Shown piece after piece: positions 1 through 41,200 of a stretch of DNA of 41,200 nucleotides. The stretch is from Bacteroidales bacterium (GTDB lineage: Bacteria; Bacteroidota; Bacteroidia; Bacteroidales; P3): positions 1-41,200 of the forward strand of contig JAFVBC010000004.1 of NCBI GenBank assembly GCA_017480185.1. Reading direction: 5' to 3'. The position numbers were made by a program, and so were the translations under genes. How positions within the stretch are numbered: the stretch's first letter is position 1; every line of letters begins with the position of its first letter. Below the pieces are notes generated by a model. It was not told where the DNA came from. It saw only the letters and a list, made by a program, of their open reading frames with translations, and searched no databases.

Positions 1-21
1 TATGTTATACATAATGACAGT

Positions 22-45
22 GGGGCGCGGCCAAGGCCGCGCCCC
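22..45. terminator. GC-rich perfect hairpin, possible terminator
   Basis: An 11-base perfect inverted repeat (GGGGCGCGGCC, loop AA, GGCCGCGCCCC) lies 30 bases past the murD2 stop. Neither side has a strong T tract; the plus side (TCTGTCGTTTCTT) is the more T-rich. It could end murD2 transcription or a plus-strand gene left of the window. Confidence 0.55.
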
Positions 46-75
46 TCTGTCGTTTCTTACCCCAACACCTCTGCC

Positions 76-1323
76 CTACTTCAACGCCTCTACAAGCGAG
101 GTAAAACATCGTCCACGCTCTTCAAAGTTCTTAAAAGCATCGTAACTGGCCGCTGCAGGCGACAGCAGACAGGCTTTTCCTGTTGCAGTTTGGGCATCGC
201 ACCAGGCAATAATCTTTTCATAATTGTCCTCAACCAGCACCTCGGCAGCTGTGTGTCCCATCATACTATACATCCGCCGCCCTGCGGCACCTACAAATGC
301 AATGTTTTTTACGGGATTAGCTTCGAGAAATGAGGTTAACGGCGAGTAGTCGATACCGCGATCGAACCCTCCAAGAATCAGCGTTTCAACGCCTTCTATC
401 GACTTCAACGCTGCTATCGTTGCCTCGGGGATGGTGGAGATGCTGTCGTTGTACCAACGCACCCCTCGCTTTGTTCCAACCAATTGCAGACGGTGAGGCA
501 ACCCCTTAAACGAGGATAAACGCTGCGCAATGTCGGCATAGGGCTCGATAGCGTGCACTACGGCGCATGCCACCTCGGCATTGATCCTGTTGTGCGCCCC
601 ATCAAGCATACAGTGATGCAACACCATTTCACGCTCTGGACTGGGCAATGTTTCGCCAAAGGGGTGTAACGAGCCGTTAAAACTATGCCTGTCTACCAAC
701 TCCACAAGGTCGGCATTGCAAGCATTGTAGAAGAAATGGTCTGTCGCCGACTGATGCAACGCTATCTGCATCTTTGCCATTTTATAATCGAGATAACTGC
801 CATAATGGTCGAGATGTTCTTGAAAGAGGTTGAGAATTACGGCGATGTGAGGGCTGCGATGCAATATTTCCAATTGGTGGCACGACAGTTCGGCCACAAG
901 CCATTTATCATCATTCAATGCTTCAAGCGTGTCGAACAGTGGTATACCAATGTTTCCTCCAAGCACAGAACGGTCGGCCAGTAGGTGGTGAACAAGCGAC
1001 GTGGTGGTACTTTTACCTTTCGTACCCGTAATGCCAATAACCCGATCGGCGTACACCTGCATAAAGATGTCGGTCTGCGACGTGATCAACGGGCGCACTT
1101 GCTCGGGGAATACCGCAAGCGGAATGCCAGGCGACTTGATTATCATGTCGTATTCCCTGCCCAATGCGGCTTCGATTGCCTGGTTGTTTTCTGCAATATC
1201 AACGTGTTTTTCGCCAACAAGCTGCCGAACAATGGCGTGTGTGCTTCGTCCTTCGCGTCCATATCCAGCTATTAGGATGCGTTTGTTGGCAAACAACTGT
1301 TCTAACTGATGCTGGCGATACAT
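76..1323 (-). CDS. murD2: UDP-N-acetylmuramoyl-L-alanine--L-glutamate ligase (MurD2 type)
   Basis: A 415-residue Mur ligase of the MurD group. Seen: an N-terminal Rossmann start (ILIAGYGREGRST, 16-28), the ATP loop GITGTKGKSTTTS (97-109), AELSCHQLE (145-153), LPHRLQLVG (275-283), NDSISTIPEAT (292-302) where classical MurD has NDSKATN, and the C-terminal SPAAASYDAFKNFEERG (388-404). Family knowledge: MurD2 adds L-Glu, not D-Glu, to UDP-MurNAc-L-Ala in the cytoplasm, and MurL then epimerises the L-Glu. The L-Glu assignment here rests mainly on the partner: the murL reading frame lies immediately upstream and overlaps this start by 22 bases, so the two are probably translationally coupled. Last gene of a seven-gene minus-strand operon. 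If the murL call were wrong this would be annotated as ordinary MurD. Confidence 0.8.
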   Translation of the reverse strand: MYRQHQLEQLFANKRILIAGYGREGRSTHAIVRQLVGEKHVDIAENNQAIEAALGREYDMIIKSPGIPLAVFPEQVRPLITSQTDIFMQVYADRVIGITGTKGKSTTTSLVHHLLADRSVLGGNIGIPLFDTLEALNDDKWLVAELSCHQLEILHRSPHIAVILNLFQEHLDHYGSYLDYKMAKMQIALHQSATDHFFYNACNADLVELVDRHSFNGSLHPFGETLPSPEREMVLHHCMLDGAHNRINAEVACAVVHAIEPYADIAQRLSSFKGLPHRLQLVGTKRGVRWYNDSISTIPEATIAALKSIEGVETLILGGFDRGIDYSPLTSFLEANPVKNIAFVGAAGRRMYSMMGHTAAEVLVEDNYEKIIAWCDAQTATGKACLLSPAAASYDAFKNFEERGRCFTSLVEALK

Positions 1324-2657
1324 TGTTGCAAGATGCTAATTTCTTCGTTGTTAAGGAAATGCTCATTGCACAGATGAGCCAAGTCGACCGAGGCAGTTGG
1401 CCTGTAATCGACCAACAATGCAGGCCTGTCGGTAGCATACCACCTATCTATAGCCATGGCCAAAGCCGTATTAACTTCGTCTACCGTACCCACACATTCA
1501 AAGGGTTTGGTTGCAGCATGGCCAACAAGTTGCTCAAAAATGGGGGCAAGCCGTATGTCGTCGAGCATCGATTTGCCAAATATGGCATTCAACTTGCGCG
1601 GCTCGATAAACGGCGAAAGGATAATATAGGCAAACAGGCACTTGGCACAATTGCCACACCACGAGTCGGTCTTGCTACCCACGTTGCACGACCTAAACAC
1701 ATCGTGGTAGGCCTCAAGGCGACTGAATATCATGGCAATCTGCAACTCGCTCAATGGACGTAGGAAACTGAAGTAACGGCATCCCAAGTGCATACTCTCT
1801 CTCACATAGCGTCCAAAATCGGCCTCAAACTCTATACCTTTAGAGTACTGGTGATTTACCGATGTGCCCAACACTGTGCTTTCGTTGGCCGAATTTTCGT
1901 TACTCAACGCAATACTGCCCATTCCACTGGCTACCGAAGCCACCAACGCATAGAATGCCAACATTGCCGAAAAGGGCGTGTGTCCGTTCAGACATCCCTT
2001 TGCATTCATCTCAAGCAGCAGCGGATCAATGCTACGATGAATAATCACAGCATCGTTTATCGTCACGCCTCCCGCCTCAACACAGCCAATGGTAGCTCCA
2101 CGAGGGTTCATAATAAGTGGACGTACCGTATAGCCAGCCCGCTTAAGTAGTTCCCATGTCACTACCGAGTCCTTACCACCTCCCACCGGAACAAGATATT
2201 GGCAGGTGTTGATTAGGACTTGATCAGGACTTGATAGGGAGTTGGTACCTGCATGAATGCTTGTAAAGTGCTCGATGTCAGTATTTATGCCGTTTGTATA
2301 GAAAAACTCGCCCAAACCGTTCCAATAAAGTTTTTTCCAAAAAGCTACGTCAGACTCGGAAAGTGCCCCACACAAGACATCTATTTGCTTGGGGCACACG
2401 CATTTCCAATAGCTAATCAACTCTATCATACCGATGTTGAAAGCCAAAATATTCAGCGTCTCAACAGGCTGGTTGAAATTAAGAAATGGGCGTTGCTCGA
2501 TCCAACTGTGCGGTCGGAATACAACGTCGTCGCTCAATCGAAACTCAAATTCAAACTCCAGTCCACGGTCGGAGACATAGTGCCGATACGACGCATATTG
2601 CAACACTGGCCATTCGGTGCGCAGTGTGTCGAACAATTGCTGATTGTTTTTCTCCAC
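1302..2657 (-). CDS. murL: UDP-N-acetyl-alpha-D-muramoyl-L-alanyl-L-glutamate epimerase (MurL)
   Basis: A 451-residue protein with a PP-loop-type ATP site, VPVGGGKDSVVTWELLKRAG (156-175), followed by LNGHTPFSAMLAFYAL and ALSNENSANEST, and a Cys cluster CGNCAKC near residue 340. This pattern and length fit MurL, the ATP-dependent enzyme that inverts the terminal L-Glu of UDP-MurNAc-L-Ala-L-Glu (known from Xanthomonas). Adjacency to a MurD-family ligase with a 22-base overlap supports the pathway. It starts 36 bases after the transporter stop. Oddity: codons 137-152, just before the PP-loop strand, are made of the 11-base repeat units that occur elsewhere only between genes (see the repeat entry at 2201-2248). 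The frame stays open, so the gene should be functional unless the extra residues disturb ATP binding. The family call is from memory of motifs. Confidence 0.8.
   Translation of the reverse strand: MEKNNQQLFDTLRTEWPVLQYASYRHYVSDRGLEFEFEFRLSDDVVFRPHSWIEQRPFLNFNQPVETLNILAFNIGMIELISYWKCVCPKQIDVLCGALSESDVAFWKKLYWNGLGEFFYTNGINTDIEHFTSIHAGTNSLSSPDQVLINTCQYLVPVGGGKDSVVTWELLKRAGYTVRPLIMNPRGATIGCVEAGGVTINDAVIIHRSIDPLLLEMNAKGCLNGHTPFSAMLAFYALVASVASGMGSIALSNENSANESTVLGTSVNHQYSKGIEFEADFGRYVRESMHLGCRYFSFLRPLSELQIAMIFSRLEAYHDVFRSCNVGSKTDSWCGNCAKCLFAYIILSPFIEPRKLNAIFGKSMLDDIRLAPIFEQLVGHAATKPFECVGTVDEVNTALAMAIDRWYATDRPALLVDYRPTASVDLAHLCNEHFLNNEEISILQQCIASIS
2201..2248 (+). repeat. 11-base-unit repeat half-element inside murL
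   Basis: After GGCA come four consecutive 11-mers on the plus strand: GGTGTTGATTA, GGACTTGATCA, GGACTTGATAG, GGAGTTGGTAC. They align unit by unit with the right arm of the intergenic element at 19823-19866 (33 of 44 bases identical by eye, the third unit identical). On the coding (minus) strand it encodes residues about 137-152 of MurL without breaking the frame. Only one arm is present; the conserved loop is absent. Confidence 0.75.
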
Positions 2658-2693
2658 GTAAACTCCTTTCTTTCAACAGTAAAAGTGCATTGC

Positions 2694-4100
2694 TCAAAAG
2701 CCAGGCATGGCAATCCACAGTGTGGGCAACATGAGTAAAAAGCCAATAACGATTAGCGCCACGATAAAACGCCACACCCATCGCAACCAAGTGGCATAAG
2801 GTATGCGAGCAATGCCCAACACTCCAATGAGCACACCACTGGTGGGTGTGAGCATGTTGGTAAAGCCGTCGCCAAATTGGAATGCAAGCACGGTGGTTTG
2901 CCTCGACACCCCAATCAGGTCGGCAAATTGGGTCATGATAGGCATTGTCAGTGCGGCTTTGGCCGAGCCACTGGGCATGACGATGTTGAGCGCCGTTTGG
3001 AAGAGGTACATCACCCCCAACGATGCCACCTCGCCGGTTTGAGCCAACGAGCGCGAAAGTCCATAGAGTATGGTGTCAATCACCCGTCCATCCTTTAGTA
3101 TGAATATTATCCCACTGGCCAGGCCCACCACCAGTGCTGCCGAGAGGATGTCTTTGCAACCAGCAAGAAATAGTTTAGCTATGTCGTCGGCGCTCTGCCT
3201 GTCGAGCACACCGGCCAAGATGCCCATGGCAAGAAATAGGGCCGAAATCTCGGCTATATACCAGTGCCACACCAATACCCCAACCACAAGGGCAACAATT
3301 GTCAGCAAAAGCAGCAGCAATATCAGTCCCTGTCGCACGGTTAACGTTGTCTGCTCTGCTTGCTGTGTGCGTTCGCGCCAATAGTCGTCAAGTTTATATA
3401 CCAAACTTCGCTCGGGTTTTACTTTAATGCGGTGCGCGTACCAAAGCACAAAAGCAATGCCCACCACGGTGAGTATCACCCAACAAATCAGTCGATACTC
3501 GACACCCGAGAAAAGAGGCAATCCAGCAATACCCTGCGCTATACCCACCGTAAAGGGATTGAGCATGGCTCCTGCAAAGCCCACGTGCGCAGCCACATAG
3601 CACATGCAAACACCGACAATGCTGTCGTAGCCCATCTGTATGGCCAACGGTATGAATACCACAACAAAGGCAATAGTCTCTTCACTCATGCCAAACACGG
3701 CACCAAACAGGCTGAATATCAGCATCACAAATGTGATTATGATATTGTTCACCCCAAGTTTCCGCACCAGTCGCCAGCGGCTCATACGTTGCACACGTCG
3801 CAAAAAGGCCATAACACCCACGTCGATGGCATGACTATTGTTCAATATCCAAAAGGCGCCACCCACCATCAAGATGAATATGATGATGTCGGCCTTGTCT
3901 ACAAATCCATTGAATAAGGCCGAAAACACCTGCCATGTCTGTGGAGCAGCACTTACACGATGATAAGAATCGCCCACCACCACCTCACGACCATCCACCA
4001 ATTGGCGCACGTATTCGCCTGCGGGGACTATCCATGTCAGTACCGCTGCAAAAACAATAAGTGCAAAAACGATGGTAAACGTGTGGGGTATGCGTTTCAT
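2694..4100 (-). CDS. YfcC/DcuC-family inner-membrane transporter
   Basis: A 468-residue polytopic membrane protein starting MKRIPHTFTIVFALIVFAAV and continuing WIVPAGEY, the usual start of the YfcC group of the C4-dicarboxylate anaerobic carrier superfamily. About 12 hydrophobic segments are visible, plus GMSEETIAFVVVFIPLA, GFAGAMLNPFTVGIAQGIAG and MPSGSAKAALTMPIM, which resemble the conserved helical-hairpin regions of the family. Substrate is not readable from sequence; homologues are proposed to carry dicarboxylates, peptides or basic amino acids. It starts 3 bases after the CYTH gene stop and precedes murL by 36 bases. Position next to an L-Glu-using ligase and epimerase invites a link to amino-acid supply, but that is inference. 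Confidence 0.8.
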   Translation of the reverse strand: MKRIPHTFTIVFALIVFAAVLTWIVPAGEYVRQLVDGREVVVGDSYHRVSAAPQTWQVFSALFNGFVDKADIIIFILMVGGAFWILNNSHAIDVGVMAFLRRVQRMSRWRLVRKLGVNNIIITFVMLIFSLFGAVFGMSEETIAFVVVFIPLAIQMGYDSIVGVCMCYVAAHVGFAGAMLNPFTVGIAQGIAGLPLFSGVEYRLICWVILTVVGIAFVLWYAHRIKVKPERSLVYKLDDYWRERTQQAEQTTLTVRQGLILLLLLLTIVALVVGVLVWHWYIAEISALFLAMGILAGVLDRQSADDIAKLFLAGCKDILSAALVVGLASGIIFILKDGRVIDTILYGLSRSLAQTGEVASLGVMYLFQTALNIVMPSGSAKAALTMPIMTQFADLIGVSRQTTVLAFQFGDGFTNMLTPTSGVLIGVLGIARIPYATWLRWVWRFIVALIVIGFLLMLPTLWIAMPGF

Positions 4101-4103
4101 ATA

Positions 4104-4589
4104 TCACATGTTTAGCGCGAGGTAACTATTCCTATACATAGGCTTGCTACTAACATCCTCTCCAAACCAGGCGGGTGGAATAAAGGCATCAGCCACCTCA
4201 ACAGTTGGAAATTCCACCTCAACCAGTAGCAAACCGTCGTGTCGGCCATGGAATACATCCACCTCTGCCACAAGGTTTTCATACATTCCGTCGCCCTCTG
4301 ACCTGCGCAAGTCAACTCGATAGCGCGTCTTGCACACCATCCGTCCATCACACTTCGCCTTCAGATGTTCGTACTTACTCGCCGTCAGCTCAAATTCTTC
4401 TTCACGGTTCACTATGGCATTCGATGCCATGTGCACCTTTTCCTTCACCGTCAAAATAAAAAAATCGCCCATCTTGCGTATGCGCAAGGTGGGCGATGTG
4501 CATAAATAACCTTGCTCTATCTCTGTATGAGGATAGCCATCAAGCCCAAAAGGCATTTTGGCAACAAGGTATTTTCGTTCAATCTCCAT
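4104..4589 (-). CDS. CYTH-domain protein (triphosphate tunnel metalloenzyme family)
   Basis: 161 residues. The start MEIERKYLV carries the diagnostic CYTH ExExK motif (EIERKY). Further acidic and basic strand motifs fit the tunnel: LRIRKMGDFFILTVKEK, EEEFELT, KTRYRVDL, AEVDVFHG and LLVEVEFP. Family members hydrolyse inorganic triphosphate or bind organic triphosphates with a divalent metal in the cytoplasm; the substrate here is unknown. The start at 4589 is chosen over an in-frame ATG six codons upstream because it begins with the motif and overlaps the purC stop in a TGATG junction, a classic coupling arrangement. Length is typical of small bacterial CYTH proteins. Confidence 0.85.
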   Translation of the reverse strand: MEIERKYLVAKMPFGLDGYPHTEIEQGYLCTSPTLRIRKMGDFFILTVKEKVHMASNAIVNREEEFELTASKYEHLKAKCDGRMVCKTRYRVDLRRSEGDGMYENLVAEVDVFHGRHDGLLLVEVEFPTVEVADAFIPPAWFGEDVSSKPMYRNSYLALNM

Positions 4590-5536
4590 CAAAGGCTCGA
4601 TAGGCAACTTCCAACGTTCTTCTCAATCCTCTTCTCCACATCGGCGCAGTCGTCGGCCTTTTGAAACTTCTCACCGGTGATGTGTTCATACAGTTCAATA
4701 TAGCGTTCGCTTATACTCTGCACAATCTCATCCGTCATTTCTGGTACCGTCTGCCCAGTTTTACCCTGAAAACCATTAGCCATAAGCCATTCACGCACAA
4801 ACTCCTTACTCAACTGCCGCTGATGTTCTCCTTTTGCAAGGCGTTCTTCATACCCCTCAGCATAGAAATATCGACTGCTATCAGGCGTATGTATCTCGTC
4901 TATAAGGTATATCTTACCGTCGTGTTTGCCAAATTCATATTTGGTGTCGACCAGTATCAAACCTTTCTCTGCAGCAATTTTAGTGCCTCTTTCAAACAGT
5001 TGTAGAGCATATTTTTCCAGTTGTTCATAGTCTTCCTTACCTACCAAACCACTGGCTATTATCTCTTCACGACTGATGTTTTCATCGTGTCCGGCATCGG
5101 CTTTTGTGGTAGGGGTTACTATTGAAGAGGGAAATTTTTGGTTTTCTACCATGCCTTCGGGCAGGGCAACTCCGCACAATGTACGAGCTCCAGCCTTATA
5201 TTCTCTCCATGCACTACCTGCCAAGTAGCCACGTACTATCATTTCAACCTTGAAACCCTCGCATTTCAATCCGACGGTTACCATGGGGTCGGGCGTAGCA
5301 ATTTTCCAGTTGGGGAGGATATCGGCGGTTGCATCAAGGAATTTTGCAGCTATTTGGTTGAGCACCTGTCCCTTATAGGGTATGCCCTTGGGTAGGACAA
5401 CGTCGAATGCAGAGATTCTGTCGGTGACCACCATGGCCATGTATTTATCGTCTATGTTGTATACATCGCGCACTTTTCCAATGTACAGGCTTTTTTGCTT
5501 GGGAAAAGTGAAATGGGTTTGGGTTACTGCTTTCAT
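4589..5536 (-). CDS. purC: phosphoribosylaminoimidazole-succinocarboxamide synthase
   Basis: A 315-residue SAICAR synthase of the longer bacterial/eukaryotic type. It joins aspartate to CAIR using ATP in de novo purine synthesis. Seen: [19 protein letters not shown] near the N-terminus (glycine-rich nucleotide loop), [50 protein letters not shown] and [12 protein letters not shown], all signature segments. It starts 2 bases after rsmD ends and overlaps the CYTH gene by one base, so it sits in the middle of the seven-gene operon. Length and all key motifs are intact. Confidence 0.97.
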
Positions 5537-5538
5537 AT

Positions 5539-6117
5539 TTATTGATCGAATTTGTTTGCAAAAAATGAGAAGTTTACTTTGCCATAGGCACGGTGTTGCC
5601 AGAAGTGAGCGTGCGACTCGAAATCAAACTCACGTGGGTGTTCGAGGATAAAGATACCATCGTCTGAAAGTAGATTACCATCGAAGACAAGGTCGGGCAA
5701 AGAGGCCAATTCGGTCATGGCATACGGAGGGTCGGCAAATATTATGTCGTATTTTGTGCCAAAGCCTGTACTCATGCCCATTTTATTAGACGACAGGCGC
5801 TTGATAAGATCGAATACATCGGCGCGTACAACTTGAAGGTTGCCGATGTTGAGACGTTGGCACTCGGAACGGATATAGTCTGTGCACTGGCTATTGATGT
5901 CGACAACCGTTACACTGCTGGCTCCTCGCGATATAAATTCAACGGCGACAGCACCTGTGCCAGAAAACATGTCCATGACTTGGCACTGCTCATAATCGAC
6001 ATAGTTGTTGAGTATGTTAAACAGACTTTCCCGTGCCATGTCGGTGGTAGGCCGCACAGGCAAGTTGGCCGGAGGGTTGAGTCGACGGCCACGTAGTGTT
6101 CCTGCTATGATTCTCAT
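5539..6117 (-). CDS. rsmD: 16S rRNA (guanine(966)-N2)-methyltransferase
   Basis: A 192-residue class I SAM methyltransferase of the RsmD family, which methylates G966 of 16S rRNA on the assembled small subunit. Seen: [16 protein letters not shown] and [15 protein letters not shown] at the N-terminus, the SAM loop [18 protein letters not shown], and the catalytic FADPPY (NPPY-type motif IV). Its ATG overlaps the DUF3822 stop by 4 bases (ATGA), so it is translationally coupled to that gene; the pairing is characteristic of Bacteroidota. Confidence 0.95.
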
Positions 6118-6956
6118 GGCCGAGAGAGTATTAAAGCGTATCGATGGGTTTGCACGGTACGCGTGGCATCGGCTATAACGACATTGCCACGGTACAATGT
6201 TGTTTGGCTAAAGTAGGGGGCAAAGCAACGATATGTGTCGCGTCCAACGTCGCCACACATCATCAGTTTGGTTTCGGCATCCTTACCAAACAGCAGCACC
6301 TTTGTTTCAATGGTTCGATATAGCATATCGCCATCGGCAATGCGCCTTGTGGTTGTGCCAAACACGTAACGGCCGTCGCGATAGGCCGCATAGTCGACTT
6401 GATTTGCGCGGAAGTGTAGCAGCATTAAACCTTCTTTGTCGGCCATTTGCCGCATGGGCATGCGCGCCATTTTCGCATGCTGGCTTATTACCTGCAAGCC
6501 AGGAAGTGCCACTTTGAAGGCTTTAACGCGTGTGTCGTCGGCCTCATACAGGTGCGTCGAGGCCGTAGCATCGTCGTGGCAGGTTAACAATGCCAACGGT
6601 TGACCGCCGTCGGTGGAGGATGCCGTAGCACCCACGCGAGCCATGTATGTACGGCTCATTGCCACATCAAACAGCTCGTCGGGCACCCATACACTGCGGT
6701 CGGCTGGCACAATAAGTTCCATTTGGCCATATCCCAAGGGCACAATTCCAACGTGTTGGAAAAGGCTTTTTATGGCCGACATCTGCTGGGTCATGCCGAG
6801 AGAGGTGTCGCCCTGCGCAACGGCAAGTGTGAACAACTGCCCATCGGCATCTATTTCGGAAAAAGAAAATCCACCAGCATCAAGGCAGATGGAGAGTTTT
6901 TTCTTGTCAGACGTCACATCGGAGGCAATCGTCACCAGGGGTGTGCAGGTGTACAT
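6114..6956 (-). CDS. DUF3822 family protein
   Basis: 280 residues. It matches the Bacteroidota family DUF3822 by context (immediately upstream of rsmD, 4-base overlap) and by features such as SICLDAGGFSFSEID near the N-terminus, ILPV-like strands, and the pattern of an ASKHA-type ATPase-like fold without obvious catalytic residues. No signal peptide or membrane segment is visible. The function is not known; conserved pairing with rsmD suggests a role near ribosome maturation, but this is inference. First gene of the dense operon; 129 bases separate it from the gene upstream. Confidence 0.75.
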   Translation of the reverse strand: MYTCTPLVTIASDVTSDKKKLSICLDAGGFSFSEIDADGQLFTLAVAQGDTSLGMTQQMSAIKSLFQHVGIVPLGYGQMELIVPADRSVWVPDELFDVAMSRTYMARVGATASSTDGGQPLALLTCHDDATASTHLYEADDTRVKAFKVALPGLQVISQHAKMARMPMRQMADKEGLMLLHFRANQVDYAAYRDGRYVFGTTTRRIADGDMLYRTIETKVLLFGKDAETKLMMCGDVGRDTYRCFAPYFSQTTLYRGNVVIADATRTVQTHRYALILSRP

Positions 6957-7085
6957 ATCTGTGGCTTTCTGAAGGTTTTGCTATTTGTTTGATTGAAGGG
7001 CTGGGGCAGCTGCAAGGACATGTGTGCCATGCATGAAACCACAGCCCTACTACTTTGTCTTATTACAGTGATTCCGTTTGCAGCA

Positions 7086-7784
7086 TTATTCGAAGTTACC
7101 GTCGGTTACGGCGTTTTTCATGTCGCCAACTTTCCAACCAGCATAGCGACCAGCCACCTGTTCAACTTCGGCTATCTTGTTGCGAACAGCTTGCTCGTCA
7201 AGGTCGGACAGCAGACTTGTCAACGGCACTTTGCACTCAAACACTGGCACATAGTAGCCATTCTTTTCAATCTGTCCTGCACTGAGCGTAAACTCGTATT
7301 TCTCATCGCGAGGATATGGCACATAACGGACGTTGCTCACTTCTTCTTTCGTCATCTGACGCGTACGACCACTTGCGTCCTCAATGGGCAGTTTTTTATC
7401 GTCAATAAGTTTCTGCAAGGGGTTGACATACACCTCAACACGCGATATGTAGCCCTTCTTTGCAGCCTCCAACTCGGGCATTTCATTGATGTCTACGTCG
7501 GCAGGGATAACGTCGTAGTTGATCACCTTGCTCACCACAAGCATGCTATCCTCATTGGCAAGGCGATTCAAGAGCGTGTCGAACGAGCCAGTGTAAACAC
7601 CATAGGTTTGCTTATAGGCATCTTCAAGGGTGCGGATGGTCTTCAATTTCTGCGCACACGCGTCGCGACGTTTGGTATACTCATTGTCGAACTTCATGGG
7701 CTTTTGAATGCTGTTGTAAAGGCCATATATCAACACGACAATGACCACAGCAAGCACAATTTGAAGAATGGTTTTGGCTTTCAT
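7086..7784 (-). CDS. membrane-anchored protein of unknown function
   Basis: 232 residues. A single N-terminal hydrophobic segment (TILQIVLAVVIVVLIYGLY, residues 5-23) should anchor it in the inner membrane with a periplasmic body. The body starts with a helical charged stretch (KRRDACAQKLKTIRTLEDAYKQ) that resembles the post-TM helix of pilin-like proteins, then mixed alpha/beta sequence. I do not recognise a named family; similar proteins are common in Bacteroidales (recollection). It has its own strong promoter (7826-7856, minus) and may be co-transcribed with DUF3822-rsmD-purC downstream. Confidence 0.75.
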   Translation of the reverse strand: MKAKTILQIVLAVVIVVLIYGLYNSIQKPMKFDNEYTKRRDACAQKLKTIRTLEDAYKQTYGVYTGSFDTLLNRLANEDSMLVVSKVINYDVIPADVDINEMPELEAAKKGYISRVEVYVNPLQKLIDDKKLPIEDASGRTRQMTKEEVSNVRYVPYPRDEKYEFTLSAGQIEKNGYYVPVFECKVPLTSLLSDLDEQAVRNKIAEVEQVAGRYAGWKVGDMKNAVTDGNFE

Positions 7785-7825
7785 ATTACTTTAGTTTCGT
7801 TTTCTACGCTGAAAAATTCTGAATG

Positions 7826-7856
7826 CAAAGTTACTACTTTTTTCTTTGCGTACAAA
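7826..7856 (-). promoter_or_regulatory. Bacteroidota promoter for the 7784 gene
   Basis: On the minus strand: TTTG (7853-7856), 19 bases, TAACTTTG (7826-7833). This matches the Bacteroidota -33/-7 consensus. Predicted transcription start is near 7819, about 35 bases before the ATG at 7784. Confidence 0.75.
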
Positions 7857-7917
7857 AAAATCATGGCACCTACAGCACAACCGCACACCCCAAGGGTTGC
7901 ATCACCCCATTTTTGTA

Positions 7918-7993
7918 CTATCAACTCCCTATCATCTCCTATACAACGCCCTATCATCTCCTGCCGTTCTTCAGTCAAAGTGGGATTTGATAG
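7918..7993 (+). repeat. intergenic 11-base-unit hairpin repeat, copy B
   Basis: Four 11-mers in a row: CTATCAACTCC (7918), CTATCATCTCC (7929), TATACAACGCC (7940), CTATCATCTCC (7951). Then TGC and the conserved loop CGTTCTTCAGTCAAA (7965-7979), then a decayed right arm with one recognisable unit GGATTTGATAG (7983-7993). It lies between the divergent promoters at 7826-7856 and 8038-8069. The loop is the reverse complement of that in copy C, so the two elements lie in opposite orientation. Confidence 0.85.
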
Positions 7994-8037
7994 GCTTGTG
8001 GCATGGAGATAAATGGGGGAATGGAGTAGGTGCGTGT

Positions 8038-8069
8038 TTTGAGATGACGACGGTTTATTCGTAACTTTG
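8038..8069 (+). promoter_or_regulatory. Bacteroidota promoter for the 8170 gene
   Basis: TTTG (8038-8041), 20 bases, TAACTTTG (8062-8069), followed by a leader of about 95 bases to the ATG at 8170. Fits the -33/-7 consensus. Confidence 0.75.
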
Positions 8070-8169
8070 CGACCAATTCGGTTATAGAAGGACAAATTCA
8101 TCAAGAGTTATTGGAAGTAGCACCGTGAGCAAGTATCGGTCGGGCTACCAGATAAAAAAGAGACAAATT

Positions 8170-8814
8170 ATGAAAATAATACTTACAGGAGCCACAGGCT
8201 ATGTGGGAGAAGGAACGCTGCTGGAATTGCTTAAGGTTGATGCAGTGGAAAAAGTGTTGTCTGTCAGTCGCAAACCGACGGGCATAAAGCATGAGAAGCT
8301 GGAAGAGTACATCGTGTCTGACTTCATGAAACTAAAGGCTGATGATGAACACTTCAAAGACTATGATGCCGTATTCTTTATTGCGGGCATCACATCGGTC
8401 GGTACCCCAAAAGATGTATATATACGAATATCGCAGGAAATCCCCCTGCACTTTGCCACCATCATGCCAGACAAAGAGCGGATGACCTACATCTATCTCA
8501 GCGGTGCTGGCACCGACCCCAACGGCAAGCAGTTCTGGCAGAAAGTGAAGGGCAAGACTGAAACGGATATTCAGACGATGGGGTTCAAGCGAACCTTTGC
8601 TTTCCGCCCTGCAATCATGAAGTGGGCAAAAGGTCAGAAGCATATCCAGACGATGCAGTACCTCTTCCGCCCACTCTACCCACTGATTCGTCTGATGGGG
8701 CAAGGCAACAGCATGAAGGAGATTGCATTGTCTCAACTCGTTCTTGTCCGTGATGGCTACGACAAGTTTGTCATCAATCCGAAGGATATTATAGAACTGA
8801 CCAAGAAATTCTAA
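8170..8814 (+). CDS. NAD(P)-binding Rossmann-fold protein (NAD-dependent epimerase/dehydratase-like)
   Basis: 214 residues. Starts MKIILTGATGYVGEGTLLEL, with the glycine motif TGATGYVG of atypical/extended short-chain dehydrogenases. AVFFIAGITSVG corresponds to the family NAD-contact strand, and YIYLSGAGTD resembles the strand that usually carries the catalytic Ser. A clear YxxxK is not seen, so it may be a non-catalytic or NmrA-like sensor type. The ATG at 8170 is preferred over an upstream in-frame ATG (8125) because the glycine motif starts immediately after it. First of three closely spaced plus-strand genes (28- and 17-base gaps). Confidence 0.85.
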   Translation: MKIILTGATGYVGEGTLLELLKVDAVEKVLSVSRKPTGIKHEKLEEYIVSDFMKLKADDEHFKDYDAVFFIAGITSVGTPKDVYIRISQEIPLHFATIMPDKERMTYIYLSGAGTDPNGKQFWQKVKGKTETDIQTMGFKRTFAFRPAIMKWAKGQKHIQTMQYLFRPLYPLIRLMGQGNSMKEIALSQLVLVRDGYDKFVINPKDIIELTKKF

Positions 8815-8842
8815 TTCGCAAAACCAATATGAATTAGGAAAT

Positions 8843-9547
8843 ATGTTTAGCCTAAATTACAAAGTATCGACAAGTACCTGCGACAGCGAGGGTCGACTGA
8901 AATTGTATTCAGCCCTTCAGATGATGCAGGACTGCTCGGAGATGTGGATTGACAGCGAGCCTGGTGTCAAACAGTATTTCACCGAGCAAAACATGGCTCA
9001 ACTGTTGGCGTCACGCCAGGTTGAGGTGATACGTGTCCCTGAATACAAGGAAGAGCTGACGGTGACGACTTCTGTCTATGGCATGAAACCTATGTTTGGT
9101 TTCCGCAACACTTTCATCTACGATGCAGAAGGCCGTCCTTGCTACAAGACGTGGAGCATGGGGGCATTTGTGGATAAGTCAACAGGTAAACTGAAACGAG
9201 TGGATGGATCAACAATCGATTCCATGACGATGGAACCTCAGTTGGAAATGACCTATAAAGACCGCCGAATCACTTTGCCCCATGAAGGTGGAACAGTTAT
9301 CGAAGGCATAAAGGTGCTTCGTGCCGACATAGATTACAATCGCCACATGAACAATGCCAACTACATTCGCATGGCGATGGAATTGCTGCCAAAAGGTTTT
9401 GAGGTAAGAGGATTGAGAGTAGAATATCGCGTAGCGGCGAGGTTGGGCGATATACTTATTCCGACGGTATTTCAGTCAGAGGAAAGCGTAATCGTTTCGC
9501 TGGCAATTGGAAATGAAGTTAGTGCGATCATAGAATTTACACGATAG
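8843..9547 (+). CDS. acyl-ACP thioesterase family protein
   Basis: 234 residues with two hotdog repeats. Seen: LYSALQMMQDCSEMW in the first hotdog helix, KTWSMGAFVDKSTGK, and in the second half ADIDYNRHMNNANYIRMAM, the typical NxHxNNxxY motif of this family. It hydrolyses acyl-ACP to free fatty acids in the cytoplasm, ending chain elongation. Length agrees with bacterial members of the family. Cotranscription with the flanking genes is likely. Confidence 0.88.
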   Translation: MFSLNYKVSTSTCDSEGRLKLYSALQMMQDCSEMWIDSEPGVKQYFTEQNMAQLLASRQVEVIRVPEYKEELTVTTSVYGMKPMFGFRNTFIYDAEGRPCYKTWSMGAFVDKSTGKLKRVDGSTIDSMTMEPQLEMTYKDRRITLPHEGGTVIEGIKVLRADIDYNRHMNNANYIRMAMELLPKGFEVRGLRVEYRVAARLGDILIPTVFQSEESVIVSLAIGNEVSAIIEFTR

Positions 9548-9564
9548 ATAAATCGTTGAGTTAT

Positions 9565-9882
9565 ATGGCTAGTAACACCGACTTTGTACAATACATTGCC
9601 GACCAGTGTAGCAAGGCAGGCGAGATAGGCGTCAAGAAGATGTTTGGCGACTACGGCATATATTGCAACGGCAAATTGTTCGGCCTCATTTGTGATAACC
9701 GTTTCTATGTAAAACCCACTGATGCTGGACGTAAACAGCTTAAAACAGAAGAACTCCGTCCGCCCTACCAAGGGGCAAAGAAGTATTTCTATATAGCCGA
9801 TGTGGATGACCATGATTATCTTTCATCACTTGTCTGCGAGACCTGTAAAGCCCTGCCTAAACCGAAGAAAAAGAAAGCTTGA
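9565..9882 (+). CDS. TfoX/Sxy N-terminal domain protein
   Basis: 105 residues matching the TfoX_N fold: VKKMFGDYGIYCNGKLFGLI and FYVKPTDAGRK are the characteristic segments, ending in a lysine-rich tail (KPKKKKA). In gammaproteobacteria TfoX controls competence, but isolated TfoX_N proteins in Bacteroidota have no assigned role. The ATG at 9565 (MASNTDF) is used; an in-frame TTG lies three codons upstream. Last gene of the three-gene group and followed by a terminator hairpin. Confidence 0.88.
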   Translation: MASNTDFVQYIADQCSKAGEIGVKKMFGDYGIYCNGKLFGLICDNRFYVKPTDAGRKQLKTEELRPPYQGAKKYFYIADVDDHDYLSSLVCETCKALPKPKKKKA

Positions 9883-9923
9883 CGAAGAATGAGTGTAACC
9901 GAAACACCGACAGACACACGCTG

Positions 9924-9965
9924 CTGCCCGAATGTTGACAAAACGATGTTCGGGCAGTTTGTTTT
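9924..9965 (+). terminator. intrinsic terminator after the TfoX-N gene
   Basis: Stem CTGCCCGAA (9924-9932) and TTCGGGCAG (9949-9957) with a 16-base loop, then TTTGTTTTG. Ends the 8170-9882 transcription unit. Confidence 0.8.
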
Positions 9966-9979
9966 GCACCATGGCTTAC

Positions 9980-10008
9980 GCCGCATCCCCGTTTATCGTG
10001 GATGCGGC
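9980..10008. other. second hairpin in the 9883-10207 intergenic region
   Basis: Perfect 9-base stem GCCGCATCC / GGATGCGGC with an 11-base loop, 22 bases after the first terminator. No T tract follows. Possibly a back-up terminator or RNA end-stabiliser. Apart from this, the terminator and the promoter of the next gene, the 325-base gap shows nothing else. Confidence 0.5.
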
Positions 10009-10127
10009 AACATAACTTCTCCACCAATCCTCACAAGTTTGCATAATATCGATTTCTGAGCTTCCCTATTCACCCTCGGATTGTCTTTATTTTAGGATGA
10101 TTTGCGTTAATTCGCCAAAATCCCTCG

Positions 10128-10156
10128 TTTGTTACAACCTTTTTATTGTAACTTTG
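10128..10156 (+). promoter_or_regulatory. Bacteroidota promoter for the lipoprotein gene
   Basis: TTTG (10128-10131), 17 bases, TAACTTTG (10149-10156). The spacer is slightly short, but the -7 box is perfect. The ATG follows at 10208 after an A-rich leader typical of Bacteroidota translation starts. Confidence 0.65.
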
Positions 10157-10207
10157 CAATTCTAAAACTCAAGCAAACATTTATTAACAAAACAAAAAAC
10201 ATTAGCA

Positions 10208-10648
10208 ATGAAACGCTTCAGTATCATTTTGGTGGCACTGGCCACCCTGACGCTGGCTTCGTGCAGCATCTTCCAATCATCATCGAGCAACGCCGCCGCT
10301 CAGGCTGCTGGCCAATCGTGCGGATATGCCGTACAGGGTCTGTACAACAACTACAAGTCAACCGGCACTCTTAACCTCAACAACGCTTCTAACCTCACCA
10401 ATGCTCTGACCGTAGTAACAAGCTACAATCTGTTGAAAAACAATCAAAAGGATGCTTCTTACAAAAAATCGTTTGTAAGTGGTATGGTGGCCTCAAGCGC
10501 AGGTTTACTCACCACCCAGACAGCCACATCGTTTGTTGATCAACTGATGGCTTCACAAGGCCTTAACAACATAAATAGCAGCAACATAACTCAAACCGTC
10601 AACACGGCTAACACCATTGTTACGCTGCTCAAAGCCCTGAATAACTAA
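10208..10648 (+). CDS. small lipoprotein of unknown function
   Basis: 146 residues with a lipoprotein signal peptide: basic start MKRFS, hydrophobic core, and lipobox LASC with Cys at residue 19. The mature part is rich in Ser, Thr, Asn and Ala with no large domain I recognise, probably helical, and likely attached to a periplasmic-facing or surface membrane leaflet. It has its own promoter and is followed after only 6 bases by a nitroreductase gene, so the two are cotranscribed. Confidence 0.85.
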   Translation: MKRFSIILVALATLTLASCSIFQSSSSNAAAQAAGQSCGYAVQGLYNNYKSTGTLNLNNASNLTNALTVVTSYNLLKNNQKDASYKKSFVSGMVASSAGLLTTQTATSFVDQLMASQGLNNINSSNITQTVNTANTIVTLLKALNN

Positions 10649-10654
10649 GAACCG

Positions 10655-11209
10655 ATGATGGAAGCATTGGAAAACATGCGCGCCCGCCGAAGTTGCCGAG
10701 CTTTTAAGCCCGACATGCCTGAACGCGCATTGATAGAGGCCGTGTGCACGGCAGGTACCTATGCCCCTACAGGCCACAACAAACAAAGTCCACTAATTGT
10801 TGCCATAACCAACCGTCAGTTGCGCGACCAATTGAGCGCCATGAATGCGAAGATATGGAACGAACTGACGGTGAGCCATGGTGGAGTGGCTCGCGAAGGG
10901 ATAGACCCCTTCTACGGAGCACCGGTGGTTGTGGTAGTGTTGGCCAATCGCGCCGTACAAACGGCCGTTTACGATGGTTGTGCGGTGATGTGCAATATGC
11001 TAAATGCCGCCACCGCTGTGGGACTCGACTCATGCTGGATTCACCGCGCAAAACAAGAGTTCGACAGCCCAGAGGGCAAAGCCATATTGGCCTCTCTTGG
11101 CATAGAGGGCGATTATGAAGGTGTTGGCCATGTGGTGCTGGGCTACCGCGCCAAAGACCTACCTGCTATGCTGCCCCGCAAAGCAGACTACATACGTTGG
11201 GTGGAATAA
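10655..11209 (+). CDS. nitroreductase family FMN-dependent oxidoreductase
   Basis: 184 residues. The N-terminal ENMRARRSCRAFKPD carries the RRS FMN-phosphate contact of the family. TAGTYAPTGHNKQSPLIVAI matches the second flavin-contact segment, and GLDSCWIHRA plus VLGYRAKDLP match the C-terminal half. Uses NAD(P)H to reduce nitro compounds, quinones or similar in the cytoplasm; the true substrate is not evident. The start may be the ATG at 10655 or the one at 10658. Followed by a strong bidirectional terminator at 11262. Confidence 0.9.
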   Translation: MMEALENMRARRSCRAFKPDMPERALIEAVCTAGTYAPTGHNKQSPLIVAITNRQLRDQLSAMNAKIWNELTVSHGGVAREGIDPFYGAPVVVVVLANRAVQTAVYDGCAVMCNMLNAATAVGLDSCWIHRAKQEFDSPEGKAILASLGIEGDYEGVGHVVLGYRAKDLPAMLPRKADYIRWVE

Positions 11210-11261
11210 GTCCACTGTGACCTGTGCACCCGTGAATTACAGGTGTGCAAGCAATACAAGA

Positions 11262-11299
11262 TTAAGGGCTGATTAGACACATGTCTAATCAGCCCTTAA
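11262..11299. terminator. bidirectional terminator
   Basis: A perfect 18-base inverted repeat (TTAAGGGCTGATTAGACA, loop CA, then its complement) lies between the convergent nitroreductase and oadB genes. The AA/TT ends give a T-rich exit on both strands. Confidence 0.85.
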
Positions 11300-11387
11300 A
11301 TCAATTTATGCTACTCGACGCTCTGTCGTATTGTAAACTCTATGTAAACTTCTTTTTCGCGTGTGTCAAACACTACACACTCGGTCT

Positions 11388-12563
11388 TCAATGCAAGAAT
11401 GCAAGTAGGATACCAGCCGCAACAGCACTGCCTACTACACCAGCCACATTCGGTCCCATGGCATGCTGCAGCAGATAGTTGCTCTTGTCATACTCTAAAC
11501 CGATGTTGTTCGAAACACGAGCTGCATCAGGTACTGCACTGACACCCGAGTTGCCTATCAGTGGGTTAATCTTATTACCCTCTTTCAAGAACAGATTCAT
11601 TATCTTAACAAACAGCACACCACAGAATGTGGCCACAACAAAAGAACCTGCACCAAGCGCAAATATCTCAACCGACTTGGCCGACAGAAACACTTCGGCT
11701 TGGGTTGATGCCCCAACAGTGATGCCTATTAACAGCGTACACACGTTAATCACCGCATTTGATGCCACCTCCGACAGACGTTTGGTAACGCCACACTCTT
11801 TCAACAGATTGCCGAAGAACAGCATACCAAGCAGTGGCAGTCCACTCGGCACCATGAAAGCACAGAACAGCAATCCAATGATGGGAAAGGAAATTTTCTC
11901 AAGCTTCGACACCTGACGCGCAGGCTTCATCTTTATCACTCGTTCTTTTTTGGTGGTAAGCAGGCGCATGATGGGAGGTTGGATAACTGGAACAAGTGCC
12001 ATATACGAGTAAGCCGACACGGCAATGGCACCCATCAACTCGGGGGCCAACTGGCTAGAAATGAATATCGCAGTAGGACCATCGGCACCACCAATGATGC
12101 CAATTGCTCCTGCCTCATTGGGTTGAAAACCGAGCCCCAGAGCACCCATGTAGGCTGCAAATATACCCACCTGCGCTGCAGCCCCAATCAACATCAGTTT
12201 GGGGTTGGATAGCAAAGCTGAAAAATCGGTCATTGCCCCTATACCAAGAAATATTAGTGGCGGATACCATCCATTTTGCACACCGTGGTACAATATGTTA
12301 AGCACCGATCCCTGCTCATATATACCAATTTTTAGTCCTGGATAGAACGGTATGTTGCCAATCAGCATGCCGAATCCAATCGGCACAAGCAAAAGGGGTT
12401 CAAACTCATATTTTATACCAAGGAATATGAAAAGCAGTCCGATGAGTATCATTGCAATGTGACCAATCGTCACGTTTGCAAATCCAGTGTACTCTATGAA
12501 TTGTACAAGCTGCTCCGACATGAACTGGGCAAAACTGCCCCCGTCTGCTGCTAATGTAATCAT
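11388..12563 (-). CDS. Na+-translocating decarboxylase beta subunit (OadB/MmdB)
   Basis: A 391-residue integral membrane subunit. It takes carboxybiotin, releases CO2 and pumps Na+ outwards. Seen: the N-terminal IGHIAMILIGLLFIFLGIKYEFEPLLLVPIGFG region, GAMTDFSALLSNPK, the signature GIIGGADGPTAIF with the Asp needed for Na+ coupling, GVSAVPDAARV, and the C-terminal QHAMGPNVAGVVGSAVAAG. Length is close to the usual size, and no frame damage is visible. Last gene of the decarboxylase operon; 28 bases follow the biotin carrier stop. Confidence 0.95.
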   Translation of the reverse strand: MITLAADGGSFAQFMSEQLVQFIEYTGFANVTIGHIAMILIGLLFIFLGIKYEFEPLLLVPIGFGMLIGNIPFYPGLKIGIYEQGSVLNILYHGVQNGWYPPLIFLGIGAMTDFSALLSNPKLMLIGAAAQVGIFAAYMGALGLGFQPNEAGAIGIIGGADGPTAIFISSQLAPELMGAIAVSAYSYMALVPVIQPPIMRLLTTKKERVIKMKPARQVSKLEKISFPIIGLLFCAFMVPSGLPLLGMLFFGNLLKECGVTKRLSEVASNAVINVCTLLIGITVGASTQAEVFLSAKSVEIFALGAGSFVVATFCGVLFVKIMNLFLKEGNKINPLIGNSGVSAVPDAARVSNNIGLEYDKSNYLLQHAMGPNVAGVVGSAVAAGILLAFLH

Positions 12564-12591
12564 TATTGAGTTGTTGTATTATTCTTCAGCC

Positions 12592-13029
12592 TTATTCAAT
12601 CACTACGAGGACATCGCCTTCCATGACGCTATCGCCTTTACGTGCCTTGACTTCTTTCACTACACCACTACATTCTGCGTCAATATTATTTTCCATTTTC
12701 ATCGCTTCGAGCAAAACTACAGTCTGTCCCTCTTTAACAGTATCGCCGACGTTAACAAAGACATCCAATATGGTACCAGGTAAAGGCGATGTTACTTTTT
12801 GTCCACCTTGCGACGAGCCTGCATTTGAAGATTGAGTTTGAGCGGTCGATGCTTGGTTTGTCGCTGTTGGACGAGGCGATGGAACAGCCTTTTGCGTGTG
12901 TTTTAATTCGCGGTCAACCGTAACAACATATTCTTGTCCGTTGACTTCAAGTTTCATTTCCTGCCCTTCTACCTCGTTAATATTAACCTCGTAGGGTTTG
13001 TCGTTTATCTTGAATTTGTAGCTTTTCAT
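12592..13029 (-). CDS. biotin carboxyl carrier protein of the decarboxylase
   Basis: 145 residues. The C-terminal biotinyl domain has LLEAMKMENNIDA with the lysine that receives biotin, followed by VVKEVKARKGDSVMEGDVL. A Pro/Ala/Thr/Ser/Gln linker lies at about residues 50-80, and the N-terminal part (SYKFKINDKPYEVNINE) forms the small strand domain usual in Bacteroidota gamma/delta carriers. It shuttles CO2 between the MmdA carboxyltransferase and the membrane beta subunit. Lies between oadG-like (5 bases upstream) and oadB. Confidence 0.93.
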   Translation of the reverse strand: MKSYKFKINDKPYEVNINEVEGQEMKLEVNGQEYVVTVDRELKHTQKAVPSPRPTATNQASTAQTQSSNAGSSQGGQKVTSPLPGTILDVFVNVGDTVKEGQTVVLLEAMKMENNIDAECSGVVKEVKARKGDSVMEGDVLVVIE

Positions 13030-13034
13030 ACGCC

Positions 13035-13973
13035 TTATTTTCTTCTGTTGGTAAAATAGTGGTTCATGTTGTAGAATTTAGCATTCCACGGAGTCCAAGT
13101 CCGTTCGGCTCGTTCTATGGTCAATATGTCGGCCTCATCGTCATGTAGCTCGTCGGTATAGAGATGAACGGCAGCAGCAATGGCCGCTATGACATCATCT
13201 TGATTGTTGACATTTTCAACACTTGCACCTTTTCTCTCGGAGGTATCTGATGTTTTCTTCGCCGATTTACGTCCCTCGACACCCGATATCAACTTACTTG
13301 AGCCTTGTAATATTAACGTTATAACTACCAATGCTAAAAACACTACAGCCACAGCCACAGCCGTAAGTCCGATGCCAATGGGGTCGGTCTCCTTTATTCG
13401 TTCCGACTGTTTGGGTACACGATAGTGTATTGTAGCGGCCTTCGCACTTTGCAGACTGTCGTAGTTATCGGAAATTGGCAGGGCTACAATGTCGTACCCT
13501 CCACGGCTAAACCCCACAATGTGCAACAATCCATCCTCCTCGTGCATAGCGTATGCACGACAGGGCATGTCTCTACGTGCCACAAGGTGCAACGTTCCAG
13601 CAGTGTCGGCATCGAACTCAAGCACTCCAAGATACGACTTGTCGATTTGTGCCGACGCCAAAAAGAAGATGCGGCCATCAAACACACCCACAGAAACTGG
13701 GCGTATGATGTCGTTCACATCATGACGTTTCACTTGATTGTCGGTAACAAAACGTCCCTGACGCACAATGCTGTCGTCCTGCAACACAAGCAAATCCACA
13801 GCACAGTCGGCGCTATCAATTACCACGTATGCACCCATCTGAGGCACATACACACTTTTAACACTTGAAAAATTATGGATGAGGTTTTGTGGAGACTCGA
13901 ACGGCTGCGATTGAGCCCCAATCGAACATACCGTCCAAAGGAGTATTAAGAACGTTCGTTTCAGTCTGTTCAT
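13035..13973 (-). CDS. OadG-family decarboxylase membrane subunit with large periplasmic N-terminal part
   Basis: 312 residues from the ATG at 13973, which gives a clean signal peptide (MNRLKRTFLILLWTVCSIGA). An ATG 8 codons upstream is possible but places charged residues before it. The first 180 or so residues are a predicted periplasmic beta-rich region (repeated LLVLQDD, FDGRIFFL-like strands). A TM segment (IGIGLTAVAVAVVFLALVVI) and a charged cytoplasmic tail typical of OadG follow. OadG usually has fewer than 120 residues and links alpha to beta; the N-terminal extension is the oddity. The C-terminal tail RTWTPWNAKFYNMNHYF contains the Trp-Pro-Trp ending seen in OadG relatives. Confidence 0.8.
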   Translation of the reverse strand: MNRLKRTFLILLWTVCSIGAQSQPFESPQNLIHNFSSVKSVYVPQMGAYVVIDSADCAVDLLVLQDDSIVRQGRFVTDNQVKRHDVNDIIRPVSVGVFDGRIFFLASAQIDKSYLGVLEFDADTAGTLHLVARRDMPCRAYAMHEEDGLLHIVGFSRGGYDIVALPISDNYDSLQSAKAATIHYRVPKQSERIKETDPIGIGLTAVAVAVVFLALVVITLILQGSSKLISGVEGRKSAKKTSDTSERKGASVENVNNQDDVIAAIAAAVHLYTDELHDDEADILTIERAERTWTPWNAKFYNMNHYFTNRRK

Positions 13974-14020
13974 CGTTATTTTTGTTCTAAACATCAAATA
14001 TCAACAGCGAAAAAAGATAG

Positions 14021-14066
14021 GCCGAGAAAGGTGACCATTATGATATTTTTAGACACCTCTCTCGGC
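14021..14066 (-). terminator. intrinsic terminator inside the decarboxylase operon
   Basis: A 13-base stem with one mismatch (14021-14033 with 14054-14066), followed on the minus strand by CTATCTTTTTTCG. It lies after the Cys-rich lipoprotein stop and before the oadG-like gene, so a fraction of transcripts should stop after mmdA and the lipoprotein gene. Confidence 0.8.
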
Positions 14067-14078
14067 TCCCGGTCAAAA

Positions 14079-14336
14079 TTACTTCTGACACTCTTCGGCT
14101 TTCGGGCACTGCTTTTGGCAGCATTGCATAGCGGCGGTGTCGCCAGCCTTGCAGCAAGCAGAATCTTTTTTAGCGCAGCATGCGGTGCTATCGCACGGCT
14201 TGTCGCATTTCTTTTCGCATTGTTCTTGCTGAGCGCAACCGGCGTCAGTACTCTCTTCTGCGGGTTTGCTGTTGCACGAGAGCATAGCAAATGCCAATGC
14301 AACGGCCATGAACGATGAAATAACTACTTTTTTCAT
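14079..14336 (-). CDS. small cysteine-rich lipoprotein
   Basis: 85 residues. Signal peptide MKKVVISSFMAVALAFAML, then lipobox MLSC. The mature part has 13 cysteines including the lipidated one, arranged as CxxxCxxxC and CC pairs (CEKKCDKPC, ACCAKK, ACCKAG, QCCQKQC), rich in Lys, Asp and Glu and lacking aromatic residues. This composition suggests metal binding or extensive disulphides in the periplasm; no family is recognised. It lies 38 bases downstream of mmdA and before the internal terminator, so it is cotranscribed with the carboxyltransferase. Confidence 0.8.
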   Translation of the reverse strand: MKKVVISSFMAVALAFAMLSCNSKPAEESTDAGCAQQEQCEKKCDKPCDSTACCAKKDSACCKAGDTAAMQCCQKQCPKAEECQK

Positions 14337-14374
14337 TTTTTTGATATTTTAATGATGTTTTGAATTTCACTGGT

Positions 14375-15934
14375 TTATAGAGGAATATTGCAATGCTTTT
14401 TCATGGGCAAAGCATCCTTCTTGGTTTGCAATGCTTGCAGCGCACGTATCACGCGAAAACGGGTATTGCGCGGTTCTATAACGTCGTCAATATATCCAAA
14501 CTTGGCTGCATTGTATGGGTTAGCAAACTGGTCGTTATATTCTTTTTCTTTCTCGGCCATAAACTTAGCCTTCTCTTCAGGGTCTGTAATTTCTTTCAGT
14601 TCACGACCATGCAGCACCTCTGTTGCTCCACTTGCACCCATAACAGCTATTTGCGCCGTTGGCCAAGCATAGTTAATGTCGCTGCGCAGTTGCTTACAAC
14701 TCATCACTATATGTGCACCGCCGTAACTTTTACGCAACGTAACGGTTACTTTGGGCACAGTGGCTTCGCCATAGGCAAAAAGCATCTTTGCACCATGAGC
14801 AATCACACCATTATATTCCTGCCCTGTACCTGGTAAGAAACCTGGAACATCAACCAACGTAACCAGTGGGATATTAAAGGCATCGCAAAAACGAACAAAA
14901 CGAGCCCCCTTGCGAGCGGCATTGCTATCAAGCACTCCAGCCATTGATTTGGGCTGATTTGCAACCACACCAACACTCATACCACCCATGTGTGCAAAGC
15001 CCACGACAAGATTTGGGGCAAAACGCTCGTGCACCTCCAAGAACTCACCATCGTCTACTATTGCCGAAATCACACCTTTAACATCGTATGCTGCATTGGG
15101 GTTGTCGGGAATAATTTCGTTCAAACTATCCTCCTTACGATCAATCGGGTCGTTGGTTGGGCGCACTGGTGCCTCCTCAAAGTTGTTGGAAGGCAAGTAG
15201 GAAAGCAAATTTCTGATCAACTGAAGTGTAGCTTCCTCGGTTTCACCCACAAAGTGAGCAACGCCACTCTTGCTGGCGTGAACCATTGCGCCTCCGAGTT
15301 TATCGACCGTAACATCTTCGCCTGTAACTGTTTTAACCACTTTAGGGCCTGTCAAAAACATATAACTATTCTGTTTTGACATCAAGATGAAGTCGGTCAA
15401 CGCCGGACTATAGACCGAGCCTCCTGCACATGGACCAAAGATTGCACTTATCTGCGGCACAACTCCCGAAGCGAGAATATTTCGTTCAAATATCTCACCA
15501 AAACCAGCCAACGCACTACATCCTTCTTGAATGCGTGCTCCACCCGAGTCGTTCAACCCAATGACCGGTGCACCCACCTTCATAGCCTGGTCCATTATTT
15601 TGCATATCTTCAGCGCCATTGTCTCGCTCAACGAGCCACCAAAGACGGTGAAATCTTGGGCAAAAACGTAGACCGGTCTACCATTAACCGTGCCATGTCC
15701 GGTCACAACACCGTCGCCAAGAAACGACTGCTTTTGCATGTCGAAGTTGGTGCAACGATGGGTAACAAACATATCAAATTCCTCAAACGACCCCTCATCA
15801 AGGAGGAGTGCAATACGCTCACGAGCTGTAAGTTTTCCCTGTTCGTGCTGCTTGTCTATTCTTTTCTGTCCTCCACCTATTCTCGCCTCCTCTCGTTTGT
15901 CAAGCAGTTCCTTTATTTTCTGTTCAAAAGCCAT
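14375..15934 (-). CDS. mmdA: methylmalonyl-CoA decarboxylase / propionyl-CoA carboxylase carboxyltransferase subunit
   Basis: A 519-residue biotin-dependent acyl-CoA carboxyltransferase. Seen: [17 protein letters not shown] near the N-terminus, [24 protein letters not shown] (oxyanion glycines), [20 protein letters not shown], then in the second half [18 protein letters not shown] and [20 protein letters not shown]. It transfers CO2 from methylmalonyl-CoA to biotin; with the carrier and OadB/OadG it forms the membrane Na+ pump of the succinate-to-propionate route. First gene of the operon with a good promoter at 16022-16053. The carboxyltransferase alone cannot distinguish propionyl-CoA carboxylase; the oadB neighbour decides for decarboxylase. 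Confidence 0.93.
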
Positions 15935-16021
15935 GAATATGGATTTTAATGTACTATCACTTTTCTATACACACCTCATTCCCAATCTGTTATACAGGCA
16001 AGATACAGGCATGTACTTTTG

Positions 16022-16053
16022 CAAAAATACTAATTTTTCTTAAATTCACCAAT
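16022..16053 (-). promoter_or_regulatory. promoter of the mmdA operon
   Basis: On the minus strand: ATTG (16050-16053), 20 bases, TATTTTTG (16022-16029). The -33 box lies inside the 3' end of the protease gene. The leader to the mmdA ATG at 15934 is about 80 bases. Confidence 0.65.
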
Positions 16054-17658
16054 TCTTTTCCCTTTCTTGACCACATCCACTGCCTGTAGGTAAGCATCAT
16101 CAATGTTGCGCATGACAAGGTAGTAGTAGTCCGACCCAAACAAAGCACGAGCTATTTGTGCTTTAAGCATAAAGGAAAGATAGCGGTTGGTGTGGCTGGT
16201 TTGTTCGGGATGAAGACGCTCATAGGCCGTGTCTCGCACGATGTTTTTCTGTGCTGCCACAGCTGCAAAAAGGGTGTCAACTTGCAACGAGTCATACTCG
16301 CGCACAAACATTTCGAATGTTTTTAAGCGTTCGTCTCCCCTATTTCGGTCTGCCCACTGCATGGGGAATATGGTAATCAGCCCACTTTTGCGCAATGCAA
16401 CATAGTAAGGGGTAAGACGCATGGTATCCATCGGAACAAAGTAGTCGGGCATTATTCCCCCACCGCCATACACTGTTCGTCCATGCACTGTGCTGTAGCG
16501 CAACGAGTCGGGCATCTGAATAGAGTCCACACTCACCAACTCGCCATGCTTATACCGTCGGTCAATCTCGTCGCGATAGGCATCCGTACCATTGTTGTAT
16601 GGGCGTTGTATGCAACGACCCGAGGGGGTATAGTAGCGTGCTGTGGTGAGCCTCACCTGTGCCCCATCAGTCAACTCATACATGTGCTGCACCAGTCCTT
16701 TGCCATACGAGCGTCGTCCGAGGATGATTCCTCTATCCCAGTCCTGTATCGCCCCCGACACTATTTCCGAAGCCGAGGCCGAGTTTTCATCAATCAACAC
16801 CACCAAGCCCCCATCGCGCCACCTACCGCGACCATTGGCACGATAATTTTCTCGGCGGCTATTTCGTCCCTGCGTATAGACAATCAGATTGTTTTTCTCC
16901 AGAAACTCGTTAGAAAGGCGAGTAGCAATGTCGAGAAAACCTCCAGTATTGCCACGCAGATCGAGTATCATGGTCGTCATGCCAATCGCTTTCAACTGAC
17001 GCATCGCAGCAAGAAACTCGTTGCTCGACGTACGAGCAAAGCGTTCCAGACGGATATATCCAATTGTGTCGTCGACCATAAAAAAGGAGGTAACCGAGCG
17101 TATCGGCACATTTCCCCTCACAATGTCGTGGCTAATCACCTGTCCTCTATGCATCATGTCGATAGCAACGTGCGTACCTTTCTTGCCACGCAGGTGCTTG
17201 AAGACATAGTTGTTGTCTATACTATCGCCCGTTGCAGCCTGTCCGTCAATGCGCAATAGTTTATCGCCAACCGCCACGCCTGCCTTTTGGCAGGGGCCAC
17301 CGTCAATGACATCGGTTACGTAGATTGTATCGTCAACAATCTGAAACGATATGCCAACGCCTTCAAACCCACCTTGCAGACTTTCGTTGGCACGTTGCAC
17401 GTCGCGCGCAGCAATATAAACGCTGTGAGGATCAAGGCTTTTCAAAGCAGCTGCGACAGCCGCCTCCGACGCACGGTCAAGGTTGGGCGTGTCAACATAG
17501 TGTTGGTTTATCAGATTCATCACATCCGACAGTCGCCCCAAACCAGCCACCTGTGCGTTGATGTCGGCCACGGTTTTATGTCTCTTCCACAACTGACCAT
17601 AACTGCACAATGGCAACACGGTCAGCGCTATTAGTAGCAATGATAGTCGTTTTTTCAT
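16030..17658 (-). CDS. S41 family C-terminal processing protease (CtpA-like)
   Basis: 542 residues. Signal peptide MKKRLSLLLIALTVLPLCSYG, then a PDZ domain (GVGISFQIVDDTIYVTDVI, AGVAVGDKLLRIDG), and the S41 core with MILDLRGNTGGFLDIATRL, the catalytic Ser in ENSASASEIVSGAI and the catalytic Lys in GRRSYGKGLVQ. The C-terminal 130 residues are an extension common in Bacteroidota members. It cleaves periplasmic proteins from their C-terminus. Starts 14 bases after aguA, so it is probably read from the aguB promoter. Confidence 0.93.
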   Translation of the reverse strand: MKKRLSLLLIALTVLPLCSYGQLWKRHKTVADINAQVAGLGRLSDVMNLINQHYVDTPNLDRASEAAVAAALKSLDPHSVYIAARDVQRANESLQGGFEGVGISFQIVDDTIYVTDVIDGGPCQKAGVAVGDKLLRIDGQAATGDSIDNNYVFKHLRGKKGTHVAIDMMHRGQVISHDIVRGNVPIRSVTSFFMVDDTIGYIRLERFARTSSNEFLAAMRQLKAIGMTTMILDLRGNTGGFLDIATRLSNEFLEKNNLIVYTQGRNSRRENYRANGRGRWRDGGLVVLIDENSASASEIVSGAIQDWDRGIILGRRSYGKGLVQHMYELTDGAQVRLTTARYYTPSGRCIQRPYNNGTDAYRDEIDRRYKHGELVSVDSIQMPDSLRYSTVHGRTVYGGGGIMPDYFVPMDTMRLTPYYVALRKSGLITIFPMQWADRNRGDERLKTFEMFVREYDSLQVDTLFAAVAAQKNIVRDTAYERLHPEQTSHTNRYLSFMLKAQIARALFGSDYYYLVMRNIDDAYLQAVDVVKKGKRIGEFKKN

Positions 17659-17672
17659 CGGCTAAATTCTTT

Positions 17673-18740
17673 TTACCCACGACTTGTAGCTGGCATTTGC
17701 TGACTCAAGCAATGAAAGCTGCCCAATCCCCAAACAATATCGGTCGAGTCAATGCCTATCACCTCTCTATCTGGGAATAAGGCCTCAAGGGTGTATGCCG
17801 CCTCGTTATCGGTCAAGCAGCGATAGGTGGGGAAAATCACCTTGTTGTTGGCAATGTAGAAGTTGGCATACGAGGCTGGCAAACGTTGACCATCGTAGAA
17901 CACCATGTCGGGCATGGGCATTTCCACAATGTCGGGTTGTTTACCGTTGGCCAACCTGCAACGTTTCAACATGCGCAAATTTTTCTGCAACGGCTCATAG
18001 TTTTCGTCCCATTTATTCTCTTCCACAACGGTGAGAACAACGTCTTTGCCAACAAACCGAGTCAAATCATCGACGTGGCCATCGGTGTCGTCGCCCACAA
18101 TGCCGTCGCCCAGCCACACGATGTTGTCAACGCCATAGTAATCGCGCAAATAACTCTCTATCTGATCTTGATTGAGATTAGGATTGCGGTTGGGGTTGAG
18201 CAAACACGACGTGGTGGTGATCAAATCGCCACAACCGTTAACATCTATCGAGCCTCCCTCCATCACTATGCCGGGTTCAAACAATGGCATATCCTCGACC
18301 ACCGACATCCGTCCACTCAAATAGTCGTGTATACGCAACGGCACATCGGTGTCCAGCTCGTAGGGATACTTGCCCCCCCAGGCATTATGATTCCAGTTGA
18401 CCATGGCGCGCTTTGTGGGGTCTAACCTGTTGAGCAGGAATGCTGGCCCATGATCACGACACCACGCGTCGTTGCTCGGTATGATGTGCAGGACTACGTT
18501 TTCCATGTTTGTACCTATGGCCTCAAGTTCGGCATGCACATGACGCATCATCTGCTCATTGTCGACATTGATATGCACAACCTCGTCCTCGGCAAGCATT
18601 TTAACAAAAAGGTGATACGAGGGGTATATCGTCTCTATCTTACCCGGCCACGAGTCGGGATTTTTAGGATAGGTAAGCCACGTTGCCTCGTGCCTTGCCC
18701 ACTCGGCAGGCATATAAAAACCTTGTTCTTTGGGTGTCAT
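17673..18740 (-). CDS. aguA: agmatine deiminase
   Basis: 355 residues of the guanidino-group-modifying fold. Seen: MPAEWARHEATWLTYPKNPD at the start, DAWCRDHGPAFLL, VNWNHNAWGGKYPY, VMEGGSIDVNGCGDLITTTS, the acidic GIVGDDTDGHVDDLTRF, and the C-terminal GSFHCLSQQ with the nucleophilic Cys. Converts agmatine to N-carbamoylputrescine plus ammonia. The next enzyme of the pathway (aguB) is encoded 36 bases upstream. Complete and close to the usual 340-370 residues. Confidence 0.95.
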   Translation of the reverse strand: MTPKEQGFYMPAEWARHEATWLTYPKNPDSWPGKIETIYPSYHLFVKMLAEDEVVHINVDNEQMMRHVHAELEAIGTNMENVVLHIIPSNDAWCRDHGPAFLLNRLDPTKRAMVNWNHNAWGGKYPYELDTDVPLRIHDYLSGRMSVVEDMPLFEPGIVMEGGSIDVNGCGDLITTTSCLLNPNRNPNLNQDQIESYLRDYYGVDNIVWLGDGIVGDDTDGHVDDLTRFVGKDVVLTVVEENKWDENYEPLQKNLRMLKRCRLANGKQPDIVEMPMPDMVFYDGQRLPASYANFYIANNKVIFPTYRCLTDNEAAYTLEALFPDREVIGIDSTDIVWGLGSFHCLSQQMPATSRG

Positions 18741-18776
18741 AACCGATGCATTTTTGTTTGTTTTTGCCCCCTGACG

Positions 18777-19676
18777 TCAATCAATATATCTTTTTGTTAT
18801 GTCGCCATAGCTGTCAATGCGGCGGTCGCGTAGATATGGCCAATGACGACGATAGTGGTCGGTGTCGGCAAGGTCAAGTTCCTCAACATGCAAAGCCTCG
18901 TCAAGGTGAGGAGCTTGATACAGCACTCTGCCAAAAGCGTTGGTAACAAACGAGCCGCCCCAGAATTGCATGCCACGCTCGGGATGGCTGCCATCGGTGG
19001 CAAAGACTGCTGCTTCCAAACCCGTGCGGTTGACACTCACCACTGGCACCCCATTGGCCACGGCGTGGCTGCGCTGAATCGTTTGCCAAGCCTCGTATTG
19101 TTCACGGTTGTCTTCCTCGGTCTGACGCACGTCCCACCCAATGGCAGTGGGGTAGAAAAGTATCTGCGCCCCTTTCAAAGCAGTGATACGGGCAGCCTCG
19201 GGGTACCACTGATCCCAACACACAAGTACACCGATAGTGGCATAACGGGTGTGGAAAACCTTATATCCTAAATCGCCAGGCGTGAAATAAAACTTCTCAT
19301 AATAGCCCGGGTCGTCGGGAATGTGCATCTTGCGATACTTGCCCAAATAGGTGCCGTCGGCATCTATCACGGCCGCTGTGTTGTGATACAGCCCCTCAGC
19401 ACGTTTCTCAAACATCGAGCACACCAGCACCACCCCCAGCTCTTTGGCCAGCCCCATAAAATGTTGCGTAGTGGGACCATCGGGAATGGGCTCGGCCAAA
19501 AGGAAGTTTTCGTAGCGTTCCTCGTCGCAGAAATACAACGATGCAAACAACTCTTGCAGACAGATAATTTGAGCCCCTTCGGCAGCCAAACGGCGCACGC
19601 TGTCGGTGCAATGGGCTATGTTGGCCTGCTTGTCGGCCACACAACTCAACTGCGCCATTCCTATCTTTACTTTCAT
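18777..19676 (-). CDS. aguB: N-carbamoylputrescine amidase
   Basis: 299-residue nitrilase-superfamily enzyme. The Glu-Lys-Cys triad is visible in CLQELF, YRKMHIPDDPG and VLVCWDQWYPEAAR; also NRTGLE and FWGGSFVTNAFG. It hydrolyses N-carbamoylputrescine to putrescine, CO2 and ammonia, completing the agmatine route with aguA downstream. The ATG at 19676 (MKVKIGMAQ) is preferred over a GTG two codons upstream. A perfect -7 box lies at 19712-19719. Confidence 0.95.
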   Translation of the reverse strand: MKVKIGMAQLSCVADKQANIAHCTDSVRRLAAEGAQIICLQELFASLYFCDEERYENFLLAEPIPDGPTTQHFMGLAKELGVVLVCSMFEKRAEGLYHNTAAVIDADGTYLGKYRKMHIPDDPGYYEKFYFTPGDLGYKVFHTRYATIGVLVCWDQWYPEAARITALKGAQILFYPTAIGWDVRQTEEDNREQYEAWQTIQRSHAVANGVPVVSVNRTGLEAAVFATDGSHPERGMQFWGGSFVTNAFGRVLYQAPHLDEALHVEELDLADTDHYRRHWPYLRDRRIDSYGDITKRYID

Positions 19677-19711
19677 AAGCACCTATGCTGATTGCATTAT
19701 TAAACAGACTG

Positions 19712-19719
19712 CAAAGTTA
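19712..19719 (-). promoter_or_regulatory. -7 box of the aguB-aguA-ctpA unit
   Basis: TAACTTTG on the minus strand, 35 bases upstream of the aguB ATG. No clear TTTG at the -33 position. Its upstream side runs directly into repeat copy C. Confidence 0.55.
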
Positions 19720-19767
19720 CGAAAAATGCGCAACATACATTCGCCACCTCCCCTTGCCACCATCGCC

Positions 19768-19866
19768 CTATCATCGCCCTATCATCGCCCTATCAACTCC
19801 TGCTTTTGACTGAAGAACGGCAGGAGATGATAGGGAGTTGTATAGGACTTGATAGGGCGATGATAC
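19768..19866 (-). repeat. intergenic 11-base-unit hairpin repeat, copy C (best preserved)
   Basis: Left arm (plus strand): CTATCATCGCC (19768), CTATCATCGCC (19779), CTATCAACTCC (19790), then TGC, the 16-base loop TTTTGACTGAAGAACG (19804-19819), GCA, and right-arm units GGAGATGATAG (19823), GGAGTTGTATA (19834), GGACTTGATAG (19845), GGCGATGATAC (19856). All units are exactly 11 bases. CTCCTGC/GCAGGAG closes the loop, and the arms pair well for 30 or more bases. It lies between the divergent aguB and TPR genes. Strand is given by the loop orientation relative to copy B. Confidence 0.88.
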
Positions 19867-19936
19867 CACCTTGGGGCAGACAAAAACAGACCATACTGCA
19901 CACAATAAAAAATCGAGTCCCTACGTTAGTGAGGGC

Positions 19937-21052
19937 GTGAACCGTAAGAAACATCTTTTCATTGCTATGCTTGTCGGGCTGTTGAGCCTTTCCACACAGG
20001 GGCAGGGCCTGCTGCAACGGGGCAACAACGCGCGCGACAAGGGGCTTGACGGCCTGGCCGAAGGCTACTATCGCCAGGCCGTCGACACCAGTGCCGAGGC
20101 TCGAATGCAGTTGGGACTGCTGTTGCAACGGCTGGAACGCTATGCCGAGGCAGCACAATGGCTGGCGCAGGCCGACACCACAGCCGCCTCGATGACGGCT
20201 TTGGCCGAGTGCCAAATAGAGAACGCCAACTTCACCGACGCGCGCACCTCGGCCGAGAAAGCTATCGAGTTGTCGGACGAGGCCGACAGTGCGCTACGTT
20301 CGTCGGCCATGATAAGCATGGCTCTTGTCAACTGCAGCAATCAAAACTTCACCAACGCCCTTGACTGGATTCATCGTGCCGAAAAAGAGTGTGGGGCAAC
20401 ACCACGACTGCTCAACGCCATGGGGGTGATCCACCATCGTCGCGGCAACGATGCTGAAGCCATTAGATGCTTCAACCGTGCACTCAAAATTGCCCCATCC
20501 AACACCGATGCCAGTTTCAACCTGGGTGCCATGCACTGCTATCGTGGCAACCACGACATGGCCATCAGCGTGCTACGCAAGGGGTTGAAACAAGAAAATC
20601 GCTCGGTAAAACTTTACTACTGCCTCGGGTGGGCCTACCTGCTTAAAGGCGACAGCCAGCGAGCCACACAATGTCTGCAAACCGTGTTGGATATTGACAG
20701 CATGCATGTGAACGCCCACAACCGCATGGGCGACATCTTTTTCAGCAAAGGGCAATACAACGAAGCCCTTGATCACTATCGCCATGCAGCTCGCATCGCC
20801 CCACATCTGCCCGAAGCACAACGGCTGATGGGTCGCACCTATACCGAGACAGGCCAGTTTACAAAAGCCCTCTCGCACCTGCAACGCGCCACCACCATCG
20901 ACCCATCCGACCACCAAACCTACTGCCAGATAGCCGAACTTTACGAGCGTCAGCGACAACCCAAACGCGCTCAAGCCAACTATAAACGTGCCGCACGTCT
21001 GGGCAATGAAAAAGCCCGACAATGGTGCGTCAGAAAAGGGGTGGCCTATTGA
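19937..21052 (+). CDS. periplasmic tetratricopeptide-repeat protein
   Basis: 371 residues from a GTG start (19937), chosen because it gives a normal signal peptide (NRKKHLFIAMLVGLLSLS); upstream in-frame codons from TTG 19871 lack one. The mature part is a TPR solenoid of about nine repeats, for example AIRCFNRALKIAPSNTDASF, AISVLRKGLKQENRSVKLYY, ALDHYRHAARIAPHLPEAQR and ALSHLQRATTIDPSDHQTYC. It probably serves as a periplasmic protein-binding scaffold; the partner is unknown. The stop lies 20 bases before the polyprenyl synthase ATG, so the two are likely cotranscribed. Confidence 0.85.
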   Translation: MNRKKHLFIAMLVGLLSLSTQGQGLLQRGNNARDKGLDGLAEGYYRQAVDTSAEARMQLGLLLQRLERYAEAAQWLAQADTTAASMTALAECQIENANFTDARTSAEKAIELSDEADSALRSSAMISMALVNCSNQNFTNALDWIHRAEKECGATPRLLNAMGVIHHRRGNDAEAIRCFNRALKIAPSNTDASFNLGAMHCYRGNHDMAISVLRKGLKQENRSVKLYYCLGWAYLLKGDSQRATQCLQTVLDIDSMHVNAHNRMGDIFFSKGQYNEALDHYRHAARIAPHLPEAQRLMGRTYTETGQFTKALSHLQRATTIDPSDHQTYCQIAELYERQRQPKRAQANYKRAARLGNEKARQWCVRKGVAY

Positions 21053-21072
21053 AAAGCACAACACAACGAAAT

Positions 21073-22053
21073 ATGAAACAACTGAAAGAGTACCTCTCTG
21101 ACGTGGAATACACCTTTGCCCAGGCCAACTTCTCAACCCAGCCACCATCGCTCTACGACCCAATAGACTACAGCATGCACATCGGTGGCAAACGCCTGCG
21201 CCCCACCCTACTGCTCATTGCCAACGACATGTTTGAAGGCAACACCGATAAGGCCATGCCCGCTGCCATAGGCATAGAATTGTTCCACAACTTCACCCTC
21301 CTACACGACGACCTCATGGACTGCTCGCCACTGCGTCGCGGCCAACCCACCGTTTATCGCAAATGGGGCAACAACACAGCCATACTCTCTGGCGACACCA
21401 TGTTTGCCCTTGCATGGCAGCACATGCTACAAGTCCAGTCGCCAAACTTGATGCAGGCACTGCAATGCTTCAACCAAACGGCCATCGAGGTGTGCGAGGG
21501 ACAGCAATACGACATGGACTTCGAACAACGCGCCGATGTCTCCATTGACCAATACCTCATGATGACCCACAAAAAGACAGCCGCCCTACTGGTGGGTGCA
21601 TTGAAAATAGGTGCACTTTTGGCACAAGCACCAGCCGACGACATTGCCCACCTCGAAACCTTTGGCCACCACTTTGGCTTAGCTTTCCAACTGCAGGACG
21701 ACCTACTGGATGCCTATGGCGACACACCTCAATTCGGCAAAGCCACTGGCCAGGACATCATCGACTGCAAAAAAACCTACCTCCCACTGCGCTCGCTCGA
21801 ATTGGCAACAGGCGCCGACATGCGCAACACATTGCTGAAACTAATGGATAAGCAGCATCCGCTATCGGCCCAACAGCGCGTACAGCAAACCATGCAAATC
21901 TACAACAGCCTCGACATAGCAAGCCACACCCGCCATGCCATAGCCCACCACTTCGACCAAGCAGCCAAAGCCCTGCAGCACATCAATCTGCCCGAAACCC
22001 ATAAAGAACCGCTGCACCAGCTGCTGCTAACCCTGCACGACCGAAAAAAATAA
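21073..22053 (+). CDS. polyprenyl (trans-isoprenyl) diphosphate synthase
   Basis: 326 residues. Both Asp-rich motifs are present: LLHDDLMDCSPLRRGQPTVY (first, DDLMD) and FQLQDDLLDAYGD (second). GGKRLRPTLLLIA precedes the first motif and GKATGQDIIDCKKTYL follows the second. It condenses isopentenyl diphosphate units onto an allylic diphosphate in the cytoplasm. Residues before the first motif (FHNFTLLHDD) do not settle chain length; farnesyl or geranylgeranyl products are plausible. The internal ATG at 21073 is used because sequence upstream of it overlaps the TPR gene. Confidence 0.93.
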   Translation: MKQLKEYLSDVEYTFAQANFSTQPPSLYDPIDYSMHIGGKRLRPTLLLIANDMFEGNTDKAMPAAIGIELFHNFTLLHDDLMDCSPLRRGQPTVYRKWGNNTAILSGDTMFALAWQHMLQVQSPNLMQALQCFNQTAIEVCEGQQYDMDFEQRADVSIDQYLMMTHKKTAALLVGALKIGALLAQAPADDIAHLETFGHHFGLAFQLQDDLLDAYGDTPQFGKATGQDIIDCKKTYLPLRSLELATGADMRNTLLKLMDKQHPLSAQQRVQQTMQIYNSLDIASHTRHAIAHHFDQAAKALQHINLPETHKEPLHQLLLTLHDRKK

Positions 22054-22082
22054 ATGCAAAACAACGTGATTGAAAAAAAACG

Positions 22083-22090
22083 TATATTTG
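22083..22090 (+). promoter_or_regulatory. -7 box of the exbB-exbD cluster
   Basis: TATATTTG, matching TAnnTTTG, 63 bases upstream of the exbB ATG. A -33 TTTG at the right spacing is not evident. Confidence 0.5.
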
Positions 22091-22153
22091 CATTCACACC
22101 GAAAAAACTGTACAAAACTGAAAATAATTATAAACCAACACATTAACAACATC

Positions 22154-22975
22154 ATGAAAAAAGCAATTGCCTTAATGTCAATCCTTGGTGTATTGACATT
22201 TGCCAATTTCAACGGAGTGATGGCACAAACCGACCAAGCAACCGATAGTGCCGCCACCGTGCAAACCGACACCGCTGCGGCAGCCACTACAATTGACGAG
22301 GCTACAGCAGAAAACACCGACGTTACAACTCCCGCCGACGACACCAAGACCTTCCACCAGATGTTGAAAGAAAAATACATCCAGGGCGGCGCAGGCTGGA
22401 TGACCCCAGTGCTCATCTGTCTCATTTTCGGCATGGCTCTTGTTATTGAGCGCATACTTTATCTCAATATGGCCACCACTAACGTCAAACGTCTTTTGGC
22501 TGGCATTGAAGACAACGTAAAAGCTGGCAACGTAGAAGGCGCTAAAGAACTCTGCCGCAACACCCGTGGCCCCGTAGCAAGCATCTTCTATCAAGGTTTA
22601 GACCGCATGGATCAAGGTCTTGAGAACGTTGAAAAAGCCGTTACCAGTTACGGTGGCGTTCAGATGGCTCGCCTGGAAAACAACCTAACTTGGATTGGTC
22701 TATTCATCGCCCTTGCTCCTTCGTTCGGATTCCTCGGCACTGTGGTCGGAATGGTGCAAGCCTTCGACGACATCGAGGTTGCTGGCGACATCAGCCCGAC
22801 AGTTGTGGCTGGCGGTATGGAAGTGGCTCTGCTCACCACCATCTTTGGTCTTATCGTAGCCATCATACTCCAAATATTCTACAACTACATCCTTACCAAA
22901 ATTGAAAGCCTCGTCGACCAAATGGAAGATGGTTCGATAAGTTTCATGGACATCCTTGTGAAATACCATAAATAA
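22154..22975 (+). CDS. exbB: MotA/TolQ/ExbB proton channel protein
   Basis: 273 residues. Signal-like N-terminus (MKKAIALMSILGVLTFANF), then an acidic, Thr/Ala-rich periplasmic stretch (residues 25-75), and three TM segments: MTPVLICLIFGMALVIERIL, WIGLFIALAPSFGFLGTVVG and MEVALLTTIFGLIVAIILQI. GFLGTVVGM is the conserved channel motif. With ExbD it uses the proton gradient to energise TonB-dependent uptake across the outer membrane. The ATG at 22154 is used; the in-frame ATG at 22070 would put a highly charged stretch in front of the signal sequence. Confidence 0.93.
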   Translation: MKKAIALMSILGVLTFANFNGVMAQTDQATDSAATVQTDTAAAATTIDEATAENTDVTTPADDTKTFHQMLKEKYIQGGAGWMTPVLICLIFGMALVIERILYLNMATTNVKRLLAGIEDNVKAGNVEGAKELCRNTRGPVASIFYQGLDRMDQGLENVEKAVTSYGGVQMARLENNLTWIGLFIALAPSFGFLGTVVGMVQAFDDIEVAGDISPTVVAGGMEVALLTTIFGLIVAIILQIFYNYILTKIESLVDQMEDGSISFMDILVKYHK

Positions 22976-22985
22976 TGGTCTCGTC

Positions 22986-23018
22986 AGGCGTCCGACACAC
23001 ACCTATGCCTTGACGCCT
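22986..23018 (+). terminator. weak intrinsic terminator after exbB
   Basis: AGGCGTC (22986-22992) pairs with GACGCCT (23012-23018), followed by TTTGTTTC. It lies between exbB and the next gene of the same cluster, so read-through is expected. Confidence 0.6.
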
Positions 23019-23052
23019 TTTGTTTCACCAAAGTAAAAATAGAGAAACCATT

Positions 23053-23526
23053 ATGAAAGAAAAAACAGATAAAATAATCACTTGGCTGGCTTTGGGTGTG
23101 GCCTTGATTGCCACGGTGTTCAGCATCGTCTTTGCCATGAACAATGGTGGAGTGAAAGATCTCAACGCCGTGCAGCAGGGAAGCATGTTCGACATCACCT
23201 ACATCATCCTCCTGTGCATCATCGCAATCTCAATCATAGCCATACTACTATTCTTGGTAGTAAAACTCGTTAATCGCTTCAGGCTGCAACCTGGCTATTG
23301 GAAAAAATTCCTCTTGATTGTTGCTGTGGTGGCAGCGGTCTGCGTTCTTGCCATTGTATTTACAACGGGCGACGATGTAAAAGCCGCTCTGCTTGAAAAG
23401 TACAACGTTTCGGTAAATACATCCTACTGGATTGGCGCAGCTTGCTATCTCGTCTACATCGAGGTCATACTGGCCGCTTTAGCCATCATCTTCACCGAAG
23501 TTCTAACAAGTTTGAAAAAGAAATAA
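23053..23526 (+). CDS. four-TM membrane protein of the ExbB/ExbD cluster
   Basis: 157 residues with four hydrophobic segments: ITWLALGVALIATVFSIVFA, ITYIILLCIIAISIIAILLF, FLLIVAVVAAVCVLAIVFT and YWIGAACYLVYIEVILAALA. No recognised domain. Its fixed place between exbB and two exbD genes (4 bases before the first exbD) suggests an accessory subunit of the energiser complex; such a protein is common in Bacteroidales clusters (recollection). The start at 23053 (MKEKTDKII) follows the exbB terminator hairpin by 34 bases. Confidence 0.85.
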   Translation: MKEKTDKIITWLALGVALIATVFSIVFAMNNGGVKDLNAVQQGSMFDITYIILLCIIAISIIAILLFLVVKLVNRFRLQPGYWKKFLLIVAVVAAVCVLAIVFTTGDDVKAALLEKYNVSVNTSYWIGAACYLVYIEVILAALAIIFTEVLTSLKKK

Positions 23527-23530
23527 CAAG

Positions 23531-24100
23531 ATGGCAAGAAAAACTCCTGGACTTAACACAAGTTCAATGTCCGACATATCCTTCCTGTTGCTCGCTTTCT
23601 TCCTCATGGTGAGTAACATCAATAGCGATATGGGCATTGCACGTAAGCTCCCGCCGCCACTACCCGACAACGTGGAGCCGCCAGAAGTTCGCGAGCGCAA
23701 CATCTTCGTTGTTATGGTCAATAAAGACGACCGGTTGTTATTCAACAAAGAGTACGGCAGAATTGACGATTTGAAAGATCGCGCCAAGGAATTCCTCGGC
23801 AATCCCGAAAATTTGCCCAATCTGCCCGAAAAAGAAGAAATTGAAATCCCTCTGCTCGGACCAATGCAGGTGTCAAAGGGTGTCATCTCTCTTCGTAACG
23901 ACCGCGGCACTTCATACGAAATGTATATTCAGGTGCAAAACGAATTAACCGCTGCCATCAACGAAATGCGTAACGATCTGGCATTAGACAAATTTAGCAA
24001 AAGCTATACTGACTTGGCAAACGCACAACGTGAGGCTATAGACCAAGCCATTCCGGTGGCCATATCTGAAGCCGAACCCACAAAGATAGGAGGTAAATAA
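23531..24100 (+). CDS. exbD: ExbD/TolR family biopolymer transport protein (first)
   Basis: 189 residues. Short cytoplasmic start (MARKTPGLNTSSMSDI), then a single TM segment with the conserved Asp at its entry (SMSDISFLLLAFFLMV), and a periplasmic domain with PPPLPDNVEPPEVRERNIFVV. The Asp is the residue that cycles protonation in ExbD. The C-terminal half (AINEMRNDLALDKFSK, QREAIDQAIPVAISEAEP) is longer than in enteric ExbD. TAATG overlap with the second exbD. Confidence 0.93.
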   Translation: MARKTPGLNTSSMSDISFLLLAFFLMVSNINSDMGIARKLPPPLPDNVEPPEVRERNIFVVMVNKDDRLLFNKEYGRIDDLKDRAKEFLGNPENLPNLPEKEEIEIPLLGPMQVSKGVISLRNDRGTSYEMYIQVQNELTAAINEMRNDLALDKFSKSYTDLANAQREAIDQAIPVAISEAEPTKIGGK

Positions 24101-24570
24101 TGGCACGATTTGCAGGAAAAAAAGCTAAAGAAACTCCAGCCCTCAACATGGGTTCGATGAGTGACATTATTTTCATGCTCTTATTCTTCTTCATGGTTAT
24201 CACAACCATGCGCGAGAGTTCGTTGTATGTGAAAATCATACCACCTCAAGGATCGGAAGTGAGCAAACTTGAAAAGAAGAGCCTTGTGAGTTACATCAAC
24301 GTTGGTGTGCCACTGCCCGACCAGCAAAAGAAGTACGGAACGGAGCCCCGTATACAACTCAACGACCAAATTGCTGAGGTGTCTGACATCATGCAGTTTG
24401 TAGAGTTGGAGCGTCAAGCACGCATCGAGGCCGACCGTCCGTTCATCACCACAGCAATTAAGGCCGACAAGCAAGTGCGCATGGGTATGATCTCCGACAT
24501 CAAACAAGAGTTGCGTCAAAGCGGTGCATTAAAGATCTTCTATAATGCAAGCAAGGGTAGCAGAAAATAG
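24100..24570 (+). CDS. exbD: ExbD/TolR family biopolymer transport protein (second)
   Basis: 156 residues. Same architecture as the first copy: MARFAGKKAKETPALNMGSM, then the Asp-bearing TM segment SDIIFMLLFFFMVIT, and a periplasmic domain ending KQELRQSGALKIFYNASKG. The start overlaps the preceding stop (TAATG), so translation is coupled. Two different ExbD proteins per ExbB are usual in Bacteroidota. A strong terminator follows at 24644. Confidence 0.93.
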   Translation: MARFAGKKAKETPALNMGSMSDIIFMLLFFFMVITTMRESSLYVKIIPPQGSEVSKLEKKSLVSYINVGVPLPDQQKKYGTEPRIQLNDQIAEVSDIMQFVELERQARIEADRPFITTAIKADKQVRMGMISDIKQELRQSGALKIFYNASKGSRK

Positions 24571-24643
24571 TTGCCCCTACGTGATGAGACAACCGAGTGT
24601 TTGAAATAAAAGTTGAGTAATAGTCAAATCTCAACTACACAAA

Positions 24644-24684
24644 AAGTATCGGGCGATGTTTTTACAAAACATCGCCCGATACTT
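24644..24684. terminator. strong terminator after the exb cluster
   Basis: A 19-base perfect stem (24644-24662 with 24666-24684) with a 3-base loop, and A/T-rich ends on both sides. A smaller hairpin GTTGAG / CTCAAC at 24612-24635 lies just upstream. Confidence 0.88.
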
Positions 24685-24793
24685 CTATATGCGTGTGTTT
24701 ACAACTATAATCGCCGATTTGAATTGTCCCCCCACTCGCCAAATTGGGAAGCAGCCAATACATTGCATCGCACCAAAAAGTAACGGCAAAAGC

Positions 24794-24991
24794 ATCTTCC
24801 TCCCGGCCTCGGGTTATCGCAGGGGAGGTTCGCTGTACAGGGCGGGCGATTGGATCGGCTACTGGTCGGCCTCGCTATTCACACACGGTTCTTCTTCAGA
24901 TGCACAGTACTTCCTCTTCTTTGATGGCGACCAGTACGGTCCGTCCGTACCCGCTGGAGCGGGATTTCGGTGCATCCCGTGCGTTCTGCGC
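24794..24991 (+). pseudogene. remnant of a FISUMP-type C-terminal domain
   Basis: About 66 codons resembling the C-terminus of the Fibrobacter succinogenes major paralogous domain found on many Bacteroidota surface proteins: IFLPASGYRRGGSLYRAGDW, GYWSASLF, SSDAQYFLFFDGDQYGPS and GFRCIPCVLR. In intact proteins the ending is typically GFSVRPVR-like. No start, signal or N-terminal part is present, and the reading frame upstream is read through from the terminator hairpin, so this is a gene fragment. The rest of the 24571-25337 gap (after 24991) shows no recognisable gene up to the operator at 25266. Confidence 0.65.
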
Positions 24992-25265
24992 GGTAGACGC
25001 GCATTCCGAACCATGTCTTTATGTTATGCCCTACCTCTGCTCACGCCCATCACTATCGTATCAGCCCAACCATACCATCATTCTATAAAGCGGGCCATAG
25101 TGTCCTTAGCTTATCGCATAATAAATCCCAGCAAGCATCGTGGTGCTGCTGGCTTGATGGCTTTGGGGCATACCTCCGCAACGGACGCATAAGACGAAAC
25201 CCCGCACAGGCTATTGCCAACACATGACTTTGCAGGTGATGCATCAAGAATGTAAAATAGAGAGA

Positions 25266-25308
25266 GCAAACTTTTGTCAATTTTATTTCTGTATTGACGA
25301 AAGTTTGC
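25266..25308. promoter_or_regulatory. operator-like inverted repeat upstream of the AbiE genes
   Basis: GCAAACTTTTGTCAAT (25266-25281) and ATTGACGAAAGTTTGC (25293-25308) are reverse complements at 15 of 16 positions, separated by 11 bases. A near-consensus -7 box TACTTTAG (25310-25317) abuts the right arm, and the antitoxin ATG follows at 25338. AbiEi antitoxins of known systems bind inverted repeats in their own promoter, so this is the likely autoregulation site. Confidence 0.75.
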
Positions 25309-25337
25309 GTACTTTAGCACCACTAAACTGAGATAAA

Positions 25338-26051
25338 ATGTATGACCATTTACACATAGAAGACTTGCATAATGCGCTGGGTAACAAAAGAGAAATATCA
25401 TTTAATGATTTGTTTTTTTTCTATCGTGGGTATTCTCCAAATATACCTGTTCCCACTGTCAAGCAGCGAATACATTCATTAATCGAAAAGGGACTCATTC
25501 ACAAAACTGGCTATGGGAGATACCGCTTCGGGGGTAAACCAACATTTCTCCCTAATGTATATACGGAGACACAGAAGATTGCGCGATTAATGGATCATCG
25601 GTTTCCCTACGTGGACTATTGTCAGTGGGACCTGGCTGTAGCAAACATCTTTTCCCAACATCTGCTCAATATTCAGTTGCTTTTTGTAGATGTTGAACGT
25701 GATGCCACAGAATCTGTTTATCGTGAAATACGTGACCGATATCACAATACGGTTCTGTACCGTAACCTTAGCGAAGAACTGCCCTATTACGACGGTTGCA
25801 TTGTCGTTCGAAATATAGTTTCAGATGCACCTATTGTTGATGTTGACGGACTTCCTATGGCATCGATAGAAAAAATACTTGTTGATTTTGCCATAGACAG
25901 ACTCTTCCCTTTTCATAACCATGAGCTGTATAGTATTTATGAAAATGCGCTGTCATCCTACGCTGTAAATATAAATCGTTTGTTGCGATATGCGGGGCGT
26001 CGTGGCCGCCGGGACACCATTGAAGACATACTAAACGAAATTGACTATTGA
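25338..26051 (+). CDS. AbiEi-like antitoxin/transcriptional repressor (DUF6577-like)
   Basis: 237 residues. The N-terminal 60 residues look like a winged helix (FNDLFFFYRGYSPNIPVPTVKQRIHSLIEKGLIHKTGYGRYRF: helix, recognition helix TVKQRIHSLIEKG and wing). The larger C-terminal part resembles the antitoxin domain of AbiEi proteins, ending in a basic RRGRRDTIEDIL helix. In type IV AbiE systems this protein represses the operon and neutralises the nucleotidyltransferase toxin without direct binding. Downstream is the toxin gene in a near-overlapping arrangement; upstream is a matching inverted-repeat operator. The DUF6577 assignment is from memory. Confidence 0.8.
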   Translation: MYDHLHIEDLHNALGNKREISFNDLFFFYRGYSPNIPVPTVKQRIHSLIEKGLIHKTGYGRYRFGGKPTFLPNVYTETQKIARLMDHRFPYVDYCQWDLAVANIFSQHLLNIQLLFVDVERDATESVYREIRDRYHNTVLYRNLSEELPYYDGCIVVRNIVSDAPIVDVDGLPMASIEKILVDFAIDRLFPFHNHELYSIYENALSSYAVNINRLLRYAGRRGRRDTIEDILNEIDY

Positions 26052-26052
26052 T

Positions 26053-27120
26053 GTGATAAAGAATAATTCTTTCACTCTTGAGTGGATATACAAAGTATCC
26101 AAAAACACAAAGGCTGACAGGATTCTTGTAGAAAAAGCCATTCGGGCGATGGCACTACTTGAAGGGCTTTCCGAATCTTCCATGCAGTTCATATTCAAGG
26201 GTGGTACAGCCTTGATGTTGCTATTCCAGAAGCCTCATCGCTTATCTATCGACATTGATATCATCGTCAATCCTCAAGAAGGTAACATTGAAAATGTCCT
26301 CAAATCCATTTTTTCCGCCAAAGGTTTTATACGTTTTGAAGAGCAAATTCGCCCATTAGGAAACAATATTCCTGTCTGCCATTACAAATTCTATTACACC
26401 TCTGCCGTGGAGGGCAAGGAATCATACATACTACTGGATATTCTATTTGAGGACAACCCATACAATTCTCTTGTTGAGATTCCTATTGATAACGTTTTCG
26501 TCGATACACAGGCTCCTGCAATTAATGTAAAAGTACCCGACTTCAACAACCTCCTTGCCGACAAAATGACAGCCTTCGCACCTCAAACCATCGGTGTTCC
26601 TTACAAGAAAAAGGATGTTAGTTGTGGAATGGAGATTATCAAGCAATTGTACGACATTGGATGTCTTTTCGACAAAGCTTCAGATATACAATCCATTTCA
26701 AATACATACCATCGTATTGCAAACCAAGAATTATCCTATCGTGGCCACATCACTTCTGTTGATGTAGTATTACGTGATACCATAGACAACGCTCTTTCTA
26801 TATGCTTTCGCAAAGCGTATCACGAGGCCGATTTCGACACGCTCTATTTAGGAACAAAGCAAGTTGGCAGTTTCATTTTCTCCGAGCACTTCCACATCGA
26901 AAAAGCCATACTCGCCGCAGCCAAAACCGTTTATTTGTCCGCCCTGCTGCTTTCTAGGTCAACCACAATTGAGAAATACAGCGATAAGCGTATCTCGGAT
27001 ATTGCCGACTGGGCAATCAACGAATACGAATACACCAAACTCAACAAACTAAAGAAAACCTATCCAGAGGCATTCTTTTACTTGTATTTGGCGTTACAAC
27101 AAGCAAATACCAACCAATAG
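26053..27120 (+). CDS. AbiEii/AbiGii family nucleotidyltransferase toxin
   Basis: 355 residues from a GTG at 26053, one base after the antitoxin stop; a TTG at 26041 overlapping the antitoxin is the alternative, and no ATG is available. Seen: FIFKGGTALMLLFQKPHRLSID, beginning the DNA polymerase beta-type motif GGTALxL, followed by the catalytic acids in SIDIDIIV, then VPDFNNLLADKMTAFAPQTIG and a C-terminal helical region (DIADWAINEYEY). AbiEii transfers nucleotides to RNA targets and arrests growth or aborts phage infection. Intact catalytic motifs. Confidence 0.9.
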   Translation: MIKNNSFTLEWIYKVSKNTKADRILVEKAIRAMALLEGLSESSMQFIFKGGTALMLLFQKPHRLSIDIDIIVNPQEGNIENVLKSIFSAKGFIRFEEQIRPLGNNIPVCHYKFYYTSAVEGKESYILLDILFEDNPYNSLVEIPIDNVFVDTQAPAINVKVPDFNNLLADKMTAFAPQTIGVPYKKKDVSCGMEIIKQLYDIGCLFDKASDIQSISNTYHRIANQELSYRGHITSVDVVLRDTIDNALSICFRKAYHEADFDTLYLGTKQVGSFIFSEHFHIEKAILAAAKTVYLSALLLSRSTTIEKYSDKRISDIADWAINEYEYTKLNKLKKTYPEAFFYLYLALQQANTNQ

Positions 27121-27154
27121 CCATTTGCTAATAAGTAAAAACTTATAAAAGACA

Positions 27155-27862
27155 ATGAAATTTATTGTTACAATTCGAAACAAGGATATCCTCAATAGAG
27201 AACTACAGATGTTACTCAAAAAATATACAGGTAGCAATCTGATAGGTAGCACATATTGCATAAACCCAAGAGAAATCTGCTATGAATTCAAGAATTGGTT
27301 GGAGGTAAGTCTTGACAGTAGTTTTTCCATCATTCGTAACGCAATTGGAGATTGTAAGATGTGCTACGAACAGGCGGGTATAGTCTCAACTGAGGCTTGG
27401 AATAGGATAAATGTTTTCTTCTTCCAACTACAGAAGTTATTGCCTTACGCCAGAAAAGATAATGAATGGCCTTCGTGCAAGGAACTACTTAATCATTCAG
27501 AGAAAGACATTGTTAAGAAATTTCAAGAGTTAATCAAGGACGAAATAATAAAGCAGAACATCCGTACTGTTCTGAAGATAACAACAATGAAAGAGGCTAT
27601 TACCGTTGGACATCTTGCTATGTATTACATAGAGTCTTTGATTTCTATCGAGAATGAGCTATGGGCTTCTCCCGATGACCCACATGGAAACAAGCACCGC
27701 CTTCTGCTCAAATTTTCAGAGGAATTAGACTATTGTATGCAAGTCGTATCAAAAATAAATGTGGAGATTGCCCAAGACAAAATGATGGCGGCGCAAGAAG
27801 CTCAACGCAGGTGTGAGGAGATGAAAAGCAACTATCCTGCTATTGGGGAAGCCTGTCAATGA
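27155..27862 (+). CDS. protein of unknown function beside AbiE
   Basis: 235 residues, A/T-rich codons like its neighbours, and 34 bases after the toxin stop. No signal peptide or membrane segment. The sequence is mostly helical, with several Cys (GDCKMCYEQ, ESLISIENELW, EELDYCMQV) and a C-terminal charged helix (MMAAQEAQRRCEEMK). No known toxin, nuclease or HEPN motif is visible. Same-strand spacing after the TA pair suggests a third member of the operon or a separate defence gene. It is followed by 127 bases without features and the convergent apeA remnant. Confidence 0.7.
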   Translation: MKFIVTIRNKDILNRELQMLLKKYTGSNLIGSTYCINPREICYEFKNWLEVSLDSSFSIIRNAIGDCKMCYEQAGIVSTEAWNRINVFFFQLQKLLPYARKDNEWPSCKELLNHSEKDIVKKFQELIKDEIIKQNIRTVLKITTMKEAITVGHLAMYYIESLISIENELWASPDDPHGNKHRLLLKFSEELDYCMQVVSKINVEIAQDKMMAAQEAQRRCEEMKSNYPAIGEACQ

Positions 27863-27989
27863 CCAACGCTTACATATCATTATTGTTGAGGATAGATAAC
27901 CAACTGCCTTATCGGAAGCTTCTTTGATCATTCTATGTGAGCTCTATTAAGACAATCGATCTTTTATGACTTTTTTAATTGTTGCACTA

Positions 27990-29286
27990 TCAAAGCCAGT
28001 TTCTTTCATTACGCAACAAACTAACAATTTTCGTAATTCTTTTGTTGTCTTGTATAACTCCCCACCTTGCAACACATTCTTTTTCTTTCCTTTTTTTTAG
28101 GAGATGGGAATAAAAGTCTCGTGTATCCTTGATGGAAGCAATATCAATACCTCTTCCATCAAATTCTACTTCTCTTTGAAATTCGTGAATTAACGTTTCT
28201 AACTCTTTGTCCAATCCAATCTTAGTTGTTATTTTTACATTATTAGTCAACCTGTAAGAATCTTCTCGGAACCTTTGCCAGAACCCGTCCACACCTTGTA
28301 TTATGGTCATAAATTCGGCACTGTTAAAAGATCTGTGAGCAACTACACTATCTACTAAGTGTTCGATAATTAAGGGTAAATCATCGTTGTCAACTAACCA
28401 ATTATTAATTATCTTATGGAACGAATCACTTATCTCATTATAATAGAATAAAAAGTCAGCTTTTTTTAACTGTTCTTCTGTAAAACGCTCAACATACAAA
28501 TAAACCGGTAAATAGTGTTTCTTTCCATCTTTTGTGATTTGAATAGTTTCCTCATCAAGAAGTCTAATCTCGGAAAAGTGACATTCTTTTTGTGAGGTAA
28601 AAGTCAACAACTTTTCAAAACGGAAAATGTTTTTCAATATTTCTGGTATTGATAGGCCGCCGTGCTTTGCAATGCAAAAAGTCGTATCTTGGAATAATAA
28701 TGGGTCTTCGCTGAATCCCCCCTCCTGCATAACCACAATCTCTATTAATTTTAATGGTTATATCATTACTCAATGTTTCCTCAAAGATAGGACAATTTGT
28801 CAAAGAGACATCTGCCTCTATGGAAATTTTATCTATTTTGTTTTTATCATAATGGAAACGTTGTTTGATGATGTTTGGGGAACACCACCACTTTAATTCG
28901 TGGAAACGAGCCTCGGCCTCAATGTTATACAACTTTTCAAAATCGTCAATATGCTTTCCGTATACCATATAGACGACCCTATATTTCACCATTGGGAACG
29001 GGCAAGACAAATTAAGACTTGTCCTATTTCGGATTGCATAGAGTGAAATTTTCTTCGCATCTGAATCCAAACCATGTATTATACATGCTTTTCGCATTAA
29101 ACTTTTATTGCCTGTAAATTCTGCGAATCTATTACTATCAGAACTAAGACTACCTATCAACTCCAATTCAATTCGACTATTCGAATACCTTGTGATAATA
29201 CCTGGAATATCTTTTTCTGTATCTGTACTTGACCAAAAGTAGCCCTTATACTGCTGAATAATACTATGTAGCGGTTCGTTTGCCAT
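27990..29286 (-). pseudogene. apeA: ApeA-like HEPN anti-phage protein, split by one frameshift at a G6 tract
   Basis: Two overlapping frames make one protein of about 431 residues. The N-terminal frame (from ATG 29286) starts MANEPLHSIIQQYKGYFWSS and continues IELELIGSLSS, like the ApeA N-terminal domain. The C-terminal frame continues with GFSEDPLLFQDTTFC and ends with a HEPN motif RDFYSH (Rx4H) in KDTRDFYSHLLKKRKEK. The frames meet at six C on the plus strand (28717-28722; G6 on the coding strand). Losing one G rejoins AGGGFSEDP exactly. Family knowledge: ApeA is an HEPN ribonuclease-type abortive infection protein. The break could be mutation, sequencing error, or on/off slippage. Confidence 0.75.
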
Positions 29287-29379
29287 TTGTCAAAATATTT
29301 TCATCTAATCATATTTTACTTCACATATTTCGAATTGTCCACAATTCTAGCTATAGCATAAGGCTCCGTTTCTATTATT

Positions 29380-30238
29380 TCATTTAAATATTTCATATAA
29401 AGTAGTAGCCACAATGGCTTTTATTGTTGCATTGGAGTCTTTTTCAAGTAAGGAAGAAAATATCTCAATATTAGCAGGATTAAGTTTATATGAAATAGAA
29501 AATTGTTCTCCATATTCTAGTTTTGCTGGGAAAACAATCGGATGTATGGCATTTAACATTTGGAATGAATCATTTGTCCCTACAATCGGAATTGAAGTCC
29601 TAAATATGGGATAGTTAAAAAATCTTGATTCTTTTTCGCAATTTGTGACTACAACAGTAATTGCAACGCCATCAATTTTACCTGTAGGCTTTCCGACATA
29701 TGTCTCAAACAATAATCCTTGGCTTAAATCCACATTAGCTACTGGATGGAGAGTATCTTGTCCTTGTTTAGCACCTTCACTCTTCAAAATACTGGGTATT
29801 TCTTTTTCATTTATGATAGAATCCGCAACAATTCGCAATTTATTTTCATAATCTGCATCATTTGAAAAATCATCTCCTGCCCTACCTGCAATATAGTAGG
29901 GAAGGAAGTCTCGAATGTGCCTGAACGAAGAATTGGATAATATTTAATACTGTCGATGTCGTTCATCAATTCTGTACTAATTATTGATCCTTCAAAAGCC
30001 GCGCCTTCCCCCTGCTCGGCTTTTTTCTTATATTTAGGAGTACCTATTATTAGCACTTTGTCTGCGCGAGATATACCCATTTCCATAAATCTAGTAAGAG
30101 GATATCCTTTCGGCAAATCTTGGTCCAACAGGATCTCAAATTTTCCAAATTTCATCAGGTCGTTGGCGAATTTGCCTACCCACGCTTTATGACTCTCTCA
30201 CTATCATGTAAATACGCAATAAAAATAACCTTTTTCAC
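29380..30238 (-). pseudogene. SEFIR/TIR-like domain protein broken by two frameshifts
   Basis: Read across three frames it gives a SEFIR-type domain: KKVIFIAYLHDSE (from GTG 30238), then SHKAWVGKFANDLMKFGKFE, ILLDQDLPKG, FMEMGISRADKVLIIGTPKY and EGSIISTELMNDIDSIKYYP, then LPYYIAGRAGDDFSNDADYE. Frameshift 1 lies in a GAGAGAG run near 30190-30200; frameshift 2 lies near 29906 in a TCCTTCCC run; each looks like a one-base loss. The C-terminal 115 residues (from about GKPTGKIDGVAITV) are beta-rich and unassigned. SEFIR domains act in signalling or as NADase-type effectors in bacterial immunity. It lies 93 bases upstream of apeA on the same strand. Confidence 0.72.
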
Positions 30239-30349
30239 CCCCTACAATTGATTAAAAACTTATTAAGTTAAACAACGATAAGGCATGTCTTTTATTATTG
30301 ATAATAGCGATTTCTTCGGGGGGGAGGCTGTAGAGTTAGTAGTCTTTAT

Positions 30350-30856
30350 TTATTCGCCAGCCATACGGAACTCGAACTCGTAGCTCTTGATGAATTCAAT
30401 CTCTTCTTGTGTAAGGACTTATAGTGGTCCGATGTGATCGTCTATTTCATCAATGATTGCTTTGGAACGTAATATCTTGTATTACTTGAAATAGTCCATA
30501 GTATACCTTGACCCTGCGGAAACCATTCTAACATTAGCATTGTGTTCTACGTCATCCAAATATCGTTTATATATAGCTTCAATGTTTATCACATCACTTG
30601 ATGACATACTCGATAACGGTGTCGTAGATTTGCAAACATCGTATGCAGAACCTGTTAGATTATTAGAATATACTTGGTAAAACCCAAACGCAAGGTTACT
30701 GCTTAAGATACACCCTACAATATCTCTGTATTATTTATCAACCATTATATAGGTTTCGGTATTTGAGTGGGTGCTATAGTTCGTTCCTATTTTGAAGTAT
30801 CGTCCACCTGTGGCTCTATAAAACGACTCTCTACAATGCCATAGTTCGATGAGGCG
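30350..30856 (-). pseudogene. 3' remnant of a type IIG (Eco57I-like) restriction-modification gene
   Basis: One continuous frame of about 169 codons reads SFYRATGGRYFKIGTNYSTH, NTETYIMVDK, stop, YRDIVGCILSSNLAFGFYQV, then VINIEAIYKRYLDDVEHNA, MDYFK, stop, YKILRSKAIIDEIDDHIGPL, stop, VLTQEEIEFIKSYEFEFRMA, GE, final stop. This is the C-terminal target-recognition and tail part of Eco57I-type fused methylase-endonucleases (recollection of family pattern). All three internal stops are TAA (plus-strand TTA), with no frameshift between them. The methylase part is missing. The gap on to 31121 shows no gene. Confidence 0.7.
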
Positions 30857-31121
30857 TCAGCAAGGAAATGCGATTCTTCCTAAAAATTTTAGATGATAGG
30901 GCAATAAAATAAAAATTGAACGACGGCGTTTATACGAGTGTAATATGAACTGATATGGATTATTGTTATATTCATAATTCGCCGATTATTACCCCCCCAA
31001 GAAGTTGCAGTTGTAAACATCGGGGCTAATTCCTCGCTTTGTTTGTTTAATTCACTCTCTGCTTGTCGCAGGTTTTGCGGCGGGGTGGAGTTGTTTTTGT
31101 AATTTCTAATCTTATTTGAAT

Positions 31122-32537
31122 ATGAAGAAAGCAATTTATTCTCTCGGTTTGATGCTGACGTTATCAGTTGCAGCATCGGCACAAGGCCAAACGGAACCCG
31201 ACCTTTGGATTTATGAATACAAAGAGGTTATCGACACCGCCAAAGCAGATTCGATTGTTGCAGCATACAACGCAGAATATAATGCTACGGCAAGAATAGA
31301 AGCATTACGTGCTTTTGCTGCTCCTATAGAAGAGGAAATCGCAGAAATTGACAAATTGATGTCCTACGAAGAGAGCGGAAAGAAACTTGAAACTGAACTG
31401 TATAAAAACTCAACATTTCTTGTGCTTGTTCGGCTTTGTAAAGGTAATCCGAATGTGACAGATAGAGAACTGAAAACCGTATATAAAGGGAAAGTACCCA
31501 AAGGTTTCACCGATAAGGTTTTACTTCCTGCCAAGTCGGAATTACAGTCAAGGATTGATAACTTTGAATACACGCCTGTAAAATACCATTCCTGGGGTAC
31601 AGTCTTTAAACAATACTATTACGACAGAGAGGCCGGTAAGGAGATGCCAAGTAAGTTTTCCTCCAATGAGGATAAATTAGACAGACCGATGAAAACAATC
31701 ACCATACGCAAGCCAAACACTGAATGTGCAGATAACTACTTCAATGGAACATTCCGCCTAAGCGATTATAAGCCGTGGAGCGAATACGAAAGCCACCATT
31801 GGGACAAGATTCAGCAATCGCAAGGATGGGAATGGTCCGATGGAAAGGAGTTGCAAAGCAAAACCGTCTATTTCCCCGAAGAAAGAAATTACAGGTATCA
31901 CCCCTCGCACCCCGAATACCGCATTTCGTGCAATTGGCGTGACAACTACTGCCACCACCCCAATGTTTATAATGACAAGGGCGTGCTGGTGCGGGCAGGA
32001 AATATAGACGGACTTGGGCAAGGGTACAAGGAGATGACAGAGGCCGTAATGACGGCTATCTGCAAGCGCGACTTCCTCGCCAACAAGTACAACATCAACA
32101 GCGCGAAGCCCGAAACGCTGTTGGCATTGCGCATCAAGTTCGACCTCATCGACGCTGTGGATGCCCGTTTCAAAAATTATATGAAGATGGCGCAGGATGC
32201 CCGAGACGAGATAGTATCCGCCACAACTCCTGCCCAATATGCTGCTGCAAAGAAAAAACAGAGCGAGGCACTTAATGTTCTAATGGAATATGTTTCCAAA
32301 GAGCGAGAACCGCAAGCAATGAACTACATCAAGCAATTGAATTCCGACCATCAAGCCGAATTGTCGTACCTCTACAAGATTGAACGTGAGGATAACGTGA
32401 CATTCAAACTCTATTTCCTCAACGACAAAATGGAGTGCGGTTGCATAGCACTGATGAAATGGAGCAACAAAGAACCCTACGAAGCGCAGTACGAAATTGA
32501 ACTGCTGCCATGCGAAACCATCACAATTAGACGATAA
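31122..32537 (+). CDS. secreted protein of unknown function
   Basis: 471 residues. Signal peptide MKKAIYSLGLMLTLSVAASA with cleavage expected near ASAQG. The mature protein is helical and charged (IEEEIAEIDKLMSYEESGKK; ARDEIVSATTPAQYAAAKKK), with a Trp/Tyr/His-rich middle (SHHWDKIQQSQGWEWSDGKE, YRYHPSHPEYRISC) and four Cys. No domain recognised. No close neighbour on the same strand; it stands alone between decayed genes. The ATG at 31122 is used because the preceding TTG adds nothing to the signal peptide. Confidence 0.75.
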   Translation: MKKAIYSLGLMLTLSVAASAQGQTEPDLWIYEYKEVIDTAKADSIVAAYNAEYNATARIEALRAFAAPIEEEIAEIDKLMSYEESGKKLETELYKNSTFLVLVRLCKGNPNVTDRELKTVYKGKVPKGFTDKVLLPAKSELQSRIDNFEYTPVKYHSWGTVFKQYYYDREAGKEMPSKFSSNEDKLDRPMKTITIRKPNTECADNYFNGTFRLSDYKPWSEYESHHWDKIQQSQGWEWSDGKELQSKTVYFPEERNYRYHPSHPEYRISCNWRDNYCHHPNVYNDKGVLVRAGNIDGLGQGYKEMTEAVMTAICKRDFLANKYNINSAKPETLLALRIKFDLIDAVDARFKNYMKMAQDARDEIVSATTPAQYAAAKKKQSEALNVLMEYVSKEREPQAMNYIKQLNSDHQAELSYLYKIEREDNVTFKLYFLNDKMECGCIALMKWSNKEPYEAQYEIELLPCETITIRR

Positions 32538-32578
32538 ATAATTAACCTCAAGTGTCACCAATAAAAAACATTAAGATT

Positions 32579-32900
32579 ATGAAAATACCCATTCAAATCG
32601 ACACTGTCAGCATCGCGCGGGCGACCAACGCGGCACACTATGAGTACCTTGATACGGTGCGGAAGCGCATCGTTGAGATACGGCTCAAAAACAAGTTGTG
32701 GCATCCATGCCATCGAGGAGTTGCTCACTTTATTAGATTGAATTCGGGGGTATTCGCAGCCTTTGGCACCGCAAAGACTTCGAGAACTTGGACGCGACAT
32801 TCAAACGCTACACTGCAAGCCTCAAGACAGCCTCGCTACGCGATGCCGTGGAACTTGTCATTCGGCGTAGCATCTATGTTACTGAAAGTGCAATTAAGAG
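32579..32900 (+). pseudogene. degenerate gene remnant, family unclear
   Basis: An ATG at 32579 opens MKIPIQIDTVSIARATNAAH, YEYLDTVRKRIVEIRL, which looks like a genuine Bacteroidales protein start (possibly DUF6261-like, weak). The frame then loses sense. A second frame carries WHRKDFENLDATFKRYTASL, KTASLRDAVELVI from about 32765. At least one frameshift and probably a deletion separate them. The remainder up to 33121 holds only a short hairpin TAACAC/GTGTTA (33067-33083) just before the acr3 gene. Confidence 0.45.
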
Positions 32901-33121
32901 GGCTAGCTGGTCTCTTGCAAAGCTAATTACAGATGTGTTTTGTGGGGTAGAAAACTTGATAGAACATTTTTGCACAATGGATAAAAAAGATTTACCACAT
33001 CGGCTAACGTTCGTATACTTGCAATAGCAAAACATAATGTCAGAATCAACCAAACACACAATGGCATAACACTTTACGTGTTAATAAAGCAAGAAACTAT
33101 AACAACCAAAGAGACAATACC

Positions 33122-34156
33122 ATGAGCTTCTTTCAACGCTATCTATCCCTATGGGTGGTGGTCTGCATGGCGATTGGCGTAGCCATTGGACAATGGCTAC
33201 CTGTCGTGCCACAAACATTGAGTCGGCTTGAATATGCCCACGTGTCGCTCCCCATGGCAGTGTTGATATGGTTAATGGTTTATCCCATGATGCTGAAGGT
33301 AGATTTTGCCAGTGTGCGACAAGTGGGGAGACATCCTAAAGGGTTGGTGGTTACATGCGTTATGAACTGGATAGTCAAGCCCTTCACAATGTTCGGCATT
33401 GCTTGGTTTTTCCTACATGTTGTCTTTAGGCAATGGATTGCCACACCTTTGGCCGACGAGTATATATCTGGTGCCGTACTACTGGGAGCAGCCCCATGCA
33501 CGGCAATGGTCTTTGTGTGGAGCCACCTCTGCAAAGGGGATGCTACCTACACCTTGGTACAGGTGGCGATAAACGACCTCATACTGCTGGTGGCCTATGC
33601 TCCAATCGTAGCATTGCTTTTGGGCGTGGGGGGAGTGCATCTGCCATGGACTACGCTACTGCTTTCGGTGGGCTTGTTTGTGGTGGTGCCATTAACGGCA
33701 GGTATTATAACACGTCACGTGGTAACCCACCAACGAGGAGACGTCTATTTCAACCAGAACTTTGTACACCGTTTCGACAATATCACCACCATAGGCCTGC
33801 TGCTCACACTCATAATCCTCTTCGCTTTCCAGGGCGAGACCATACTGAGCAATCCGTTACATATAGTGCTCATTGCCATACCACTGGTACTGCAGACCTA
33901 CCTCATCTTTGGACTTACCTATGGTTGGGCTCGCGCTTGGCATCTTCCCTACCCCATTGCCGCACCAGCTGGCATGATTGGGGCAAGCAACTTTTTCGAG
34001 TTGGCAGTGGCGGTGGCAATATCGCTCTTCGGGATGCAAAGTGGTGCAGCATTAGCCACGGTGGTTGGCGTGCTGGTAGAGGTTCCTGTTATGCTCTCAC
34101 TGGTGCATATTGCTCGTCGCAATGCACCTCCCTCATACAACAACCATAAAGGATAA
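33122..34156 (+). CDS. Acr3-family arsenite efflux permease
   Basis: 344 residues with about 10 TM segments of the bile/arsenite/riboflavin transporter fold. Seen: MAVLIWLMVYPMMLKVDFAS near TM2, NWIVKPFTMFGIAWFF, and GAAPCTAMVFVWSHLCKGDA with the conserved Cys required for arsenite transport. It exports As(III) (and possibly Sb(III)) from the cytoplasm. No arsR or arsC is adjacent. A 6-base inverted repeat (33067-33083) 38 bases upstream could be an operator, but this is weak. The DUF1848 gene follows after 65 bases. Confidence 0.92.
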   Translation: MSFFQRYLSLWVVVCMAIGVAIGQWLPVVPQTLSRLEYAHVSLPMAVLIWLMVYPMMLKVDFASVRQVGRHPKGLVVTCVMNWIVKPFTMFGIAWFFLHVVFRQWIATPLADEYISGAVLLGAAPCTAMVFVWSHLCKGDATYTLVQVAINDLILLVAYAPIVALLLGVGGVHLPWTTLLLSVGLFVVVPLTAGIITRHVVTHQRGDVYFNQNFVHRFDNITTIGLLLTLIILFAFQGETILSNPLHIVLIAIPLVLQTYLIFGLTYGWARAWHLPYPIAAPAGMIGASNFFELAVAVAISLFGMQSGAALATVVGVLVEVPVMLSLVHIARRNAPPSYNNHKG

Positions 34157-34221
34157 ATTCAGATACATACCTCACCGCGCCATCACTATACGAACTAAGA
34201 AAACATCGTTATACGCGAGTT

Positions 34222-35151
34222 ATGATACTCAACACAGGCGGACGCACCGACACGGTACAATACTACAGCCAATGGCTACTGAACCGCTTTCGCGAAGGTT
34301 ATGTACTGTCGCGCAATCCCATGTTTCCGAACAACGTAAGCCGCATCGAGCTCGCCCCTGCGACTATCGATGTGGTGGTGTTCTGTTCAAAGGACTACAG
34401 CCCGATTCTGCCGCACCTAAATGAGATAAGCAGTCGCTTTCGCTGCTTCTACCACTATACTATCACCGCTTACGGCAGCGACATTGAGCCTCGGGTGCCA
34501 TCAATAGAGGCAAGCATCGACACCTGCCTCCGCCTATCGGCAATGGTGGGGCGCGAACGCATAGCCTGGCGCTACGATCCTGTACTACTTACCGAGAAAT
34601 ACACTATTGAGCGACACCTCGACACCTTCGACCGAATGGCCACTCTTCTCGCCCCTCACGTAGGACGGTGCATATTCAGTTTTGTAGAGGTATACAAGAA
34701 GTTGGAATTCAATATGCCAGAGTTACGCCCCATAAATGCCCAGCAACGACAAGCGCTGGCCGAAGGGTTGGGTCGAATTGCGCGGCAGCACTGCTTAAAG
34801 TTGCAAACTTGTGGCACAGCCGAGTCCTACGATACTTACGGCATTGAACACAGCGGATGCATGACAACTCAACTTTTCCACGATGCTCTTGGTATTGACT
34901 TCAAGCGCATGACAAATCAAGGCAACCGTGCAGGTTGCAGATGTATGGAGAGCCGAGGACTGGGCGACTACAATTCGTGTCCCAATGGCTGTCGCTACTG
35001 CTATGCCAACCGCGACCACTTGCAGGCCATGCGCAACTACGCGTTGCACGACCCAACATCGCCCCTGCTACTGGGGCACTTGCGTTCCACCGATATAGTA
35101 CGTCCCTTGCGACAGGTGAGCATTACCACCACCGAACCCACGCTGTTCTGA
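34222..35151 (+). CDS. DUF1848 family protein, probable Fe-S binding
   Basis: 309 residues. Family hallmarks: N-terminal GGRTDTVQYYSQWLLNRFRE, GYVLSRNPMFPNNVSRIEL, HYTITAYG, and a C-terminal Cys motif CRCMESRGLGDYNSCPNGCR followed by YCYAN. The clustered Cys (CxC, CxxxC, C) suggest an iron-sulphur site near the C-terminus, and the overall shape resembles a TIM-barrel radical-SAM-like protein without the classical CxxxCxxC at the N-terminus. Function unknown. It follows acr3 on the same strand; whether it shares its transcript is not clear. Confidence 0.85.
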   Translation: MILNTGGRTDTVQYYSQWLLNRFREGYVLSRNPMFPNNVSRIELAPATIDVVVFCSKDYSPILPHLNEISSRFRCFYHYTITAYGSDIEPRVPSIEASIDTCLRLSAMVGRERIAWRYDPVLLTEKYTIERHLDTFDRMATLLAPHVGRCIFSFVEVYKKLEFNMPELRPINAQQRQALAEGLGRIARQHCLKLQTCGTAESYDTYGIEHSGCMTTQLFHDALGIDFKRMTNQGNRAGCRCMESRGLGDYNSCPNGCRYCYANRDHLQAMRNYALHDPTSPLLLGHLRSTDIVRPLRQVSITTTEPTLF

Positions 35152-35446
35152 CTACACCTACATCTCAACTACACACACATGTTGTCGCACTACACAACAG
35201 GTAGTGTTTTCCCCTCTGGAGTAATTCTGTCCTGTCCACTTTCTTTTGTCTATGACCACAATATAACTGGTTAAAGCATGTGAACTACCATGTACCATCT
35301 CATGGCAGAAAAAGATGATTAACATCGTTGACGTGTAGGGCTTGCACCTTACTGTGCGGGATAAGGCGGCGGTCATGCACCGCACAATAAACACGCCCAT
35401 CGTACGTTACGGAGGCTGAAGTAAAACGACAAAAAGCTCTAACAAG
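35152..35446. other. 295-base gap without a supported gene
   Basis: A minus-strand frame here holds fragments such as MLIIFFCHEMVHGSSHALTS without a start or length to support a gene. A weak hairpin TGTGCGG/CCGCACA lies near 35354-35385. No promoter consensus seen. Confidence 0.4.
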
Positions 35447-35950
35447 ATGAAGAAAGTTATTTTAGTATGTGTCACCTTGATAGCATGTACAAGTACACTG
35501 CTGGCACAGCGGCAAAAAGTATCTGTCGGTAAGGACGGCGAAATGATTGTTAACGGCGAGACAGTGGCCTATATCGAAAAGGAGGGTTGCAAACTACTTA
35601 GTAACACATGTATGTTCACCATTACCGACGAGAACGACAACTTGCTTATGACCATCACCCAAAAAGAGTTTGCCGACAAGGAGTACGCATCGGCCAAGTT
35701 TCCCAATGGTGCAGCAACATTCTACCTTGTGTTTTCATTCCGCGGCTACGAAGCAGTGGCCGAAGTAGATTCGCCCATCATACCAAAATCGGAGGCAATA
35801 GCCAAGATCATTGCTCGCTGGAGGCTTATAAAAGACAAGCAACTTGACCCCGAGGCGGTACAACAGTTCATCACCGCCAACGGCACAAAATTCAGCGAGA
35901 AAGAACGTCTACAAAACCAGCCACCTGCCATACAAATAATTCAGCAATAG
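35447..35950 (+). CDS. small secreted protein of unknown function
   Basis: 167 residues with a signal peptide (MKKVILVCVTLIACTSTLLA, then QRQKV). The mature part is mixed alpha/beta: KVSVGKDGEMIVNGETVAYI, MFTITDENDNLLMTITQKEF, YLVFSFRGYEAVAEVDSPII. This suggests a small periplasmic beta domain followed by a helix (SEAIAKIIARWRLIKDKQLD). No family recognised. Stands alone; the sequence after it decays quickly. Confidence 0.75.
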   Translation: MKKVILVCVTLIACTSTLLAQRQKVSVGKDGEMIVNGETVAYIEKEGCKLLSNTCMFTITDENDNLLMTITQKEFADKEYASAKFPNGAATFYLVFSFRGYEAVAEVDSPIIPKSEAIAKIIARWRLIKDKQLDPEAVQQFITANGTKFSEKERLQNQPPAIQIIQQ

Positions 35951-36269
35951 AAACATTGGAGCTACCGATACTGTAGTTGTTGTAGCCATAGACTATGAAA
36001 CGCATAAACAGACTGGCATCGAGGCTTTCTTAAGGCAGGCCTACAGTGGCGAGGTGGGCTTTGTAGAGATAAATCGCGCACACCGTTAATGATGATGATA
36101 AGACGCTACAGCGCGAACTATCTTCACCGACAAAGAGTTTAGACTCATACTCCAAATATCTTCTCACTACCGACTTTGACACATAAAACTACGGAGGCAT
36201 CCAGAAACTCAACGTCACCGACTGGCTGATAGAAGTGATACACCGAATAAGATATACTTATCCACGCAG
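35951..36269 (+). other. gap with short coding-like fragments
   Basis: About 42 codons in one plus frame read DTVVVVAIDYETHKQTGIEA, FLRQAYSGEVGFVEI and then stop; a second fragment near 36190 reads YGGIQKLNVTDWLIEVI. Neither has a start codon. These look like traces of lost genes, not identifiable. Confidence 0.35.
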
Positions 36270-36306
36270 AAAGAGTATATCTTCTTGCACGAAAGATATA
36301 CTCTTT
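36270..36306. terminator. bidirectional terminator downstream of the Zorya-like operon
   Basis: 14-base perfect stem AAAGAGTATATCTT / AAGATATACTCTTT with a 9-base loop; A/T-rich ends give T runs on both strands. Confidence 0.75.
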
Positions 36307-36329
36307 TCTGTGGAAAGATGCGCCCTTCT

Positions 36330-36653
36330 CTATTTACAATGATTCCAACGGAATATCCTTATAACATTCTCCATATCCGCTTGCCATAGAGCGGCTTCTT
36401 GCTCACGGTACGCAGTCATTACCATCGCCATTTCATCATAGTTGTACAGGTAGTACATCGCGCATGCAGTTGTATTTCCGTTGTTTCCACTACGCCTGTA
36501 CTTTACCCGTATTGCCTTTGTGCCTCCGATATCTACCCAATCGTAGGTCGGAGAGGAAAGCAATTGTTGTGAATATGCCAGATTCCCATTCACTTCCTCC
36601 AACAACCAGGCGCGGGTGTCGGCGTTACTTCGGCAGTACCTTATAAATTCTTA
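36330..36653 (-). pseudogene. 3' gene fragment abutting the HNH gene
   Basis: Open frame of about 107 codons without an ATG, ending in a proper stop: EFIRYCRSNADTRAWLLEEV, then YDWVDIGGTKAIRVKYRRSG, AMYYLYNYDEMAMVMTAYRE and ADMENVIRIFRW. The last part resembles the C-terminus of a secreted Bacteroidales protein family that I cannot name. It begins immediately at the HNH gene stop, so it is probably the tail of a gene truncated when the defence operon arrived. Confidence 0.55.
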
Positions 36654-37454
36654 TCAATGTCCCGCCTTAGGATGTTGCTTTGTAAAATTATCAAGCATTA
36701 CTTTGTTTGCACCTTTAGAAAAATTACTTCTGTGGCGAAGATCTACATTAGAGTGGCATGCAATACAAAGACACTCAAGGTTGCTCTCCCGATTATTGGT
36801 TTTATTTCCGTCTTTATGATGAACATGTATATATTGTCTGCCAATTTTTGTATTCGGCTTGTATCCGCACCTCTCACAGGTGAATTCCTTTTTTGTTCTG
36901 TATGCCTCTGATATTTTTTGCCATTTCCACACGTATCCTTCCAAGTCTGCATTTTGTTCTTCTGTTGCATCCTCGTTTGCCGTCCGTAGAATTTCTTCAA
37001 ATTCAGTCGAGGTCATATCCCTACCATAATTCAGTAATCCTTCATTTAAAACTATACTCAAACAGTTTTTACACAAAGGCAAACCTTTAACCGCTACATC
37101 CGCGCCTTTATTTCTATCATAAACTACGACAGTACCTGTATTGGCTCTTCTGTACTGGTCTTTTCCTATTTGCTGAATGGTCATGCAGTTTCTAATGTGA
37201 AACCTCGGCTTGCCATACTGCTGGATATCATAGTTTCTCTTGTACAAAAATATTTGATGGCGACTGCCATTGTGGGGATTCACATAGAATATTCCTTCGT
37301 TTGTAATCTCAACCTCTCCATTTTGTATATTGTTGAAGTTGACATCAGCCACTTGTAGTGGTGTATACGGCTGCGCTACTTCAATAATATAACCATGCTG
37401 CCGCAAAGCCTCTTTAAAATGTTCAAATGTGTTTAGTGGTTTTTCTGTAGGCAT
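36654..37454 (-). CDS. zorE: HNH endonuclease, ZorE-like component of a Zorya type II-like system
   Basis: 266 residues. The C-terminal HNH domain is complete: CERCGYKPN, then IHVHHKDGNKTNNRESNLEC, LCIACHSNVD (two CxxC-type zinc pairs and the HH...N...H catalytic set). The N-terminal 170 residues carry NGSRHQIFLYKRNYDIQQYG, KPRFHIRNC and a Cys pair LCKNCLS, not matched to a named domain. It starts 2 bases after zorB, so it is the third gene of a zorA-zorB-HNH operon. In type II Zorya the effector is an HNH nuclease (ZorE) that is proposed to nick invading DNA. Assignment by domain and context. Confidence 0.78.
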   Translation of the reverse strand: MPTEKPLNTFEHFKEALRQHGYIIEVAQPYTPLQVADVNFNNIQNGEVEITNEGIFYVNPHNGSRHQIFLYKRNYDIQQYGKPRFHIRNCMTIQQIGKDQYRRANTGTVVVYDRNKGADVAVKGLPLCKNCLSIVLNEGLLNYGRDMTSTEFEEILRTANEDATEEQNADLEGYVWKWQKISEAYRTKKEFTCERCGYKPNTKIGRQYIHVHHKDGNKTNNRESNLECLCIACHSNVDLRHRSNFSKGANKVMLDNFTKQHPKAGH

Positions 37455-37456
37455 AA

Positions 37457-38155
37457 CTACTGATTATTCTTTTCAACGAAATTGACCAATATATCATCGC
37501 CACTCGTCACAATGCGAATCTCAACTCGTCTTGAAAGATCTCGATTTATTGGTTTATGGGTAATCTGAACATAGCCCCCATCCATGTCAAGTGCTTTCCC
37601 ATAGGACATTCCATTGGCAGTTAACCAATAATCTATTTGGCGTTTATCATTCTCGTTCAATGTCCTATATGAAGACATATTACGATAGTATTCTACCACT
37701 CTTGCAGCTCGCCTTTGAGAGAGGCGAAGGTTTTCCATGTATGGGTCTGCTTTAGGATCGAACCACTGGTCATCAGTATGGCCTTCTACACGTATCTCCC
37801 TTATCTGTGTACGCATGCTATCCGCCAATAATATTTGCATATACCGAGGCAGAAATTCATCAAGAATAGACTGGAAAACAGGTGTTAATACGTCTTCCCC
37901 TGAAGCAAAAAGAACTCCGGGATTATTAAATTTCATAGTTAAATCCTTTCCAATAGACATTTGCCAGCGTGCAGTATCACCTGCAAATTCGCTCACCAAC
38001 TTGGCGTGAAGTTTGGTTCGCGTTTCAACATAATCCGTCAGCACAGTTTGATTTTCCCTTACCTTTACCATGTAAGAAACAGCCACAAACAAGAATATTA
38101 CCATTAGACCTGTCATAAGGTCAGAAACCGACATCCAAACATTTGTCTTTGACAT
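37457..38155 (-). CDS. zorB: ZorB-like OmpA/MotB domain protein
   Basis: 232 residues. N-terminal TM helix with an Asp at the start (VSDLMTGLMVIFLFVAVSYM), equivalent to the proton-carrying Asp of MotB and ZorB. The C-terminal OmpA-like peptidoglycan-binding domain has IREIRVEGHTDDQW, LRLSQRRAARVVEYY and RDLSRRVEIRIV. It forms the stator ring axle with ZorA and anchors it to peptidoglycan. Begins 3 bases after the zorA stop. Size agrees with ZorB and is smaller than flagellar MotB plus linker. Confidence 0.85.
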   Translation of the reverse strand: MSKTNVWMSVSDLMTGLMVIFLFVAVSYMVKVRENQTVLTDYVETRTKLHAKLVSEFAGDTARWQMSIGKDLTMKFNNPGVLFASGEDVLTPVFQSILDEFLPRYMQILLADSMRTQIREIRVEGHTDDQWFDPKADPYMENLRLSQRRAARVVEYYRNMSSYRTLNENDKRQIDYWLTANGMSYGKALDMDGGYVQITHKPINRDLSRRVEIRIVTSGDDILVNFVEKNNQ

Positions 38156-38158
38156 GGC

Positions 38159-39652
38159 TTATCTTCTCCCATTTATCAAGGCTTGCATACAGGTGTCAAG
38201 TTCTGATAATGTAGCATTCAAACGCTGATAGAAATGCTGGTCAAGGTCGGAAATTTCATTATTCAACCCATCCACAGTGCCTCTAATGCTTGCCACAGCA
38301 TCATTTAAGCCACGTCTTGTGTCTTGCCAAAACTCCTCGCTATAATCATTGATTTTGTTGATTTCATCAAGTTTCAATATCAACTCGTTCACAGCATCCA
38401 CAAATTGGCGTTGCTTGCGAACCCAATTATTCAGCGTCTGCGTAGATTCGTTGAATGCTTGCATGGAATCTTTTGCCAAATTCGACGATTCCGTAAGGTT
38501 TGTAGTAACTTGAACAAATCTCTCATCGTCAATCATAACTTTGTTTAACGCATCTATAATCTGTCGTAGTTTGCTGCCGTCGCTGACAAGGTGGTTTGTG
38601 TCATCTCCAACTTTTTGTAATGTAGTCGACGTGTGCTCAAATTGGTTGGTCATTTCCTTGTATTGTTGTGTGAGCGATGTTATCATCTCTTTATTCTGGA
38701 CTTGCCATGTGTTCAATTGCTCAACACTCTTGTTTAGTTGGTCGAAATTCTCTTGAACAAGTTTGTTGATAAGTTCCCCCATTTGCTTTTGGAACTCTTC
38801 TGTAACTCGCTTCATCACCTCAACCAGTGCTTCTGTGTTGCTCTTCTTCAAAAGTTCAGTAAATTCGTCAAACTTTAGCGATAACAGATTGTTGGTCTCA
38901 TTCATGCTGCGTTCTATATTTTCAGCTTCAGCATGTATTTGCTCTGAGATCTTGTCCATTCTTGTATTGGTATCATCTATTTTAGATATCATAGCACCAC
39001 TTAATACCGTTTCTATAGATGATACACTATCCTTGATCAGCAAAACATCCTCCTTAGTTGCTAGGTTTGTTGAAACAGTGATTACATTCTGTAGAACATC
39101 GGTTGTATTTTCGGCTATGGTTAATATTTGCGCATTCAGCGTACGCAAATGAGTATTTATCGAAGAGGATGATGACTGAATTGAATTGATGGTAGTTCGT
39201 ATGTTGTTTATGTCTGGTACTTGGTTCTTAAGTATGGTTTCTAAACTGTTAATGGCTTGCACAATGGTAGCAGCAGCCATACTTGCATCTGACATACCTT
39301 TTTCTGTTTTGTCAAAAGCATCATTAACTTGCGTTGACAACGCCATCGACCCAAACATACCAGCCAACGAAGTAAAGAATGCTGTTTTTAATCCGTTGAG
39401 AAGCTGTGGAATACTTCCCTCAATGTTGGCAGTGTTGAATCCGAGCAAACCAATGGTTATGCCCAAAAAGGTACCAAGTACTCCCAATGTTGATATAAGT
39501 GAGGGTAATTGTTCAATCCTACGCTTGTTTTCAATTAGATTTTTACTTCTTTTCGCTTTGATAATAATGAAACAGCATGCGATGTAGGCAGCCACAATGA
39601 TTATTGTGGAAACAATTGTTAGTGGTGTAACTCTAAATAATGAAGCGTCCAT
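38159..39652 (-). CDS. zorA: ZorA-like MotA/TolQ/ExbB proton channel with long coiled-coil tail
   Basis: 497 residues from the ATG at 39652 (MDASLFRVTPLTIVSTIIIV); an ATG at 39676 adds 8 residues and lies 2 bases after a small upstream frame. Three TM segments: TIVSTIIIVAAYIACCFIII, LPSLISTLGVLGTFLGITIG and LKTAFFTSLAGMFGSMALST, with the GTFLGIT channel motif. From about residue 130 to the end the protein is a continuous helical, Asn/Ser/Thr/Leu heptad-like tail of about 365 residues, the cytoplasmic tail characteristic of ZorA. In Zorya the proton-driven ZorAB motor senses phage entry and passes the signal through this tail to the effector. Confidence 0.82.
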   Translation of the reverse strand: MDASLFRVTPLTIVSTIIIVAAYIACCFIIIKAKRSKNLIENKRRIEQLPSLISTLGVLGTFLGITIGLLGFNTANIEGSIPQLLNGLKTAFFTSLAGMFGSMALSTQVNDAFDKTEKGMSDASMAAATIVQAINSLETILKNQVPDINNIRTTINSIQSSSSSINTHLRTLNAQILTIAENTTDVLQNVITVSTNLATKEDVLLIKDSVSSIETVLSGAMISKIDDTNTRMDKISEQIHAEAENIERSMNETNNLLSLKFDEFTELLKKSNTEALVEVMKRVTEEFQKQMGELINKLVQENFDQLNKSVEQLNTWQVQNKEMITSLTQQYKEMTNQFEHTSTTLQKVGDDTNHLVSDGSKLRQIIDALNKVMIDDERFVQVTTNLTESSNLAKDSMQAFNESTQTLNNWVRKQRQFVDAVNELILKLDEINKINDYSEEFWQDTRRGLNDAVASIRGTVDGLNNEISDLDQHFYQRLNATLSELDTCMQALINGRR

Positions 39653-39678
39653 ATTTAAGAATTTATACAACAGCATTT

Positions 39679-39903
39679 TCAACTTCTTTTCAAGCCAGAA
39701 ACTGATGTGTCGTAAATAAGGGCAATAAGAAAGGCGCAAATCCTTTCGTTTATTTCCTCATTCATACGATAGGTGCTGGTGGAACCTCTGGAACGAACAA
39801 GTTGCGAAAAGAACTCACGCCATTGCGTGAACCCTCCGCATCCCATTCCCGTTCCATAAAAGTTACCAGCTTTATCGTATGGGAACAAGAGCGTCAAGCT
39901 CAA
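39679..39903 (-). other. doubtful small reading frame upstream of zorA
   Basis: A 74-codon frame begins at TTG (no ATG before codon 19) and ends 2 bases before the alternative zorA ATG at 39676. Segments: GNFYGTGMGCGGFTQWREFF, SRGSTSTYRMNEEINERICA, FLIALIYDTSV. It could be a leader peptide gene, a remnant of another gene, or chance. No family recognised. The 290-base gap to corA otherwise holds a direct repeat (see 39914-39994). Confidence 0.3.
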
Positions 39904-39913
39904 TTATAAGTTT

Positions 39914-39994
39914 AAGTCTATACTATTCGGTAGTCTATTGTTACGTGTTTTTTTTATTTGACTTCTGTTGTGTTTTACAAGCCTATACTATGCG
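39914..39994. repeat. two 16-base direct repeats between zorA and corA
   Basis: AAGTCTATACTATTCG (39914-39929) and AAGCCTATACTATGCG (39979-39994) agree at 14 of 16 positions and are 65 bases apart. They could be regulatory binding sites or the scar of an insertion boundary. No promoter consensus for zorA is evident in this gap. Confidence 0.5.
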
Positions 39995-40031
39995 ATTGTC
40001 ATAGTTTGGTTTTCCTTAACTAAAAAGGTGT

Positions 40032-40961
40032 TCATCGCCCCGTCACGTGACGGAAATAAACGATTATCAATGCCGTGAGCAGCGCCAGACCGCCGAGTAT
40101 GCACCAAAAGGCGGTGGTGTTGGTGGTGAACGGGAAGTCGACGTTCATTCCAAAGAAACCTGTTACCACTGTCAGTGGAAGCATGATGGTGGAGAAGTAG
40201 GTCAGCACACGCATGATTTCGTTGGTGCGATTGGTCAGCAACGAATCAAAGGTGTGCGACAGGCCCTCAATCAACTCGCCATAGTCTTCAATCGAGTCGA
40301 ACATCTTCTGGTACTGGTCAAGTATGTTTCCCCAGTAGTCTTCCATGTCAATCTGGTCGGGATTGACGAATCCTTTGATGCCACCGCTTTCAAACATGTG
40401 CAGCACGCGCAACTGGGGTTTGAATGTGGTGTTGAGCAGAATGGTGTTGCGTCGGGTGATTGAGATTTGCTCAATGATGCTCCGAGCACGTTTGTTGAAG
40501 ATGTCGTAGTTGATGAGGTCGACTTCGGCACCGACGCGTTGCACCAGTGTGTTGGTTTCGAGCATCAAACGGTTCAGTATGTGATAGAGCAATTGATCGC
40601 TCGTGGCAAGCATTTGCTCGGTGTCGGAGTCGCCCTCCTGCAAGTCGTTGTTGATCTCGTCGAAGAATTTCTTCACCACCCAGTGGGCTTTACCAACGGT
40701 GATTATAAAGTCGCGTCCCCAGAATATCTTCACCTCGCGTATGCGAATGAACTTGTTGCCCTTGTCGAAGTAAGGGAAGTGGAGGATGAGGAAATAGTAG
40801 TCGTCGTATTCGTCGATTTTTGGGCGCTGATTGGTGCCGCGACAGTCCTCAATGTCGAGGGGATGGAAATGGTAGTGGTCGAGCAGCAAGCGATAATCGT
40901 CCTCCGACGGGTTGGTGATGTCAAGCCATTCCAGAGAGTTGTGTTTTATTCGTTCAATCAT
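40032..40961 (-). CDS. corA: CorA-family magnesium transporter
   Basis: 309 residues. Large cytoplasmic N-terminal funnel (EWLDITNPSEDDYRLLLDHY at the start; PLDIEDCRGTNQRPKIDEYD), then two C-terminal TM helices with the selectivity motif GMN in VVTGFFGMNVDFPF. The short C-terminus is basic (YFRHVTGR). It imports Mg2+ as a pentamer through the inner membrane. Preceded by an unusual strong Shine-Dalgarno sequence and a -7 box at 41040-41047. The long helical segment (LINYDIFNKRARSIIEQISI) fits the pore-lining helix approach. Full length. Confidence 0.95.
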   Translation of the reverse strand: MIERIKHNSLEWLDITNPSEDDYRLLLDHYHFHPLDIEDCRGTNQRPKIDEYDDYYFLILHFPYFDKGNKFIRIREVKIFWGRDFIITVGKAHWVVKKFFDEINNDLQEGDSDTEQMLATSDQLLYHILNRLMLETNTLVQRVGAEVDLINYDIFNKRARSIIEQISITRRNTILLNTTFKPQLRVLHMFESGGIKGFVNPDQIDMEDYWGNILDQYQKMFDSIEDYGELIEGLSHTFDSLLTNRTNEIMRVLTYFSTIMLPLTVVTGFFGMNVDFPFTTNTTAFWCILGGLALLTALIIVYFRHVTGR

Positions 40962-40964
40962 CTT

Positions 40965-40974
40965 ATCACCTCCT
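40965..40974 (-). promoter_or_regulatory. strong Shine-Dalgarno site of corA
   Basis: AGGAGGTGAT on the minus strand, complementary over 10 bases to the usual 16S rRNA 3' end; the AGGAGG core lies 7 bases before the ATG at 40961. Such sites are rare in Bacteroidota. The surrounding GCAGGAGGTGATAAG also resembles one unit of the 11-base repeat family. Confidence 0.75.
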
Positions 40975-41039
40975 GCTTTTTCGTGTTGTCAATTGGTGTT
41001 CAGAATGCTACGTCGGCTCGCAACGCTGCCTTTCATCCG

Positions 41040-41047
41040 CAAAGATA
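41040..41047 (-). promoter_or_regulatory. -7 box upstream of corA
   Basis: TATCTTTG on the minus strand (TAnnTTTG), 78 bases before the corA ATG. No clear -33 partner. Confidence 0.5.
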
Positions 41048-41080
41048 CGTTTTTTGCCCAACAATGAGGCCTAAAACTTT

Positions 41081-41200
41081 TTTTCTGCGCCGCACCATCG
41101 CCCACCCTCCCCCTGACCAAGTCCCTATCAACTCCTGCCGCGGCAGGAGTTGATAGGGACTTGGTCAGGGGGAGGGTGGGCGATGGTGCGGCGCAGAAAA
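41081..41200. repeat. perfect 120-base palindrome at the window end, containing repeat copy D
   Basis: Bases 41081-41140 and 41141-41200 are exact reverse complements with no loop, and the palindrome runs to the last base. The left half contains units CTATCAACTCC (41123-41133) and the end TGCCG of the 11-base repeat family, preceded by a variant unit CTGACCAAGTCC. The conserved 16-base loop is missing. A fold-back assembly artefact at a contig end is the simplest reading. Confidence 0.85.

Follow-up and report, generated by a model that had tools for sequence, protein, structure and literature searches.

Palindromic repeat DNA within the MurL linker of a Bacteroidales genus

The window, i.e. 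the whole stretch of 41,200 nucleotides analysed here, covers positions 1 to 41,200 of contig JAFVBC010000004.1 from a Bacteroidales bacterium (assembly GCA_017480185.1). Its relevant features are:

76..1323, minus strand: murD ORF (TIGR01087, 272 bits, cut-off 212)
1302..2657, minus strand: murL-like ORF with a GTG start (NCBIfam MurL_Xanthmoales, E 8.8e-74)
2166..2183, minus strand: PP-loop GGGKDS, murL codons 159-164
2201..2249, plus strand: repeat arm formed of a core GGCAGG, three full units and a terminus TTGGTACC; on the minus strand it forms murL codons 137-152
7903..7979, no strand assigned: second intergenic element (arm and loop), 7919-7979 being 92% complementary to 19805-19865
19758..19867, no strand assigned: full palindromic element, intergenic, with a C-rich arm (19758-19803), a loop (approx. 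19804-19818) and a G-rich arm (19819-19867)
41093..41200, no strand assigned: contig-end element, within a perfect 60-bp zero-spacer inverted repeat (41081-41200)

The murD and murL ORFs overlap by 22 bp. The bit score of the murL ORF (248.6) is below the curated cut-off of the MurL_Xanthmoales model (700); in an alignment of 45 MurL sequences, positions G159-G161, D163 and S164 of the PP-loop are invariant. When the MurL profile was compared with PDB sequences, TtuA was the sole match, around the PP-loop (best E 5.8e-4). Solved relatives in the PDB amount to 16 distinct sequences for MurD, some of which are other Mur ligases, and 169 for HtpG. At two loci (L040 and L058), murL and murD form a single ORF of 890 and 901 codons, respectively. 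Open frames of 900-965 codons are found at murL in six more genomes of the genus (G005, G033, G034, G039, G042 and G045), and natural MurL-MurD fusions thus look common.

Codons 137-152 of murL are confirmed to be one arm of an 11-bp-unit palindromic element. The corresponding residues read GTNSLSSPDQVLINTC, followed by QYLVPVGGGKDS, and six codons lie between the arm and GGGKDS. In an ungapped alignment, 38 of 49 bases are identical between the murL arm and the intergenic arm at 19819-19867. For the 44 bases initially compared, the identity is 33/44, versus at most 25/44 in 20 block-shuffled windows; as the best 25 rows listed from the same genome score 35-44, the murL arm is a more diverged copy. 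An nhmmer model built from 64 arms of this genome (a few of them poor, the murL arm and the window element at 19764 being excluded) matches positions 2220-2247 (E 3.5e-5) and 2202-2228 (E 0.0041), and its best match in the reversed window has an E-value of 1.3. Moreover, 12 of the 53 11-mers of the linker recur in window positions 6001-41080 plus locus L002, against a maximum of seven for 104 equal-length windows of murL. Used as a query against the genome, the MurL protein also matches an intergenic element (C1:6601-6741) through its residues 128-168 (E 3.2e-4), with one stop within the matched stretch. The murL copy extends from the core across the three full units to the terminus (compare locus L009), and the second arm is missing.

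The initial annotation had described positions 2201-2248 as an intergenic element of four 11-base units, inserted in frame just before the PP-loop. Its central claims are borne out: a dispersed element is copied within murL, the reading frame is kept, and the arm adjoins the PP-loop. Some details have to be amended. The arm runs to 2249 and comprises three full units, a core and a terminal part; likewise, one arm of the element is present in murL and the other is absent. The passage was presumably from intergenic to coding DNA.

The family is widespread in the genome of the window. With up to two mismatches, the pattern TGATAGGRNNWTGATAGG is matched 116 times (71+45), and the reversed pattern three times (1+2), so the further copies that the initial annotation anticipated do exist. 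At least 42 distinct elements were found in the window and 51 loci of the same genome, these loci having been picked because they hold pattern matches and locus L002 for its MurL match. In whole elements, a CCTGC-loop-GCAGG core separates two inverted arms built of 11-bp units, the arms at 19758-19867 being 77% complementary, and most arms in this genome contain 4-6 loosely matched 11-bp units (56 arms, read by eye). Of the 42 elements listed, eight lie within an ORF of 120 codons or more. Inspection by eye assigns seven of them to the ends of ORFs, likely upstream extensions, short ORFs or antisense frames; murL was judged to hold the sole element of the 42 bracketed by conserved protein, i.e. 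located inside a gene. The window elements at 7.9 and 19.8 kb appear to sit between divergent ORFs, an arrangement that does not point to a simple role as terminators. The fold-back at 41081-41200, centred on the element core, may be an assembly effect at the repeat. At gathering thresholds, Rfam yielded no match in the window.

MurL was retrieved by protein search from 53 of 81 genomes, including 43 of the 48 same-genus relatives (some as fragments), and a scan of a titled collection provided 46 MurL loci, partly from the same genomes. Candidatus Colimorpha onthohippi is one member of this genus, and loci L061 (genome G013) and L078 are identical in sequence. The alignment displays a hypervariable stretch between the motifs YxNGI and YLVPxGGGKDS, and residues 137-152 are variable among relatives, as had been predicted. 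A unit of 11 bp is not the essential feature: relatives hold 7- or 8-bp arrays in the same linker. In many species this stretch clearly consists of other repeats, such as AATGAGG/ATTCCTC in G002, GAGAGTG/TCTCCAC in G007, CTACCCA in G046 and CAATCAAG-like repeats in G014 and G037. Arrays (period 7, 8, 10 or 11, at least three copies) were detected in the linkers of 18 of 42 genus MurL and in none of the 14 outgroup linkers; the array of the window is too degenerate to count under this definition. Over the whole gene, 40 arrays occur in 20 of 42 genus murL, compared with a mean of 0.45 and a maximum of 3 when synonymous codons are permuted; the 14 outgroup genes contain none. These arrays are a property of the DNA. 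In addition, linker halves pair better within genes than between species (0 of 5,000 permutations as high, 27 linkers, species composition differences remaining in this test).

The murL repeat had been thought to add a peptide beside the ATP site. This is contradicted by the distance from a conserved Asn motif to GGGKDS, which is 30 residues in the window, 28-32 in outgroups (n=11) and 29-52 in the other genus members measured. As the linker of the window is no longer than that of outgroups, there is no net gain and the repeat codons probably replaced native ones. The segment at a second site in MurL (site 2) is 6-12 residues long in 23 sequences and reaches 13-30 residues in ten others, nine of which carry an array there. 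On a quick MurL tree (variable regions masked, labels assigned by reading), the presence of arrays takes ten changes to explain and the three 8-bp cases were gained independently, with many weak branches and long outgroups. One linker (locus L038, genome G022) contains CTCCCTGCCCGCAGGTG, which resembles the core of the 11-bp family; this family is abundant in G022, and the linker may here hold a degraded copy of it.

Arrays are also frequent in murD: 55 were found in 19 of 40 genus genes, versus a permuted mean of 0.80 (maximum 4) and one array in 11 outgroup genes. The murD of the window has no 7-, 8- or 11-bp array listed, and relatives' murD have several. In one clade, MurD contains arrays at five sites, the same sites being occupied by different repeats according to the species. 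Mean pairwise identity is 79% outside the array sites and 36% inside (22 sequences). Loci L066 and L068 are 90% identical outside the five sites, yet their arrays at site e differ in unit length, 7 bp at one locus and 8 bp at the other. Site c has 18 residues in 16 of 19 matched sequences, with or without an array, and lengths differ by seven residues at site a and three at site d. These small changes in length indicate that much native sequence was overwritten. Pairing is weak between the arms of sites c and d (195 of 5,000 permutations, 14 sequences) and not above chance between those of a and b (1,239 of 5,000, six sequences) or between the halves of MurL site 2 (797 of 5,000, four sequences).

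Beyond these two genes, stretches of 17 relatives and the window contain from 0 to 77 arrays of period 6-12 per 100 kb. An array was considered intragenic when a stop-to-stop ORF, from a simple caller, extended for 50 codons on either side. This was the case for 26/46 arrays in G002, 8/15 in G022, 7/20 in G007, 7/40 in G014 and 6/19 in G004, and for 0-3 in each of the remaining 13 genomes. A Pfam scan of ten array-bearing ORFs located at least one array within a domain match in six (FolC, RarA/MgsA, uridine phosphorylase, HtpG, LplA and a SAM methyltransferase); two others had no Pfam match, and in the last two the arrays were outside or at the edge of the match. In the HtpG of G007, a complete palindrome is read in frame. 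As judged by eye, the uridine phosphorylases of G002 (the one covered by the Pfam scan) and G022 carry distinct repeats at matching positions. Median array lengths are 32, 34 and 37 bp for units of 7, 8 and 11 bp, respectively, detection threshold included, and median copy numbers are 3.4-4.6 for units of 7, 8, 9 and 11 bp. Among 7-bp units, 103 of 113 lack G or lack C, versus 25% of random heptamers. Encoded peptides vary with the repeat family in relatives, and the window's genome has one coding copy among the elements listed.

Whole-genome pattern counts indicate a patchy distribution of repeat families over 99 genomes of the genus. The window's genome (G000) has 60 matches to the 11-bp family at one mismatch and none to the other four families. 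More generally, the family found in a linker tends to be abundant in the same genome: for 11 genome-family pairs in 30 genomes, none of 20,000 permutations scored as high, and still none for 13 pairs once the weaker G004 and G015, with partial GTGGARA arrays, were added, bearing in mind that pairs were assigned by reading, that linker matches were subtracted by estimate and that patterns were chosen from the linkers. The linker families of G009, G004 and G015 are rare in their own genomes, with 1-5 matches after subtraction (for GTGGARA, five in G004 and three in G015), and these weak pairs rank 7 to 10 of 30. In a separate, less clear-cut test on stretches of DNA (38-60 kb for 15 genomes, 20 kb for three), the linker exceeded every control window of its gene in 6 of 18 cases (G000, G002, G003, G007, G021 and G046), with G003 passing by 4 versus 3 and having no array in its linker; the other 12 were not above theirs. 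The GTGGARA family, the only one sought outside the genus, was detected in 42 of 99 genus genomes versus 7 of 149 genomes of the order (which include the window's own and one more of its family), with 1-5 matches in each of the seven. The reversed-pattern control is unclean for some 7-bp patterns, 118 one-strand matches in G036 exceeding the pattern's own count, and a few such matches also appear in two of the other counts; we took them for other repeat families.

From the observed family identity, dispersal, conserved frame, recurrence at the same sites and presence of different families at one site in close species, we consider it likely that selfish palindromic repeats repeatedly overwrite or enter permissive protein segments in frame, murL being one case of a process that spans the genus. 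A copy of the non-coding palindromic element of 11-bp units, dispersed mostly between the genes of the window's genome, would have arrived in a MurL linker tolerant of very different sequences, where it became codons 137-152; native codons being lost, the linker would keep its ancestral length. Many species have abundant families of their own, mostly of 7-, 8-, 9- or 11-bp units in arrays of approx. 32-38 bp, whose copies would repeatedly enter or overwrite a few permissive segments of housekeeping proteins, selection retaining just those that preserve the frame, approximate length and fold. Copies presumably move by DNA insertion or replacement, and their effect on the protein may be near-neutral.

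Some host or trans-acting activity would be expected to spread these repeats. A Y1/RAYT transposase does not seem to be needed: PF01797 (Y1_Tnp) had no match in the window's genome (97% complete) or in the repeat-rich G009, G014, G037 and G125. Mobilization by a RAYT is not supported in the window's genome. The domain is nonetheless found in 63 of 99 genus genomes, including the repeat-rich G002, G007, G022 and G046, where it could possibly play a role. No clear target-site duplication was visible in the five locus pairs compared. Simple random insertion fits poorly with the fixed array length and the fixed boundaries in MurD, which require strong selection or another form of copying. One conceivable, although rather unlikely, form is an active process in which arrays of approx. 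33 bp move between their dispersed locations and set positions in protein genes, so that essential enzymes of different species would trade short segments in cassette fashion, at constant length and frame. If so, these repeats would constitute a DNA-driven generator of protein segments, distinct from both classical transposition and slippage.

Arrays could also arise in place, a native heptamer or octamer being amplified by replication slippage and then homogenized, with nothing copied in. The near-constant length at several MurD sites and the shortness of arrays at every unit length are compatible with such an origin, and at MurL site 2 the native Phe-Asn-Tyr codons TTCAACTAT stand where locus L067 has an array of the similar unit TTTCAAT, so that slippage is possible at some sites. 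As a general explanation it is nevertheless improbable, given that the murL arm has its core and terminus in common with intergenic copies, that linker families match those abundant in the same genome, that linker halves are matching inverted arms and that close species differ in unit length at one site. We give practically no credence to a fortuitous resemblance of native MurL residues to the repeat or to an assembly artefact. The window comes from one MAG contig, whose right end carries a suspicious fold-back, but the family model gives E 3.5e-5 for the murL segment versus 1.3 for the reversed window, and repeats of different sequence form arrays in this linker in many MAGs of different origin. 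On the basis of 11-mer recurrence, the family model, synonymous permutation and arm identity, both chance similarity and native coding were rejected.

Two functional explanations would have the repeats kept for a use. The first is a hairpin in the transcript or in single-stranded DNA, acting for instance on the stability or translation of a murL-murD mRNA. The pairing of linker halves, and more weakly of MurD c-d, is in its favour, but MurD a-b and MurL site 2 halves pair no better than chance, the window copy is a single arm and 24 of 42 genus linkers have no array under the definition above, which makes this use quite improbable. Units of 7, 8 and 11 bp, not being multiples of three, would also suit phase variation, a change in copy number toggling the protein off and on. 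This is scarcely credible for arrays of few and often imperfect copies, found in housekeeping enzymes among others, and no listed murL ORF was flagged with an internal stop.

The proposed overwriting or invasion of permissive segments by selfish repeats has known counterparts. Rickettsia is the best-known case of palindromic repeats lying in frame within protein genes. Two reports describe Rickettsia palindromic elements (RPEs) as repeats of approx. 150 bp, with several families per genome, lying in frame within unrelated protein genes (PMC10969869, PMC3733652). The likeness noted by the initial annotation is apt, since the present elements are palindromic, dispersed and in frame: the window's genome combines a dispersed palindromic element with an in-frame murL copy, and in some relatives many copies are intragenic. 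Set against those descriptions, the arms here are built from 7-, 8- or 11-bp units in short tandem arrays, a gene can hold a single arm, unrelated families occupy one site in different species, native length is often kept and the host is a genus of Bacteroidales. PMC3733652 also reports intragenic REPs of the GTAG and CGTC families in housekeeping genes (Opitutus terrae, Thauera, Xanthomonas recB). Some of these genes hold two, and in recb the REP occupies roughly the same position in two Xanthomonas species. Such REPs are palindromes of 20-40 bp tagged with GTAG or CGTC, and some flank tyrosine transposase genes. Housekeeping genes are thus hosts in both cases, but the window's genome has unit arrays without such a tag (no constant GTAG or CGTC foot was read in 56 of its arms) and no Y1 transposase was found. 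The present repeats belong to the same class of phenomena as RPEs and intragenic REPs, from which they differ by their tandem-unit arms, single-arm copies, families at fixed sites and kept length.

The STRR of cyanobacteria are a comparable system, alongside heptameric repeats. The latter, in Xanthomonas and Nostoc, are presented in PMC4692102 as dispersed tandem 7-bp units, G-rich, with four copies preferred and an over-representation in non-coding DNA. Dispersed tandem 7-bp units are shared with our genus, where in contrast most 7-bp units lack G or C (103 of 113), arms are often inverted and many are intragenic. Within Bacteroidales, the BrickBuilt MITE of Porphyromonas gingivalis is likewise a short repeat element but, as reported in PMC10969869, a strictly intergenic one. 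The 188-bp Prevotella repeat described in PMC4755523, intergenic and without terminal inverted repeats, is a different thing. A search of titles and abstract openings, mostly outside the subscription literature, retrieved no report of in-frame short-unit palindromes in Bacteroidales.

A gut-associated genus of Bacteroidales hence appears to have the same habit with differently built repeats, in murL, murD, folC and htpG. The recurrent sites and their turnover between close species offer a natural test of which segments of a protein tolerate overwriting, and of how repeats lacking a known transposase spread. Annotators should also be aware that a variable linker in proteins of this kind may consist of repeat DNA and not of sequence shaped by adaptation.

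Other parts of MurL vary as well. At the C-terminus, seven loci (L046, L048, L050, L063, L064, L066 and L079) have 9-bp arrays in codon phase (LKDLKDLKD, LENLEILENL and others), which precede a GNLxxEER-like motif and represent alternative families at one place. Three loci (L064, L069 and L059) have a further variable stretch before the linker, e.g. PLSSKERG or LPRPLCEGENGG, which looks like yet another palindromic repeat family.
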